The notes under the pieces were generated by a model. The model was given only the letters and a program-made list of their open reading frames with translations. It was not told where the DNA came from and did no database searches. The position numbers and the translations under genes were made by a program. Source: Lichenicoccus roseus (lineage in GTDB: Bacteria; Pseudomonadota; Alphaproteobacteria; Acetobacterales; Acetobacteraceae). From it: a stretch of 64,000 bases of DNA. Below are positions 1-64,000 of this stretch, piece by piece. Position 1 is the first letter of the stretch. The number at the start of each line of letters is the position of its first letter. The stretch spans positions 124,001 through 188,000 of the forward strand of contig NZ_VCDI01000003.1 in NCBI RefSeq assembly GCF_005844085.1, in the 5' to 3' direction.

Positions 1-400
1 GGCCATAGGCCCAGCCATGGTAGCAGCATCGCACCGACTGGCCTTCCACCGTGCCCTTGCTCAGCGGCACCTGGCGATGCGCGCAGCGATCCTCCAGCGC
101 GTAGACCGGGCCTTCTTTCGGGCGCACCAGTACGATCGGCTCGCCGGCATAGCGCACCGCAAGCACTCCGCCGGGCTTGAGTTCGCGCGACCACGCCACC
201 GGGTACCAGTGGTCGGGATGGCAGCGCACACGACGCAGGTCGCGGCCGCTTTCCTCGACGCCGCGAGCCGCCGGGGCGGTGCGCCCGGCCGGTTGCGCGC
301 TCCCGGGTCCCGCGCTCCCGGGCGATGTCGGCCCGGCTTGGGGATCCGTCTGCACGTCGCCGTCCGGGAGCGCGTCGGTGGTCGGAAAGGCGTGGTCCAT
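1..400 (-). CDS. Rieske [2Fe-2S] oxygenase, N-terminal part (cut by window edge)
   Basis: Reading leftward from the ATG at 400, 133 codons are visible before the window ends. Residues 106-128 hold a Rieske motif: Cys106-x-His108, then Cys125-x2-His128 (CCYHGW). WYPVAW at 65-70 is typical of the N-terminal Rieske domain of ring-hydroxylating or O-demethylating oxygenases. About 50 Pro/Gly/Ala-rich residues precede the domain, with no signal peptide, so a cytosolic enzyme is likely. The catalytic iron domain would lie beyond base 1 and cannot be seen, so the substrate is unknown. The gene diverges from the amine oxidase operon starting at 721, and the two may share a control region. The Rieske call is firm; oxygenase rather than a stand-alone ferredoxin is inferred from WYPVAW. 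Confidence 0.85.
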   Translation of the reverse strand, partial: MDHAFPTTDALPDGDVQTDPQAGPTSPGSAGPGSAQPAGRTAPAARGVEESGRDLRRVRCHPDHWYPVAWSRELKPGGVLAVRYAGEPIVLVRPKEGPVYALEDRCAHRQVPLSKGTVEGQSVRCCYHGWAYG

Positions 401-720
401 CAGTCCTCGATCGCTCGTTGCATCGCGGCGCGCGACGCGTTGCACGCGACCATAGTCGTTCCCGGCGCCGTGGCGAAATCGTAATTGCAACAGGCTTGCA
501 ATCCCGCATGATCACCATGGTGCCTGATCGTGCAGCATTCATCGTGCCGTCATGATGAAGATGCCTAGAAATCAGTCGTTGATCACCGGCCCGCAATCAT
601 GTCAGGCATGCATCAAGTTGAAGGCAGGCAGGTTTTACGGCATCTTCGTAAGATATGCCTATGAATACGCCATTTGCCTCATTCTTGACTAGTGGATTGC
701 ACTGATCTGGAGCAGAATGC
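401..720. promoter_or_regulatory. Divergent intergenic region with two inverted repeats
   Basis: No gene is seen in these 320 bases, which are clearly richer in A/T than the flanks, especially from 480 to 720. They separate the Rieske gene (leftward) from the amine oxidase operon (rightward), so promoters for both should lie here. A perfect 10-bp palindrome, CACCATGGTG, is at 513-522. A near-perfect inverted repeat, GGCATCTT then AAGATATGCC, is at 639-659, about 60 bases before the operon start. Either could be an operator. A TTGACT at 684-689 resembles a -35 box but has no good -10 partner. A GGAG at 709-712 is a ribosome binding site for the TTG start at 721. Confidence 0.5.
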
Positions 721-2322
721 TTGAGCGCGACGCAGATGAAGCTTCCCCCGACCCGGCGACAGCTGCTGACCCGGATCGGCGTCACCGCCGGCAGCGCCGC
801 GATGTACCAGGCGATGACGCGCATGGGCCATGCCGCCGGCACCGATTTCAGGAGCCCGCCCGCGCTCAGCGGCGCCAAGCAGGGGACGACCGTCGTGGTG
901 CTCGGCGCCGGGCTCGCCGGCATGCTGGCGGCCTACGAGCTCAAGCGCGCCGGCTACGGCGTGCGCATCCTGGAGTACCAGAACCGCTCCGGCGGCCGGA
1001 ACTTCTCGCTGCGTGGCGGAGACAGCCTGACCGAACTGGGTGGCGCCACCCAGAAGGTCGGGTTCGCGCCTGGCAACTACATCAATCCGGGGCCGTGGCG
1101 CATCCCGTACCATCACCAGGCGATCCTGCACTACTGCCGTGCCTTCGGGGTGGCGCTGGAGCCGTTCATCGAGGTCAACCACAACGCGCTGCTGCACAAC
1201 AGCGCGAGCTTCGGCGGCACGCCGCAGCGCTACCGCGACATCATGACGGACTTCAACGGCCAGACCGCCGAGCTGCTGGCCAAGGCGATCAACCAGAACC
1301 ATCTCGATGACGTGGTCAGCGCCGACGAACGGCACGACCTGCTCGCCGCCATGCGTGGCTGGGGCCTGCTCGACGTCGACTATGCCTACAGGAAGAGCGA
1401 CAAGGTCTCGCTGCGGCGTGGCTGGGCGAAGGCGCAGGGCGGCGGGCCGGATGGCGCGCCAGTCCCTTCGCAGCCGCTGCCGCGTGCCGAGGTGATGAAG
1501 TCCGGCCTGTGGCAATGGCTCGCCTTCAACATGAACTACGAGATGCAGACCACGATGTTCCAGCCGGTCGGTGGCATGGACATGATCGGCAAGGCCTTTG
1601 CCCGGCAGGTCGAGGGCCTGGTGACCCACAACGTCAAGGTCACCCGCATCGAGCAGGACGAGCGCGGCGTCACCGTCACCTACGACGACAACAACCATGG
1701 CGGTGCGGTCGGCCAGGCGAAGGCCGACTACTGCGTCTGCACCATTCCGCTCTCGGTGCTGAGCCAGATCGACGTGCAGGCGAGGGCGCCGCTGCGGCAG
1801 GCGATCCAGGCGGTGCCGTATGCGAGCTCGGTCAAGGTCGGGCTGGAATTCAACCGGCGGTTCTGGGAGGAGGATGAGCAGATCTACGGCGGCATCAGCT
1901 TCACCGACCAGCCGATGAGCCAGATCTCCTATCCGAGCCACGGCTACTTCTCGGACGGTCCGGCGGTGCTGCTTGGCGCCTACATGTTCGGGGCGGCCGC
2001 CTACGACTTCGCCGGCAAGACGCCGGAACAGCGCGTGCAGGCCGCGCTGCAGCAGGGGGCTGCGCTGCACCACCAGTATCCGAAGGAATTCAGGACCGGC
2101 GTCGGGGTGGCATGGAGCCGGATGCCCTGGACGCTCGGCTGCTGCGCCACCTGGAGCGAGGAGAGCCGTCGCAAGCACTACAGGGACCTGACCGAGATGG
2201 ACAACCGCCTGGTGCTGGCCGGCGAGCACGCCTCCTATGTCGGCTGCTGGCAGGAGGGCGCGCTGCTGTCCTCGCTGGCGGCGATCACCCAGCTGCACCA
2301 GCGCGCCGTGAGGGCCGCATGA
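721..2322 (+). CDS. Tat-exported flavin monoamine oxidase family protein
   Basis: 533 residues, a normal length for FAD amine oxidases. The TTG at 721 is chosen because GGAG stands 8 bases upstream; an ATG at 736 lacks a ribosome binding site. Residues 11-31 form a twin-arginine signal (TRRQLLTRIG, then a hydrophobic stretch), so the protein should be folded with FAD and exported. The FAD-binding loop GAGLAG is at 62-67, followed by GGRNF near 91-95. The C-terminus carries the family's second FAD motif, AGEHASY...EGALLSS. Family members oxidise an amine or amino acid to an imine. The next gene is a cytochrome c with a 4-nt overlap, then a RidA. This suggests the reduced flavin is reoxidised by the cytochrome, as reported for the related nicotine oxidoreductase NicA2. 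The substrate is not identifiable. Confidence 0.88.
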   Translation: MSATQMKLPPTRRQLLTRIGVTAGSAAMYQAMTRMGHAAGTDFRSPPALSGAKQGTTVVVLGAGLAGMLAAYELKRAGYGVRILEYQNRSGGRNFSLRGGDSLTELGGATQKVGFAPGNYINPGPWRIPYHHQAILHYCRAFGVALEPFIEVNHNALLHNSASFGGTPQRYRDIMTDFNGQTAELLAKAINQNHLDDVVSADERHDLLAAMRGWGLLDVDYAYRKSDKVSLRRGWAKAQGGGPDGAPVPSQPLPRAEVMKSGLWQWLAFNMNYEMQTTMFQPVGGMDMIGKAFARQVEGLVTHNVKVTRIEQDERGVTVTYDDNNHGGAVGQAKADYCVCTIPLSVLSQIDVQARAPLRQAIQAVPYASSVKVGLEFNRRFWEEDEQIYGGISFTDQPMSQISYPSHGYFSDGPAVLLGAYMFGAAAYDFAGKTPEQRVQAALQQGAALHHQYPKEFRTGVGVAWSRMPWTLGCCATWSEESRRKHYRDLTEMDNRLVLAGEHASYVGCWQEGALLSSLAAITQLHQRAVRAA

Positions 2323-2747
2323 TGCGCCGCCTCGCACTTGCCACCGCCGTCTTCGCGGCGTCGGCGTCGCTTTGCTCGACCGGGCCGGCGCACGCCGACG
2401 CCGCCAGCAGCGCCGGCGGCGGCCCGGCCATCAAGGCGGATTCCGGCCAGCAGGTCTACCAGCATGTCTGCCAGGGCTGCCACATGGCGAATGGCCAGGG
2501 TGGCGTCGGCGCGGCCCGCATCCCGGCGCTGGCGCACAACGCAAAGCTCGAGAGCGCAGGCTACCCGACCTACGTCGTGCTGAACGGCCTCGGCGGCATG
2601 CCCTGGTTCAACGGCATGCTGTCCGATGCGCAGGTCGCCGCGGTGATCACCTACGTGCGCACGCATTTCGGCAACGACTACAAGGACCCAGTCAAATCCG
2701 CCGACATCGCCGCCTTGCGCGGGCCGGCGCCGACCATGGAGAACTGA
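2319..2747 (+). CDS. Small periplasmic c-type cytochrome, likely electron acceptor of the amine oxidase
   Basis: 142 residues. The ATG at 2319 overlaps the amine oxidase stop (ATGA); a second in-frame ATG follows at 2322. Residues 1-27 are a Sec signal peptide ending in AHA. One haem site, CQGCH, is at 51-55, and Met94 in GGMPWFNG is the likely second axial ligand, giving a class I monohaem cytochrome. The tail after about residue 125 is short and hydrophilic, with no membrane anchor, so it should be soluble in the periplasm. The tight coupling to a Tat-exported flavoprotein makes it the obvious redox partner. Electrons would pass on to the terminal respiratory chain, which is not in this window. 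Confidence 0.9.
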   Translation: MMRRLALATAVFAASASLCSTGPAHADAASSAGGGPAIKADSGQQVYQHVCQGCHMANGQGGVGAARIPALAHNAKLESAGYPTYVVLNGLGGMPWFNGMLSDAQVAAVITYVRTHFGNDYKDPVKSADIAALRGPAPTMEN

Positions 2748-2751
2748 GAGA

Positions 2752-3234
2752 GTGACGCGATTGTTCCAGGCCGGTCTTCCCCAGGGCACCTGTGCGCTGC
2801 TGCTCGGCTGCGGCCTCGCCGTCCCGGCGCTGGCAGACGGCATCGTTCGCCATCCGGTGCCGAACTTCCCGATCTCGGCCGCGGTGGAGGTGCCGGCGGG
2901 ATACTCCACGATCTACCTCTCCGGCGTCGGCCCGGACCCGGCCGACCATGCCACCGACACCGAGAGCCAGGCGCGCAGCGAGATCAAGCGGCTCGGCGCA
3001 GAGCTGGCCGCGATGCATCTCGGACTTGGCGACGTGGTGGCGATGCACGTCTTCATCGCCCCCGATCCGAAGACCGGCAAGATGGATTTCCCCGGCATGA
3101 TGAAGGCCTACAAGGAGGCGTTCGGAACTGCCGCGCAGCCGAACCTGCCGACGCGGGCAGCGTTCCAGGTAGCGGGGCTTGCCGGTCCCGGCATGCTGAT
3201 CGAGATCGAGGTCATCGCCGCCCGCAAGCCCTGA
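2752..3234 (+). CDS. RidA (YjgF/YER057c) family protein with a signal peptide
   Basis: 160 residues from a GTG start; the GGAG at the end of the cytochrome gene serves as ribosome binding site. Most RidA proteins are about 130 residues and cytosolic. This one has about 29 extra N-terminal residues that read as a Sec signal peptide (hydrophobic run 13-27, ALA cleavage site), so it should be periplasmic. Arg135 in LPTRAAF and the acidic pair in IEIE (151-153) match the substrate-binding arginine and glutamate of imine-hydrolysing RidA members. RidA converts reactive enamines and imines to ketones plus ammonia. Next to an imine-forming oxidase this fits a clean-up or product-release step. The DapA-family gene in the same operon (4890) is an alternative metabolic partner. 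Confidence 0.88.
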   Translation: MTRLFQAGLPQGTCALLLGCGLAVPALADGIVRHPVPNFPISAAVEVPAGYSTIYLSGVGPDPADHATDTESQARSEIKRLGAELAAMHLGLGDVVAMHVFIAPDPKTGKMDFPGMMKAYKEAFGTAAQPNLPTRAAFQVAGLAGPGMLIEIEVIAARKP

Positions 3235-3259
3235 CGCTCCGGATACAGGGAACACCGCC

Positions 3260-4243
3260 ATGCAGATCGCGATCCTCGATGACTGGCAGGGGGTCGCGCG
3301 GGAAAGTGCAGACTGGTCCGGGCTCGCCGCCAGGGCCGGGCTGCGCTTCTTCGAGGAGGCGTTCGCGGACGAGGATGCGGCGGCCGCGGCGCTGGCCGGC
3401 TTCGAGATCGTGCTGTCGATGCGCGAGCGGACGCCGTTGCCGGGCTCGCTGATCGAGCGACTGCCCCGGCTGCGCATGCTGGGCATCACCGGAGCGAAGA
3501 ATCCCTCGCTCGATGTCGCCGCCTGCACGGCGCATGGCATCGTCGTCTGCAACACGGCTTCCTCCGGACAGGGCGGATACGCCACGGCGGAACTGGCACT
3601 CGGCCTGCTGCTGGCGGCGGCGCGTGCCATCCCGGCAGCAGACGCCAACATGCGAGCCGGCCGGTTCCAGCAGGGACTGCCGGTCGGCATCGGGCTCGCC
3701 GGACGGACGCTGGGGCTGATCGGCCTCGGACGGCTCGGCGCCCGCATGGCGCAGTATGGGCGTGCGCTCGACATGGAGGTGGTGGCCTGGAGCCGGAACC
3801 TCACCGACGAGGCCGCCACCGCCGCCGGGGCGACACGGGTGCCGCTCGACGCGCTGCTGCAGCGATCGGACGCCGTCAGCCTGCACCTGGTGCTCTCGGA
3901 GCGCAGCCGGGCTACCCTTGGGGCGGCCGAACTGGCGCGCATGAAGCCGGGCGCGATCCTGATCAACACCTCCCGCGGGCCGCTGGTCGACGAGGCGGCT
4001 CTGATCGACGCGGTGCAGGGTGGCCGGATCGTCGCCGCGCTCGACGTGTTCGACCGCGAGCCGCTGCCGGCCGATCATCCGCTGCGGCATGCGGGCAACT
4101 GCGTTCTGGTCCCGCATCTCGGCTACGGGGTCGCCGAGACCTGGGCCGACTTCTATCCGCAGAGCGTGGAGAACGCGCAGGCTTTCATGGACGGCCAGCC
4201 CGTGCGGGTGGTCAATCCCGAGGTGCTGCCCGGTCGCGCCTGA
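3260..4243 (+). CDS. D-2-hydroxyacid dehydrogenase family protein
   Basis: 327 residues, the usual length. It starts 25 bases after ridA and belongs to the same operon. The NAD(P)-binding loop GLGRLG is at 155-160. The catalytic triad of the family is present: Arg239 (NTSRGPLVDE), Glu267 (REPLP) and His286 (VPHLGYG). Members reduce 2-keto acids to D-2-hydroxy acids or act in reverse; phosphoglycerate dehydrogenases and formate dehydrogenases share the fold. There is no C-terminal ACT domain, so serine-pathway SerA is unlikely. A 2-keto acid released upstream by oxidase plus RidA would be a natural substrate, although this enzyme has no export signal and works in the cytosol. Confidence 0.88.
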   Translation: MQIAILDDWQGVARESADWSGLAARAGLRFFEEAFADEDAAAAALAGFEIVLSMRERTPLPGSLIERLPRLRMLGITGAKNPSLDVAACTAHGIVVCNTASSGQGGYATAELALGLLLAAARAIPAADANMRAGRFQQGLPVGIGLAGRTLGLIGLGRLGARMAQYGRALDMEVVAWSRNLTDEAATAAGATRVPLDALLQRSDAVSLHLVLSERSRATLGAAELARMKPGAILINTSRGPLVDEAALIDAVQGGRIVAALDVFDREPLPADHPLRHAGNCVLVPHLGYGVAETWADFYPQSVENAQAFMDGQPVRVVNPEVLPGRA

Positions 4244-4284
4244 CAGCCTCGCCATGGAAGCACCGGGCGATTAGCCTGTGCGTC

Positions 4285-4893
4285 ATGCCCGACCTTGACC
4301 GCCCATCATCGCCGTTCGCCATCACCGTCTGCGGTATCGAGGAACTCTGCGACGCAGCGGCGCCGGGCAACGGCCGCGCCGTGTCGCACGTGCTGTCGAT
4401 CCTCGATCCAGGGCATCCGGTGCCGGAGGCGTTCGGCCTCTACGGCGAGCATGTCCGGCTGGAACTGCGCTTCCACGACATCATCGAGGACCGTGACGGC
4501 GAGCAGCGTCCCGGGCCCGAGCATGTCGAGGCCATCCTGGCGTTCGGCAGGACGCTGCACGACGAGCCGCAGGGAGCGGCCAGCCTGCTCGTCCACTGCC
4601 ATGCCGGCATTTCGCGCTCGACGGCGGCGCTGGTGCTGATCCTGGCGCAGGCGATGCCCGACGCTCCGGCGGCGCAGATCGTGCAGCTGGTGCATTCCAT
4701 TCGCGAGAAGGCGTGGCCCAACCTGCGGCTGATCGAGCTGGGCGACGCCATGCTGGAGCGCTCGGGCAGCCTGGTGGCGGCGACGCATGCGCTGCACCGG
4801 CTGCAGCTCGAGCGTCGGCCGCATGTCCGGGAGTACATGGAGCAGGGTGGGCGCAGCCGGGAGATCCAGGCGGCGCTGCAGGTGCCGGCATGA
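4285..4893 (+). CDS. Dual-specificity/tyrosine phosphatase-like protein
   Basis: 202 residues. The signature loop HCHAGISRSTA contains Cys105 and Arg111, the CX5R nucleophile and phosphate-binding pair of protein tyrosine and dual-specificity phosphatases. Asp65 or Asp69 (FHDIIED) is placed to act as general acid. There is no signal peptide or membrane segment. It lies 41 bases after the dehydrogenase gene and overlaps the next gene by 4 nt (ATGA at 4890), so it is co-translated with a DapA-family enzyme. Its substrate is unknown: a phosphoprotein or a small phosphorylated metabolite are both possible. A phosphatase of this type in a catabolic-looking operon is unusual. Confidence 0.8.
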   Translation: MPDLDRPSSPFAITVCGIEELCDAAAPGNGRAVSHVLSILDPGHPVPEAFGLYGEHVRLELRFHDIIEDRDGEQRPGPEHVEAILAFGRTLHDEPQGAASLLVHCHAGISRSTAALVLILAQAMPDAPAAQIVQLVHSIREKAWPNLRLIELGDAMLERSGSLVAATHALHRLQLERRPHVREYMEQGGRSREIQAALQVPA

Positions 4894-5783
4894 ACCTGTT
4901 CCGCGGCCTGGTCGCGTTCCCGATCACGCCGGCGGACGAGGCCGGGCGGGTCGATACCGATGCGCTCCGGCGCCTGCTGCGCCGGCTTGTCGAGGCCGGC
5001 GTGCCGTCCATCGGACTGCTTGGCAGCACCGGCATCTACGCCTACCTCGACCGCACCGAGCGGCGCCGGGCGATCGAGGCGGCGGTGGACGAGGTGGCGG
5101 GACGGGTGCCGCTGCTGGTCGGCATCGGCGCGTTGCGCACCGACGAGGCAATCCGGCTGGGCGAGGATGCGCGTGGCTGCGGTGCGGCAGGCGTATTGCT
5201 GGCGCCGGTCTCCTACACGCCGCTCACTGCCGAAGAGGTGGCCGCGCACTTCGTCGCCGTCGCCGAGGCGGTGCGGCTGCCGCTCTGCATCTACGACAAT
5301 CCGGGAACGACGCGGTTCAGCTTCGAGGCGGGGCTCGTCGGACGGCTGAGCCGGGCGCCCGGCATCGTCGCGATCAAGACCCCGGCGCCCTTGCCTCGGC
5401 TGGTCGCCGGGAACCTGCACGCGTTGCGCGCTGCCGCGCCGTCCGGCTTCTCGGTCGGCTATTCGGTGGACTGGCAGGCGACGGCCGCGCTCCGGGCTGG
5501 CGGTGATGCTTGGTATAGCGTGGCGGGCGGGTTGTTCCCGCGCTCATGCGTGGCAATCGTCGAGGCGGTGGCGCAAGGCGACGCGGCACGTTCGGCCGAA
5601 GCCGAGGGCCGCATGCAGCCGCTGTGGGATCTGTTCACCGAATTCAGCAGCCTGCGCGTGATGTATGCCTGCGCGAACCATCTCGGCCTGTGCCGGTCAC
5701 AGCCCCCATTGCCGATCCGGCCGCTGCCGGACACCGCGCGCAAACGGATCGCCGACACCCTGGGCCGGCTCGACCTCGACTAG
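4890..5783 (+). CDS. DapA/N-acetylneuraminate lyase family class I aldolase or dehydratase
   Basis: 297 residues, the family norm of about 300. The ATG overlaps the phosphatase stop (ATGA). The TIM-barrel residues of the family are visible: the Schiff-base lysine Lys163 (VAIKTPA), Tyr135 (IYDNPGT) and the GSTG substrate loop at 45-48. Family members condense or cleave pyruvate-containing compounds: dihydrodipicolinate synthase, sialic acid lyase, 2-keto-3-deoxygluconate aldolase and related dehydratases. The loop reads GSTGIY rather than the GTTGE of true DapA, and the operon context is catabolic, so I do not call it dapA. As the last gene of the operon it may handle the keto acid made upstream. 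The exact reaction is open. Confidence 0.82.
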   Translation: MNLFRGLVAFPITPADEAGRVDTDALRRLLRRLVEAGVPSIGLLGSTGIYAYLDRTERRRAIEAAVDEVAGRVPLLVGIGALRTDEAIRLGEDARGCGAAGVLLAPVSYTPLTAEEVAAHFVAVAEAVRLPLCIYDNPGTTRFSFEAGLVGRLSRAPGIVAIKTPAPLPRLVAGNLHALRAAAPSGFSVGYSVDWQATAALRAGGDAWYSVAGGLFPRSCVAIVEAVAQGDAARSAEAEGRMQPLWDLFTEFSSLRVMYACANHLGLCRSQPPLPIRPLPDTARKRIADTLGRLDLD

Positions 5784-5808
5784 GACCAGTTGTCGGATGG
5801 CCGGGAGT

Positions 5809-6189
5809 TCAACGCCCGTGTCCACCACCACCACCGTGTCCACCGCCGCCGTGGCCACCACCACCGCCGCCGCGGCCACCGCCGCCACCGCCGAAATGGC
5901 CGCCGCCCGGATGTCCGCCGAAGCCGCCGCGTCCACCCGGGATGGACGGAATACGGCCGCCGCCACGTGGACCATGCCAAGGGTGTCCACCACCCCCGCG
6001 GTAGTAGCCGCCCCCGAACGGGCCGACGTCGTAGCCGGGTCCCCAGCCGCCATAGCTGCCGCCATAGCCCTCGTAGTAGCCGCCGCCGTAATCGTAGCCG
6101 GGGCCGCCAGGACCGACACAGCCGGCAACCAGGATGCCGACGCAGCCGAGGACGAGGAACGCCAGCGGGCGCACGGACCGGGCGCTCAT
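5809..6189 (-). CDS. Gly/His/Tyr-rich small lipoprotein
   Basis: 126 residues. The ATG at 6189 overlaps the stop of the VOC gene (ATGA). Residues 1-24 form a lipoprotein signal with lipobox LVAGC and Cys24 as the lipidated residue. The rest is low complexity: first GYDYGGGYYEGYGG-like, then a C-terminal half of Gly runs broken by His (GGGGHGGGGHG). Such sequence may be disordered and could bind metal ions through histidine. No family is recognised. The opposite strand is open here because of the GGC/GCC repeats, but only this frame has a lipobox, a coupled start and a sensible stop. Confidence 0.7.
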   Translation of the reverse strand: MSARSVRPLAFLVLGCVGILVAGCVGPGGPGYDYGGGYYEGYGGSYGGWGPGYDVGPFGGGYYRGGGGHPWHGPRGGGRIPSIPGGRGGFGGHPGGGHFGGGGGGRGGGGGGHGGGGHGGGGGHGR

Positions 6190-7112
6190 TTCGCGTCTCC
6201 CTGGGCAGCGTCGTCGGACCATTGCATCAGCCCGAATGCGGCGCCGAGCGGATCCGCGACGACGGCGATCCGGCTGCCGCCGTGGTCGAGCTTCGGCGCC
6301 ACCAGGACGCGTCCGCCGAGTGCTACCGCCTGTTTCGCGGTGGCGTCGACATCTGCGACCCGGAGGTAGTCGAGCCAGCGCGGGTGTGCGTCCGGGCGGC
6401 TGGCCGGGACCGGGTTCACGCTCGCCCGGGCATAGCCATCCGAGGCCAGCACGAGATGATGGGCATCGGCTGCCGTGGTGGTGTCGTAGACGTCGCAGCC
6501 GAGCAGGGTCTGGTAGAAGGCGGCGGCGTCGTCCGGATCGGTGGTGATCAGCGAACTCCAGATCCAATCGCCCGGTCCGGCGGCGGTATCCGGCGGGTCG
6601 CCGCTGCCGGAGGCCAGCAGTGCGAACACCGCGCCCTGCGGATCCCGGAGCACCGCTTCCTGGCCGAGATCGGGAATGTCACGCGGCCCGAACAGCAGCC
6701 TTGCGCCGTGCGAGGTGGCGGTGGCGCTGGTCGCGGAGACATCGCGCGCCGAGAAGAAGGTCAGCCACGCCGACTGCATCTTCGCCCCGGGCGGCAGATC
6801 ACGCTGGTAGAGGCTGGCAACGTGGCGATCGCCGAGCCAGGCGGTCGCGTACGGCACCGACCCGCCGGGCAACGCCCTGAAGCTCCAGCCGAACAGCCCG
6901 CCGTAGAAGCGCTCGGCCGCCTGCAGGTCGGGCGTCACCAGCTGTTCGAAGATGACCTTGCCGGGATGATGCTCGGCCGTGGCCGGCTGCTGCAGCGGCG
7001 GAAGTCTCGGCGGCAGAGCGCCCGCCGGCCCGCCGGCCACCCCGACGAGCAGGCCTGTCGCGACAGCGGTGGCGGCGAGAAGCCAGGCCGTCCGGATGGA
7101 TGTTCGTTGCAC
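6186..7112 (-). CDS. Exported protein with two VOC (glyoxalase/bleomycin-resistance fold) domains
   Basis: 308 residues from a GTG at 7112, chosen because AGGAG lies 6 bases upstream and the translation then opens with a signal peptide (residues 1-32). Two VOC domains follow: about 40-160 (KVIFEQLVTPD...FYGGLFGW) and about 175-295 (WSSLITTDPDDAAAFYQTLLG). Pairs of VOC domains form one metal or ligand site in glyoxalases, dioxygenases and resistance proteins. VOC proteins are usually cytosolic, so the export signal is notable. The next gene, coupled by ATGA, is a Gly/His-rich lipoprotein, suggesting a shared cell-envelope role. Substrate unknown. Confidence 0.82.
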   Translation of the reverse strand: MQRTSIRTAWLLAATAVATGLLVGVAGGPAGALPPRLPPLQQPATAEHHPGKVIFEQLVTPDLQAAERFYGGLFGWSFRALPGGSVPYATAWLGDRHVASLYQRDLPPGAKMQSAWLTFFSARDVSATSATATSHGARLLFGPRDIPDLGQEAVLRDPQGAVFALLASGSGDPPDTAAGPGDWIWSSLITTDPDDAAAFYQTLLGCDVYDTTTAADAHHLVLASDGYARASVNPVPASRPDAHPRWLDYLRVADVDATAKQAVALGGRVLVAPKLDHGGSRIAVVADPLGAAFGLMQWSDDAAQGDAK

Positions 7113-7221
7113 CGTTGTCTCCTGGCGGCGCGCCAGCAGCAACCGACGCGATCCGGTAACGGCGAGGTGCGCAGGCGGTTGCCCGTCACCCCGCACAGGC
7201 CGGATTGTTACGGAAAACGAA

Positions 7222-7250
7222 TTGTCTTGCTCGTAAACAAATCGTTATTT
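7222..7250 (+). promoter_or_regulatory. Possible sigma70-type promoter for the diguanylate cyclase gene
   Basis: In a visibly A/T-rich patch between the two divergent genes, TTGTCT at 7222-7227 and TTATTT at 7245-7250 are separated by 17 bases, a fair match to a sigma70 promoter. It lies about 43 bases before the ATG at 7293. The match is moderate and untested. Confidence 0.35.
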
Positions 7251-7292
7251 AGGTCTGACAAACGTTGTAAACGGCCGTGCGGAAGCCTCGAC

Positions 7293-9725
7293 ATGACGAC
7301 AGACACGATGCCTGGACACCCTGGCGGCCGCAGGCTCCGCGCGGAAGGCTCGCGCGGACCGGTGGCTGCCATCGCGTTGCTGATCGCCGGCTTCACCTTC
7401 GTCTCCGTCGTCATGCTGGTGCAACTGCGCCGGGACACCTGGAACCAGGCCGTCACCGGGGCGGCCAACCTGAATGCCGCGATGGCCGCCGATATCGCGC
7501 GCACCATCGGCGACTATGACCTGTCGTTGCAGGAAGTGGCGGCCGGATTGCACGAGCCCAGCCTCGACCGGCTGCCGCCGCATGTGCAACGGCTCATGCT
7601 GTTCGACCGCTCGGCCACCGCGCAGACGTTCGGCACCATCCTGGTGCTTGATCGCAACGGACAGGTGGTGCGCGATGCCGCTCGCGACGTGGTCGCCACG
7701 GTTGCGTCATATGGCGCCAGCGACTTCTTCCAGGCCGTCCGGCGCGACGCCGCGGCCGGCCTGCGCATCGATTTCGATCCCGGCAGCGTGCTCGGCCGGG
7801 GTCCGTCGATCCTGCTCAGCCGGCGGCTCAGCCGTCCGGACGGCAGCTTCGACGGCGTCGTGGTGGGAAGTCTGCGCATCGGCAGCCTCAGGGCCCTGTT
7901 CGGCCGGTCCCGGCTGGGTCCGAACGGCGCGGTCAGCCTGTTCCGCGACGACGGCACGTACCTGCTGCGCATGCCATACGATCCGTCGCTGGCTGGCCGC
8001 AACATCGCGAACAGCGCGAACTTTCGCCGCTTCCAGGAAGGCGCGGCAGGCACCTTCACCGCGCCGTCGCAGATCGACGGGGTGCGCAGGGTCTACAGCT
8101 TCACCCACGTCGCCGGGTTGCCGCTGGTGCTCGACGTGGCGCTCGCGGAGAGCGACATCTTCGCCGTCTGGCACAGCCGCGCCCTGGTCATCGGCCTGGT
8201 GCTGGCGATGCTGTGCGCGACGTCGGTCGCCTTCGGCATCCTGCACCGGCGGGAGACACGCCGGCGCATCGACACCGAGGCGGGCCATCGCCAGAGCGAG
8301 CGGCTCTACCGGATGCTGGCCGACCACGCGAGCGACGTGATCGTGCGGCTGGACCACAACCAGGTGCGCACCTACGTGTCGCCGTCGGTCCGGGTGCGCC
8401 TCGGCTTCGAGCCGGAGGAGCTGATCGGGCGGCATCCACATGCCCTGGTGCATCCCGACGACTGGTCGCGGGTCGCGCAGCTTCTCGAGCAGGCGCAGCA
8501 GACCCTCGCCGATACGGAGGCGACCTACCGGGTTCGCCACAAGAACGGCGAATATGTCTGGATGGAAGGGCGCTACAGCTACCTGCCCGAGGATGGCGGC
8601 TTCGTGGTGGCACTCCGCGACATCTCCAGGCGCAAGGCGGCGGAGCACCAGCTCGAGGCGGCGAACGCCGAGCTCGCACACCTGGCCAACAGCGACGGCC
8701 TGACCGGTCTCGCCAATCGGCGCCAGTTCGAGGACGTACTTGCCCGGGAATGCCGGCGCGCCGCGCGCGATGCCCAGCCACTGTCGCTGCTGCTGCTCGA
8801 TGTCGACGTCTTCAAGAAATTCAACGATCGCTACGGCCACCAGGCTGGCGATCGCTGCCTGCAGGCGGTGGCGGCGTCGCTGGCGGGAACGGCGAGGCGG
8901 CCGGCCGACCTCGCTGTGCGCTATGGCGGCGAGGAGATGGCGCTGCTGCTGCCCGGTGTCGCGGAGACCGGCGCCGGCGTCGTGGCCGAGCGGGTGCGAT
9001 CGGCGATCGAGGCGTTGAGCCTGCGCCACGAAGGCAATCCCCGCGGAGGCGGCGTCGTCACCGTCAGCGTCGGCAGCGCCACCATCTATCCGTCGCACGA
9101 GAATCCGCGCCTCGACGGCCCCGAGCTGGTCGCTTCCGCCGATCGTGCCCTCTACGAGGCGAAGCGGCTGGGACGCAACCGCGTGGTCAGCTTCGGCGGG
9201 ATGACGGCAGCGCGCCAGGCCCCGGTCGCCGTCGACGAGGCGCTCCGGCTGCAAGCGGTGGAGCCATATGCGATGGTTGCAGCCGGCCTGGCGGGCGCCA
9301 AGCTCGACCAGCTTGCGCGGCTGGCCGCCGGCCTGTTCGGCAGCCCGGCTGCATACATCTCGCTGGTCGGCGCCAGCGAGGTGCAACTGATCGGGCGCTA
9401 CGAGATCGACCTGCTCAGCACGCCGCGTGATACCGCGCTCTGTTCGCACACCATCGCCGGCTCGGCGCCGCTGGTGATCTGCGACACCGCGCGCGATCCC
9501 CGCTTCGCCGGCAATCCGCACGTCACCGGCCCGAACGGCCTGCGCTTCTATGCAGGTGCGCCGATGTTCAGCCCGATCGATGGCCACGTGCTCGGGGCGC
9601 TGTGCATCGTCGACAACCGGCCGCGCCCGGCCCTGACCGGCGAGCAGAGCACCCTGCTGATGGACCTGGCAGCGCTCGCGGTGGACCACATGGAGCGCGT
9701 GCGCACGCTCTCGCACGAGAGCTGA
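7293..9725 (+). CDS. Membrane diguanylate cyclase with Cache, PAS, GGDEF and GAF domains
   Basis: 810 residues from the ATG at 7293; the frame stays open upstream, but that stretch is the antisense of the VOC gene. A transmembrane helix at about 24-44 and another at about 290-312 enclose a periplasmic Cache-like sensor. A PAS domain (about 333-450) precedes the GGDEF domain (about 460-640). The active-site loop is GGEEM at 545-549, with Met in place of the usual Phe. An inhibitory I-site, RPAD, lies at its normal place just before RYGGEEM. A GAF domain (about 650-805) closes the protein, an uncommon position downstream of GGDEF. It should make cyclic di-GMP in response to an outside ligand and an inside one, with product inhibition. 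Confidence 0.9.
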   Translation: MTTDTMPGHPGGRRLRAEGSRGPVAAIALLIAGFTFVSVVMLVQLRRDTWNQAVTGAANLNAAMAADIARTIGDYDLSLQEVAAGLHEPSLDRLPPHVQRLMLFDRSATAQTFGTILVLDRNGQVVRDAARDVVATVASYGASDFFQAVRRDAAAGLRIDFDPGSVLGRGPSILLSRRLSRPDGSFDGVVVGSLRIGSLRALFGRSRLGPNGAVSLFRDDGTYLLRMPYDPSLAGRNIANSANFRRFQEGAAGTFTAPSQIDGVRRVYSFTHVAGLPLVLDVALAESDIFAVWHSRALVIGLVLAMLCATSVAFGILHRRETRRRIDTEAGHRQSERLYRMLADHASDVIVRLDHNQVRTYVSPSVRVRLGFEPEELIGRHPHALVHPDDWSRVAQLLEQAQQTLADTEATYRVRHKNGEYVWMEGRYSYLPEDGGFVVALRDISRRKAAEHQLEAANAELAHLANSDGLTGLANRRQFEDVLARECRRAARDAQPLSLLLLDVDVFKKFNDRYGHQAGDRCLQAVAASLAGTARRPADLAVRYGGEEMALLLPGVAETGAGVVAERVRSAIEALSLRHEGNPRGGGVVTVSVGSATIYPSHENPRLDGPELVASADRALYEAKRLGRNRVVSFGGMTAARQAPVAVDEALRLQAVEPYAMVAAGLAGAKLDQLARLAAGLFGSPAAYISLVGASEVQLIGRYEIDLLSTPRDTALCSHTIAGSAPLVICDTARDPRFAGNPHVTGPNGLRFYAGAPMFSPIDGHVLGALCIVDNRPRPALTGEQSTLLMDLAALAVDHMERVRTLSHES

Positions 9726-9737
9726 GCACTCCACGGC

Positions 9738-9761
9738 CCGGCGCTCGGCAGGAAGCGCCGG
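9738..9761. terminator. Hairpin after the diguanylate cyclase gene
   Basis: CCGGCGCT at 9738-9745 pairs with AGCGCCGG at 9754-9761 around an 8-base loop, 12 bases after the stop. No T-run follows, so it may act as a weak terminator or mRNA-protecting hairpin between this gene and the converging glycosyltransferase gene. Confidence 0.4.
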
Positions 9762-9900
9762 CCCGGGGACAGGCATGTTCGGCCCCGGGCGCGGGAATGA
9801 TGCGCCCGGCGGACGCTGCCGGGGCGGTCGCGGTTTATGTCCCAGCGTGAGCCGCGGCCAGAGCTGCCAGGCTGTCGCGGACGCCCAGGATCATGCCGGT

Positions 9901-11433
9901 CTAGTCGCCCGGCGTGGGCTGGCGGAAGATCCGCATCGAGGGATACCAGGGCGTCTCGCTGGTCTCTTCGAGCCAGCGCCAGCAACCGTCGAACCGCGAC
10001 AGCATCCAGACCGGCTTGCCGAGACCGCCAGCCAGATGGACCATCGCCGTATCGACGCTGATGAGCAGGTCGCATCCGGCAAGGCGTGCCGCCGTATCGG
10101 CGAAGCTCGTAACCCCGTGCATGGCGTCGACAACCGGCAGGCCGGCATCCTCGATCTGGGCACGCGGCGGCCCGAGCTGATAGCTCGCGAAGCGGACGCC
10201 CTGGATCGCGAACAACGGCGCCAAGGTTCCAAGCGACGTGGACCGGCGGCGGTCGATGAGATTGGAACGCGTGTCGGACGGGCGCGCATCGCCGGCCCAC
10301 ACCAGGCCCACCCTCAGATCCGCGTGCTCGTGGCAGCACGGTGTCTCGAATGAGGCCGGGGCGCGCAGGTACGGCGCTGCCGGGACGGCGTCGATGCGCA
10401 GGTCGAACAGCAGTGGCAGGCTCGCCATCGGGCAATGCCAGTCGATCGGCGGCAGCGGATCGCCGCAGGCAATGACGTCCGCTACTCCTTCGACACCATG
10501 CAGCAGTTCCACGAGGGAGGCGGGAACTTCCAGTACGACACGGGCGCCGCGTGCCGCGACCAGCGGGGCGAAGCGCACGAACTGCAACGTGTCGCCAAGA
10601 CCCTGCTCGGCGTGCAGCAGGATCGTCGTGTTTCGCAGGTCCTCGCCTCGCCAAGCCGGACCAAGGTCGCTGCGGGCGATCTGGCAATCCTGCCACCGCG
10701 CCTCGTACTGCCGCCAGCCCCGCACGAAGTCGCCGCTCTTCAGCAGGGCGACGGCGTGGCCGAACCGTGCGTGGGTGAAACCGGCTCGCAACGCAATCGC
10801 CGTCTCGTACGCCGGCAGGGCCTTGATGCTGCGGTTGAGGCTGAGCAGGGCATAGCCGATATTGTTGTGAGCTTCCGGACAGGCCGGGCTGATCACGCTG
10901 GCGACCTGGGCGGCAATCAGCCCCTCGGCGAAGCGGCCCGCGTCGCAGAGGGCTGAGCTGAGGTCGACGAAGATGTCGGCATTGCCGGGATCCAGCCGCA
11001 TGGCGCCGGTGAAGGCCTCGACGGCGGCGTCGATGTGCCCGCTCGCCTGCAGGGACTTGCCGAGATGATGCCGTGCGTCCGGTCGCGTCGGCTGCATCAC
11101 GGCACAGCCGGTAAACAACCGGGCCGCTTCCTCGTGGCGTCCGAAGCGCGCCATCATCAGGCCGAGCGCGAAATGGGCGCCGTAGGTCTGCGGCAGGTTG
11201 CTGCGGGCTGCGGTCTCCAGAACCTCCAGCGCCTCGCCGCGGCGACCAAGTTCGTCCAGGCAAAGCGCCTGCCAGATACTCTGCTCCAGGCTTTCTCCAC
11301 CAGGTGCGGCGCGTCGCAGGACAGGAAGTGCCTGGGCGAATTGCCCGAGCATGACGGCACGCGGGCCGAGCGGGCAGGGCTCCGCAGGATTGTCCGGGTC
11401 AGGAAGGCTGTCCGCTACCACGAGGCGTTCCAT
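9901..11433 (-). CDS. TPR-repeat glycosyltransferase (GT9/heptosyltransferase-like)
   Basis: 510 residues. Residues about 30-250 are tetratricopeptide repeats (helical pairs such as ARHHLGKSLQASGHIDAAVEAF). The C-terminal half, from about 265, has the GT-B pattern of GT9 enzymes: HAEQGLGDTLQFVRFAP at the start and SVDTAMVHLAGGLGKPVW near the end. TPR plus GT-B is the layout of protein O-glycosyltransferases such as OGT, and GT9-like enzymes include autotransporter heptosyltransferases. The gene starts 55 bases after a Ser/Thr-rich protein gene on the same strand, so that protein is a candidate acceptor. There is no signal peptide, so it should be cytosolic. Donor sugar unknown. Confidence 0.85.
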   Translation of the reverse strand: MERLVVADSLPDPDNPAEPCPLGPRAVMLGQFAQALPVLRRAAPGGESLEQSIWQALCLDELGRRGEALEVLETAARSNLPQTYGAHFALGLMMARFGRHEEAARLFTGCAVMQPTRPDARHHLGKSLQASGHIDAAVEAFTGAMRLDPGNADIFVDLSSALCDAGRFAEGLIAAQVASVISPACPEAHNNIGYALLSLNRSIKALPAYETAIALRAGFTHARFGHAVALLKSGDFVRGWRQYEARWQDCQIARSDLGPAWRGEDLRNTTILLHAEQGLGDTLQFVRFAPLVAARGARVVLEVPASLVELLHGVEGVADVIACGDPLPPIDWHCPMASLPLLFDLRIDAVPAAPYLRAPASFETPCCHEHADLRVGLVWAGDARPSDTRSNLIDRRRSTSLGTLAPLFAIQGVRFASYQLGPPRAQIEDAGLPVVDAMHGVTSFADTAARLAGCDLLISVDTAMVHLAGGLGKPVWMLSRFDGCWRWLEETSETPWYPSMRIFRQPTPGD

Positions 11434-11488
11434 CGGGGCATTCCCGGGGCTGCTCCGTGGCGCTACCGGCCGCTCGCGTATCTGCCGG

Positions 11489-12208
11489 TCAGGCGGTGAT
11501 AGCGGCCGTCGTGCCCATCGATTGCGCCGCCGTCTGCTTGCTGTAGGCCTCGAGTATGCTCATGAGCTGCTGGGCAATTCTTGCACCGCTCGTATCGGTC
11601 CCGGCAACCGATGAGGCTGCCGACGTCGCGGAACTGGCAGAAGTCGATGATGCAGCAGAGCCGGTGCCAGGAGGTGATCCGATGGACGCACCGGCCTGGG
11701 CCGTCGAGCTGGATCCTGGTTGCGCACTCCGCAGGTCGTTCAGGACGTTCATCAGTTCGGAAGTCAGGTCGCCGGACGTTCCGCTTGAAGATGCACCGGT
11801 GGAACTGCTGGCACTGGCAGAGTTCGTGCCTGTGGCCGTCGTGCCAGTCGCGGCACTGCTTGTCGTAGCGTTGGTGGTTCCACCGCTCAGGTCGGCCTGC
11901 AGGCTGACCAGGAGTGATTTCAGGTCTGCCAGCAGTTTGCTGGACGCGGTATCGATGGCGCCGGCGCTGCTGGAGGAGCTGGTGGCACTCGAAGATGCGC
12001 CGTCCGAGGCGGTGGGCGGTGGCCCGGGAGGTGGACCCGGCGGTGGACCTTGCAGTGCTGCGGTGGATGCCGACGCGGTGGCGGACGATGCACTGCTCCC
12101 TGCAGCCGACGAGTTGCTGCCATCGGTGGACGCGGACGCCAGCTCCTTTCGCAACTGCTGCAGCATCTTCCAGTCGGAGCCGCCGCCTGAAATCGAATTG
12201 ATCGACAT
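11489..12208 (-). CDS. Ser/Thr/Ala-rich low-complexity protein, unknown function
   Basis: 239 residues with about 60 Ser and 28 Thr. The ATG at 12208 has GGAGG 7 bases upstream. There is no signal peptide. A short ordered N-terminus (SDWKMLQQLRKELASA) leads into Ser/Ala runs, a PPPGPPPGPPP block near 55-65 and three short amphipathic helices (KLLADLKSLLVSLQADL, LTSELMNVLNDLR, IAQQLMSILEAYSK). The helices could be interaction or export elements in an otherwise disordered chain. No family is recognised. It is followed 55 bases later by a TPR glycosyltransferase, which makes the many Ser/Thr residues possible glycosylation sites. It is real rather than a shadow: good ribosome binding site, clean stop and operon-like spacing. 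Confidence 0.65.
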   Translation of the reverse strand: MSINSISGGGSDWKMLQQLRKELASASTDGSNSSAAGSSASSATASASTAALQGPPPGPPPGPPPTASDGASSSATSSSSSAGAIDTASSKLLADLKSLLVSLQADLSGGTTNATTSSAATGTTATGTNSASASSSTGASSSGTSGDLTSELMNVLNDLRSAQPGSSSTAQAGASIGSPPGTGSAASSTSASSATSAASSVAGTDTSGARIAQQLMSILEAYSKQTAAQSMGTTAAITA

Positions 12209-12447
12209 CCCGAACCTCCAGACGCGTCATGCCGCCGGGTTCGTCTTAGCGGCCGTTGATTAACATGCCGTGAAAGGCCTGGCCTACTTCAGGCGGGAGC
12301 TTCATCCGAGACTGGCGATGCCGGCTGCCGGTGGCGCAGATCCTTGCGGCCAGGTCACGGGGCTGCTGGCCGCCGGCAGGCTTTGCGCATCATCCTGGTG
12401 AACCGGCCCCGGACGCACGCGTTCCCGGACAAACGGGAGCTCTGCGC

Positions 12448-12780
12448 ATGTCCAAATATCGGCCTTCGATCTGGCACAGCATCATCGGGCTGGGCTTTGC
12501 CGCCGCCGGGATAAGCAAGCTGCTGGCGGTCGCGCCGCAGCGCGAGCTGTTCGAAAGCTGGGGCTGGAGCAAGCGCGACATGCAGACCATCGGAGCCTCC
12601 GAACTGCTTGGCGCCGCCCTGGTGGTAACCCGATCGACCCAGCGGGTCGGCGCGGTCCTGCTCAGCGCCTCCTCGCTCTGCGTCCTGACCACCGAGCTGC
12701 GCCACGGCAACGACGCGCTGGTGACACCGCGCACCGGCATGCTGCTCGCAGCGCTCAGCGGCCTGCTCAAGATCGGCTGA
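12448..12780 (+). CDS. Small DoxX-like membrane protein
   Basis: 110 residues. The ATG at 12448 is preceded by GGGAG about 9 bases upstream. Four hydrophobic segments are visible (about 8-28, 48-62, 66-84 and 92-108), and the start (IIGLGFAAAGISKLLA) is typical of DoxX/SURF4-like four-helix proteins. Function in this family is poorly defined; links to redox or solute handling have been proposed. It stands alone, converging on the DUF3253 gene four bases later. Confidence 0.7.
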   Translation: MSKYRPSIWHSIIGLGFAAAGISKLLAVAPQRELFESWGWSKRDMQTIGASELLGAALVVTRSTQRVGAVLLSASSLCVLTTELRHGNDALVTPRTGMLLAALSGLLKIG

Positions 12781-12784
12781 AGGC

Positions 12785-13063
12785 TCACTCCGGTCCGGCG
12801 CGTCGCCGTAGCCGGATCACGCCCTTGACGTCGGCGGTTTCCTGCCCGGAGGTTTCGATCTCGATGGGTCGGCCCTTGCGCAGGATGTCGATGAGACCGT
12901 CGCGCATCAAACCGATCGCGACGTTGCGGACCGGCTTCATCAGCGGCCGCCAATCCGGCGACAGGGCGCGTGCCACCTCGCTCGGACAGATGGACTTGCC
13001 TGCATCGCGCGCCTCGAGCAGACGCATGATCTGTTCGCGAATGGCCCCGGGGTCTGTCGTCAT
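12785..13063 (-). CDS. DUF3253 domain protein
   Basis: 92 residues from the ATG at 13063. The whole protein matches the DUF3253 pattern: an N-terminal helix (IREQIMRLLEARDAG), then CPSEVARALSPDWRPLM and VRNVAIGLMRDGLIDILRKG, a winged-helix-like layout ending in a basic beta segment. The domain may bind nucleic acid, but no function is established. The frame is open further upstream, but that extension is Arg-rich antisense of the EAL gene region and has no ribosome binding site. Confidence 0.75.
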   Translation of the reverse strand: MTTDPGAIREQIMRLLEARDAGKSICPSEVARALSPDWRPLMKPVRNVAIGLMRDGLIDILRKGRPIEIETSGQETADVKGVIRLRRRAGPE

Positions 13064-13113
13064 GCCCGCACAATGCCTCCGGGAAGCACCGGTGGCGAGC
13101 CACCGGACGCTGC

Positions 13114-13869
13114 TCAGGCCCGGGCGGCCGCCGGCATGACGAAGCCGCCGGACAATCCCTCGAACAGCAGTCCGCTGCCCTCGTCGCATCCGGCCGCAAG
13201 TAGCCGGTCGAGTTGCCAAGGCGTGTCCACGCCTTCTGCCAGGACAACCAGACCGAGCGCGTGGGTCGCCTTAACCAGGCCGTGCAGGTAGTCGATGTCG
13301 CCGGCGTAGATATCGAACTCGCGCACCATCGCCGCATCGAGCCGGACTGCGCCCAGCAGGCCTGTGAGGCAACGCCGGCGCAGCAGCGAGAGGCTTGAGA
13401 CGCCGCCGCCGAAGCCGGTCAGCACGGGCGTGACGCCGAGATCGCGCAGCCCGGCCAGAGCGAACACCAGTTCCGGCTGCTCCGGCTGCAGCGCCGCTTC
13501 CGAGAACTCGAGCTGCAGCCGCGATGGCGGAAATCCGCTCTCGGCGAGCAGGTCGGCCAGCGTCTGGATCAGCAGGTCGCCGATCGGCATCGCGTCGCCG
13601 ATCCTGAGCGAAAGGGCAGGCAGCCCGCCACCGGTCCAGGCTTGCGCGACCTCCAGAGCATGTCGCATGGCGGCACGCTCACGCGCCTGGCCGCGCGGGC
13701 TCCAGGCGGGCTGCATCCGCGAGCGTCCGGCTATGCGGCAGGACATCTCGAGGGCGACAAGGCCGCGGTCGCACAGCCGCCGCCGCATCAGGCAATGTGT
13801 GTCGTAGCCCTCGCGTTGGGCCTCCGACCGCGCTCTCGCATGCGGCGCGACGCAGATACTGGCTGACAC
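13114..13869 (-). CDS. Degenerate EAL-domain protein, probably without phosphodiesterase activity
   Basis: 251 residues from a GTG at 13869. The EAL fold is recognisable by LEFSE (120-124), GFGGGVSSLSLL (152-163), VRLDAAMV (175-182) and AEGVDTPWQ (211-219). Key catalytic residues are gone: the DDFG metal-binding pair is TGFG (151-154), the KxD lysine is Arg, the EAL signature itself is not found, and the Asn of the VNLS strand is missing. It should therefore not cleave cyclic di-GMP, but could bind it or a partner protein as a receptor or scaffold. A diguanylate cyclase gene lies 3.4 kb away. There is no sensor domain or signal peptide. Confidence 0.75.
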   Translation of the reverse strand: MSASICVAPHARARSEAQREGYDTHCLMRRRLCDRGLVALEMSCRIAGRSRMQPAWSPRGQARERAAMRHALEVAQAWTGGGLPALSLRIGDAMPIGDLLIQTLADLLAESGFPPSRLQLEFSEAALQPEQPELVFALAGLRDLGVTPVLTGFGGGVSSLSLLRRRCLTGLLGAVRLDAAMVREFDIYAGDIDYLHGLVKATHALGLVVLAEGVDTPWQLDRLLAAGCDEGSGLLFEGLSGGFVMPAAARA

Positions 13870-13980
13870 TGTCCATGGATCCCTGTCCCGACTGGCGCAT
13901 CATGCCCAGAAAAAGATGACCAGGGCCTGAACGGGGAACCGGCGCGGCATCCGATCGACTGCCCGCCGGCCGGACGATGA

Positions 13981-13993
13981 TGCCCGCCGGGCA
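13981..13993 (-). terminator. Short palindrome after the isocitrate dehydrogenase gene
   Basis: TGCCCGCCGGGCA pairs TGCCC with GGGCA just past the icd stop at 14000. No T-run follows, so a terminator role is weakly supported. Confidence 0.3.
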
Positions 13994-13999
13994 GGAAAT

Positions 14000-15034
14000 T
14001 CAGGCGAGGCGCTGCTTCAAGGCGTCGGTCAGCGTCCGCGTGTCGGCGGTGCCGCCGAGGTCGCGGGTGCGTATGCTGCGTGTCAGCACGGTATCGTTGA
14101 TGGCGTCCTCGAGGCGGTCGGCGAGATCCTTGCGCCCGACATGCGCCAGCATGATCTCGCTCGCCAGCAGCAGCGCCAGCGGGTTTGCCACGCCCTTGCC
14201 GGCGATGTCCGGCGCCGAGCCGTGCACCGCCTCGAAGATCGCGGCGTCGGTGCCGATATTCGCCCCCGGCGCCATGCCCAGCCCACCGACCAGCCCGGCG
14301 ATCAGGTCGGACAGGATGTCGCCGAACAGGTTGGTGGTGACGATCACGTCGTACTGCCAGGGATCGAGCACCAGCTGCATCGCGCAGGCATCGACGATGC
14401 GGTCGTTCACCTCGACGCGCCCCTCGTATTCCTTCGCGATCTGGTAGCCGGCTTCGAGGAAGATGCCGGTGAGCGCCTTGAGGATGTTCGCCTTGTGCAC
14501 CAGCGTCACCTTCTTGCGGCCGTTCTTCACCGCATACTCGAAGGCGTAGCGCACGATGCGCTGGCATTCCGCGCGCGTATTGAAACCCGACGAGATCGCG
14601 ATCGCCTTCGGGTCGTGCCCGATCGGCAGGTAGTGCTCCATCGCGGCATAGAAGCCTTCGAGGTTCTCGCGGATCAGCACGATATCGATATCGTCGTAGC
14701 GCTGGCCGTGGATCAGCGTGCGCGCCGGACGCAGGTTGGCGTACAGCTCGAATTCCTGCCGTAGCGTGACGTTGATCGATTTGAAGCCGCCGCCGACCGG
14801 CGTGGTCAGCGGCCCCTTCAGGGCGAGCCCGGTGCGGCGGATGCTGTCCAGCGTGCGCAGCGGCAGCGGATCGCCGCTGTCGGCGACCGCCGCCATGCCG
14901 GCGAGCTGGCGGTCCCACTCGAACGGCGCGCCGAGTGCATCAAGCACCTCGACCACGGCATCGACGATCTCGGGTCCAATGCCGTCGCCCGGGATCAGTG
15001 TGGCGGGGATCTTGTCGCCGGTGGCGTGGCTCAT
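14000..15034 (-). CDS. icd: NAD-dependent isocitrate dehydrogenase (IDH3/LeuB-like family)
   Basis: 344 residues from the ATG at 15034, with AAGGAA upstream. The family signature of the beta-decarboxylating dehydrogenases is present (TNLFGDILSDLIAGLVGG). The substrate loop reads SINVTLRQEFELYANLRP, with the Ser and Asn of isocitrate enzymes rather than the Leu-rich loop of isopropylmalate dehydrogenase. The cofactor region GSAPDIAGKGVANP carries Asp-Ile, the NAD-type pair, instead of the Lys-Tyr of NADP-specific enzymes. It should oxidise isocitrate to 2-oxoglutarate in the citric acid cycle. The pepP gene ends 34 bases downstream of its start codon, on the same strand. Confidence 0.88.
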   Translation of the reverse strand: MSHATGDKIPATLIPGDGIGPEIVDAVVEVLDALGAPFEWDRQLAGMAAVADSGDPLPLRTLDSIRRTGLALKGPLTTPVGGGFKSINVTLRQEFELYANLRPARTLIHGQRYDDIDIVLIRENLEGFYAAMEHYLPIGHDPKAIAISSGFNTRAECQRIVRYAFEYAVKNGRKKVTLVHKANILKALTGIFLEAGYQIAKEYEGRVEVNDRIVDACAMQLVLDPWQYDVIVTTNLFGDILSDLIAGLVGGLGMAPGANIGTDAAIFEAVHGSAPDIAGKGVANPLALLLASEIMLAHVGRKDLADRLEDAINDTVLTRSIRTRDLGGTADTRTLTDALKQRLA

Positions 15035-15068
15035 CAGGAGAGTTCCTTGTGTCGTAGGGCGGGCTTGC

Positions 15069-16871
15069 TCAGAGCGGGGCGCACGCTGCCTGCAGCCAGG
15101 TCCTGGCGGCGTCGGGCAGCGCCGGGCCGACCTCGGACAGCACGCGGGCGTGGTAGCGGTCGATCCAGCTCCGCTCATGCTCGTGCAGCAGGGCGGCCTC
15201 GATCAGCCTGCGGTCGAACGGCGCCAGCGTCAGGGTCTCGAAGGCCAGGAACCGGCGCCCGTCTGGTTCCGCCAGTGGCGCGTCCTGCACCAGCAGGAGG
15301 TTCTCGATGCGCATGCCGTAGGCGCCGGTGCGGTAGTAGCCAGGCTCGTCGGACAGGATCATCCCGGGCTCCAGCGGCACACCCTGGTTGCGCGGATGTA
15401 TGCTGCACGGTCCTTCGTGCACCGACAGGAAGCTGCCGATGCCATGCCCGGTGCCGTGGTCGTAGTCGAGGCCGATCTCCCACAGCGGCGCGCGCGCCAG
15501 GCTGTCCAGCCGCGCGCCCGGTGCGCCTTGCGGGAAGCGGGTGGCGGCGACCGCGACATGCCCGCGCAGCACGCGGGTGTAGTGTTCGCGCACCGCGTCC
15601 GGCGCCGGGCCGGGACCACTCCAGATCGTGCGTGTCACGTCGGTGGTGCCGTCCGGATACTGCGCGCCGCTGTCGATCAGGTAGACCTCGTCGGCCGCAA
15701 GCGTGCGGTCGGTCTCCGGCGTCACCCGGTAGTGGATGATGGCGCCGTTCGGACCCGAACCCGAGATCGCCGGGAAGCTCTCGCCGCGATACAGCGGGGA
15801 TGCCGCCCGGAAGCCGTCCAGCTTCGCCGCCAGCGCCATCTCGGTCTGCCCGACGCCGCTCTCGTCGAGCCAGTGCAGGAAGCCGCACAGCGCCACGCCG
15901 TCGCGATGATGGGCGCTGCGGGCGCCGGCCTGCTCGACCGCATTCTTGCGCGACTTCGCCAGCAGCACCGGATCGGGGGCCGCACTCACGGTGGCGCCCG
16001 CCTCGCGTAGCCGCTGGGCGAACCAGGCCGCGCTGCCGCCGGCGTCGAGCCGCACCGTTTGTCCGGCAAGCGCGGACAACGCCGCCGGCAGCGCCTCCGG
16101 GGGCTCCAGCTGCACGCCGTTGCCGAGCCAGTGCCGCATCCCGGCATCGAGCTTCCCGGGATGCATGAACAGCACGACGCCCTCGTCGTCGCGCAGGATG
16201 GCGAAACCGAGCGCCAGCGGCGTGAACGGCACGTCGGCGCCGCGCAGGTTGAGCAGCCAGGCGATCGACGCCGGATCGGTCAGCACCACCGCCTGCTGGC
16301 CGGCCTGCTTCAGCACCGCGGCGATCTCGTGCCGCTTGGCGGCGCTGTCGCGGCCGGCATACTCCGGCGGATGCGGCCGGGCGGCCTCCATCGGTGGCGC
16401 CGGACGGTCGGTCCAGAGCGCATCGACCGGGTTCGGCTGCAGCGGCACCAGCACGCCGCCCTTCTCCTTGAGCGCGGTCTCGAAACGGGCGAGCGCATCC
16501 GGGCTCATCAGCCAGGGATCGTAGCCGATGCGCGACCGGGATGCGGTCAGGTGCCGGGCGAGCCAGGCTTCCGGCGGCTGCTCGATCGAATGCTGCCGGC
16601 TCCACAGGCTGGCATCGGTCTGCTCGGCGAGCTGCAGGGTATAGCGCCCGTCGGAGAACACCGCCGCCGTCTCGGGCAGCACGATGGCCAGGCCGGCACT
16701 GCCGGTGAAGCCGGTGAGCCAGGCCAGCCGCTCGTTGCAGGCGGCCACATACTCACCCAGGTGCTCGTCGCCGCGCGGCAGGATGAAGCCGTCGACACCG
16801 GCCGCATCGAGGGCGGTGCGCAGCGCCTGCAGCCGTGCGGCGGGATCGGGGAGTGGTCGGGTGTCGTTCAC
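15069..16871 (-). CDS. pepP: M24 family Xaa-Pro aminopeptidase (aminopeptidase P)
   Basis: 600 residues from a GTG at 16871 that overlaps the GNAT stop (GTGA). The length matches the three-domain aminopeptidase P form: two creatinase-like N-terminal domains (to about 310) and the M24 pita-bread domain. The five metal ligands are visible: the Asp pair in LIDSGAQYPDGTTDVTRT (about 398 and 409), His in GTGHGIG (about 479), Glu in SDEPGYY (about 508) and Glu in RIENLLLV (about 522). It removes N-terminal residues next to proline. It is the last gene of the coupled chain uvrD-prmA-GNAT-pepP. Confidence 0.92.
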   Translation of the reverse strand: MNDTRPLPDPAARLQALRTALDAAGVDGFILPRGDEHLGEYVAACNERLAWLTGFTGSAGLAIVLPETAAVFSDGRYTLQLAEQTDASLWSRQHSIEQPPEAWLARHLTASRSRIGYDPWLMSPDALARFETALKEKGGVLVPLQPNPVDALWTDRPAPPMEAARPHPPEYAGRDSAAKRHEIAAVLKQAGQQAVVLTDPASIAWLLNLRGADVPFTPLALGFAILRDDEGVVLFMHPGKLDAGMRHWLGNGVQLEPPEALPAALSALAGQTVRLDAGGSAAWFAQRLREAGATVSAAPDPVLLAKSRKNAVEQAGARSAHHRDGVALCGFLHWLDESGVGQTEMALAAKLDGFRAASPLYRGESFPAISGSGPNGAIIHYRVTPETDRTLAADEVYLIDSGAQYPDGTTDVTRTIWSGPGPAPDAVREHYTRVLRGHVAVAATRFPQGAPGARLDSLARAPLWEIGLDYDHGTGHGIGSFLSVHEGPCSIHPRNQGVPLEPGMILSDEPGYYRTGAYGMRIENLLLVQDAPLAEPDGRRFLAFETLTLAPFDRRLIEAALLHEHERSWIDRYHARVLSEVGPALPDAARTWLQAACAPL

Positions 16872-17395
16872 GCGCGCGGCGCTCCGTCGAGGTCGGTTGG
16901 ATGTGCGGCAATCAGTTTCTGCATGAACAGCAGGTCCAGCCAGCGGCCGAACTTGCGTCCGACCTGGTGCAGCAGGGCGCCCCGGGTGAAGCCGTGGCGC
17001 TCGTGCAGCGCGATCGACGCCAGGTTGCCGGCTTCGATGCCGCCGATCATCACATGCCTGCCACTTGCCTCGGCGTCCACCAGCAGGGCGGCGAGCAGCG
17101 CCGTGCCGAGGCGTTGGCCGCGCGCCTCGGGATGCACGTACAGCGAGTGCTCGACGGTGTGCAGGAAGCCCTCGTGCGGCCGGAACCGGCCATACGACGC
17201 ATACCCGGCGACACGTCCCGACAACTCGGCGACCAGCACCGGGTATCCGTCCGCGACACGCTCGCGCATCCATCCACGCCGGGATGCGAGATCGTCCGGG
17301 GTCAGGGTCCACAGCGCGGTGCCGTTGCGTATGGCGTCGTTGGCGATGTCGAGGATGGCGGGCAGGTCCTGCTCGGTGGCAGGCCGCACCGTCAT
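16868..17395 (-). CDS. GNAT acetyltransferase, phosphinothricin N-acetyltransferase-like
   Basis: 175 residues from the ATG at 17395, overlapping the prmA stop by ATGA. The GNAT fold is clear: N-terminal VRPATEQDLPAILDIANDAI, the acetyl-CoA loop RGQRLGTALL, and the closing GGIEAGNLASIALHERHGF. This pattern is typical of the PAT/bar subgroup, which acetylates phosphinothricin, methionine sulfoximine or similar amino-acid analogues. The true substrate here is unknown. It sits between prmA and pepP in a translationally coupled operon. Confidence 0.88.
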   Translation of the reverse strand: MTVRPATEQDLPAILDIANDAIRNGTALWTLTPDDLASRRGWMRERVADGYPVLVAELSGRVAGYASYGRFRPHEGFLHTVEHSLYVHPEARGQRLGTALLAALLVDAEASGRHVMIGGIEAGNLASIALHERHGFTRGALLHQVGRKFGRWLDLLFMQKLIAAHPTDLDGAPRA

Positions 17396-18324
17396 GCGGC
17401 GTGGCCCGGAATGCGGGCGCGGCGACGCAGGATCAGCGTCGCCCAGTCGCCCTCGCGCAGCACGCGCTCCAGCACCAGGCCCTGCCGGCGATGCGCGGCC
17501 AGCACCATGCGCACCTGGGTGCCGAGCAGGCCGGCCAGGATCGCGGTCCCCCCCGGCGCCAGGCTGGTCGCGAGCGAAAGCGCCATCCTGCAGAGCGGAC
17601 GCGCCAGGATGTTGGCGAAAACCAGGTCGTACGGTGCACCCGCTCGAATTGCCGGCGTGCGCCAGCCGTTGCCGAGCCGGCATGCGACCAGCCGGTGCAG
17701 CCGGTTCATCGCCGCGTTCTGCGCCGCCACCCGCACCGACCAGGGCTCGATATCGACCGCCAGCACCGGGCGGTGCAGCAGGGCGGCGGCGGCCATCGCC
17801 AGGATGCCGGAGCCGGCGCCGAGATCGAGGATGCGGGCCGGACGCCGGTGCGCCACGATCTCAAGCGCGCGCAGGCAGCCGCGGGTGGAGCCATGCTCGC
17901 CGGACCCGAAGGCGATGCCGGCATCGAGCACCAGGGTGAGGCGCTCGCCGCGCGGCGCCGGGCCCAGATGGGTCCCGCGCACCGCAAAGCGCCGGCCGAC
18001 ATGCTGCTCGGGGAACGAGGAGTACGTGCGTGAAAGCCAGCCCTCCGCCTCGGTCGGCTCGCGATACAGCGCGGCGGCGATCCCGGTGGCGGCGTGCGCC
18101 AGGGCGAGGGCGGTCGCCAGCGCCGGCTCATCGGCACCCTCGTCCTTGACCCCCTCGATACGCCAGACGGTCTGGGTGTCGTCCGCCTCGAAGATGCCGA
18201 CGGTGCCGCAGACGCTGGCCAGCGCCGCCTCGTAGGCTTCGACGGCGGCTTCCGGAACCGTGACGTGCACGGTTTCCAGGCGGAGCGCGTGGCGGCGCCG
18301 GCTGCCCAGGTGCTGGGCGCTCAA
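17392..18324 (-). CDS. prmA: Ribosomal protein L11 methyltransferase
   Basis: 310 residues from a TTG at 18324 that overlaps the uvrD stop (TTGA). The N-terminal half is the L11-binding region. DAGIAFGSGEHGST (134-147) corresponds to the DPGLAFGTGTHPTT motif of PrmA, and LDLGAGSGIL (167-176) is the AdoMet-binding motif I. NIL in FANILARPL is the NxL motif of the family. It would trimethylate lysines and the N-terminus of ribosomal protein L11. The motif is slightly divergent (DAG for DPG, EHG for THP), so specificity should be taken as likely rather than sure. Confidence 0.85.
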   Translation of the reverse strand: MSAQHLGSRRRHALRLETVHVTVPEAAVEAYEAALASVCGTVGIFEADDTQTVWRIEGVKDEGADEPALATALALAHAATGIAAALYREPTEAEGWLSRTYSSFPEQHVGRRFAVRGTHLGPAPRGERLTLVLDAGIAFGSGEHGSTRGCLRALEIVAHRRPARILDLGAGSGILAMAAAALLHRPVLAVDIEPWSVRVAAQNAAMNRLHRLVACRLGNGWRTPAIRAGAPYDLVFANILARPLCRMALSLATSLAPGGTAILAGLLGTQVRMVLAAHRRQGLVLERVLREGDWATLILRRRARIPGHAA

Positions 18325-20612
18325 GAGGACGACCCTGCCGGTTCCACGTAGGTGTCGAGCAGCTTCTTCATCCCGGCATGCTCGAACTCGATCTCGAGCC
18401 GGTCGTCGTCGGCGGCGCGCACGGTGCCGTAGCCGAACTTCTGGTGGAACACCCGGGTGCCGACCGCGATGCTGGTCTGCCGCTTCGCACGCGGCGGCTC
18501 CTCCCACGCTTCGACCGTGCGCGGGCGTCGCGCGGTCAGCGGGAACTGGCCGCCAAATACCGGCGGGGCGGAACGCAGCTGCTCGCGCGCCAGCGCTGCC
18601 GAGCCCGCCTGCTCGACATGCTCCGCGGGCAGTTCGTCAATGAACCGGCTCGGGATCGAGCTCTGCCAGTTGGCGTAGATGCGGCGATTGACGGCGTGGC
18701 TGATGATCGCCCGCTTGCGCGCCCGGGTGATGCCCACATAGGCCAGCCGGCGCTCCTCCTCGAGCCCCTTGTTGCCGCCTTCGTCCAGCGTGCGCTGGCT
18801 CGGGAACACGCCCTCCTCCCAGCCGGGCAGGAACACGGTGTCGAACTCCAGCCCCTTGGCGCCATGCAGGGTCATCAGGTTGACCCGGTCGGCGCCGGCG
18901 TTCTCCTCGTTCTCCATCACCAGCGAGACATGCTCCAGGAAGCCGCCGAGGCTCTCGAAGTCGGCCAGCGCCCGGGTCAGCTCCTTGAGGTTGTCCAGCC
19001 GTCCGGGGGCTTCCGGCGACTTGTCGCGCTTCCACATGTCGGCATAGCCGGTCTCGTCCAGCAACGCCTCGACGACCAGGACATGGCTGCCGGTGCCGGG
19101 GTTCTGCGACAGGGCTTCGCGCGCCCGCCCGAAGGCGGCCATCAGCAGGGTCAGCTGCTCGCGCAGCCGGCCCTTCAGGGTGCCGCGCTCGATCAGCCGC
19201 ATGGTGGCCATCGCCAGCGGCACCTGTGCCTCGCGCGCCTCGACATGCAGCGCCTGCAGCGCCGCGTCGCCGACGCCGCGGCGGGGCACGTTGACGATGC
19301 GCTCGAAGGCGAGGTCGTCGGCCGGCTGGTTCAGCACCCGCATGTAGGCCATCGCGTCGCGTATCTCGGCGCGCTCGTAGAAGCGCAGCCCGCCGACCAC
19401 CCGGTACGGCAGCCCGAGCGTGATCAGCCGCTCCTCGAAGGCGCGGGTCTGGAAGCCGGCGCGCACCAGGATCGCCATCTCCGACAGCGGGTGCTTGTCG
19501 CGGTGCAGCTGCTCCATGCGCTCGCCGACCGTGCGTGCCTCCTCGTCGCTGTCCCACACCGAGGCGACCAGCAGCTTCTCGCCGGAGCTGTCGTTACGCC
19601 CCGGCCGCAGCGTCTTGCCGAGCCGGCCGCCATTGTGGGCGATCAGGGCGGAGGCGGCGGCCAGGATCGGCGCCGTCGAGCGGTAGTTGCTCTCCAGGCG
19701 CACGATGCGCGCACCCGCGAAATCCTTCTCGAAGCGCAGGATGTTCTCCACTTCGGCGCCGCGCCAGGAATAGATCGACTGGTCGTCGTCGCCGACGCAG
19801 CAGATGTTGGCGCCGCCCGGGTACTGCGCCGGATCCTTCTGGGCGAGCAGCCGCAGCCAGAGATACTGCACCGTGTTGGTGTCCTGGTACTCGTCGACCA
19901 GGATGTAGCGGAAGCTGCGGTGATACTGCGCCAGCACGTCCGGCCGGGTGCGCAGGATGTCGGTGATGTGCAGCATCAGGTCGCCGAAGTCGCAGGCATT
20001 GAGCTGCTTCAGCCGCGCCTGGTAATCGGCGTAGACCAGCCTCGCCTTGCCGCCGGCGAACTCGCTATCCTCGGCGGGCGTTACGCGATCCGGCGACAGC
20101 CCGCGGTCCTTCCAGCGCTGGATCACCCCCATCAGTCCCTGCGGCGGCCAGCGCTTGTTGTCGATGCGATTGACCTCCATCACCTGCTTGAGCAGGCGGA
20201 TCTGGTCGTCGGTATCGAGGATGGTGAAGCTGGAGGTGAGGCCGACATACTCGGCGTGCCGGCGCAGCATGCGGGCGCACAGCGCGTGGAAGGTCCCCAG
20301 CCACAGGCCCTCTGCCGGCCGCCCGAGCAGGTGCCCGACCCGCTCGCGCATCTCGCGGGCCGCCTTGTTGGTGAAGGTGACGGCCAGCACCTGGTTGGGG
20401 AAGGCGCGGCGCGACAGCAGGATGTGGGCGAAGCGGGTGGTCAGCACGCGGGTCTTGCCGGTGCCGGCGCCGGCCAGCACCAGCAGCGGCCCGTCCAGTG
20501 TCTCGACCGCTTCGCGCTGTTCCGGGTTCAGGCGTTCCAGGTAATCTTCTGCAGGCAGGAACTCGGCCTCTGCCTGGGGCGGGAAGCTGCTGGTCTGCGG
20601 GGCATCTGTCAC
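18321..20612 (-). CDS. uvrD: UvrD/PcrA/Rep family DNA helicase
   Basis: 763 residues. Superfamily 1A motifs are complete: Walker A AGAGTGKT (47-54), DEYQDTN for Walker B, a QSIYSWRGA segment and the C-terminal motifs including TLHGAKGLEFD and YVGITRARK. The last 60 residues (GTRVFHQKFGYGTV...) form the Tudor-like domain that binds RNA polymerase in PcrA/UvrD. It unwinds DNA 3'-to-5' in repair and replication-transcription conflicts. It heads the coupled chain with prmA, the GNAT gene and pepP. Confidence 0.93.
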   Translation of the reverse strand: MTDAPQTSSFPPQAEAEFLPAEDYLERLNPEQREAVETLDGPLLVLAGAGTGKTRVLTTRFAHILLSRRAFPNQVLAVTFTNKAAREMRERVGHLLGRPAEGLWLGTFHALCARMLRRHAEYVGLTSSFTILDTDDQIRLLKQVMEVNRIDNKRWPPQGLMGVIQRWKDRGLSPDRVTPAEDSEFAGGKARLVYADYQARLKQLNACDFGDLMLHITDILRTRPDVLAQYHRSFRYILVDEYQDTNTVQYLWLRLLAQKDPAQYPGGANICCVGDDDQSIYSWRGAEVENILRFEKDFAGARIVRLESNYRSTAPILAAASALIAHNGGRLGKTLRPGRNDSSGEKLLVASVWDSDEEARTVGERMEQLHRDKHPLSEMAILVRAGFQTRAFEERLITLGLPYRVVGGLRFYERAEIRDAMAYMRVLNQPADDLAFERIVNVPRRGVGDAALQALHVEAREAQVPLAMATMRLIERGTLKGRLREQLTLLMAAFGRAREALSQNPGTGSHVLVVEALLDETGYADMWKRDKSPEAPGRLDNLKELTRALADFESLGGFLEHVSLVMENEENAGADRVNLMTLHGAKGLEFDTVFLPGWEEGVFPSQRTLDEGGNKGLEEERRLAYVGITRARKRAIISHAVNRRIYANWQSSIPSRFIDELPAEHVEQAGSAALAREQLRSAPPVFGGQFPLTARRPRTVEAWEEPPRAKRQTSIAVGTRVFHQKFGYGTVRAADDDRLEIEFEHAGMKKLLDTYVEPAGSSS

Positions 20613-20734
20613 GCCCCGGGATATAGCCCGCGCGCGGGGAAGACGCCAAACCCCGGCGCCCGCAAGATCCTGTTGGTTGCTTTAACGAAACGTTATAGGC
20701 TGCGCTCCGCCAGGGGATATCGGGAGGCGGGGGC

Positions 20735-21613
20735 ATGGTCTGGGGGTTCTCCGAAGCCGGCGGCTTTCCGCTGTCGGGACTGCTCCGTCGTGGCGCGCCG
20801 CCGGTTCGCGTGGCGGAAGTGCCGCCTGCTGCGCTCGACCGGCCGTTCCCGGTGTTCGTCGCAAAGCCCGTGCTGCCGGCGCCGCCGGGCCACAACCAGG
20901 AGGCCCCGTTCGCCAGCACCGGGCCGCAGGGCCATCGCAGGCGCATGCGCGAGCGGCTGCTGCTGCATGGCGGCGCGGCGCTCGCCGACTACGAGGTGCT
21001 GGAGATGCTGCTGTTCCTCGGCATCGCCCGGCGCGACACCAAGCCACTGGCCAAGGCGCTGATCAACAGTTTCGGCTCGCTGGCCGCCGTGCTGTCGGCC
21101 TCCCCCGAGGCGCTGCAGCGCCAGGGCGGCCTGACGCCGGAATGCGCGTCCCTGCTGCGGCTGCCGGAGGCGGCGGGGCGGCTGCTATCCAAAGCCGAGG
21201 CACGCGACCATCCGATCCTGAACAACTGGGAGCGGCTGCATGGCTACTTCGAGAGCGCGCTGACCGGCGCGATCGCCGGGCAGTTGCGGGTGCTGTTCCT
21301 CGACAACCGCAACCGCCTGCTGGCCGACCAGGCGGTCGCCGAGGGCGGCGAGGCGGGGCCGGGCGGGACCGCGCCGGAAGATGGCGGCGCCGCCCGCTCG
21401 ATCATGCGCAACGCCCTTGGCTTGCACGCCACCGCCCTGGTGGTGGTGCGGATCGTCCCGCCGCGTGCGATCGCCAAGGCGGTGCTGGAGCGCGAGGCGG
21501 CGCTGTCACGGCAACTGTCGCGCGCCGCCGCGCCGCTGGCGATCATCGTGCACGACCACATGCTGATCGGCGGCGAGAACTGGGTCAGCCTGAAGCAGAA
21601 GGGCCTGCTCTAG
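20735..21613 (+). CDS. RadC-family protein with degenerate JAMM site
   Basis: 292 residues; the ATG at 20735 has GGGAGG about 9 bases upstream. The helix-hairpin-helix region (DTKPLAKALINSFGSLAAVL) and the RadC beta core (LRVLFLDNRNRLLADQAV, AIIVHDHMLIGGENWVSLKQKGLL) are clear. The metal-binding JAMM motif, HNHPSGD with trailing residues in true RadC, is replaced here by VRIVPPRA, and the TVDHTP histidine is also missing. It cannot bind zinc in the standard way, so it is probably not a metallopeptidase-like enzyme. About 60 unstructured N-terminal residues precede the domain. It faces away from uvrD across a 120-base gap. An intact radC lies at 26516. Confidence 0.82.
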   Translation: MVWGFSEAGGFPLSGLLRRGAPPVRVAEVPPAALDRPFPVFVAKPVLPAPPGHNQEAPFASTGPQGHRRRMRERLLLHGGAALADYEVLEMLLFLGIARRDTKPLAKALINSFGSLAAVLSASPEALQRQGGLTPECASLLRLPEAAGRLLSKAEARDHPILNNWERLHGYFESALTGAIAGQLRVLFLDNRNRLLADQAVAEGGEAGPGGTAPEDGGAARSIMRNALGLHATALVVVRIVPPRAIAKAVLEREAALSRQLSRAAAPLAIIVHDHMLIGGENWVSLKQKGLL

Positions 21614-21634
21614 CCTCGCCGCCGGCGTCGTCCG

Positions 21635-23947
21635 CTACAGCAGCTTGTCCAGCGTGATCGGCAGGCTCCGCACCCGCTTGCCGGTTGCGTTGTAGACCGC
21701 GTTCGCCACCGCCGCACCGACCCCGGTGATGCCGATCTCGCCGATGCCGTGCGCCCCGAGCGGTGCGCGCGGATCCGCGATGTCGGTCCAGATGACGTCG
21801 ATCTCCGGCACGTCGGCATGCACGGGCACGTGGTATTCGGCCAGCGACGGGTTCATCACCCGGCCGCTGCGCTCGTCGAACTGGGTCTCCTCCATCAGCG
21901 CGAGGCCGAGGCCCATGATGATGCCGCCACGGAACTGGCTGGTCGCCATGCGGGGGTTCAGGATGCGCCCGCAATCGAACGAGCCGAGGAAGCGCGACAC
22001 CCGGGTCTCGCCGGTGACCGCGTTCACCCGCACCTCGCAGAACTGCGCGCCGTACGAATGCATCGAGAACTGCTTGGCCTCGCCCGGTGGCGGCGCGTCG
22101 GCCTCGGCGACCAGCTCCTCGAGACCGGCGCGTGACAGGATCGAGGCGTAGCTCTCGAACAGCTCCGGCTTCTCGCGGTGTCCGAGCCCGCCGTCGCGTG
22201 CCTCCACCTCGGCCGCGGATAATCCGGCCAGGGGAGAGTCGTTGCCGGCGCGCTGCAGCAGGTCTGCGATCAGCTTGCCGCTGGCCGCGGTGACCGCCGC
22301 GGCGATGGTGGCGGTCTGCGACGATCCGCCTGCGACGGTGCCGTGCGGCAACGCAGTATCGCCATACTCGAAGGTGACGCGCTCGACCGGCAGGCCGAGG
22401 CGGTCGGCGCTGGCCTGCGCCTGAACCGTGGCGGTGCCCATGCCCATTTCGTGGCTGGCCATCGCCACCCTGGCCTCGCCGTCGCGGGTCAGGGTGATGC
22501 GCGCGGCGCCACCGGGCATGCGGTAGTAGGGGTAGGTCGCGGTGGCGACCCCCAAGCCGATCAGCCACTCGCCCTCGCGCCGCGAACCCGGGACCGGATT
22601 GCGGCGATCCCAGCCGAACCGCGCGGCGCCGTCGGTGAACGTCTTCAGCATGTGTCGCGACGAGAACGCCAGGCCCGAGGTCGGGTCCTGCTGCGGCTCC
22701 AGCCGGCGGCGCAACTCGATCGGGTCGACTGCGAGACGTTCCGCCAGCTCGTCCATCGCGGTCTCGAGCGCGAAGGTGCCGACGCTTTCGCCGGGCGCGC
22801 GCATGAAGGTGTTGGCGAGCATGTCCATGTCGGTGACGCGCTGCTCGAGCAGGAACGTCTCGGCGGAATACAGGTGCCGGGCCGGGAAGGTGAACTGCTC
22901 GGGACAGTTGTTGTGTTCGGTCATCGCGACGGTACCGGTATGGATCAGCGCCGCCAGGGTGCCGTCGGCCTTCGCTCCCAGGGCCACGCGCTGGCGCGTC
23001 AGGGTGCGACCGCCTGCGATGCGGAACACCGCCTCGCGGGAGAGGGCGAGGCGAACCGGCCGGCCGGCCAGCTTCGCGGCGGCAACCGCCAGGATCTGGT
23101 GGTTCCAGAGGCCCTTGCCGCCGAAGCCGCCGCCCACGAAGGGCGACAGGATGCGGATCCGGTTCTCCGGAATGCCGAACACGCCGGCCAGCGTCCATCG
23201 CGTCTGGTGCAGCATCTGGGTGGTGTCGTGGATCACCAGATCCTCGCCGTCCCACCAGACCGTCGCCGCATGCGGCTCGATCGCGGCATGGCTGTGCCTC
23301 GGCGTCTCGTAGGTGATGTCGACCTTGATGGGGGCGCCTGCCAGCGCGGCCTCGGCGTCGCCCGTCTCGATCATCGGGGGCTCGCCCAGCACGGACTCCG
23401 GCTGATGCGATTGCGAGATCTGCTGCGCGAAGTTCAACCGCGCCGGCGCGGCCTCGTAGGTGACAGCGACCAGGGTGGCGGCGTGGTCGGCCTGCTCCTG
23501 GCTGTCGGCCAGCACGATTGCGACCGGCTCGCCGTTCCAGTGGATGGACGCATCCTGCATCACCGGCAGGGTGCTGGAGCCGGCGGCGCGCGGATCCGAC
23601 ATGAAGCCCGCGGGCGGCTTCATGCGGGGCGCGTTGCGGTGGGTCATCACCAGCACCACCCCGGGCGCTGCCTCGGCGGCGGCGGTATCAAGGCTTGCTA
23701 TGCGCCCGCGGGGGATCGAGGAGAACACCAGCGCGCCGTAGGTCAGATGCTCGGCCGGCACCTCGGCGGCGAACCGCGCCTTGCCTCGGACCTTGCGTGG
23801 GCCGTCGATGCGCGGCACCGAGGTGCCGAGCGAGCCGTGCTTGCCGGGCGTGGCCTGGCGGGCGATCAGCGGATCCGGCGGCGTCTCCGGACGCAGCTTC
23901 GACAGCACTCCGGCGGCGGCCTGCTTGGCGGTGTCGAGGATGCTCAT
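21635..23947 (-). CDS. paoC: Molybdopterin-binding subunit of a PaoABC-type aldehyde oxidoreductase
   Basis: 770 residues from the ATG at 23947, overlapping the FAD subunit stop by ATGA. It belongs to the xanthine oxidase family: N-terminal ald_Xan_dh_C region (KVRGKARFAAEVPAEHLTYGALV), MoCo-binding loops (GGGFGGKGLWNH, MRAPGE) and the C-terminal GEIGITGVGAAVANAV holding the catalytic Glu. The order 2Fe-2S subunit, FAD subunit, Mo subunit equals that of E. coli paoABC (yagTSR), which oxidises aromatic aldehydes. The substrate here is inferred only from subunit architecture. No PaoD-like chaperone gene follows within the window. Confidence 0.87.
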   Translation of the reverse strand: MSILDTAKQAAAGVLSKLRPETPPDPLIARQATPGKHGSLGTSVPRIDGPRKVRGKARFAAEVPAEHLTYGALVFSSIPRGRIASLDTAAAEAAPGVVLVMTHRNAPRMKPPAGFMSDPRAAGSSTLPVMQDASIHWNGEPVAIVLADSQEQADHAATLVAVTYEAAPARLNFAQQISQSHQPESVLGEPPMIETGDAEAALAGAPIKVDITYETPRHSHAAIEPHAATVWWDGEDLVIHDTTQMLHQTRWTLAGVFGIPENRIRILSPFVGGGFGGKGLWNHQILAVAAAKLAGRPVRLALSREAVFRIAGGRTLTRQRVALGAKADGTLAALIHTGTVAMTEHNNCPEQFTFPARHLYSAETFLLEQRVTDMDMLANTFMRAPGESVGTFALETAMDELAERLAVDPIELRRRLEPQQDPTSGLAFSSRHMLKTFTDGAARFGWDRRNPVPGSRREGEWLIGLGVATATYPYYRMPGGAARITLTRDGEARVAMASHEMGMGTATVQAQASADRLGLPVERVTFEYGDTALPHGTVAGGSSQTATIAAAVTAASGKLIADLLQRAGNDSPLAGLSAAEVEARDGGLGHREKPELFESYASILSRAGLEELVAEADAPPPGEAKQFSMHSYGAQFCEVRVNAVTGETRVSRFLGSFDCGRILNPRMATSQFRGGIIMGLGLALMEETQFDERSGRVMNPSLAEYHVPVHADVPEIDVIWTDIADPRAPLGAHGIGEIGITGVGAAVANAVYNATGKRVRSLPITLDKLL

Positions 23948-24945
23948 GGCGCCATCTCCTTCATCGGAGTTTCCGTCAGCCCGGAAAGCACGGCGACGAT
24001 GGTCCGTCGTGCCAGCTCCGGCTTGAACGCGTTGTGGGTAAGCGGCGCGGCGTCGGCGAGTTCGGCCGCAGCGGCTGCCCGGAAGCTCGCCTCGGTCGCC
24101 GGCTGGCCGCGCAGCGACTGCTCCGCAATGTGGGCGCGCCACGGCTTGTGCGCCACGCCACCGAGCGCGATGCGGACATCGCGGACAGTGCCGTCCCCGC
24201 CGACATCCAGCGCGGCGGCGACCGAGACCAGGGCGAAGGCGTAGCTGGAGCGGTCGCGCACCTTGCGGTACGTGGAGCGCGCGGCGAAAGCCAGCGACGG
24301 CAACTCGATGCCGGTCACCAGCTCGCCGGGCTGCAACTCGGTGTCGCGGTCCGGCCGGCCGCCGGGCAGCCGGTGCAGGGCGTCGAACGGCAGCGTACGC
24401 GCACCTGCGCTGCCCTCCAGGTGCACCACGGCATCAAGGGCCGCGAGTGCGACGCACATGTCCGACGGGTGGGTCGCGACGCAGGCGACCGAGGCGCCGA
24501 GGATGGCATGGATGCGGTTGAAGCCGTCGATGGCGTCGCATCCCGAGCCGGGCTCGCGCTTGTTGCAGCGGGCTGCGTCGTCATAGAAGTACGTGCACCG
24601 GGTGCGTTGCAGCAGGTTGCCGCCGAGGGTCGCCATGTTGCGGATCTGGCCGCTGGCGCCGGCCAGGATCGCACGGCTCAGGGCCGGGTAGCGCCGGCGT
24701 ATCGCGGCATGCCCGGCGATCGCGGTGTTGCGGGCCGCCGCGCCGATCCAGACGGTTCCATCCGCGCGCTCCTCGATGGCGCTGCCGAGGCCGGTGACGT
24801 CGACCAGCGATGCCGGCTGCTCGATGTTCTCGCGCATCAGGTCGACGAGGTTGGTGCCGCCACCGAGATACCTGGCGCCGGCGACGCTGCCCATGCGCAC
24901 CGCCGCTGCCGTGTCTCCCGCACGGGCATAGTCGAACGGGGTCAT
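23944..24945 (-). CDS. paoB: FAD-binding subunit of the aldehyde oxidoreductase, with 4Fe-4S insert
   Basis: 333 residues, coupled by ATGA on both sides. The FAD domain motifs LGGGTNLVDLM (28-37) and TLGGNLLQRTR (106-116) are present. An insert with Cys117, Cys127 and Cys136 (CTYFYDDAARCNKREPGSGC), followed by Cys155, matches the extra [4Fe-4S] cluster that sets PaoB-type subunits apart from ordinary xanthine dehydrogenase FAD subunits. Electrons should flow from the Mo centre through 2Fe-2S clusters to FAD and this cluster. Confidence 0.88.
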   Translation of the reverse strand: MTPFDYARAGDTAAAVRMGSVAGARYLGGGTNLVDLMRENIEQPASLVDVTGLGSAIEERADGTVWIGAAARNTAIAGHAAIRRRYPALSRAILAGASGQIRNMATLGGNLLQRTRCTYFYDDAARCNKREPGSGCDAIDGFNRIHAILGASVACVATHPSDMCVALAALDAVVHLEGSAGARTLPFDALHRLPGGRPDRDTELQPGELVTGIELPSLAFAARSTYRKVRDRSSYAFALVSVAAALDVGGDGTVRDVRIALGGVAHKPWRAHIAEQSLRGQPATEASFRAAAAAELADAAPLTHNAFKPELARRTIVAVLSGLTETPMKEMAP

Positions 24946-25481
24946 TCGGCAATCTCCGCGACGGCCGGTCGGCTTGCACCGGTCCTGCTGGCATAGGTCT
25001 CCGAGATCGCATCGACGATCCCGTTATGGGCGCCGCAGCGGCAGAGATTGCCGCTCATGCGCTCGCGCAGTTCCTCGTGGGTCAGGTCGATGCTGTCGGA
25101 CGCGAGATCGGCGGTGACGGCGCTCGGCACGCCGCGCTCGATCTCGCTTGCCATGCCGATCGCCGAGCAGATCTGGCCCGGCGTGCAGTAGCCGCACTGG
25201 TAGCCGTCATGCTCGATGAAGGCCTGCTGCAGCGGATGCAGCGCGCCGTCGTCGGTGATGCCCTCGATGGACAGCACCGAGCGACCTTCGAACTGCACCG
25301 CCAGCGCCAGGCAGGACAGGATGCGCTCGCCATCGGCCAGCACGGTACAGGCTCCGCAGGCGCCCTGGTTGCAGCCCTTCTTGGTGCCGGAGAGATGCAG
25401 GTGCTCGCGCAGCAGGTCGAGCAGCGAGACGCGGGGATCCGTTGGGACCGCGACGGACTGGCCGTTGATGGTGATGGGCAT
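24942..25481 (-). CDS. paoA: [2Fe-2S] subunit of the aldehyde oxidoreductase
   Basis: 179 residues from the ATG at 25481, with a strong AAGGAGGA ribosome binding site. The plant-ferredoxin cluster site (CNQGACGACTVL then SCLAL) and the second cluster site (CGYCTPGQ and NLCRCGAHNGI) are both complete. E. coli PaoA has a long Tat signal and is periplasmic; this protein starts directly at the domain (MPITINGQSV) with no signal, and no in-frame start with a twin arginine lies upstream. The complex is therefore probably cytosolic. It is the first gene of the three-gene operon; an 18-bp repeat tract precedes it. Confidence 0.88.
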   Translation of the reverse strand: MPITINGQSVAVPTDPRVSLLDLLREHLHLSGTKKGCNQGACGACTVLADGERILSCLALAVQFEGRSVLSIEGITDDGALHPLQQAFIEHDGYQCGYCTPGQICSAIGMASEIERGVPSAVTADLASDSIDLTHEELRERMSGNLCRCGAHNGIVDAISETYASRTGASRPAVAEIAE

Positions 25482-25496
25482 GCGACGATCCTCCTT

Positions 25497-25586
25497 GGCT
25501 GATTGGCCTGCCGGGGCTGACTGGCCGTCCGGGGCTGATCGGCCATCCGGGGCTGGTTGGCCGTGTGCAGCGGATTGGCCGGGCGC
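25497..25586. repeat. Tandem 18-bp imperfect repeat, about five units, in the paoA leader
   Basis: Units begin at 25497, 25515, 25533, 25551 and 25569, following the pattern GGCTGATTGGCCGTCCGG with a few changes each; the last two are more degenerate. The tract ends next to the paoA ribosome binding site, so it lies in the promoter or 5' leader. It could vary in copy number by slippage, or hold repeated regulator sites (each unit contains TTGGCC or a variant). Confidence 0.75.
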
Positions 25587-25665
25587 TCTTCACCGTCGCC
25601 CGCTACCGGACCCGGCAGTTCCGGGGATGTTGGCTGAACGCATCGTGTCAGGCCGGGTTCGCCCG

Positions 25666-26397
25666 TCAGGGATGAACCTCGGCGCGGACCAGCTGGCGCT
25701 CGATTTCGGCGAGCAGCGCATGCGGGCTGGTGGCCAGGGCGTCGGCGCCGGCCTCCTCCAGCTCGGCGCGGCCGCCATAGCCCCACAGCGTGCCGATCGC
25801 CCGCATGCCGTTGGCGTGCGCGCCGCTGATGTCGTAGCGGCGGTCGCCGACCATGACGCTGTGCGCCGGATCGATCGCCTCGGTCTCGATCAGGCGGGCG
25901 ATGAGCTCCGGCTTCTCGGCACCGCTATCGTCCGGGCGGGCGCCGTAGAAGCCGTGGAAATAGCCGGTCAGGCCGCGCATCTCGAGGATCCGCCGGGCCA
26001 GGTGCTCGGGCTTCGAGGTCGCCAGCAGGACGCGCCGTCCGGTCGCAGCCAGGTCATGCATGAAGCCGGCGATGCCGTCGAAAAGCGGGCTCTCCATCAT
26101 GCCGCTGGCCTCGTAGTTGCGGCGGTAGGCCTGCACCGCCGCCTCGACGCGGTCGTCGCCAAACTCCGCCAGCAGACGCGCCATGATGTCCGGCAGGGGG
26201 GGGCCTACCACCCAGTCGAGGTCCGCCGCCGGGTCGATGGTGTAGCCAAGCTCGGCAAGGGCGCGACGCAGGCAGGCGATGATGCCGTCCCGCGAGGCGA
26301 TCAGGGTGCCGTCGAGATCGAGCAGCACAGCCTGCGGCACGCACCGCCGCGCATCGGGCCGCCCGGCGGCGCGCGGGGTTGCATCATGCGGAGTCAT
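25666..26397 (-). CDS. HAD-family hydrolase, phosphoglycolate phosphatase-like
   Basis: 243 residues. The nucleophile motif LLDLDGTL has Asp27 and Asp29. The helical cap (about 40-110) is of the Gph/PGP type. Motif II is LLATSK, motif III holds the Lys of EKPELI, and motif IV is VGDRRYD. Such enzymes hydrolyse 2-phosphoglycolate or other small phosphate esters. The start at 26397 lacks a good ribosome binding site, and the first about 20 residues look unstructured, so a slightly later start is possible. It stands on the same strand as paoABC but about 185 bases upstream, behind the repeat tract. Confidence 0.85.
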   Translation of the reverse strand: MTPHDATPRAAGRPDARRCVPQAVLLDLDGTLIASRDGIIACLRRALAELGYTIDPAADLDWVVGPPLPDIMARLLAEFGDDRVEAAVQAYRRNYEASGMMESPLFDGIAGFMHDLAATGRRVLLATSKPEHLARRILEMRGLTGYFHGFYGARPDDSGAEKPELIARLIETEAIDPAHSVMVGDRRYDISGAHANGMRAIGTLWGYGGRAELEEAGADALATSPHALLAEIERQLVRAEVHP

Positions 26398-26515
26398 CGG
26401 TGGGTGGCCAGGGTCGATCTCATGCGTCCGATCCTAGCGCGACCAGGATTAGGAGGCGAAAACCTGATCGTTGCGATATCGTATTTTCTGCAATGCCTGA
26501 CGCCGGAGCCTCGCG

Positions 26516-27214
26516 ATGCCTGCCCGCCAGACGAAGTTGCCCGCCTTGCCTGGAGCGGGGGAGATCGCGGCTGCGATGCCGGTCGGCGATGCCGGGGCGG
26601 ATCTCGAGCTGCTGTCGCTGCTGCTGACCCACGCCATGCCGGCACACGAGGATCCGGCGCGGCTGGCCCGCGAGGCGCTGGAGCGGTTCGGCAGCTTCGC
26701 GGCGCTGCTGGCGGCGCCGTTGCGCGAGCTGCAGGGCTTCGCCGGCTTCAATGCGCACAGCATGGCTGCCGTCCGGCTGCTGCACGAGACCGCGCTGCGG
26801 CTGGCCCGGGCTCGGATGCAGGGCGAGACCGTGCTCGACAATCCGGACCGGCTGATCGCCTACCTGACGGCGGTGCTGGCGCGCGAGAAGATCGAGCAGT
26901 TCCGCATCCTGTTCCTCGACAGCCGCGACCGGCTGATCACCGACGAGGCGCAGGCGAGGGGCACCGTGAACCACACGCCGGTCTATCCGCGCGAGGTGGT
27001 GCGCCGCGCCCTCGAGCTGGACGCGGCGGCGATCATCCTGGTGCACAACCATCCGAGCGGCGACCCGACGCCGTCGCGCGAGGACATCGCGATGACCGCC
27101 CAGGTGGTGCAGGCGGCCGCCGTGCTCGGGATTGCGGTGCGCGACCACGTCATCATCGGCAACGGCCGCTGGACCAGCTTCCGCGAGGAGGGCCTGCTGC
27201 AGCCGCCGGCCTGA
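26516..27214 (+). CDS. radC: RadC family JAMM/MPN protein, intact metal site
   Basis: 232 residues. The N-terminal helix-hairpin-helix region (ERFGSFAALLAAPLRELQGF) is followed by the RadC domain. The JAMM motif is complete: LVHNHPSGDPTPSRED, with the earlier histidine in GTVNHTPVYPREVV. Despite the name, the cellular role of RadC is not settled. This copy is the conventional one, in contrast to the metal-site-less paralogue at 20735; both read rightward and lie 5 kb apart around the pao operon. Confidence 0.9.
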   Translation: MPARQTKLPALPGAGEIAAAMPVGDAGADLELLSLLLTHAMPAHEDPARLAREALERFGSFAALLAAPLRELQGFAGFNAHSMAAVRLLHETALRLARARMQGETVLDNPDRLIAYLTAVLAREKIEQFRILFLDSRDRLITDEAQARGTVNHTPVYPREVVRRALELDAAAIILVHNHPSGDPTPSREDIAMTAQVVQAAAVLGIAVRDHVIIGNGRWTSFREEGLLQPPA

Positions 27215-27296
27215 CGCCCGCTCGTCCGGCGGTGCCTTGAACTGTAATTTAGTGCAACCGGCCAGCAAGCATGCGCTTAGCTGGGCGGAGGGGCCG

Positions 27297-28559
27297 ATGA
27301 GCTGCTTGCGATGGACCGGTCCGGCCCGGGTAGCCCTGGCACCTGCCTGCATGTGGGTGCTGGGTATGGTCGCCGCTTCCAGGGCGATCGCGGCTCGTGC
27401 TCCCAGCCTGCATGACGCGGTGCAGGCGGCCTGGACCCTGGCCCCCGATAGCTATGCGCTGGACGGCCAGCGCGGCGAGGCGGCAGCCCGTGCCCGGGCG
27501 GCGCGCGCCTTCTTCCCCGGCGCCCCCTATGCCACCGGCGAGTATTTCGACGATCACCTGATCGGCAGCAACCAGGGCTACACCACCTACCAGGGCGAGC
27601 TGGCGACGCCACTCTGGCTGCCGGGCGAGGGCACCGCGACGGAGCGTTCGGCACAGGCCGACCTGCTCCATCTGTCCCAGCAGGGCGAGGCCATGCGCCT
27701 CGAGCTGGCCCGGCAGGTGCTGGAGCAGGCGACCGCCGGAGAATTCGCAGCCGACAACCGTGCGGTCGCCGCCCGCCGGGTGCAGGCCGCCCGGCAACTG
27801 CAGGACATCGTGTCGCACGCGGTCGGCACCGGCGAGGCGCCCGGCATCGATGCCGAGGCAGCGCAGGCGGCGCTGGGTTCTGCGCAGATCGCGCTCTCAG
27901 ATGCCGAGGCGCAGCTCGCCGGGGCGCAGGGCTCCCTCGTTGCGCTCACCGGCTCGGCCGAGCTGCCGGACCTGACGGCGAACCCGGCCGTGCTCGCCGC
28001 GGACCGCACCCTCCCGGGGGCCGAGCAGCTGGAGCGCGATCCCCGGGTGGCCAGCGCGCATCGCGAGCTCGAGGCGGCGGAGGCGGCCCTGCGGCTGGTG
28101 CGAGTGGCCGACCGCGACGATCCCGAGGTCGGCATCGAGGGCATCCATGAGAAGCAGTTCGGCAGCCCTTGGGACAACCGGGTCGGAGTGATGCTCAAGG
28201 TCCCGTTCGGCAGCACGGCACGCAACCTGCCACGCATCGCCGCCGCCACGGCCCGGCTCAACACCGCCGAGGCCCGCCTGCTGCAGCAGCGCCGTCTGGT
28301 GGCGATCGGTCTGCAGCAGGCGTTGGCGAGGTTGCGCGCCGCACGGGCGAACCGCAGCGCCGCGGCAACGGTGGCGCGCGAGCTGGACGGTCGCGCGGTC
28401 GAGGTGGTGCGCGCCTGGCACGTCGGCGAGATGCCGCTGATCGAGGCCACCCGTGCCCAGACCGCCGCCTTCGACGCCGATCTCGCGGCGCGGCGTGCGT
28501 CGACCATGCTGCAGGCCGCGCAATGGCAGGTCGCCCTTGCGGAGGGTGTGCTGCCTTGA
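27297..28559 (+). CDS. Outer membrane efflux protein (TolC/CusC family)
   Basis: 420 residues from the ATG at 27297, with GGAGG 6 bases upstream. A signal peptide covers about residues 1-33. The remainder has the two-fold repeat of long amphipathic helices seen in outer membrane factors (for example ARRVQAARQLQDIVSHAVG and RARAARANR-type segments). It forms the outer channel of the RND pump encoded by the next two genes, and overlaps the first of them by 4 nt (TTGA). Confidence 0.85.
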   Translation: MSCLRWTGPARVALAPACMWVLGMVAASRAIAARAPSLHDAVQAAWTLAPDSYALDGQRGEAAARARAARAFFPGAPYATGEYFDDHLIGSNQGYTTYQGELATPLWLPGEGTATERSAQADLLHLSQQGEAMRLELARQVLEQATAGEFAADNRAVAARRVQAARQLQDIVSHAVGTGEAPGIDAEAAQAALGSAQIALSDAEAQLAGAQGSLVALTGSAELPDLTANPAVLAADRTLPGAEQLERDPRVASAHRELEAAEAALRLVRVADRDDPEVGIEGIHEKQFGSPWDNRVGVMLKVPFGSTARNLPRIAAATARLNTAEARLLQQRRLVAIGLQQALARLRAARANRSAAATVARELDGRAVEVVRAWHVGEMPLIEATRAQTAAFDADLAARRASTMLQAAQWQVALAEGVLP

Positions 28560-29794
28560 AGGCAGGTTTGGCGCGGACCCGGGTCATCGGGCTGTCGGCA
28601 CTGGCCGTCGCGGGGCTGGCGGGCGCTTTCTGGGCCGGCCATGCCATCGCGCCCGCTCCGGCACCGGGCAAGCCGCAGGCAGCCGGGCAGGAGCGCCACG
28701 CGCCGCCCGGACAGGTAAAGCTCGACCTGCAGGCGCAACTCGACATCAGGCTGCGGACCGCGGTCGCGACCACACGGGAAATCGCCCGGCGCATCGAGGT
28801 GCCGGCGGTGATCGCGGCTGATGAGCAGCGGCTAGTACGCCTGCGGCCACTCGGGCGCGGCCACGTGCTGAGCGTGGCGGTGCATCCGGGCGACGCCGTG
28901 CGCCGCGGGCAGGTGCTGCTCACCTACGACGACGTCACCCTCGGCGACCTGCATATGCGTCTGGCGACCGCACGCGCGGTGCTGGCGCAGGCGCAGGCGC
29001 AGGCGACGACGGCGCGCCTCTCGCTGGCACGCGGGCAGGCGCTGGCCGGCACCGTGGTGGCGCGCGGCGAGGTGGACCGCCGCCGGGCGCTGCTCGGCGA
29101 GGCGCAGGCGAACCTGCAGAGCCAGCGCGCCGCGATCGCCGATCTCGAGCTGCGGCTGCGCCAGTACGGGGTGCGATACCAGGATTCCGCCGCTTCGGTG
29201 GCGTCGCTGGTGGCTCCGCTGGACGGCGTCGTGCTGCAGGCGGCGGCGGCACCCGGCGATCTCGTCGAGCCCGGCCAGGCCCTGCTGACGGTGGTCAATC
29301 TTGACCGGCTCTGGGTAGTCGCCAGCCTGTTCCAGGACCAGGCTTCGATGGTGCAGCCCGGCGGCGAGGCCTCCGTGACGGTGCCGGGCCTGCCCGGACA
29401 GGCGTCCGGTGCACGCGTGCTGCCGGCGCACATCGAGAGCGTTGCCGGCGCCTTCGACAGCCGCACCGGGGCGCTCCAGGTGCGCTGCGACATCGACAAC
29501 CCGTCGCACGATCTGCGCATCGGCATGTTCGTACGTGCGGCACTGCCGACCACGAGCTCCGCGCGGGCGGTGGTGGTGCCGGAAGCCGCGGTGCAGCGGA
29601 TCGACGATCACCCGGTGCTGTTCACCCGCACCGGGCCGGAGACCTTCCAGCAGCATCGCGTGCGGCTCGGCGTGCAGACGGCGGATTTCGTCGAGGTGCA
29701 GGACGGGCTGCATGCCGGCGACGAGGTGGTGACCACCGGCTCCTTCGTGCTGAAGTCGGAACGCCTGCAGGACGAGCTTGGATCCGGCGATTGA
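28556..29794 (+). CDS. Periplasmic adaptor (membrane fusion) protein, CzcB/CusB type
   Basis: 412 residues from a TTG at 28556 overlapping the previous stop. An N-terminal membrane anchor (about 10-30) is followed by the lipoyl/barrel-sandwich halves (GRGHVLSVAVHPGDAVRRGQ and SLVAPLDGVVLQAAAAPGDLV), a coiled-coil hairpin between them (about 125-210) and beta-barrel plus membrane-proximal domains. This is the HlyD/RND adaptor layout. No His- or Met-rich metal-binding tail is seen. It links the RND pump to the outer channel. Confidence 0.87.
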   Translation: MKAGLARTRVIGLSALAVAGLAGAFWAGHAIAPAPAPGKPQAAGQERHAPPGQVKLDLQAQLDIRLRTAVATTREIARRIEVPAVIAADEQRLVRLRPLGRGHVLSVAVHPGDAVRRGQVLLTYDDVTLGDLHMRLATARAVLAQAQAQATTARLSLARGQALAGTVVARGEVDRRRALLGEAQANLQSQRAAIADLELRLRQYGVRYQDSAASVASLVAPLDGVVLQAAAAPGDLVEPGQALLTVVNLDRLWVVASLFQDQASMVQPGGEASVTVPGLPGQASGARVLPAHIESVAGAFDSRTGALQVRCDIDNPSHDLRIGMFVRAALPTTSSARAVVVPEAAVQRIDDHPVLFTRTGPETFQQHRVRLGVQTADFVEVQDGLHAGDEVVTTGSFVLKSERLQDELGSGD

Positions 29795-32700
29795 GGATGC
29801 CGCGCAACAGGGCGGGTCTCGCGGGCCTCGCCTTGCGCTTCCGCACGCTGGTGTTCCTGGCGGTCGGCCTGCTGGTCGCCGGCGGCGTGCTGGACGTGCT
29901 GCAGCTGCCGGTGGAGAGCGTCCCGGACATCTCGCCGCGCGAGGTGCTGGTCACCATCGTCGCCCCGGGCCTCGCGCCGGAGGATGTCGAGCGGCTGGTC
30001 ACCTTCCCGATCGAGACGCAGATGACCGGGCTGCCGAAGGTCACCGACCTGCGCTCGGTATCGCGCTTCGGCGTCTCGGTGGTCTATGTCGAGTTCGCCG
30101 ACGACACCGACATTTATCTCGACCGCACGCTGGTGAACGAGCGGCTGCAGGCGGCGCGGGCGATGATCGGCGTGCCCGGCATCGCGCCCAGCATCGGCCC
30201 GCTCTCGACCGGCCTCGGCGAGATAATGCAGTTCCAGCTCGCCGACGAACGGCCCGAAGCTGCCGGGGACGCGCAGAGATCGCTGATGCAGCTGCACACC
30301 ATCATGCAGTGGCAGGTCGCGCCGCAGCTCAAGCAGGTGCCGGGTGTCGCCGACCTCAACATCAACGGCGGCGACGAGGCGACCTTCGAGGTGCGGGTCG
30401 ATGCCTCGGCGCTGATCCGCTATGGCATCCCGGTCGGCGACGTGTTCCGCGCCGTGGATGCCAACAATGCGGCTGCCGGCGGCGCCTGGATCGAGCACAA
30501 CCAGGAACAGCAGGTGGTGGTCGGCAACGGGCTGATCGGCAGCCTGGACGATCTCGGCCGCATCGTGCTGCGCACCGGTGCCGACGGCGTGCCGGTGCTG
30601 ATACGCGACGTGGCCGAGGTGCGGATGGCGCCGCGGGTACGGCTCGGGGCGGTGACCCGCGACGGCCATGGCGAGATCGTCAATGCCGTGGTGCTGATGC
30701 TGACCGGCAGCAACTCCGGCGTGGTCGCCGCCGCGGCGCGTGCGAAGCTGCAGGCGATCCAGCGCACGCTACCGCAGGGGATCGCGATCCGGCCGTTCTA
30801 CGACCGCACCGACCTGACCCGGCGCACCATACGCACCGTCGAGGAGAACCTGCTGTCCGGCGCCTTCCTGGTGGTGGCGGTGCTGCTGCTGGTGCTGGGC
30901 GACTGGCGGGCGGCGCTGGTGATCGGCTCGGTGATCCCGCTCGCCCTGCTGCTGGCGATGATCGGCATGCACCACCTTGGCATCTCGGCCAACCTGATGA
31001 GCCTGGGCGCCATCGATTTCGGCATGATCGTCGACGGCTCGGTGGTGCTGGTCGAGAACGTGCTGCGCCGGCGCGGCACGCGCGAGGGCTCGGGGGAGCA
31101 GGGCCGGCGCGGCCTGATCGGCGACGCGGCGAGCGAGGTCAGCAGGCCGATCTGCTTCGCCATCGCCATCATCGTCATCGTCTACCTGCCGGTGCTCAGC
31201 CTGCAGAGCATCGAGGGCAAGATGTTCCGGCCGATGGCGTTCACCGTCATCCTGGCCCTGCTCGCCTCGCTGCTGCTGTCGCTGACCTGGATCCCGGCGA
31301 TCGCCTCGGTGGCGCTTGCAAAACGGACGACAGCGGGGCAGCGGGAGAGCTGGCTGATCCGCACGCTGCGACGTCCGTACAGGCCGGCGCTGGCCTGGTG
31401 CGAGGCGCATCCCTGGCCGACCGCAGGCGCCGCCCTGGTGCTGGTGGCGGTGGCGGCGCTGCTGGCGCGCGGGCTCGGCGGCGAGTTCATCCCGCAACTC
31501 GAGGAGGGCTCGCTGGTGGTCACCTCGGAACGGCTGCCGAGCGTGGCGCTGCCGACCTCGATCGCCGACACCACGCTGATCGAGCGCACCCTGAAGCGCT
31601 TTCCCGAGGTGGCCACGGTGGTGAGCAATACCGGCACCGCGGCGATCCCGACCGACCCGATGGGTGTCAACCAGAGCGATAGCTTCATCATGCTAAGGCC
31701 ACGCGGGCAGTGGAAGACGGCGCCCGACCAGGCCGGGCTGGTGAGCGCCTATGGCAAAGCGCTGCAGCAGACGGTGCCGGGCATGCTGTTCACCTGGTCG
31801 CAGCCGGTGCAGATGCGCATGGAGGACCTGCTCGAGGGTGTCCGCACCGATGTCGCGATCTCGATCTATGGCGACGATCTCGGCAAGCTTGCCAGCCTCG
31901 GCCAGCAGGTCGCGCGCGTCGTCGGTGGCGTGCGGGGCGCGGCCGACACCCAGCCCGAGCAGATCGGCGGCCTGCCGTTCCTGCACGTCGATATCGATCG
32001 CGACGCGGCGGCGCGTCGCGGTGTCAATGCGCGCGACGTGCTGGACGTGGTGGAGGCGGTCGGCGGCCATGTCGGCAGCATCGTCGTGGTCGGCGACGCG
32101 CAGCTCTACACCCAGGTGCGGTTCGCGCCGGGCGATCGCGACAGCCTCGAGCATATCCGCATGCTGACAGTGCAGCGCGCGACCGGTGGCGCGATCCCGC
32201 TCGAGGAAGTGGCGCATGTCAGCCTGTCGAGCGGGCCGTCGCAGATCAGCCGCGACCAGGTGCAGCGACGCACCGTGGTGCAGACCAACGTGCGCGGCCG
32301 CGACGCCACCTCCTTCGTTGCAGCCGCGCAGCAGGCGGTCAGCCAGGAAGTTCACCTGCCGACTGGCTACCGGATCGAGTGGAGCGGCCAGTTCCAGAAC
32401 CTGCAGCAGGCTACCGCGCGGCTGTCGCTGGTGGTGCCGGTGGCGCTGACGCTGATCTTCGTCATGCTCTACATGGCGTTCGGCTCGTTCCGCATCGCCG
32501 GGCTGATCTTCGCCAACCTGCCGGTGGCGGCAACCGGCGGGGTGTTCGCGCTGGTGCTGCGCGGCCTGCCGTTCAGCGTGTCGGCGGGGATCGGCTTCAT
32601 CGCCCTGTTCGGGGTGGCGATCCTCAACGGTGTGGTGCTGGTCAGCACCATCGTGCGGCTGCAGTCGGAGGGCGCCGAGGCCGGCAAGGCGGCGGCCGAG

Positions 32701-32925
32701 GCGGCGGAGTCGCGTTTCCGCCCGGTGCTGACGACGGCGCTGGTGGCGAGCCTGGGCTTCATCCCGATGGCGATCTCGACCACCGCCGGCGCCGAGGTCG
32801 AGCGTCCGCTGGCCACCGTGGTGATCGGCGGCCTGCTGACCTCGACGCTGCTGACCCTGCTGGTGCTGCCGGCGCTGTATGCCCGGGTGGCTGGACGCCG
32901 TACTAGTCAGGCGCCGGGGTCGTAG
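29791..32925 (+). CDS. Heavy-metal efflux RND pump (CzcA family)
   Basis: 1044 residues; a TTG at 29791 overlaps the previous stop (TTGA), and an ATG two codons on is an alternative. Twelve membrane helices and two periplasmic loops follow the RND plan. The fourth helix reads AIDFGMIVDGSVVLVEN, the DFGxxVDG...E signature of the zinc/cobalt/cadmium/nickel branch rather than the copper/silver branch. It should export divalent metal cations by proton antiport. Its end overlaps the converging purK gene by 19 bases. Confidence 0.9.
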   Translation: MRMPRNRAGLAGLALRFRTLVFLAVGLLVAGGVLDVLQLPVESVPDISPREVLVTIVAPGLAPEDVERLVTFPIETQMTGLPKVTDLRSVSRFGVSVVYVEFADDTDIYLDRTLVNERLQAARAMIGVPGIAPSIGPLSTGLGEIMQFQLADERPEAAGDAQRSLMQLHTIMQWQVAPQLKQVPGVADLNINGGDEATFEVRVDASALIRYGIPVGDVFRAVDANNAAAGGAWIEHNQEQQVVVGNGLIGSLDDLGRIVLRTGADGVPVLIRDVAEVRMAPRVRLGAVTRDGHGEIVNAVVLMLTGSNSGVVAAAARAKLQAIQRTLPQGIAIRPFYDRTDLTRRTIRTVEENLLSGAFLVVAVLLLVLGDWRAALVIGSVIPLALLLAMIGMHHLGISANLMSLGAIDFGMIVDGSVVLVENVLRRRGTREGSGEQGRRGLIGDAASEVSRPICFAIAIIVIVYLPVLSLQSIEGKMFRPMAFTVILALLASLLLSLTWIPAIASVALAKRTTAGQRESWLIRTLRRPYRPALAWCEAHPWPTAGAALVLVAVAALLARGLGGEFIPQLEEGSLVVTSERLPSVALPTSIADTTLIERTLKRFPEVATVVSNTGTAAIPTDPMGVNQSDSFIMLRPRGQWKTAPDQAGLVSAYGKALQQTVPGMLFTWSQPVQMRMEDLLEGVRTDVAISIYGDDLGKLASLGQQVARVVGGVRGAADTQPEQIGGLPFLHVDIDRDAAARRGVNARDVLDVVEAVGGHVGSIVVVGDAQLYTQVRFAPGDRDSLEHIRMLTVQRATGGAIPLEEVAHVSLSSGPSQISRDQVQRRTVVQTNVRGRDATSFVAAAQQAVSQEVHLPTGYRIEWSGQFQNLQQATARLSLVVPVALTLIFVMLYMAFGSFRIAGLIFANLPVAATGGVFALVLRGLPFSVSAGIGFIALFGVAILNGVVLVSTIVRLQSEGAEAGKAAAEAAESRFRPVLTTALVASLGFIPMAISTTAGAEVERPLATVVIGGLLTSTLLTLLVLPALYARVAGRRTSQAPGS

Positions 32926-34055
32926 CCGCCGAACAGTGCAAGGGCGTCGGCGAGGCCGAAGCGGCCGGGCAGGGCGTCGCGCGCGAACAGCCGGTTGACG
33001 TGGCCCATCTTGCGGCCCGGACGCGCCTCGTGCTTGCCGTACAGATGCCCCAGCAGGTCGTCCGCCGCCATGATGCGCGGCCACAGCGCCAGCTCGTCCG
33101 GGCCTACCAGGTTCTTCATCACCGCGTCGGAATGACGGCTCGCCGGCGGCAGCGGCAGGCCGGCGACGGCGCGTATGTGCATCTCGAACTGGCTGACCGG
33201 GCAGGCATCCATCGTCCAGTGCCCGGAATTGTGTGGCCGGGGCGCGATCTCGTTGACCAGCAGGCCGCCGCCCTCGGTGAGGAACATCTCCACCCCGAGC
33301 AGCCCGACCAGGTCGAGGTGCGTCGCGATGCGCGCCGCCAGCGCCTGCGCCTCGGCGCGCAGCTCCGGGCCGACCGGCGCCGGCGCCAGGGTGACGTCGA
33401 GGATGTGGTGGCGATGGTGATTCTGCACGGCGTCGAAGCAGCGCACGGTGCCGTCGATGCCGCGCGCCACCATGACGCTCAGCTCGGCGGCGAACCCGAC
33501 CAGTGCCTCGGCCACCAGCGGATGCGGCTGCAGCCGGTCGAACGCCGCCTCCAGCTCTCCGGCGTCGCGCACCACCGCCTGGCCACGGCCGTCATAGCCG
33601 AGGCGGGTGGTCTTCAGCACCAGCGGTAGCCCGACCGCCGCGGCCGCCGCCTGCAGGGAGGCGCGGTCTGTCACCGCGTGCCAGGGCGCCACCGGGATGC
33701 CGGCGGCCTCCAGCATGCGCTTCTCCAGGATGCGGTCCTGGCTGGTGCGCAGGATGCCGACCGATGGCCGCACCGGACGCAGCGAGGCCAGCAGATCGAG
33801 GCCGTCGGCGCTGATGTTCTCGAATTCGAAGGTCACCACGTCCGTCGCCTCGGCAAACCGGCGTAGCGCGTCGGGGTCGGCGTGCGAGCCGATCGTGCGC
33901 GAGGCGCAGACCTGTGCAGCCGGGCCGTCGGCTTCCTCGGTCAACACGTGGCAGCGATAGCCCAGCCGTGCCGCGGCCAGCGCCGACATCCGGCCGAGCT
34001 GGCCGCCGCCGACGATGCCGATGACGCTGCCGGGCGGGAGAGACGCCTCGCTCAT
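32907..34055 (-). CDS. purK: N5-carboxyaminoimidazole ribonucleotide synthase
   Basis: 382 residues from the ATG at 34055, overlapping the purE stop (ATGA). The N-terminal nucleotide-binding motif is [10 protein letters not shown]; the ATP-grasp core includes [17 protein letters not shown] and [14 protein letters not shown]. With PurE it carries out the two-step carboxylation of AIR in purine synthesis. The 3' end overlaps the efflux pump gene on the other strand. Confidence 0.94.
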
Positions 34056-34720
34056 GCCCCGCTGTCGGGCTCGTCCGGTACCGAGGCGGTCTGCAGCGAG
34101 CGCCACGCCTCGAGCCTGGCCGCGACCGCATCGTCCTCGACGGCGAGGATCGAGGCCGCCAGCAGCGCCGCGTTGATTGCGCCCGGCTTGCCGATCGCGA
34201 GCGTCCCGACCGGGACGCCGGCCGGCATCTGCACGATGGAAAGCAGGCTGTCGATGCCACGCAGCGCCTGGCTCTCGATCGGCACGCCCAGCACCGGCAG
34301 GGTGGTCCAGGCGGCGCACATGCCGGGCAGGTGCGCAGCGCCACCGGCCGCGGCGATGATCACGCTGAGGCCGCGCAGTCGGGCGGTGCCGGCATACTCG
34401 ACCAGGCGATCCGGCGTGCGGTGCGCCGAGACGATGCGGGTCTCGTAGCCGATCTCCAGCGTGGCAAGCATCTCGGCGGCATGCGACAGCGTCTGCCAGT
34501 CGGACTGGCTGCCCATGATCAGACCGATGCGGATCCGCCCGCGCTGGCCGGTCTCGGCGGGATCGTCCGGCCCGGGCACGACGCCGCCATCCGCGATCAA
34601 GTCGCCGAGGGCAGAGTCCTGCGGCGCGAACTCATCCGGCGCCGGGGCGCCGAGCGGGTAGTCCACGGTGGCACGAGGGTCGTCGATGGATGCGCGGATC
34701 ATCGGGTGGCCTTCCGTCAT
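34052..34720 (-). CDS. purE: N5-carboxyaminoimidazole ribonucleotide mutase
   Basis: 222 residues if it starts at the ATG at 34720, which overlaps the stop of the preceding small gene (ATGA). A second in-frame ATG at 34702 has GGAAGG 7 bases upstream and may be the real start. The PurE core begins about 60 residues in ([14 protein letters not shown]) and contains SAHRTPDRL and [12 protein letters not shown]. Usual length is about 160-170, so the N-terminal extension of about 60 residues is unusual whichever start is used. Confidence 0.92.
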
Positions 34721-34917
34721 GCGATGCTGTCCGGGATCAGGCGGCTTTCCAGCCATGCGATCTCGTCCTTGAGCATCAGCTTGCGCTTCTTGAGACGCTG
34801 CAGCTGCAGCTGGTCTATCGGCTGTGCGGCGAGGCGGCCGATCACCGTGTCGAGGTCGCGGTGCTCGCTACGCAGCTCGTGCAGCTGCCGCAGCAGGGTG
34901 TCGTGATCTGTCAGCAT
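34717..34917 (-). CDS. YdcH-type (DUF465) small coiled-coil protein
   Basis: 66 residues from the ATG at 34917; an ATG six codons upstream is possible. Almost the whole chain is one heptad-patterned helical hairpin with [17 protein letters not shown], the DUF465 hallmark. Role unknown. Its stop overlaps purE. Confidence 0.82.
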
Positions 34918-35081
34918 GGGTTGCTGCCATAGCATGCGCGGCCTTCGCCCTCCATGCGCGGCGTGCCGGATCCGCGGTACGCGCCTTGTGTCGGTTTTGC
35001 GTGGCGAAGCCGCCCGATCGGAGCCTAGGGTTCGATCGGACGGCAGGTGTCGCCGTTCTGCAACAATCTTTCGGAGGCAGC

Positions 35082-35249
35082 ATGAGCGTGCAAGCGAGGA
35101 TCGACAGCCTGAAGACCAGGCATGCCAACCTGGACACGCGCATCTCGGAGGAGGATCACCGGCCGCAGCCGGACCAGGCTGCCCTCAACCGCCTCAAGCT
35201 GGAGAAGCTGCGGGTCAAGGAGGAGGTCGAGCGGCTCAGCCGGAGCTGA
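35082..35249 (+). CDS. Second YdcH-type (DUF465) small protein
   Basis: 55 residues; the ATG at 35082 has GGAGG 6 bases upstream. RLKLEKLRVKEEVERL is the DUF465 signature, and the chain is predicted all helical. It diverges from the paralogue ending at 34717, so one short intergenic region (34918-35081) serves both. Function unknown. Confidence 0.82.
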   Translation: MSVQARIDSLKTRHANLDTRISEEDHRPQPDQAALNRLKLEKLRVKEEVERLSRS

Positions 35250-35273
35250 GCGCCAGGTATCGTGGGGCGGCCG

Positions 35274-35855
35274 TCAGGCCGCCTCCTCGTCCTCGGTCAT
35301 CGGCAGCGGCTGCGGCACGTTGTGGCCTTCGCGGACCAGGCGCTCGTTGGCCAGGTTGACCATCATGTTGAGATCGGTCTGGCTGCAGAGCCCGAGGATC
35401 ACCGGGTCGCGCGGCTTGATGTTGGCGCTGTTCCAGTGCTGCTTGTCGCGCACCTTGGCGATGGTGTCCTTGGTGGTGCCGAGCAGCTTGATGATCTGCA
35501 TCTCGGAGAGCTGAGGGAAGTTGCGCAGCAGGAACACGATCGCGTCCGGCCGGTCGTTTCGCTTGGCAACCGGCGTGTAGCGGGCGCCGCGCGAGCGACG
35601 GGTCACCGGATTGGTCACGGTCAGGATGCTCAACCGCAAGGACGGGTCGCCCTCGCAACGGGTGATGTCGGCCTGCGTCACCTGGTGGTTGGCCACCGGG
35701 TCGTAGCCGACGATCCCGGCCGCGACCTCGCCATCGGCGATGGCCTGCACCTCGAGCGGGTGCATGCCGCAGAACTCGGCGATCTGCGTGAAGGTGAGGG
35801 CGGTCTTCTCGATCAGCCAGACGGCTGTCGCTTTCGGCATCAGGGGCAGGGTCAT
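35274..35855 (-). CDS. trcR: TrcR-type cell-cycle transcriptional regulator (DUF1013)
   Basis: 193 residues. The family's N-terminal region (MPKATAVWLIEKTALTFTQIAEFCGMH) contains a helix-turn-helix-like segment. A conserved centre (LLRNFPQLSEMQIIKLLGTT, then KDTIAKVRDKQHW) looks like a second one. This family is confined to alphaproteobacteria, which supports the taxonomic guess. Known members influence cell-cycle transcription in Caulobacter relatives. Confidence 0.85.
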   Translation of the reverse strand: MTLPLMPKATAVWLIEKTALTFTQIAEFCGMHPLEVQAIADGEVAAGIVGYDPVANHQVTQADITRCEGDPSLRLSILTVTNPVTRRSRGARYTPVAKRNDRPDAIVFLLRNFPQLSEMQIIKLLGTTKDTIAKVRDKQHWNSANIKPRDPVILGLCSQTDLNMMVNLANERLVREGHNVPQPLPMTEDEEAA

Positions 35856-36021
35856 GGCGCTGGTCCTATCGGATCATCAGGGCGCCGCGTTACGCGGCAG
35901 CGTCTCTGACCGTGGTCCAGGATGCCTGCCGAAGCGCGGCGAGTGCCTCGATATGGGGCCGGCGCGCCCGGGTGGTCAAGGGATCTTGGCCACGCCGGAG
36001 GGTGAAATGGGGTGGTCTGGA

Positions 36022-36058
36022 CAGATGAAAGGGGGCCGGTCGCCCGGCCCCCCATCTG
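36022..36058 (-). terminator. Strong hairpin terminator of hsp20
   Basis: GGGGGCCGG (36031-36039) pairs with CCGGCCCCC (36044-36052), and an outer CAGATG/CATCTG pair extends the stem. In the hsp20 direction it is followed by TTTC. It begins 26 bases after the hsp20 stop at 36084. The rest of 35856-36083 holds no gene that I can support. Confidence 0.75.
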
Positions 36059-36083
36059 CCTTGGATCAGGCTCGCCGCGAAGC

Positions 36084-36593
36084 TCAGGCGGCCTGTACGT
36101 CGCCCTCGCGGGACCGGTCGTTGGCCGGCAGCTCGCCAGCGACGGACTGGCCCTCGAGCTGCGGACCGGCATGCCCGACGTTGCCGCCGATGGCGATGCG
36201 GCGCGGCTTCAGCGCCTCCGGAACCACACGCTTCAGCCCGACATGCAGCATGCCGTGGCGGAGATCCGCCGCCTCGACGACGATGTGGTCGGCGAGCGCA
36301 AAGCGACGCTCGAACGCCCGGGCAGCGATGCCACGATGCAGCACCTCGCGCTTCGGCTCGTCCTTGATGCGGCCGGAGACGAGCAGGGTATTGTCCTGCG
36401 CGGTGATCTCGATGTCTTCGGGGCCGAAGCCCGCCACCGCCATCGTCAGCACGTAGCTGTCGTCGCCGGTCTTCTCGATGTTGTAGGGAGGATAGGACGG
36501 CTGGGCCGCCGCCTGGGATGCCGTGTCCACGAGCCGGGCGAGACGATCGAACCCGATGGTGCTGCGGAACAGCGGCGAGAAGTCGTACGTCAT
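36084..36593 (-). CDS. Small heat shock protein, Hsp20/alpha-crystallin family
   Basis: 169 residues from the ATG at 36593, preceded by AGGAGG at 6 bases. The N-terminus MTYDFSPLFRSTIGFDRLARLVD is that of the IbpA-type class A group. The alpha-crystallin domain covers about 38-130 (YNIEKTGDDSYVLTMAVAGF...LVSGR..., RGIAARAFERRFALADHI). The C-terminal tail carries the RRIAI (IxI-like) motif. It holds unfolding proteins in a refoldable state. Its leader looks like an RNA thermometer, and a strong terminator follows. Confidence 0.93.
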   Translation of the reverse strand: MTYDFSPLFRSTIGFDRLARLVDTASQAAAQPSYPPYNIEKTGDDSYVLTMAVAGFGPEDIEITAQDNTLLVSGRIKDEPKREVLHRGIAARAFERRFALADHIVVEAADLRHGMLHVGLKRVVPEALKPRRIAIGGNVGHAGPQLEGQSVAGELPANDRSREGDVQAA

Positions 36594-36650
36594 TGAAAAC
36601 CTCCTGAGGAGCATTTTTCGGTTCAGGGCCGCCTGGAAGGCCGGCCCCTG
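36594..36650 (-). promoter_or_regulatory. Candidate ROSE-like RNA thermometer in the hsp20 leader
   Basis: In the hsp20 mRNA the ribosome binding site AGGAGG (36605-36600) lies in a short hairpin: CTCC (36611-36608) pairs with GGAG (36604-36601) around a three-base loop. The preceding bases give TGCTCCT, close to the conserved TYGCT-CCT strand that masks the ribosome binding site in ROSE elements. A second hairpin upstream has GGGCCG/CGGCCC arms (36647-36642 and 36631-36626). Heating would melt the weak stem and free the ribosome binding site. The pattern is seen; function is inferred. Confidence 0.6.
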
Positions 36651-36712
36651 GGAAAGTGTCGTCTGTTCGCCGAAGCCCCAGAAGGGCGCCCCGGCACAGC
36701 CTGAAATAGAAA

Positions 36713-36741
36713 CCGCCGCTCCCTGCATCAAGGAGCGGCGG
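36713..36741 (-). terminator. Rho-independent terminator of rpmE
   Basis: A 10-bp stem, CCGCCGCTCC (36713-36722) with GGAGCGGCGG (36732-36741), with T-rich sequence after it in the leftward direction (TTTCTATTTC). It lies between rpmE and hsp20 and separates the two units. Confidence 0.75.
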
Positions 36742-36786
36742 CAAAAAATCCGCTGGCCTGCGAGCCCGCAGGGCCCAGCCCGTGGC

Positions 36787-37014
36787 CTACGACTTGCGCA
36801 TGCCGATGCCGGCGAACTTCTTGTTGAACTTGGCGACCTGGCCGCCGGTGTCGAGCATGCGCTGGACGCCGGTCCAGGCCGGATGCGACTTCGGATCGAC
36901 GTCGAGGCGCAGGGTGTCGCCGGCCTTGCCGTAGCAGGACTGCGTGGTGAACTGCGTCCCGTCGGTCATGACGATGTTGATCTCGTGGTACTCGGGATGG
37001 ATGCCGGACTTCAT
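36787..37014 (-). CDS. rpmE: 50S ribosomal protein bL31
   Basis: 75 residues, the normal size. [19 protein letters not shown] is the conserved N-terminus, and HPAWTG...[11 protein letters not shown] the C-terminal signature. Only one Cys is seen (SCYGKAG), so this is the zinc-free C-minus form rather than the CXXC form. It stands alone with its own terminator. Confidence 0.95.
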
Positions 37015-37131
37015 GATCTGCCGCTTTCTGTGGGGCGCCGCCGATGCCGACCGGGACGCGATCGGGGCGCTATAGACGGTTGCGGCCGGAACCTCAACCT
37101 GGGCGGGTGTCGGGCCGGGCAGGCCGACGGG

Positions 37132-37743
37132 TCAACGCGAGGTCCTGAGGGCGTTCTCGGTGAAGCGCCGCACGGTCTCGTCCGCGAGGCGGCGTTGCGC
37201 CGGGCTGAAGCTGTCGTAGAGACTGGCGAACGGCGCCAGCAGCGCCTGCGCATTGGCGGCGTGCGTCTGCTGCACCATCGCATAGGACTGCAGGTCGTCG
37301 CGCGCGCTCATGCTGCCGCGCTGCTCCCGGCGGGCATACTCCGCATCGATCTGCACGGCACCCTGGCGCATGGTCCCGGTCAGCCGGTTCCAGAGCGGCT
37401 CCTGCGCCGGTGTGATGTGCCAGCTCCGGTGCAGGGTGGTGATGTGCGCCTCGAGCGCCTCGGCCTGCTGCCGGCCGAGACGGGTACGCAGGCCGGACGA
37501 ACTCATCATCGGCGCCGCGGCATCGGACGTGGCATGCGCGGGATCGGGGGCCGGGCTGGGCGCCGGGCTGGAATCGGGACCAGGCACGGGATCGGGCGCC
37601 AGTGCCGGCGCCTCGCTCTGCGCCAGCGCCGATCGCGCCGCCATGGCAGGCCCCGGCATGGCGGGCATCGCCAGCAGGGCGCACCCGAGCATGAGCGCGC
37701 CCCGGCGGGCTGCGGGCCGGGAACGCAGGAAACAACGCATCAT
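37132..37743 (-). CDS. Spy/CpxP-like (LTXXQ) periplasmic protein
   Basis: 203 residues. A signal peptide (about 1-35, ending AMA) is followed by a Pro/Ala/Asp-rich linker (about 45-75, PAPSPAPDP-like). An all-helical domain then has ITPAQEPLWNRL and FSPAQRRLADE, two copies of the LTxxQ-like motif of Spy/CpxP envelope-stress chaperones. It probably binds unfolded periplasmic proteins or metals. Function is by family resemblance only. Confidence 0.7.
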   Translation of the reverse strand: MMRCFLRSRPAARRGALMLGCALLAMPAMPGPAMAARSALAQSEAPALAPDPVPGPDSSPAPSPAPDPAHATSDAAAPMMSSSGLRTRLGRQQAEALEAHITTLHRSWHITPAQEPLWNRLTGTMRQGAVQIDAEYARREQRGSMSARDDLQSYAMVQQTHAANAQALLAPFASLYDSFSPAQRRLADETVRRFTENALRTSR

Positions 37744-37857
37744 CTGGCCTCGATACCTTTAGAACCCGGTGCGACTATGCCGTATGCGCGTCGCTTCGCG
37801 GCACCTGATACTAGCCCTACTACTGGCGCTCGAAGGCAACGCCGTGAAGGAGGCACC

Positions 37858-38727
37858 CTGAAAATCCTCTCCATGCAATCCTGGGTCGCCTTCGGGCATG
37901 TGGGCAATGCGGCGGCGATATTCCCGCTGCAACGGCTCGGCGCCGAGGTGCTGGCGATCCATACGGTGCAGTTCTCCAACCATACCGGCTACGGCGACTG
38001 GACCGGGCAGGTGTTCACCGGCGATCATCTGCACGATCTTGCACGGGGTCTGGCGGCGCGCGGCGCGCTGTCGCTGGACGCGGCGCTGTCGGGCTATCTA
38101 GGCGATGCCGGGGTGGGCCGGGCCATCCTCGACATCGTGGCCCAGGCCCGCGCCGCCAGTCCGGCGATGCTCTACTGCTGCGACCCGGTGATGGGCGATA
38201 CCGGACGCGGCCTGTTCGTGCATCCGGATATTCCGCCGCTGCTGCTGGACCACGCGGCGCCAGCCGCCGACATCATGACGCCGAACCAGTTCGAACTCGA
38301 ACAGATGACCGGGATTTCGTGCCACAGCCGCGCCGAACTTCTGCGCGCCATAAGCAGCCTGCAGGACCGCATGCGCCGTGACGGCCCGCGCCTGGTGCTG
38401 GTGACCAGCGTGCGCACCGGCGAGACCGCGGACGACACGGTCGAACTTGTCGCCGCCTCTCCGGAGGCATCGTTCCTGCTGAAGACGCCGAGGCTGCCGC
38501 TGAACGCGAACGGCGCCGGCGACCTGATCGCGGCCCTCTTCCTGTTCCATGTGGCGAGCGGCGACCGAAGCGGCGCAGCCCTCAGGCATGCGCTGGAATG
38601 CGCCGGCAGCGCGACCTGGGCGGTGCTGGCGCGCACCGCGTCCGCCGGATCGGCCGAGCTCTGCCTGGTGGCGGCACAGGACGAGATCGTCAGTCCCACC
38701 TCCCGGTATGACGCTAGAAGTCTCTGA
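37858..38727 (+). CDS. pdxY: Pyridoxal kinase (pyridoxamine kinase)
   Basis: 289 residues if it starts at a CTG at 37858, which has an ideal AAGGAGG 4 bases upstream and gives (M)KILSMQSWVAFGHVGN, aligning with the family's MKNILSIQS opening. The first in-frame ATG (37873) is too far from the ribosome binding site and would cut the first beta strand. An ATG about 26 codons upstream lacks a ribosome binding site. FSNHTGYGDWTG and the catalytic Asp222 in NANGAGDLIAALF confirm PdxY rather than another ribokinase. It phosphorylates pyridoxal in vitamin B6 salvage. Confidence 0.9.
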   Translation: MKILSMQSWVAFGHVGNAAAIFPLQRLGAEVLAIHTVQFSNHTGYGDWTGQVFTGDHLHDLARGLAARGALSLDAALSGYLGDAGVGRAILDIVAQARAASPAMLYCCDPVMGDTGRGLFVHPDIPPLLLDHAAPAADIMTPNQFELEQMTGISCHSRAELLRAISSLQDRMRRDGPRLVLVTSVRTGETADDTVELVAASPEASFLLKTPRLPLNANGAGDLIAALFLFHVASGDRSGAALRHALECAGSATWAVLARTASAGSAELCLVAAQDEIVSPTSRYDARSL

Positions 38728-38852
38728 TCCCGGGAGCTCGCGTGGGTTTCACCGGCGCAGGGTTGCAGGTTTAGGGCGTTTGCCTTCCTGTTATCGTCGC
38801 GGAGCGGGTCCGGCGTAACGCGATTGCCCGTCCAGGCGGCAGGAGAACAGGC

Positions 38853-39344
38853 ATGGCCTTGAGCGACCACCATGTGCGCGTGCGGGCACCCGGCTGGGTG
38901 AGCGAGTTCCGCGGCTTCATCATGAAGGGCAACGTCGTCGACCTTGCCGTCGGCATCATCATCGGCGCCGCTTTCACCGGCATCGTGCAGAGCCTGGTGA
39001 AGGACATCTTCACGCCGATCATCGGCCTGATCGTCGGCGGCATCGATTTCACCAACATCTTCTTCACCCTGAAGGGCCCGCATCTGGCCACCCTGGACGC
39101 CGCCCAGAAGGCCGGCGCGGTGACGCTCAATGTCGGCCTGTTCCTGAACGCGGTGTTCCAGTTCCTGATCGTCGGCCTGGTGATCTTCTGGGTGGTCAAG
39201 CTGCTGACCCGCCTGCATGTGCGCGAGGACGCCAAGCCGGTTGCGGCCGGCCCGACCCCGTCGGAGACCCTGCTGGCGGAGATCCGCGACCTTCTGGCCA
39301 GCCGGCCGGCCGAGGTCGCGCGTATCGGGCAGCCGCTGCCCTGA
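38853..39344 (+). CDS. mscL: Large-conductance mechanosensitive channel
   Basis: 163 residues. FRGFIMKGNVVDLAVGIIIGAAFTGIV is the conserved first helix (split here by the gating Gly-rich face), and LNVGLFLNAVFQFLIVGLVIFWVVKLL is the second. MscL opens under membrane tension to release solutes in osmotic downshock. The C-terminal helix (ETLLAEIRDLLAS) is present. A lipoprotein gene follows 14 bases later. Confidence 0.95.
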   Translation: MALSDHHVRVRAPGWVSEFRGFIMKGNVVDLAVGIIIGAAFTGIVQSLVKDIFTPIIGLIVGGIDFTNIFFTLKGPHLATLDAAQKAGAVTLNVGLFLNAVFQFLIVGLVIFWVVKLLTRLHVREDAKPVAAGPTPSETLLAEIRDLLASRPAEVARIGQPLP

Positions 39345-39358
39345 TCCGGAGCATCACC

Positions 39359-39709
39359 TTGCGGCGGATCCTCGCGGCGGCGGCGCTTGCGGCGACAGTG
39401 GTGGGCTGCCAGGCGACCGGCGCCATCACCCCGCCCAGCACCCTCGGCGACGCCACACGCGAGGTGGTCATCACCTACCTGATCGCGCACGGCATGGCCG
39501 AGAGCTACCTGATGTCGGGTCGCGCCAACCCGTCCTCGCTGCTCGAACTGGTGCGCTACGACCATGCCGCGCTGGTCGCCCTGCGCGGCAACCAGGGCGG
39601 CCCGAGCTGGACCAGCCTGTCCCAGGCCAGCAGCGCGGTGCGCGCACTGATGGACTACACCACGCGCATGGATGCCGACGGCGGGCCCGCGGGCGCGCAC
39701 CACAGCTGA
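39359..39709 (+). CDS. Small predicted lipoprotein, unknown function
   Basis: 116 residues from a TTG at 39359, with GGAG about 8 bases upstream. Residues 1-17 form a lipoprotein signal with lipobox VVGC (Cys17). The mature part is a single helical domain without recognisable family features (YLIAHGMAESYLMSG..., SLLELVRYDHAALVALRG). It is probably co-transcribed with mscL. Confidence 0.65.
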   Translation: MRRILAAAALAATVVGCQATGAITPPSTLGDATREVVITYLIAHGMAESYLMSGRANPSSLLELVRYDHAALVALRGNQGGPSWTSLSQASSAVRALMDYTTRMDADGGPAGAHHS

Positions 39710-39784
39710 TCCGGGGCAGCCCGGCAGCACCCGGCGCTCCGATGGCTACGAGGTCCGGCCAAAGCGGATCGCATCCGCCAGGCT

Positions 39785-40228
39785 TCAGCCGGCGCGCAGC
39801 CTTTCGTACAGCTCCAGCGCGCTGCGCTCCACCCAGCACTCCGCCAGCCGGTTGCCCGCCACGCGCCAGATCGCGATGCCGGAAAATTCCACCGCCTGGT
39901 TGCTGGCTGGCAGGCCGAACATGCCGTTGTTGGTGCCGCGCGTCACCCAGCGCGAGACGACGCGGTCGCCGCTGGCGTTGGTCATGATCTCGAGGTGCTC
40001 GTTGGTGGCGTCCTGCACCGTCTCCTGCATCCGGCCGACCCACGCCTTGAACGCCGCACGCCCCTCGACGACCTGGCCGGCAGTCGTGATGCGATAATCC
40101 TCGGTCATCAGCTCGTCGATCGCATCGAGCTCGTGCGGCGGCGTCCAGACACGGCGGAAGAATTCCCGGGCCAGCCATTCCGCCACACCCGCCGGTCCGT
40201 TGCCTGCCGGCGCCTCCATTCCGGTCAT
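39785..40228 (-). CDS. SnoaL-like/ester cyclase (NTF2-fold) protein
   Basis: 147 residues. WTPPHELDAIDELMTEDYRI, GRAAFKAWVGRMQETVQD and the closing strands (FSGIAIWRVAGNRLAECWVERS) fit the SnoaL polyketide-cyclase-like branch of the NTF2 fold. Most such proteins in bacteria have unknown substrates. It lies 6 bases after secF on the same strand, so it may share that transcript, though the products are unrelated. Confidence 0.75.
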   Translation of the reverse strand: MTGMEAPAGNGPAGVAEWLAREFFRRVWTPPHELDAIDELMTEDYRITTAGQVVEGRAAFKAWVGRMQETVQDATNEHLEIMTNASGDRVVSRWVTRGTNNGMFGLPASNQAVEFSGIAIWRVAGNRLAECWVERSALELYERLRAG

Positions 40229-40234
40229 CGTCCG

Positions 40235-41197
40235 CTACCGCTTCTGGACCGCATGCAGGTCGCGACGCAGCCGCTTCTCGCCGAGCAGCAGCAGGATGGG
40301 GGCGGCGATGAAGATCGAGGACGAGGTGCCGACGACGATGCCGAACAGCATCACCCAGGCAAACCCCGACAGCGTCGCGCCGCCGAACAGCGCCAGCGGC
40401 AGGGCAGCCAGGAACACCGTGGACGAGGTGCCCAGCGTGCGGTTCAGGGTCTCGTTGATGGACAGGTCGATCAGCTCGCGCAGCGGCATGCTGCGGTACT
40501 TGCGCAGGTTCTCGCGCACCCGGTCGTAGACCACCACCTTGTCGTTGGTGGAGTAGCCCAGGATGGTCAGGATGGCGGCCACCATCACCAGGTCGAACTG
40601 GAACCGGCTGAGCGCCAGGAAGCCGACAGTTTTGGTTAGGTCGAGAACCAGCGTGATCACCGCGCTGATGGCGAACTCCCATTCGAAGCGGATCCAGATA
40701 TAGGCCAGGATCATCAGCAGGCTGAGCCCGAGCGCCAGCAGGCCGTTGCGGAACAGTTCCGACGACACCGAGGCGCCGACCGCGTCCGCACGCAGCATCT
40801 GCGCCCCGGGCTGGGCGGCGACGATGCCGGCGCGGGTGCGGTCGACCAGCGACTGGGTGGCGGCCTCGCTGGCGGCGTCCTTGCCGGACGGGGCGTCGAG
40901 CCGGATCAGCACGTCGTTGTCGGCGCCGAAGCGTTGCAGCCCGGCCGCCGGCACATGACGCTGCTGCAGCGCCGCCCGGATGGCGTCGAAGTTGGCCGGC
41001 CCCTGGGTGCGCGCCTCGACCACGATGCCGCCCTTGAAGTCGATGCCGAGCGACAGTCCCGGCCAGAAGAACAGCCCGACCGAGGCCAGCGACAGGAAGG
41101 CCGAGGTGGCCAGCCCGATGAAGCGGCCGCGCATGAAGTTGATGCGCGTGCCATCCGGCACGAAGCGCAGCAGCGGGCGGCCGAGGAGTGCGTTCAT
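40235..41197 (-). CDS. secF: Protein translocase subunit SecF
   Basis: 320 residues. The SecF signature GLSLGIDFKGGIVVEA is near the start, followed by six membrane helices and the conserved VMLFGIVVGTSSSIFIAAPIL near the end. With SecD it uses the proton gradient to pull exported proteins through SecYEG. It starts 7 bases after secD ends. Confidence 0.95.
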   Translation of the reverse strand: MNALLGRPLLRFVPDGTRINFMRGRFIGLATSAFLSLASVGLFFWPGLSLGIDFKGGIVVEARTQGPANFDAIRAALQQRHVPAAGLQRFGADNDVLIRLDAPSGKDAASEAATQSLVDRTRAGIVAAQPGAQMLRADAVGASVSSELFRNGLLALGLSLLMILAYIWIRFEWEFAISAVITLVLDLTKTVGFLALSRFQFDLVMVAAILTILGYSTNDKVVVYDRVRENLRKYRSMPLRELIDLSINETLNRTLGTSSTVFLAALPLALFGGATLSGFAWVMLFGIVVGTSSSIFIAAPILLLLGEKRLRRDLHAVQKR

Positions 41198-41204
41198 GTC
41201 GGGG

Positions 41205-42764
41205 TCAGACCGGCAACAGGGTGGGGCGGGTCAGCGCATACCAGCGCACCATCAGCATGCGCGACAGCAGCAGGGTGGTGAACAGCGTGGTGACGATGCC
41301 GATGGTGATGGTGAGCGCGAAGCCACGCACCGGTCCGGTGCCGAACACGAACAGCATGACGTGGGCGAGCAGGGCGGTGGCGTTGCTGTCGACGATGGTG
41401 GAGGTGGCGCGCTGGAAGCCGACCTGCATGGCGTTGAGCGCCGTCCGGCCACGCTTCACCTCCTCGCGGATGCGTTCGTTGATCAGGATGTTGGCGTCCA
41501 CCGCCATGCCCAGGGTGAGCAGCATCCCGGCCATGCCGGGCAGCGTCAGCGTCGCCTGGAACAGCGACAGGATCGCCAGGATCAGGACCAGGTTGGCGAC
41601 CAGGCAGAGGTTCGCGTACCAGCCGAACAGCCCGTAGAACAGGCCCATGAAGGCGATCACCAGCACGAAGCCGACCACCAGGCTGATCGCGCCGGCCCTG
41701 ATCGAATCCGCACCCAGCGAGGGCCCTACCGAGCGCTCCTCGATCACCGCCAGCGGCGCCGGCAACGCGCCGGCGCGCAGCAGCAGCGCGAGGTCGGTGG
41801 CCTGCTGGGCGGTGAAGCTGCCGGTGATCTGACCCTGGCCGCCGGCGATCACGCTCTGGATCACCGGCGCGCTGATCACCTTGTTGTCGAGCACGATGGC
41901 CAGCTGATGTCCGACATTGGTGCGCGTGACGTCGGCGAAGCGCCGGGCGCCGACCGAGTTGAAGGTGAAGTTGATCGACCAGCCGCCGGTCTGGGTGTCC
42001 TGGCCGGGCGAGGCATTGGTGAGATCGGCGCCGTCGACATCGGCATGCCGGATCACTGCGACGCGCTGCGCCGGATTGTCCGACATCGGCAGCATCTCGA
42101 CGCCGGGCGGCGGCAGGCCGTTCGGATTGGCGGTCGCATCGACCAGGTGGAAGGTCATCTTCGCGGTGGTGCCGAGCAGCTGCTTGACCCGCTCGGGATC
42201 GGTGATGCCCGGCAGCTGTACCACGATGCGATCGCTGCCCTGGCGGGTGATCTCGGGATCGACCGCGCCGGTGGCGTCGATGCGCCGCCGCACGATCTCG
42301 ATCGACTGCGTCACCGCATCCTGCGCGCGCGCCGTCATCGCGGTCGGCGAGAGGGTGACGGCGATGCTGCCGTCCGGACGGGCGCCCACGGTGAACTCGC
42401 CGGGTGACGCCTGCGGCAGCTTGGCCAGGCTGGCGATGTCGCGGTCGCGCTCGGTGGGATCGCGCGGCACGAAGGTGACGCTGCGGCTGCCAGGGTCGGT
42501 GGCGAGGTTGCGGTAGCCGAGCCCGTCGGCGAGCAGGTTCTGTCGCACGCCGTCGGTCAGCGCCTCCAGCCGCTCGCGGGTGATCGTCGGCATGTCCACC
42601 TGCATCAGCAGGTAGGAGCCGCCGCGCAGGTCTAGGCCGAGATGGATCTGCCGCCAGGGCATCGCGCGGGATGGCGCCGGCAGCAGGTTCGGCAGGCAGA
42701 GCAGCAGACCGAGCAGGCAGACACCCAGCACGGAGGCCGTCTTCATGCGGCTGTAGTACATCAT
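41205..42764 (-). CDS. secD: Protein translocase subunit SecD
   Basis: 519 residues from the ATG at 42764 (MMYYSRMKTASVLG, which aligns with the usual MLYFSRWK opening); the frame runs on upstream, but those residues are unlike SecD. LGLDLRGGSYLLMQVD is the family's first periplasmic signature, and AGMLLTLGMAVDANILINERIREE that of the membrane domain. No yajC precedes it in this window. Confidence 0.94.
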   Translation of the reverse strand: MMYYSRMKTASVLGVCLLGLLLCLPNLLPAPSRAMPWRQIHLGLDLRGGSYLLMQVDMPTITRERLEALTDGVRQNLLADGLGYRNLATDPGSRSVTFVPRDPTERDRDIASLAKLPQASPGEFTVGARPDGSIAVTLSPTAMTARAQDAVTQSIEIVRRRIDATGAVDPEITRQGSDRIVVQLPGITDPERVKQLLGTTAKMTFHLVDATANPNGLPPPGVEMLPMSDNPAQRVAVIRHADVDGADLTNASPGQDTQTGGWSINFTFNSVGARRFADVTRTNVGHQLAIVLDNKVISAPVIQSVIAGGQGQITGSFTAQQATDLALLLRAGALPAPLAVIEERSVGPSLGADSIRAGAISLVVGFVLVIAFMGLFYGLFGWYANLCLVANLVLILAILSLFQATLTLPGMAGMLLTLGMAVDANILINERIREEVKRGRTALNAMQVGFQRATSTIVDSNATALLAHVMLFVFGTGPVRGFALTITIGIVTTLFTTLLLSRMLMVRWYALTRPTLLPV

Positions 42765-42892
42765 GCTGAAGAAGGAGCTCCGTCGACGACTGCCGGGGGC
42801 GGCGGGGCGCCGCAGGCGGCGGGAACATGCCGATGTGCTTCTCGGGATGCAACTTCTGCTGCTACCCAGGCTGCCTGCAGGGAGGGCTCTCG

Positions 42893-43933
42893 ATGGCGTT
42901 GCTGGGTTCGGGCGCACGGCGGCGTGAGACCGGGGACGCGCGGGGCGATACGCGGCGCCTGCGGATCGGGGTGATCGGCGCCGGGCATTTCGGCCGGTAC
43001 CACGCCCTCAAGGTCGCCGCCGGCGAGCGGGCGGTGCTGGCCGGCATCCACGATCCGGACCCCGGGCGTGCCGCCCTGGTGGCGCGCGAGGCCGGCGGCG
43101 TGCCTGTGCTGGAGCTGGCGGCGCTGCTCGATGCCTGCGACGCGGTGGTGGTCGCGGCGCCCGCGGAGGTGCATTTCGAGCTGGCCACGGTGGCGCTGCA
43201 TGCCGGTCGGCACGTGCTGGTCGAGAAGCCGATCGCCGCCACGCTGGAGGAGGCGCGCCTGCTCGCCGGCACCGCCGCCGCCACCGGTCTGGTGCTGCAG
43301 GTCGGCCACCTGCTGCGCTACTCCGCCGAGCATGCGGCGATCACCGAGCGGATCACCCGGCCGCTCTATATCGAGGCGACGCGTATCGCGCCGTACAAGG
43401 CGCGCGGCACCGACGTTTCGGTGATCCTGGACCTGATGATCCATGATCTCGACCTGGTGCTGGCAATCGTCGACAGCCCGATCGAGAGCGTGGACGCGCT
43501 CGGCTGCGCGGTCAGCAGCGCGCACGAGGACATCGCCAACGCCCGCGTGCGGTTCGAGAATGGCTGCGTCGCCACCATCACCGCGAGCCGGATCTCGCTC
43601 AAGACCGAGCGGCGGATGCGGCTGTTCTCCGAGGAAGGCTACCTGTCGGCGGACTTCACCGCGCGCGAGCTGACCATGATCGGCCGCCAGCGCGGCATGC
43701 TGCTGCCCGGCACCGGCGGTTTCCGGCGCGAGGCGGTGAGCTGGCGCGAGCACGACACGCTGGCCGCCGAGCATGCGGCCTTCGTGGCGGCCTGCCTCGA
43801 CGGCGCCCCGGTTCTGGTCGATGCCGAGGCCGGCATCCGCGCACTGGCGGCGGCGATCGCGGTGACCGACGGCATCGCGGCGTCACGCCGGCGGATGGAG
43901 TTGTCGGGGCTGCTGACGATGACGGCGTTCTGA
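42893..43933 (+). CDS. Gfo/Idh/MocA family NAD(P)-dependent oxidoreductase
   Basis: 346 residues from the ATG at 42893, with GGGAGG 7 bases upstream. The Rossmann motif is GVIGAGHFGRYHA, and the family's catalytic Lys is in HVLVEKPIA; MIHDLDLVL holds the His of the second domain. Substrates in this family are sugars, inositols and nucleotide sugars. Similar proteins in alphaproteobacteria sit near lipid A genes, but no such gene is seen here. It diverges from secD. Confidence 0.85.
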   Translation: MALLGSGARRRETGDARGDTRRLRIGVIGAGHFGRYHALKVAAGERAVLAGIHDPDPGRAALVAREAGGVPVLELAALLDACDAVVVAAPAEVHFELATVALHAGRHVLVEKPIAATLEEARLLAGTAAATGLVLQVGHLLRYSAEHAAITERITRPLYIEATRIAPYKARGTDVSVILDLMIHDLDLVLAIVDSPIESVDALGCAVSSAHEDIANARVRFENGCVATITASRISLKTERRMRLFSEEGYLSADFTARELTMIGRQRGMLLPGTGGFRREAVSWREHDTLAAEHAAFVAACLDGAPVLVDAEAGIRALAAAIAVTDGIAASRRRMELSGLLTMTAF

Positions 43934-44427
43934 TTATTCGGCGCGCAGGCCGCAAGCTTACCGAACTTGTGGTCGGTAACGATGCGGGCGGCGAACCGCG
44001 ATATATAATACAGACTGGAAGTGGAACCGAGATTTACCCCAACGCGATTGAAATAGTTGCGACGAATTGACGGCCTTGTTGCGGTCACGCTCTAGCTCGG
44101 CAACCGCCGCGGTCTTCCAGGTGTCGTTTCAAGTCTGTTGGTGCAAAAGACGTTGCCTTGTTCGTGGCTGCGGCTCCCCTGCTCGACACACGCGGCCTGC
44201 TGTCTTGATTCAGCGTAGTAGTCCGTCGGCGGTTCTTCCGTCGAAGTGGTTGGCCGAAGCTGGGAGACCATAGGCGACTGGGAGTGGGCGGCCTCCCAAT
44301 CGATGAGTTTGTAGTCCCGGCAATTCTTGAAAGAGTGGTTATCTGCGAGAGCATCAAGAGGCACTCACCGGCCGATTGCCGAGACCCTTCGCGCGGGGGA
44401 CTTCTACCTCCTGCCAAACCCGATCAG
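43934..44427. other. A/T-richer intergenic stretch of about 490 bases, origin unclear
   Basis: No gene can be supported. Base composition is plainly less GC-rich than the flanks. A 90-codon minus-strand frame at 44092-44364 reads as plausible protein (for example CRDYKLIDWEAAHSQSP), but has no convincing ribosome binding site and no recognised relative. ATATATAATAC at about 44001 resembles a -10 box. The stretch may be a decayed insertion or foreign remnant, or a regulatory or small-RNA region. Confidence 0.4.
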
Positions 44428-46041
44428 CTAGACGAGACGTGCACGCTCGCGGAGGATGTATTTCTGCATCTTGCCAGTGCTGGTCTTCGGCAATGGGCCG
44501 AACACCACGCGGCGCGGCGCCTTGAAGTGGGCAAGGGCGGCGCGGCAGAAGGCGATCAACTCGGCATCGCTGGCGTCGGTGCCGGGCTTGAGGGTCACAA
44601 AGGCGCACGGCACCTCGCCCCATTTGTCGTCCGGCATCGCCACCACCGCGGCTTCCAACACCGACGGGTGGCGGTACAGCACGCTCTCCACCTCGATGGT
44701 CGAGATGTTCTCGCCGCCGCTGATGATGATGTCCTTCGAGCGGTCGCGCACCTCGACATAGCCGTCCGGGTGGCACACGCCGAGATCGCCAGTGTGGAAC
44801 CAGCCGCCGGCGAAGGCCTCCTCGGTCGCCGCCGGGTTCTTCAGGTAGCCCTTCATCAGCGCATTGCCGCGTATCATCAATTCGCCCAGGCTGACGCCGT
44901 CCGCGGGCACCTGCTCCAGCGTGACCGGATCGGCCACCACCAGCGCCTCCTGCGTCACGTACGGCACTCCCTGCCGCGCCTTCATCACCGCCTGCTCGCC
45001 GGCCTCGAGCGTGTTCCAGTCCGCGTTCCACTCGCAGGTGATGCACGGGCCGTAGCTCTCGGTCAGGCCGTAGGTGTGGGTGACCGCGAAGCCCAGCCGC
45101 TCCATGCCCTCGATCACCGCGGCGGGCGGCGCCGCACCCGCGGTCGCGACCTGCACCGGCGGGTCACGCCGCGTGATGCCGGATGCGTTCAGGATCATGC
45201 CCATCACCACCGGCGCGCCGCAGAGATGCGTGACCCTCTCGGCATCGAGTGCGGCCAGGATGGCATCGGCGTCGACACGGCGCAGGCAGACATGGGTGCC
45301 GGCCAGCGCGGTCACGGTCCACGGAAAGCACCAGCCGTTGCAATGGAACATCGGCAGCGTCCAGAGATAGACCGGGTGGCGGGGCATGTCCCAGCTCAGC
45401 GCATTGCCGATCGCGTTCAGGTAGGCGCCGCGATGATGATAGACGACGCCCTTGGGCCGGCCGGTGGTCCCCGACGTGTAGTTCAGCGAGATCGCATCCC
45501 ACTCGTCCGGCGGCAGGCTGCCACGGAACGACGGATCGCCGCCGGACAGGAAAGCCTCGTACTCGATGTCGCCGAGCAGACCGCCGCCGCCCGCGAGCGG
45601 GTCGTCGATGTCGATCACCAGCGGGCGGCGGTCGCGCGGCAGCAGTTCGAGCGCGGCGGCGACGGTCGGCGAGAACTCGCGATCGGTCAGCAGCACGCGT
45701 GCCTCGCCGTGCTGCAGGATGTAGGCGATGGTGTCGGCTTCGAGCCTGATGTTGATGGCGTTGAGCACCGCGCCCAGCATCGGCACCGCGAAATGCGCCT
45801 CGAACATCGGCGGCGTGTTCGGCGCCAGCACTGCCACCACATCGCCGCGCCCGACGCCTTGCTGCGACAGGGCGGAGGCGAACCGCCGGCAGCGCGCCGC
45901 CGTCTGGCGCCAGGTGGCGCGGTGGCTGCCATGCACCACCGCGAGGCGATCCGGATGCACCGACGCCGCGCGGTCCAGGAAGCTCAGCGGCGATAGCGGC
46001 ACATGGTTGGCCGCATTCCTGGCGAGATGCTCGAATTGCAT
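44428..46041 (-). CDS. Acyl-CoA synthetase (AMP-forming), medium-chain/DmdB-like
   Basis: 537 residues from the ATG at 46041, with GAGGAT upstream. The P-loop-like motif NYTSGTTGRPKGVVYHHRG, the aromatic TYGLTESYGP region, YVEVRDRSKDIIISGGENIS and the C-terminal lysine in KTSTGKMQKYILRE mark the adenylate-forming family. The pattern resembles fatty-acyl and 3-methylmercaptopropionyl-CoA ligases. It activates a carboxylic acid to its CoA ester; the acid is not identifiable. Confidence 0.88.
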   Translation of the reverse strand: MQFEHLARNAANHVPLSPLSFLDRAASVHPDRLAVVHGSHRATWRQTAARCRRFASALSQQGVGRGDVVAVLAPNTPPMFEAHFAVPMLGAVLNAINIRLEADTIAYILQHGEARVLLTDREFSPTVAAALELLPRDRRPLVIDIDDPLAGGGGLLGDIEYEAFLSGGDPSFRGSLPPDEWDAISLNYTSGTTGRPKGVVYHHRGAYLNAIGNALSWDMPRHPVYLWTLPMFHCNGWCFPWTVTALAGTHVCLRRVDADAILAALDAERVTHLCGAPVVMGMILNASGITRRDPPVQVATAGAAPPAAVIEGMERLGFAVTHTYGLTESYGPCITCEWNADWNTLEAGEQAVMKARQGVPYVTQEALVVADPVTLEQVPADGVSLGELMIRGNALMKGYLKNPAATEEAFAGGWFHTGDLGVCHPDGYVEVRDRSKDIIISGGENISTIEVESVLYRHPSVLEAAVVAMPDDKWGEVPCAFVTLKPGTDASDAELIAFCRAALAHFKAPRRVVFGPLPKTSTGKMQKYILRERARLV

Positions 46042-46111
46042 GGAAATCCTCGTGCGCCTCTGCCGGACGCTCGCGAGGATGATGAGCCTGCCGGCCCGGA
46101 ACGCAAAGGCT

Positions 46112-46357
46112 TCAGATGGGCGTGGATCGTCTGGAACAAAGCAGGTGGCCCGCCAGCAGCATCCCCATCGTGCCGAGGGTGAAGCCGGTCGCCAGCGTCC
46201 TGACCGGCTGCTTGCGGGTACGCACCGCGACCCGCTCCAGCACGTCCTCGACCGAGCCTGCGGCGTTGATCAGGATCGGGGTGATGGTCTGGTCGAGAAA
46301 CAGCTTCGCTCCCGAAGGTCCTGCCGGCTTTTCGAGAAGATAGGCCCTGCTGACCAT
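46112..46357 (-). CDS. Small hypothetical protein with one membrane segment
   Basis: 81 residues. AGGTG lies 5-6 bases before the ATG. The C-terminal part (TLATGFTLGTMGMLLAGHLL) is a likely membrane helix; the N-terminal half is soluble. No family is recognised. It diverges from the FdhF/YdeP-type gene and lies 70 bases before the acyl-CoA ligase gene on the same strand, so it may be the first gene of that unit. Confidence 0.55.
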   Translation of the reverse strand: MVSRAYLLEKPAGPSGAKLFLDQTITPILINAAGSVEDVLERVAVRTRKQPVRTLATGFTLGTMGMLLAGHLLCSRRSTPI

Positions 46358-46447
46358 TAGACACCTGTTTACTTAAAAGGAGGAGTAAGCAGGCCATGCA
46401 ACGCGCCGCAACCGGCGATGTTCAGTCCCAAATCGCGGAGCAATGCC

Positions 46448-48775
46448 ATGGCCAGACATGCCGTCAACAAACCCTACGAAGCGCCGGCTGGCGGATGGGG
46501 ATCGGCGCGGTCCCTGGGCAATATCCTGCGGCAGGAAGGCGTCCTGGCCAGCGGAGCGTTGACGCTGTCGCGCCAGAACAAGGTCGACGGCTTCCAGTGC
46601 GTGAGCTGCGCCTGGATCAAGCCGGCCACGCCGCTGCCGTTCGAGTTCTGCGAGAACGGCGCGAAGGCGACCGCCTGGGAGATCACCGCGCATCGCTGCA
46701 CGCCGGAGTTCTTCGCCAGCCATACCGTGACCGAGCTGCTGACCTGGGACGACTACCAGCTCGAGCAGAGCGGCCGGCTCACCCATCCGATGCGCTACGA
46801 CGCCGTGAGCGACAAGTACGTGCCGGTGTCGTGGGGCGCTGCCATCGCCGAGATCGGCCGTGAGCTGCGCGCCGTGAGCGATCGCAAGAAGGCGGTGTTC
46901 TACAGTTCCGGCCGCTGCTCCAACGAGGCGAGCTACCTGTACGCGCTGTTCGCCCGGGTCTACGGCAACAACAACCTGCCGGACAGCTCGAACATGTGCC
47001 ACGAGACCACCTCGGTGGCGCTGCCGCAGAGCATCGGCGTGCCGATCGGAACCGTCAGCCTCGACGACTTCGCCAAGACCGAGTGCATCCTGGTGTTCGG
47101 CAACAACCCCGGCAGCAATGCGCCACGCATGCTGCATCCGCTGCAGGAGGCGGCCCAGCGCGGGGTTCCGATCATCTCGTTCAACCCGCTGCGCGAACGC
47201 GGCCTGGAGCGCTTCACCAATCCGCAATCGGTGACCGAGATGGTCGGCGGCCATGCGACCCGGATCAGCTCGGCCTATCACCAGGTCAAGGCCGGCGGCG
47301 ACCTTGCGGCGCTGACCGGCATCTGCAAGGCGCTGGTCGAGCTGGACGACCAGTCGAGAGAGTCCGGCGGCGAGCCGTTCCTCGACCACGGCTTTCTGGC
47401 CGAGCACGGGCATGGGCATGAGAGCTTCATCGAGTGGCTGCGCGTGCAGGACTGGGACGAGCTGGAGCGCCGCTCGGCCCTGGCGCGGGCGGCGATGGAA
47501 AGCACCGCGCGCATCTACGGCCGCGCGAAGTCCGCGATCGGCATCTATGGCATGGGGCTGACGCAGCATCGTGCCGGCGTCGAGACGGTGCAGATGGTGA
47601 TGAACCTGCTGCTGCTGCGCGGCAATATCGGCCGCGACGGCGCCGGCGTCTGCCCGGTGCGCGGCCATTCCAACGTGCAGGGCCAGCGCACCGTCGGCAT
47701 CAGCGAGAAGCCCGAACTGGTGCCGCTGGACAAGCTCGCCGAGCAGTTCGGCTTCGAGCCGCCTCGCGAGGAGGGGTTGGCTACCGTCGACGCCTGCGAG
47801 GAGATCCTCGCCGGCAGGATCGAGGCCTTCGTCATCCTGGGTGGCAATTTCGTGCGTGCGGTGCCGGATACCGGCCGGTTCGAGCCGGCCTGGCGGCGCA
47901 TCCGCCTGACGGTGAATGTCGCGACCAAGCTGAATCGCAGCCAGATCATCCCGGGCGAGATCAGCTTCATCCTGCCGGTGATCGGCCGCATCGAGAAGGA
48001 CCGGCAGGCGGCCGGGGACCAGGCGGTCTCGATGGAGGACACCAGCGGCTGCATCCACGGCTCGAAGGGGGTTCGCAACCCTGCCTCGCCGCACCTGATC
48101 AGCGAGGTCAGGTTCATCGCCGAGATCGCCAAGGCAACGCTGGATCCGAACCCGAAGCTGCGCTGGGACGACTGGACAAACGACTACAGCCTGATCCGGC
48201 GCGAGATCGGCGTCACCTATCCGGAGATCTTCTACGACTACGAGACGCGCATGTGGGAGCCGGGCGGCTTCAAGCGGCCGATGCCGGCGCGCGAGCGGAT
48301 CTGGAAGACCAAGACCGGGCGCGCGAACCTCATCACGCCGAAGGGTCTCGACGAGGATCTCGACATGCCGGAGGTCGGGCACGACGTGCTCAGGCTGATG
48401 ACGCTGCGCTCGAACGACCAGTTCAACACGACGGTTTACGGCTACCACGACCGTTTCCGCGGCATCTCGGGCACCCGCGACATCGTCTTCATGAACCGCG
48501 ACGACATCGCCCGGCTCGGCCTGGTCGAGGGCGGCACGGTGCGTCTGCAGACGGCGTCGAACGATGGCGTGCACCGTGAGCTGGGCGGGCTGGCGGTGGT
48601 CGGCTACGACATGCCGGCCGGCTGCATCGGCGCCTACTATCCGGAGGCGAACGTCCTGCTGCCGATGAACCACTACGCCGAGGGCAGCAAGACCCCGGCG
48701 GCCAAGTCGATCCCGGTCACCATCCACAAGCAGAGCGCAGGCGTCGTCGAGCCCGGGCTGGTGGTGGCGGCCTAG
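46448..48775 (+). CDS. FdhF/YdeP family molybdopterin oxidoreductase
   Basis: 775 residues from the ATG at 46448, with GGAG 8 bases upstream. An N-terminal 4Fe-4S site (CVSCAW...FEFC, about 52-70) is followed by the molybdopterin domains (GRCSNEASYLYALFARVYGNNN, IGIYGMGLTQHRAG, VCPVRGHSNVQGQRT) and the C-terminal binding domain. The length and motifs are those of the YdeP branch, linked in E. coli to acid resistance, not true formate dehydrogenase: no Cys or Sec is seen at the usual metal-ligand position. No fdhD gene is nearby. Substrate unknown. Confidence 0.87.
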   Translation: MARHAVNKPYEAPAGGWGSARSLGNILRQEGVLASGALTLSRQNKVDGFQCVSCAWIKPATPLPFEFCENGAKATAWEITAHRCTPEFFASHTVTELLTWDDYQLEQSGRLTHPMRYDAVSDKYVPVSWGAAIAEIGRELRAVSDRKKAVFYSSGRCSNEASYLYALFARVYGNNNLPDSSNMCHETTSVALPQSIGVPIGTVSLDDFAKTECILVFGNNPGSNAPRMLHPLQEAAQRGVPIISFNPLRERGLERFTNPQSVTEMVGGHATRISSAYHQVKAGGDLAALTGICKALVELDDQSRESGGEPFLDHGFLAEHGHGHESFIEWLRVQDWDELERRSALARAAMESTARIYGRAKSAIGIYGMGLTQHRAGVETVQMVMNLLLLRGNIGRDGAGVCPVRGHSNVQGQRTVGISEKPELVPLDKLAEQFGFEPPREEGLATVDACEEILAGRIEAFVILGGNFVRAVPDTGRFEPAWRRIRLTVNVATKLNRSQIIPGEISFILPVIGRIEKDRQAAGDQAVSMEDTSGCIHGSKGVRNPASPHLISEVRFIAEIAKATLDPNPKLRWDDWTNDYSLIRREIGVTYPEIFYDYETRMWEPGGFKRPMPARERIWKTKTGRANLITPKGLDEDLDMPEVGHDVLRLMTLRSNDQFNTTVYGYHDRFRGISGTRDIVFMNRDDIARLGLVEGGTVRLQTASNDGVHRELGGLAVVGYDMPAGCIGAYYPEANVLLPMNHYAEGSKTPAAKSIPVTIHKQSAGVVEPGLVVAA

Positions 48776-48782
48776 AGGCGGA

Positions 48783-50561
48783 TCAGTCCGCCGCCTGCAG
48801 GGTGCCGCCCGAGCCGTCCAGTACGAGGTGCTGGCGGAAGAAACCGGCAACCGCGGGATTGTGCGCGATCGAGACGATGGTGGTGCCGGGCAGGCGGCGC
48901 TTCAGCATGACGAGCATGCGGCCCTCGCTGTCGGGGTCCAGCGCTGCGGTCGCCTCGTCGAGGAACAGCCAGTCGGGACGCGCCAGCAAGGCGCGGGCGA
49001 GGGCGAGGCGCTGCTGCTCGCCGCCGGACAGCCGCATCACCCAGTTCTCGTCCGGCTGGTCGAGTTCCGGCACGAGGTCGGCGAGGTCGGCGTCCTCCAG
49101 GGCGCGGCGGACGGCATCCGGTTCGATATCGGCAACGGCAGCCGGATAGCACAGCGCGTGCCGCAGGGTGCCGATCGGGATGTACGGCCGCTGCGGCAGG
49201 AACAGGGTCCGGCCGGCGGGGCGCTCGATGCGGCCGGTGGCGAACGGCCAGATCCCGGCGAGCGTCCGGAACAGGGTGGATTTGCCGGCCCCCGATGGCC
49301 CGCTGATCAGGGTGTCGATGCCGGGCGCCAGGGTGATGTTCAGGGGTGCGCCGAGGCGTTCGCCGTTCGGCAGCGCCAGTGCGACGTCCTGCAGGCGGTA
49401 TGCGTCGGCGCCGTCATGCACCTGGATGCCGGCGGCGGCGGCCTCGCGCGCGCTTCGCACCGCACGATCGAAGGTCGCCAGACGTCCGACCGTCGCACGC
49501 CACATCGCAAGCGTCGGGAAGCTGTCGGCGAACCAGGAGAACGCGCCCTGCACCTCGCCGAACACCTGGTTGACCTGCATCAGGGTGCCGAGGGTGATCC
49601 GGCTGGCGAAGAAGGACGGCCCGATCACCAGGAACGGCAGCACGCTGGCGATCTGGCCATACGAAATGGTGGTGGCGTTGAGCAGCAGGATGCGTCGCAG
49701 CAGGCTGATGAAGTTGCCGCGTATGGCGCCGAAGATCCTCAGCAGCACGGCATTCTCCTCGTGCTCGCCGCCCTGCAGCGCGATGCCCTCGGTGTTCTCG
49801 CGCGCGCGCACCAGTCCGAAGCGGAAATCCGCCTCGTAGCGCTGCTGGAAGAAGCGCAGCGCGATCAGCCGGCGGCCGATCAGGTAGGTCAGCAGGGTGC
49901 CGCCGAGACTGAACAGCAGCGCCACCCAGATCAGGCCGCCCGGTATATGCAGGCCGAAGACCGGCGTACGCCCGGACAGTTTCCACAACACGATGATGTA
50001 GCTGAACAGCGAGACGACGTTGCTCAACAGGCCGAGCAGCAGGCTCAGCGTGTCGGTCCCCGGCCGCACGTTGCCGCCGGCGCCGCAGAATGCCGCGATG
50101 TCGTCCGACAGGCGCTGGTCGGGGTTGTCGGTGCCGACGCCTTCGGGATCACCCGCGACGCTGATGCGGTAGTAGGCGCGGTCGGCGAGCCAGCGCTGCA
50201 GGAAGTCGCCGGTCATCCATCGGCGCCAGCGTATCTGCAGGTATTCGGTGACGAACAGCTGGGTGACGCCGACCAGGATGAACAGCATCGCGATGGCCAG
50301 CAGGCCCGGCATGAACCAGCCGCTCGGCAGCGGCAGCCATGTGAAGATCAGCGCCATGAAGGAGTGCTGATCCTTCTGCTGCAGGCTGTCGTACAGCAGG
50401 TTCGACCAGAAGGTCGTCAGCACGCCGAGCTCGGTCTGCACCACCGACATCACGCCGACGCTGATCAGCAGGGTCAGCGCCAGTCGGCGCTCGCTCGAGT
50501 GAAAGAAATACGGCTTGAACAGGCGCCAGGCATCGGCCAGCACCGGACCCAGGTTACGCAT
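48783..50561 (-). CDS. ABC transporter with fused permease and ATPase, SbmA/BacA-YddA-like
   Basis: 592 residues. The N-terminal membrane domain (about 1-340, several helices) is of the SbmA/BacA type (RWRRWMTGDFLQRWLADRAYY). The ATPase domain has Walker A SGPSGAGKST, signature LSGGEQQRLALARAL and Walker B WLFLDEATAALD. SbmA/BacA proteins import peptides by the proton gradient; the fused ATPase form (YddA, also related to ABCD proteins) probably moves very-long-chain fatty acids, peptides or vitamin B12-like cargo. It ends 7 bases before the converging YdeP-type gene ends. Confidence 0.85.
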   Translation of the reverse strand: MRNLGPVLADAWRLFKPYFFHSSERRLALTLLISVGVMSVVQTELGVLTTFWSNLLYDSLQQKDQHSFMALIFTWLPLPSGWFMPGLLAIAMLFILVGVTQLFVTEYLQIRWRRWMTGDFLQRWLADRAYYRISVAGDPEGVGTDNPDQRLSDDIAAFCGAGGNVRPGTDTLSLLLGLLSNVVSLFSYIIVLWKLSGRTPVFGLHIPGGLIWVALLFSLGGTLLTYLIGRRLIALRFFQQRYEADFRFGLVRARENTEGIALQGGEHEENAVLLRIFGAIRGNFISLLRRILLLNATTISYGQIASVLPFLVIGPSFFASRITLGTLMQVNQVFGEVQGAFSWFADSFPTLAMWRATVGRLATFDRAVRSAREAAAAGIQVHDGADAYRLQDVALALPNGERLGAPLNITLAPGIDTLISGPSGAGKSTLFRTLAGIWPFATGRIERPAGRTLFLPQRPYIPIGTLRHALCYPAAVADIEPDAVRRALEDADLADLVPELDQPDENWVMRLSGGEQQRLALARALLARPDWLFLDEATAALDPDSEGRMLVMLKRRLPGTTIVSIAHNPAVAGFFRQHLVLDGSGGTLQAAD

Positions 50562-50567
50562 GGCGGG

Positions 50568-50891
50568 CTATCCGATCCGTGCCGCGAGGATGAAGTCGTT
50601 CTCGTGCAGGCCGCCCGCCGCGTGGGTGTGCAGCGATACCGAGGCGTAGCCCCAGCCGAGGCCGATGTCCGGATGATGGTCGGCCGCTTCGGCAAGGTCC
50701 GCGACGCGGCTGACGAATGCGAAGGCCTCCGCGAAGTTGCCGAATTTCCATCGCCGTTCGATGCGGTCGGGATCGTGCGAAAGCTGCCAGCCTGGAACCT
50801 GCGCGAGATAGTGCGCGATCTCGCCGGGCGAGAGTTTCGCGGTGCCGGCACGGCAGGCGGTGCACGCGCGATCGGCGAGGGAGGTCGTCAT
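50568..50891 (-). CDS. phhB: 4a-hydroxytetrahydrobiopterin dehydratase (PCD/DCoH)
   Basis: 107 residues from the ATG at 50891. The active-site pattern EAADHHPDIGLGWGYASVSLHTH contains the two adjacent histidines and the later His of the family. The enzyme recycles the pterin cofactor of aromatic amino acid hydroxylases. No phhA is nearby; in such genomes it often serves folate or molybdopterin metabolism. It follows the ABC-F gene by 13 bases and precedes the exporter gene by 6, all on one strand. Confidence 0.88.
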   Translation of the reverse strand: MTTSLADRACTACRAGTAKLSPGEIAHYLAQVPGWQLSHDPDRIERRWKFGNFAEAFAFVSRVADLAEAADHHPDIGLGWGYASVSLHTHAAGGLHENDFILAARIG

Positions 50892-50904
50892 CGTGCTCTC
50901 CGGG

Positions 50905-52713
<1,809 letters not shown>

Positions 52714-52797
52714 GCGCCTGTTCTGGCGCGGCGGCGGTCCGGGTTCAATGGCCAGCCTGGACCCGGGCGCCGGATGGCCCGGTAGATGAGCGAAGTT

Positions 52798-54309
52798 TCA
52801 GCCGGCGTTGCGGCTGGACGGCGCCGGCGAGACCAGCCGGATGTCGGTGGTGCGCCCATCCGGCCCCTGTGCCTGCCGGCGCGGCGTATAGGCGGACGCC
52901 TCCCGGTCCGGGCGGGGGACGATCTGGCCCTCCTGGCCGACGCGGGCGAGGGCGGAGACGAACGAACGACCCCAGGCGAGCGCGGAGGTATCCTTGATCG
53001 CTTCCCAGCAGGCATTCCAGCGATCCTGCCGCTCCGGCCGGCTCATGCGCAGCGCGATGTCGAGCGCATCGGCGATCTCGTCCGGATCGACCGGGTTGAC
53101 CAGGATCGCCGCGCCGAGCTGGCGGGCGGCACCGGCGAACTTGGAGAGCACCAGCACGCCCGGATTTTCCGGATCCTGGGCGGCGATGTATTCCTTGGCC
53201 ACCAGGTTCATGCCGTCGCGCAACGGCGTGACCAGGCAGATGCGGGCCTCGCGCATGTAGCCCGAGATCGCCTCGCGGGTGCCACCGCGGGCCATCAGCC
53301 GCAGCGGCGTCCAGTCCGGGTCGCTGTAGGTCGAGTTGATCGCGCCGGCCTCGCGCTCAAGGTCCTCGCGCAGGTCCTGGTAGGCGCCGACATCCTGCCG
53401 GCTCTCGGCGGCGATCTGCAGGAAGGTGGCCTGCCGATGCCATTGCGGTCGGGTTTCCAGCAGCCGCCGGAAGCCGGCCAGGCGATGCCGCAGCCCCTTG
53501 GTCGGGTCCATGCGATCGACGCCGAGGATCAGGCTCTGGCCATCCAGGCTGCGGTGCAGGCGCTGCGTCTCCGGCGAGGCGAACGCCTGCTCGGCCATCT
53601 GGGCGAACTCGGCGGGCTCGATCTCGACCGGGAACACGCCGACGCGGATCTGCCGGTTGCCGAGCTGCAGCCCGCCGCCGGCCATGCGCGCCGCACCGGC
53701 GATGCGCTGCGCCGAGGTGGCGAAGTTCTCGGCGTCGTTCGAGGTCTGGAAGCCGAGCAGATCGGCGGCGAGCAGGTCGCGTATGAACAGCGCGGCCTCG
53801 GGGATGCTGCCGAGCATGTCCGGCGACGGGAACGGCGTGTGCAGGAAGAAGCCGATCGGCGCGGTGACGTTGCGGGCCCGCATGGCGCTGGCCAGGGCGA
53901 GCAGGTGGTAGTCGTGGATCCAGATCGTATCGCCGGGCCGCAGCATCGGCACCAGCACGTCGGCGAAGCGCTCGTTGACGCCGCGATAGGCCTGCAGGCT
54001 GCGGCGGTCGAAATGCATCTGCTCGGGCAGCGAGTGCAGCAGGGGCCACAACGTCGCGTTGGAGAACCTGTTGTAGTAGAGATCGAGTTCCTCGGGCGTC
54101 AGGTCGATCGTCGCGTAGTCGACGTTCTCGTGGTGCACGAGGTAGGGCAGGGTCACGCCGGCCGCCTCGGCCTTGGTGTCGCCGCTCCAGCCGAACCAGA
54201 GGCCCCCCTGGCGCTCCATCAGGTCCTTCAGCGCGACGGCAAGGCCGCCGGCCTTGGCACCCCCGGTCGGGACAGACACACGGTTCGATATGACGACCAG
54301 TCTGCTCAT
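52798..54309 (-). CDS. otsA: Trehalose-6-phosphate synthase (GT20)
   Basis: 503 residues from the ATG at 54309. The GT20 residues are present: ISNRVSVPTGGAKAGGL at the start, the UDP/ADP-glucose-binding Arg266 and Lys271 in GVDRMDPTKG, and Asp133 in WIHDYHLLAL. It makes trehalose-6-phosphate from nucleotide-glucose and glucose-6-phosphate. No phosphatase gene (otsB) lies in the window. It closes the glgE-treS/mak-glgB-malQ-otsA cluster. Confidence 0.93.
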   Translation of the reverse strand: MSRLVVISNRVSVPTGGAKAGGLAVALKDLMERQGGLWFGWSGDTKAEAAGVTLPYLVHHENVDYATIDLTPEELDLYYNRFSNATLWPLLHSLPEQMHFDRRSLQAYRGVNERFADVLVPMLRPGDTIWIHDYHLLALASAMRARNVTAPIGFFLHTPFPSPDMLGSIPEAALFIRDLLAADLLGFQTSNDAENFATSAQRIAGAARMAGGGLQLGNRQIRVGVFPVEIEPAEFAQMAEQAFASPETQRLHRSLDGQSLILGVDRMDPTKGLRHRLAGFRRLLETRPQWHRQATFLQIAAESRQDVGAYQDLREDLEREAGAINSTYSDPDWTPLRLMARGGTREAISGYMREARICLVTPLRDGMNLVAKEYIAAQDPENPGVLVLSKFAGAARQLGAAILVNPVDPDEIADALDIALRMSRPERQDRWNACWEAIKDTSALAWGRSFVSALARVGQEGQIVPRPDREASAYTPRRQAQGPDGRTTDIRLVSPAPSSRNAG

Positions 54310-54429
54310 CCGGACCCCCCTTGGCCGCCCGGGGCGCATGCCGGGACTTCATCATCATGTAGTGTTCGACCGGTTCGAAAGCAGGCCGCTAAAGAGAATG
54401 TGCGCGTGTCGCGGATGATGTGACCGCTG

Positions 54430-56469
54430 TCAGGCCTGCGACCGCTTCCGTGACGCCGCGAGGGCCGCAAGTCTCGCCTCGACCGCCGGGACGTCCAGCA
54501 CGCTTTCGACCGGGCGGCCAAGGCGGCGCCGCCAGTTCGGATGCTCGTCGACCGTTCCCGGCAAGTTCGGCTGGTCCGGCAAGGCGAGCACATCCTCCAG
54601 CGGGATCATGACGATCTCGCAGGCCGAACCGCCCGCATGGGCAAGCGCCGCATCGACCACCGGGCCGGGCTCGTCGTCCGCCGGCTGCTCGCCATGCGCC
54701 GCCCCGCTTTCCCTCATCGCATGCCACAGCTCCGCCCGCTGCTTTTTCCGGTCGGCGCGCTCGTCGGCGAGCTTGGCCTCCTCGGTATCGAGCAACTCGC
54801 CGCGCACCTCGATATCCTGGCCGGCCCACCAGCCCGCCACCGGCGGCAGATCGTGGGTGCTGGTCATCGCGCTGGCCTTGCGGGTCCAGCCACGCGGCGC
54901 GGTGAAGCCGGCATCGTCGCGCTCGAACATCAGGATGCGCATGCCGTCGATGCCGCAGGCCTGCAGGCGGTCCTGGAAGCCTTCCGGAACGGTGCCGAGA
55001 TCCTCCGCCAGCACGATGGCGCGGTTGCGCTGGCTCTCCAGCGCGATGAGCCGGCGCAGGTCCTGCTCGGGAAACGCCAGGTAGCTGCCATGGTCGGCAG
55101 TCTTGCCTTCCGGGATCACCCACAGCCGGGCGATGCCCATGCCGTGGTCGATCCGCACGCCGCCCGCATGCCGCATGGCGCCGCGCAGCATCTCGATGAA
55201 GCCCTGGTAGCCGTTCTGCCGCAGGCCGCGCGCCGAGAACGCGGTGATGCCCCAGTTCTGGCCCTTGATCTGCAGCAGGTCGGGCGGCGCGCCGACGGTG
55301 AGGCCGCGCAGGGTCTCGCCCTGCCTGCTCCAGCAATGGCTGCCGCCGGAGTCCGTGCCGACGGCGAGGTCGGAGATCAGTCCGATCGTCATGCCGGCAT
55401 CGACCGCCGCCTGCTGCGCCGCGGCGAGCGCGCCGTCGGCACGGAACTGCAGCCAGGCATGGAAGCCGATCTCTGCCGCGTGGCTGTCGCGAAAGCCGGC
55501 AATCCCCGGCGCGTCCATCGAGGCATACTCGGCCGGCCAGTCGCGCCAGTGCCAGAGTGCGTGGTCCGCCCCCCAGACATGCGCGTGCAATGCCTCGAAC
55601 AAGGCATGCGCATCCACCGCCTCGCCGGCCTGCGCACGCCAGGCGGAGAACTTCGGATCCCGGTCGCCGCCGGCGTCGTATTCGCGACGCAGCCGCGCGA
55701 GGCGGTTGCGGCTCATCGCCGGCCAGTCGACCAGCTCCAGCTCCTCGAGACGCTTCGCCTCGATGGCGCCCTCGGGGCCGGTTTCGTCGGCGCCGACATG
55801 CAGCACGTTGAGCATGACCCGGCTCGACGGCGCATACGGACTGAAGCGATCGGGATCGGCGGAGAACTGGGCGTGTACCGGGCTGATCGCCAGTGCATCG
55901 GCGCCACGCGCGGCGGCCTGTCGGGCAAAGCCGGCAAGGGCAGGGTAGTCGCCGACGCCGCCATCGCCCGGCCGGCGCAGCGAGTAGAGCTGGACCGCGA
56001 TCCCCCAGGCCCTGGCATCCGGCCTGCCGATGGCGTCGCTGACCGAGAAGCATCGTTCGGGCGCGACCGCCAGGCAGATCCTGCGATCGCCCAGCACCAG
56101 CGTGTGATAGCCGGGCTGCGCCGGCGCACTCAGGCTGCTGCCGAGGATGAGGTCGGCCTCGAGGCGCCCCGAACGTTCGGAGCCATCCTCCAGCTCGATC
56201 CGGTAGTCGCCCGCATCCAGCGGCAGGCTGATCCGTTCACCGGCCGCCGCGGTGATCAACGGCGGCAACGTGCGCAACTCGCGCTCGATCTCCTCGATCC
56301 GGGCGGCGATGCCGTGGTCGTCATCGACGCCCAGGCCGATCGCAGCCAGGATGTCGCGGAGATCCTCCGCCGCCACCTGATGGGTCTTGCCGAAGATGTC
56401 CGACCACTGCGTCGCGACGCCGGCCCGGTCGCAGAGTCGCCTGAGGTCGGCATCGGCTTCGTCGTGCAT
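54430..56469 (-). CDS. malQ: 4-alpha-glucanotransferase (GH77)
   Basis: 679 residues from the ATG at 56469; an upstream in-frame ATG at 56538 would add 23 residues unlike the family. The GH77 catalytic residues are visible: the nucleophile Asp in GGVRIDHGMGIARLW, the acid Glu in VLAEDLGTVP and the third Asp in STHDLPPVAGWW. An N-terminal region of about 150 residues precedes the barrel. It transfers maltosyl and longer segments between glucans and so trims or lengthens chains made by GlgE and GlgB. Confidence 0.9.
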   Translation of the reverse strand: MHDEADADLRRLCDRAGVATQWSDIFGKTHQVAAEDLRDILAAIGLGVDDDHGIAARIEEIERELRTLPPLITAAAGERISLPLDAGDYRIELEDGSERSGRLEADLILGSSLSAPAQPGYHTLVLGDRRICLAVAPERCFSVSDAIGRPDARAWGIAVQLYSLRRPGDGGVGDYPALAGFARQAAARGADALAISPVHAQFSADPDRFSPYAPSSRVMLNVLHVGADETGPEGAIEAKRLEELELVDWPAMSRNRLARLRREYDAGGDRDPKFSAWRAQAGEAVDAHALFEALHAHVWGADHALWHWRDWPAEYASMDAPGIAGFRDSHAAEIGFHAWLQFRADGALAAAQQAAVDAGMTIGLISDLAVGTDSGGSHCWSRQGETLRGLTVGAPPDLLQIKGQNWGITAFSARGLRQNGYQGFIEMLRGAMRHAGGVRIDHGMGIARLWVIPEGKTADHGSYLAFPEQDLRRLIALESQRNRAIVLAEDLGTVPEGFQDRLQACGIDGMRILMFERDDAGFTAPRGWTRKASAMTSTHDLPPVAGWWAGQDIEVRGELLDTEEAKLADERADRKKQRAELWHAMRESGAAHGEQPADDEPGPVVDAALAHAGGSACEIVMIPLEDVLALPDQPNLPGTVDEHPNWRRRLGRPVESVLDVPAVEARLAALAASRKRSQA

Positions 56470-56604
56470 GCGCTGGAACTCGTCCCTGGAGGCCGTCTGT
56501 CCGGATCCGCACGCGGCGCGCGAAGGCAGACAGGCCATTTCATTTCGAGAGAGGCTGGTGGCGCCGCCGGCCCGGGGACCTGCGGAACCGGAAAGCAGGC
56601 GTTT

Positions 56605-58858
56605 TCAGGACGGCGTCAGGACAATGGTAGCCAGCGGCGGCAGTGTAAGCTTCACCCAGGCGGGCTGGCCATGAGACTCGCCTTCATGCGCCTCGACCCC
56701 TCCGTAATTGCCGACATTGGAGCCGCCATAGCGCGATGCATCGGTGTTCAGGACCTCCTTCCAGAAGCCCTTCTGCGAGACGCCGAGCTGGTAGTCGTGG
56801 CGCGGCACCGGGGTGAAGTTGCAGACCACAAGTACCGGAGGCTGGCCCGGATGACCGTAGCGCAGCCAGGCATAGACGCTCTGGTCCGCATCGTGCAGCA
56901 CCACCCAGCGGAAGCCGTCCGGATCGCAATCGCGGGCATGCAGCGCCGGGTTGTCGACATAGAGACGGTTCAGGTCGCCGATCAGTAGCTGCACGCCACG
57001 ATACATCGGGTTGTCGAGCTGCCACCAGGACAGGCCGGTATCGTGGTTCCACTCGGCTTCCTGGGCGATCTCGCTGCCCATGAACAGCAGCTTCTTGCCC
57101 GGATGCGTCCACATGAAGCCGTAATAGGCGCGCAGGTTGGCGAAGCGCTGCCACCAGTCGCCCGGCATCTTGCCGATCATCGAGCCTTTTCCGTACACCA
57201 CCTCGTCGTGCGAGATCGGCAGCACGAACTTCTCGGAAAAGGCATAGACCAGCCCGAAGGAGATCTCGCCGTGGTGCCAGCGGCGGTAGACCGGCTGCTC
57301 CTCGATGTAGTGCAGGGTGTCGTGCATCCACCCCATGTTCCACTTGTAGTCGAAACCCAGCCCACCCTCGTCGGCGGGGCGGCTGACGCCAGGAAACGAG
57401 GTGCTCTCCTCGGCGATCAGGATGGCGCCCGGCGCGTCCTCGTGCACCACCCGGCTGAGATCCTGCAGGAAGGCGATCGATTCGAGGTTCTCGCGGCCGC
57501 CATACTGGTTCGGCACCCATTCGCCATGCTTGCGCGAATAGTCGCGATACAGCATCGAGGCCACCGCATCGACGCGCAGCCCGTCGATATGGAAGTGCCG
57601 CAGCCAGAACAGGCCGCTGGCGATCATGAAGCCGCGGACCTCGTTGCGGCCGAGGTTGTAGATGTAGGTGTTCCAGTCCTGGTGATAGCCCTCGAACGGG
57701 TTGCCATGCTCGTAGAGCGGCGTGCCGTCGAAGCGCGCCAGGCCATGCGCGTCGGTCGGGAAATGCGCCGGCACCCAGTCCAGGATCACGCCGAGGTTGG
57801 CGGCGTGGCAGCGGTCGATGAAGCGCGCGAACTGCTCGGGCGAGCCCAGCCGCGCGGTGGGCGCGAACTGGCTCACCGTCTGGTAGCCCCACGAGCCCCC
57901 GAACGGATGTTCCATGATCGGCATCAGCTCGACATGGGTGAAGCCGAGCTCGGTCAGGTACGGGATCAGGCGGTCGCCGAGCGTGTCCCAGCTTGCGGGA
58001 GTGCCGTCATGAGGCAGCCACGACATCGCGTGCATCTCGTAGATCGACATCGGCGCATCCGGCGCCTGCCGCGCGGCGCGGGTCGCCATCCAGTCGTCGT
58101 CGTTCCAGACGAAGTGCGGATCGTCAACGCGGGACGCGGTCTGCGGCGGCACCTCGGTCGCCCAGGCCACCGGATCGGCGCGCCAGGGCAGCACGTCGCC
58201 ATGCGGGCCGACGATCTCGTACTTGTAGAGCGCGCCGGCGCCGACACGCGGGATGAACAATTCCCATACGCCGGCGGATTGCCGGAAGCGCATCGGATTG
58301 CGGCGGCCGTCCCAGTTGTTGAACGATCCCACCACCGACACGCGCTGCGCATTGGGCGCCCACACGGCGAAGCGGGTTCCGCGAACACCTTCGATCTCGA
58401 CCACGTGCGAGCCGAGTATGCTTCCGAGGTCGCGATGCCTGCCTTCCGAGATCAGGTAGATGTCGAGTTCGCCGAGCAGCATGCCGAAGCTGTACGGATC
58501 CTCCGTCTCGACTACAGTTTCTCCGCCGGCGCCGTCGGCAACCGTGGAGCGCAACAGGTAAGGTTGCGCCGAGCCGACCGGTCCCGACCACAGCCCGTCC
58601 GCATGGATGCGGGTGAGTTCGCCGAACACGGAACCGTTGACGCGATCGATCACCTGCACCCGGACCGCATCCGGCAGGAACGCGCGCACCACGATGCCGT
58701 CCGGCGTCGCGCGCGGACCGAGCAGCGAGAACGGGTCGCCGTGGCGGGCACGGACGAAGCTGTCGATCGCGCCAGGGTGCGGCAGGTGGGCGGACACCGC
58801 CTGCGCCGGGGCGAAAGCGGCCGGCGGGGCGTCGGTCGAGGCAGGTGTCGCGGTATGA

Positions 58859-58866
<8 letters not shown>
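56605..58866 (-). CDS. glgB: 1,4-alpha-glucan branching enzyme (GH13)
   Basis: 753 residues from the ATG at 58866, overlapping the treS-mak stop by 8 bases. N-terminal N1 and CBM48 modules (about 35-250) precede the GH13 barrel. The catalytic trio is Asp433 (DGLRVDAVA), Glu486 (ILIAEEST) and Asp554 (PISHDEVV). It introduces alpha-1,6 branches into glucan chains. Confidence 0.93.
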
Positions 58867-62227
<3,361 letters not shown>

Positions 62228-62303
62228 AGGCGATCGGGGCCCTCTTCGGGGTGCTGCAGATATTCAGGCGTCGGCCGGACCGTGCGGCCGCTTGGAGGTG
62301 GGC

Positions 62304-64000
62304 TCAACTGTCCGGCCGGGCGCGCCAGATCAGGTAGGGCTGCTGCGGGGTCAGCGTCACGGTGTGGTACTTGCCGGTCAGGCTGAAATGGTCGCCGCCG
62401 ATCAGGTCCTCGAGCTGCAGCGTAGCCTGGTCGGGAAGGCCCCATTTCCAGAATGGCAGTTCGATGCTCGCCTGCTGCGTCTGGTGCGCATCGAGGCTGA
62501 CGAAGCAGAGCACGCAGTCGCTGCGATCGGCGGTCGCCTTTTCGTAGAACAGCACGGCATCGTTGGCGGCCGGCAGGAAGGCGATGTCGAGATGCGTACG
62601 CAGCGCCGGGCTTTCCGCACGTATGCGGTTCAGCCGGGTGATCTCGGCCACGATGTTGCCCGGACGCTGCCAGTCCCAGGTGCGGATCTGGTACTTCTCG
62701 CTGTCGAGATATTCCTCGCGGCCCGGCAACGCAGCGCCCTCGCACAGTTCGAAGCCGTTGTAGACGCCCCACAGGCCGGACATGGTGGCGGCGAGGGCCG
62801 CCCGGATCAGGAACCCGGCACGGCCGGAGTTCTGCAGGAAGACCGGGTTGATGTCGGGCGTGTTGACGAAGAAATGCGGCCTGAAGAAGTCTCGCGGCGC
62901 CTGCTGCGAAAGCTGGGTGAGGTACTCGGTGATCTCGGCCTTGCTGTTGCGCCACGTGAAGTAGGTGTACGACTGCCCGAAGCCGACCTTGGCGAGCCGG
63001 TTCATCACCTTCGGTCGGGTGAACGCTTCCGCCAGGAACACCGCGTCCGGGTAGCGTGCACGCACCTCGGCGATCATCCACTGCCAGAACGGAAACGGCT
63101 TGGTGTGCGGGTTGTCGACCCGGAACAGCCGGATCCCCTGCTCGCACCAGAACAGCACCACGTTGGCCAGCGCGATCCAGAGATCCGGCACCGCGCCGCC
63201 GGCGTAGAAATCGACGTTCACGATGTCCTGGTATTTCTTCGGCGGGTTCTCGGCATAGCGGATGCTGCCGTCCGGCCGCCAGGCGAACCAGTCGCGATGC
63301 CCGCGCAGCCAGGGGTGGTCGGGCGCGCACTGGATGGCGAAGTCCAGCGCCAGCTCGAGCCCGCTCTCCTCGGCGGCGCGGCGCAGGTGCAGGAACTCGG
63401 CGAGCGTGCCGAGTGCCGGATGGATGGCATCGTGGCCACCCTCCTCGGAGCCCACCGCGTACGGGCTGCCGACATCCTCCGGCCCCGGCGTCAGGGTGTT
63501 GTTCGGGCCCTTGCGGTTGATGCGCCCGATCGGATGGATCGGCGGAAAATACAGCACGTCGAAGCCCATCTCGCGAATGCGCGGCAGATGGCGCTCGACA
63601 TCGCGGAAGGTGCCGTGCCGATGCGGGTCGTCCGCCATCGAACGCGGGAAAACCTCGTACCAGCTGGCGAATCCGGCGCCGGTGCGCTCCGCATCGACCG
63701 GCATCTCGTCCGAGGCGACCAGATGCGGACGGTCGTCGGCCACATCCATCAGCGCCGCGAGGTCCGGCGCCAGCAGCAGGTCGCGCTGCGCGGTCTCGCC
63801 GTCCTCCTTGCCTGCGGACTGCTCGCCCGCCGCCTCTATCTTCGCCAGCAGGCGGGCGAGTTCGGTCGCGGCAGCACTGCCGCGCTGCGACGCCGCCCGT
63901 ACCAGGGCCTGCCCCTCGACCAGCTCCAGCGAGATCGGCACGCCGGCGGCGGACTTCGCGCCGAGCTCGTGGCGATAGTTGGCGAACATGTCGCGCCACG
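62304..64000 (-). CDS. glgE: Alpha-1,4-glucan:maltose-1-phosphate maltosyltransferase, N-terminus beyond the window
   Basis: About 565 residues are visible; the frame runs off the right edge (WRD precedes the first internal Met), so about 100 N-terminal residues are missing against the usual 660-670. The family's catalytic residues are present: the nucleophile Asp in LFRVDNPHTKP, Glu in VFLAEAFTRP and Asp in FVNTPDINP. It polymerises maltose-1-phosphate into linear alpha-glucan. A 76-base gap separates it from treS-mak; the five genes form one probable operon. Confidence 0.93.
   Translation of the reverse strand, partial: WRDMFANYRHELGAKSAAGVPISLELVEGQALVRAASQRGSAAATELARLLAKIEAAGEQSAGKEDGETAQRDLLLAPDLAALMDVADDRPHLVASDEMPVDAERTGAGFASWYEVFPRSMADDPHRHGTFRDVERHLPRIREMGFDVLYFPPIHPIGRINRKGPNNTLTPGPEDVGSPYAVGSEEGGHDAIHPALGTLAEFLHLRRAAEESGLELALDFAIQCAPDHPWLRGHRDWFAWRPDGSIRYAENPPKKYQDIVNVDFYAGGAVPDLWIALANVVLFWCEQGIRLFRVDNPHTKPFPFWQWMIAEVRARYPDAVFLAEAFTRPKVMNRLAKVGFGQSYTYFTWRNSKAEITEYLTQLSQQAPRDFFRPHFFVNTPDINPVFLQNSGRAGFLIRAALAATMSGLWGVYNGFELCEGAALPGREEYLDSEKYQIRTWDWQRPGNIVAEITRLNRIRAESPALRTHLDIAFLPAANDAVLFYEKATADRSDCVLCFVSLDAHQTQQASIELPFWKWGLPDQATLQLEDLIGGDHFSLTGKYHTVTLTPQQPYLIWRARPDS

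Follow-up and report, generated by a model that had tools for sequence, protein, structure and literature searches.

Positions 721-3234 of a 64,000-nucleotide stretch of the Lichenicoccus roseus genome (GCF_005844085.1, NZ_VCDI01000003.1; hereafter the window) carry three closely packed genes on the + strand, followed on that strand by three more (Table 1). Gene calls and Pfam matches agree with the original prediction that the first three form a compact unit, made of a Tat-exported FAD enzyme, a monohaem cytochrome whose gene shares 4 nt with that of the enzyme, and a Rid protein that has a signal sequence of its own. The cytochrome may start at the ATG at 2319 or at that at 2322, the 4-nt overlap with the lao stop codon holding for the former. 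A scan for promoters and terminators gave nothing exceeding chance. The phosphatase-like gene at 4285-4893 had gone unmentioned in the original prediction.

Table 1. Genes of the L. roseus locus, in window coordinates.
Feature	Position	Strand	Family or relationship
lao: Tat-exported FAD L-amino-acid oxidoreductase (predicted), 533 aa, TTG start	721..2322	+	PF01593; GDI2456 orthologue
cccA-like exported monohaem cytochrome c (predicted), CQGCH	2319..2747	+	PF13442/PF00034
Rid protein with signal sequence, putative Rid3-like imine deaminase	2752..3234	+	PF01042; GDI2454 ridA orthologue
D-2-hydroxyacid dehydrogenase, no signal sequence	3260..4243	+	PF02826
Tyrosine-phosphatase-like protein	4285..4893	+	PF00102 E 5.8e-7
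DapA/DHDPS-family protein	4890..5783	+	PF00701 E 2.4e-40

The flavoenzyme belongs to the Pfam Amino_oxidase family (PF01593, E 1.6e-55). Its TTG start places ten residues ahead of a TRRQLL motif near the N-terminus, as in close relatives, and an RR-type motif is present in almost all homologues. Its best solved relative is the L-amino-acid oxidase (LAAO) of Rhodococcus opacus (2jae, E 5.8e-79), to which it is about 34% identical over the mature protein. An AlphaFold2 model, obtained from 23 input sequences with a mean pLDDT of 82.9, superposes on 2jae with a TM score of 0.84, an rmsd of 2.0 Å and 34% identity, and snake, fungal and other L-amino-acid oxidases come next in the fold ranking. Residues R127, Y421, W510 and K372 align with Arg84, Tyr371, Trp467 and the flavin lysine of the R. 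opacus enzyme, whose assigned roles we take as given: Arg84 and Tyr371 are presumably carboxylate-binding, and Trp426 is presumably one of the aromatic-cage residues. R127, K372 and W510 do not vary among 23 diverse homologues, and Y421 hardly does; in the alignment, the position of Trp426 is a cysteine in the window protein. Because 2jae is nearest in both sequence and fold, and because the aligned residues are kept, the protein is assigned to the L-amino-acid oxidoreductases by descent. The R. opacus enzyme itself is characterised as an oxidase and, to our knowledge, has no cytochrome or Rid partner. A lysine adjacent to the flavin, as K372 is predicted to be, aids the reaction with O2.

The window enzyme had originally been read as an amine dehydrogenase related to NicA2, which would give it a non-amino-acid amine as substrate. 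The superfamily, the Tat signal and a cytochrome are indeed common to NicA2 and Pnao. However, NicA2 (5ttk) comes at rank 47 against the flavoenzyme model, with a TM score of 0.52 and 18% identity, well behind the values for 2jae, and is absent among the 60 best sequence matches, while the arginine and tyrosine presumed to bind a carboxylate are kept. The sequence and fold rankings thus rule out a NicA2-like amine enzyme, and a non-amino-acid amine is very improbable as the substrate; the comparison with NicA2 is valid only at the superfamily level and for the idea of a cytochrome acceptor. In that respect, NicA2/CycN, Pnao and the Tat+CytC flavoprotein amine dehydrogenases (PMC12224317) resemble the window system in combining a Tat superfamily enzyme with an adjoining cytochrome c gene, but the window enzyme differs from NicA2 and Pnao in being of LAAO type in sequence and fold and in having a Rid partner.

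The cytochrome carries a single CxxCH motif and a GMP axial-Met region, and exactly one CxxCH is found in 85/85 unique homologues. The third protein, of 160 aa with a GTG start, consists of a hydrophobic leader (CALLLGCGLAVPALA) ahead of a Ribonuc_L-PSP/Rid domain (E 2e-15). Although it was first described as RidA, it scores 29.6 bits against the archetypal RidA model TIGR00004, far from the cut-off of 106.25. The marks of Rid3 proteins are an isoleucine in place of the RidA tyrosine (Tyr17), together with a retained arginine (RidA Arg105) and glutamate (PMC4433059). All are present here: R135, E151/E153 and I41 are invariant in 23 sequences, I41 occupying the Tyr17 position in our reading of the alignment, and the protein is hence classified by its sequence as Rid3 rather than archetypal RidA. 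Its nearest solved relatives in sequence and fold, PFL1385 and PSPTO3006 (PDB 9bkc, 9bka), show the same marks and, when the folds are aligned, are about 43% identical to it. PMC5619798 assayed this pair of Rid3 proteins and found that, in vitro, they clear the imines that snake LAAO forms from Leu, Gln, Phe, Met and His. Both the invariant catalytic arginine and glutamate and the action of these relatives on LAAO-made imines speak for the predicted role of the Rid protein as an imine hydrolase. An 11-residue stretch present in 22/22 aligned relatives is missing from the window Rid. Judged by sequence and hydropathy, leaders precede all three proteins, in keeping with three exported partners, and leaders on all three are also seen in relatives across the family. 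The window Rid is the only one with an obvious leader among the five Rid genes whose frames were read, out of seven found in the L. roseus genome.

To follow the association of the three genes, the flavoenzyme was used as the sole criterion for choosing loci, in the family, in named GTDB genomes, in the class and in the phylum; duplicates were removed, and partner neighbours were scored by the stop positions of open frames. Flavoenzyme homologues occur in 72 of 299 family genomes (E <= 1e-60). Among the 108 non-redundant homologues of at least 50% identity, 107 have the cytochrome gene alongside and 76 also have a Rid gene. At 65% identity or more, the cytochrome is present in 73/73 and Rid in 62/73; between 50 and 65% (n=35), the figures are 34 and 14, and below 50% (n=24), 8 and 14. 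Distant flavoenzyme relatives exist with Rid alone or with neither partner. In the tree, one large clade is characterised by the cytochrome (108/109 rows), whereas presence of the Rid gene switches state many times; Acetobacter oeni and several species of Gluconacetobacter have second copies that are accompanied by the cytochrome but not by Rid. Given the cytochrome beside 107/108 homologues and Rid beside 76/108, though only seven Rid genes occur in the L. roseus genome, the association of the trio is far above chance. It follows from the identity-binned counts and from the tree that the flavoenzyme is almost always partnered by the cytochrome, whereas Rid is a common but optional companion. 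The predicted adjacency in other genomes therefore holds for the cytochrome, whose near-universal pairing also supports its proposed function as electron acceptor, but only in part for Rid, which is missing beside about 30% of homologues.

The trio is of a type that was already known. A lao-cccA-ridA operon (GDI2456-GDI2454) was reported in 2016 in the sugarcane bacterium Gluconacetobacter diazotrophicus PAL5, where disruption of lao by Tn5 eliminates IAA, leaves the tryptophan of the medium unused and lowers the lao, cccA and ridA transcripts together (PMC5053998). In the same study, ccm (cytochrome c maturation) mutants produced 5% of the IAA, the LAAO was found to carry a Tat signal, and the authors proposed a part in electron transfer for the cytochrome and imine hydrolysis for RidA. 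Clustering of RidA/Rid3 genes with FAD amine oxidases had been noted in 2015 (PMC4433059). The six RT-qPCR primers of PMC5053998 match one of our loci (L013, genome G246) at every base; its lao, cytochrome and Rid products are 73, 54 and 54% identical to those of the window, the lao product has 533 aa in both, and the two trios fall in one Acetobacteraceae clade of the tree. By these comparisons, the window trio is assigned as orthologous to GDI2456-2454, with the same gene order on one strand. The two also share the Tat LAAO and the hydrophobic leaders on cytochrome and Rid (as seen in L013), and differ in the 11-residue deletion of the window Rid and in the CuA oxidase, with a full-length COX2, that the L. 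roseus genome keeps. Rid as a third exported partner is supported, but it had been put forward before. The originally predicted mechanism is plausible and agrees for the most part with that already published, while its substrate class and its extension to the downstream genes are unsupported.

According to that extension, the dehydrogenase and the DapA-like protein use the carbonyl product, which would make the six genes at 721-5783 a single catabolic pathway acting on the keto acid. All six lie on one strand, with gaps downstream of the trio of 25 and 41 nt and then one overlap; indole-3-lactate, a reduced keto acid, is present in G. diazotrophicus cultures (PMC5053998); and a related dehydrogenase (44-46%) lies downstream of the trio in two other loci, L044 and L049. 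However, these are 2 of 79 named loci for the D-2-hydroxyacid dehydrogenase, and the phosphatase-like and DapA-like genes are downstream of the trio in 0/79, some of the loci being short. Moreover, obvious export signals are absent from the three downstream proteins, and the phosphatase-like gene separates the dehydrogenase from the DapA-like gene. Use of the product by the dehydrogenase and the DapA-like protein is therefore unsupported, and a six-gene pathway is improbable. As conserved pathway members, the three downstream genes were rejected on the same counts; the window's pair of dehydrogenase and DapA-like neighbours is not found beside the trio in other loci. The dehydrogenase gene (3260-4243) is possibly on the trio transcript, yet outside the conserved module.

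The trio itself probably constitutes a periplasmic L-amino-acid dehydrogenase system that passes electrons to the cytochrome, with the Rid3 protein clearing the imine. The Tat-exported FAD enzyme would abstract hydride at the alpha carbon of its L-amino-acid substrate, leaving an alpha-imino acid. Tryptophan is a candidate substrate, since the genetics of the orthologous operon point to it (PMC5053998), which further argues against a non-amino-acid amine. The two electrons would then be transferred singly to the periplasmic cytochrome c encoded by the neighbouring gene, and not mainly to O2, while the exported Rid3-type protein would split the imino acid by hydrolysis, likewise in the periplasm, into keto acid and ammonium. 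In L. roseus, a CuA-type cytochrome c oxidase from another part of the genome could reoxidise the reduced cytochrome. The genome encodes TatC, CcmE, cytochrome c1 and a COX2 that contains the CuA motif CNQICGINH, and a path to O2 thus exists in this bacterium. Counted against such a dehydrogenase system were the oxidase label of R. opacus LAAO, the kept flavin lysine, the cysteine at the Trp426 position, the 11-residue loss in the window Rid, and the operon-bearing relatives without cytochrome c oxidase.

These relatives make up at least 8 of 29 operon-bearing genomes. In G218, G009, G271, G280, G030, G221, G134 and G116, the single COX2-type protein is without CuA ligands and FixO of the cbb3 oxidase was not found, and all three trio genes are present in each. 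That acetous bacteria have lost the cytochrome oxidase is known from earlier work, which proposed cytochrome c peroxidase as an outlet; these bacteria retain periplasmic cytochromes c despite losing the oxidase that would reoxidise them (PMC10715153). Of the eight genomes without the oxidase, seven encode a CCP/MauG-family peroxidase and G218 does not; such peroxidases are also frequent in operon-less Acetobacteraceae, and the L. roseus genome has no match to the family. This distribution is uninformative as to cytochrome c peroxidase being an operon-specific electron sink. The predicted delivery of electrons to respiration is accordingly possible in L. roseus through its CuA oxidase, but no route for it is evident in the oxidase-less relatives.

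Alternatively, the flavoenzyme could be an ordinary periplasmic O2-dependent LAAO making H2O2, the cytochrome being otherwise used, for example to feed a peroxide-removing cytochrome c peroxidase. That the closest solved relative is an oxidase, that the flavin lysine is retained and that 7/8 of the relatives without cytochrome c oxidase have a CCP/MauG peroxidase would all fit this explanation. The absence of CCP/MauG from L. roseus and G218 and its frequency in operon-less Acetobacteraceae would not, nor would the 107/108 pairing with the cytochrome, while distant relatives with Rid alone or neither partner exist. In addition, cytochrome adjacency tracks poor O2 reactivity in the flavoprotein amine oxidoreductase superfamily: an adjacent cytochrome c gene is the better predictor of dehydrogenase behaviour, that is, of a fast reaction with the cytochrome and a slow one with O2, and the flavin-adjacent lysine is retained in known dehydrogenases too (PMC12224317). 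In that study, whose tree comprises 2,911 sequences, the rates range from 1e4 to 1e6 per M per s with the cytochrome and lie at or below about 1e3 with O2. An O2-dependent oxidase is thus rather unlikely, and a cytochrome-linked dehydrogenase is preferred.

More broadly, it can be tentatively proposed, at somewhat less than an even chance, that an entire LAAO-type clade outside NicA2/Pnao consists of cytochrome c-dependent L-amino-acid dehydrogenases, often with an exported Rid3, and that in oxidase-less acetous bacteria the enzyme reduces a periplasmic cytochrome, for whose reoxidation the candidates would be a peroxidase, some other membrane dehydrogenase and an acceptor not yet described. 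If so, enzymes annotated as peroxide-producing L-amino-acid oxidases would be respiratory dehydrogenases, the loss of auxin in G. diazotrophicus cytochrome c maturation mutants would be accounted for, and Rid3 proteins would gain a physiological place outside the cytoplasm. The presence of the operon in oxidase-less relatives also sharpens the puzzle of the periplasmic cytochromes c of acetous bacteria (PMC10715153). A parallel is found in Chlamydomonas, where LAO1 with LAO2/RidA likewise combines a periplasmic LAAO with a RidA partner and converts tryptophan to indole-3-pyruvate, but this algal system makes H2O2 and is described without a cytochrome (PMC10805672).

The Rid3-like putative imine deaminase encoded in the window lacks an 11-residue stretch near residue 67 (consensus approximately PxTLAAYG) that is kept in all 22 of the aligned relatives. 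It also deviates at A136, G145 and M148, sites that are conserved among these relatives and, judged from its sequence, the activity of this protein may be altered.

The Rid gene is absent beside the lao-cytochrome copies found at ten of the loci picked by flavoenzyme homology (L081, L083, L085, L087, L088, L089, L090, L092, L093 and L094), whose hosts are several Gluconacetobacter species, some Acetobacter species and Nguyenibacter. In a number of these bacteria, the full trio is present as well, at another place. More distant L-amino-acid oxidase (LAAO) relatives are adjoined by a Rid gene at L183, L199, L202, L203, L205, L206 and L209, and no cytochrome gene was detected beside them. These Rid-paired relatives are candidate true oxidases with imine clearance, and they provide a natural set for comparison. 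In genome G218 (loci L002 and L138), the trio is complete; CuA oxidase, cbb3 FixO and CCP/MauG were all looked for in this genome and none was found.

Coordinates of the Rid gene and of other features of the window
Feature	Position	Strand	Remark
Rieske [2Fe-2S] domain protein	2-490	minus	divergent; truncated by window edge
Rid gene	2752-3234		
Open frame with Cache-PAS-GGDEF-GAF diguanylate cyclase as C-terminal part	5790-9725		
Glyoxalase-domain gene	6186-7196	opposite to the open frame	

Within the open frame at 5790-9725, the long N-terminal part is overlapped by the glyoxalase-domain gene and is probably non-coding.
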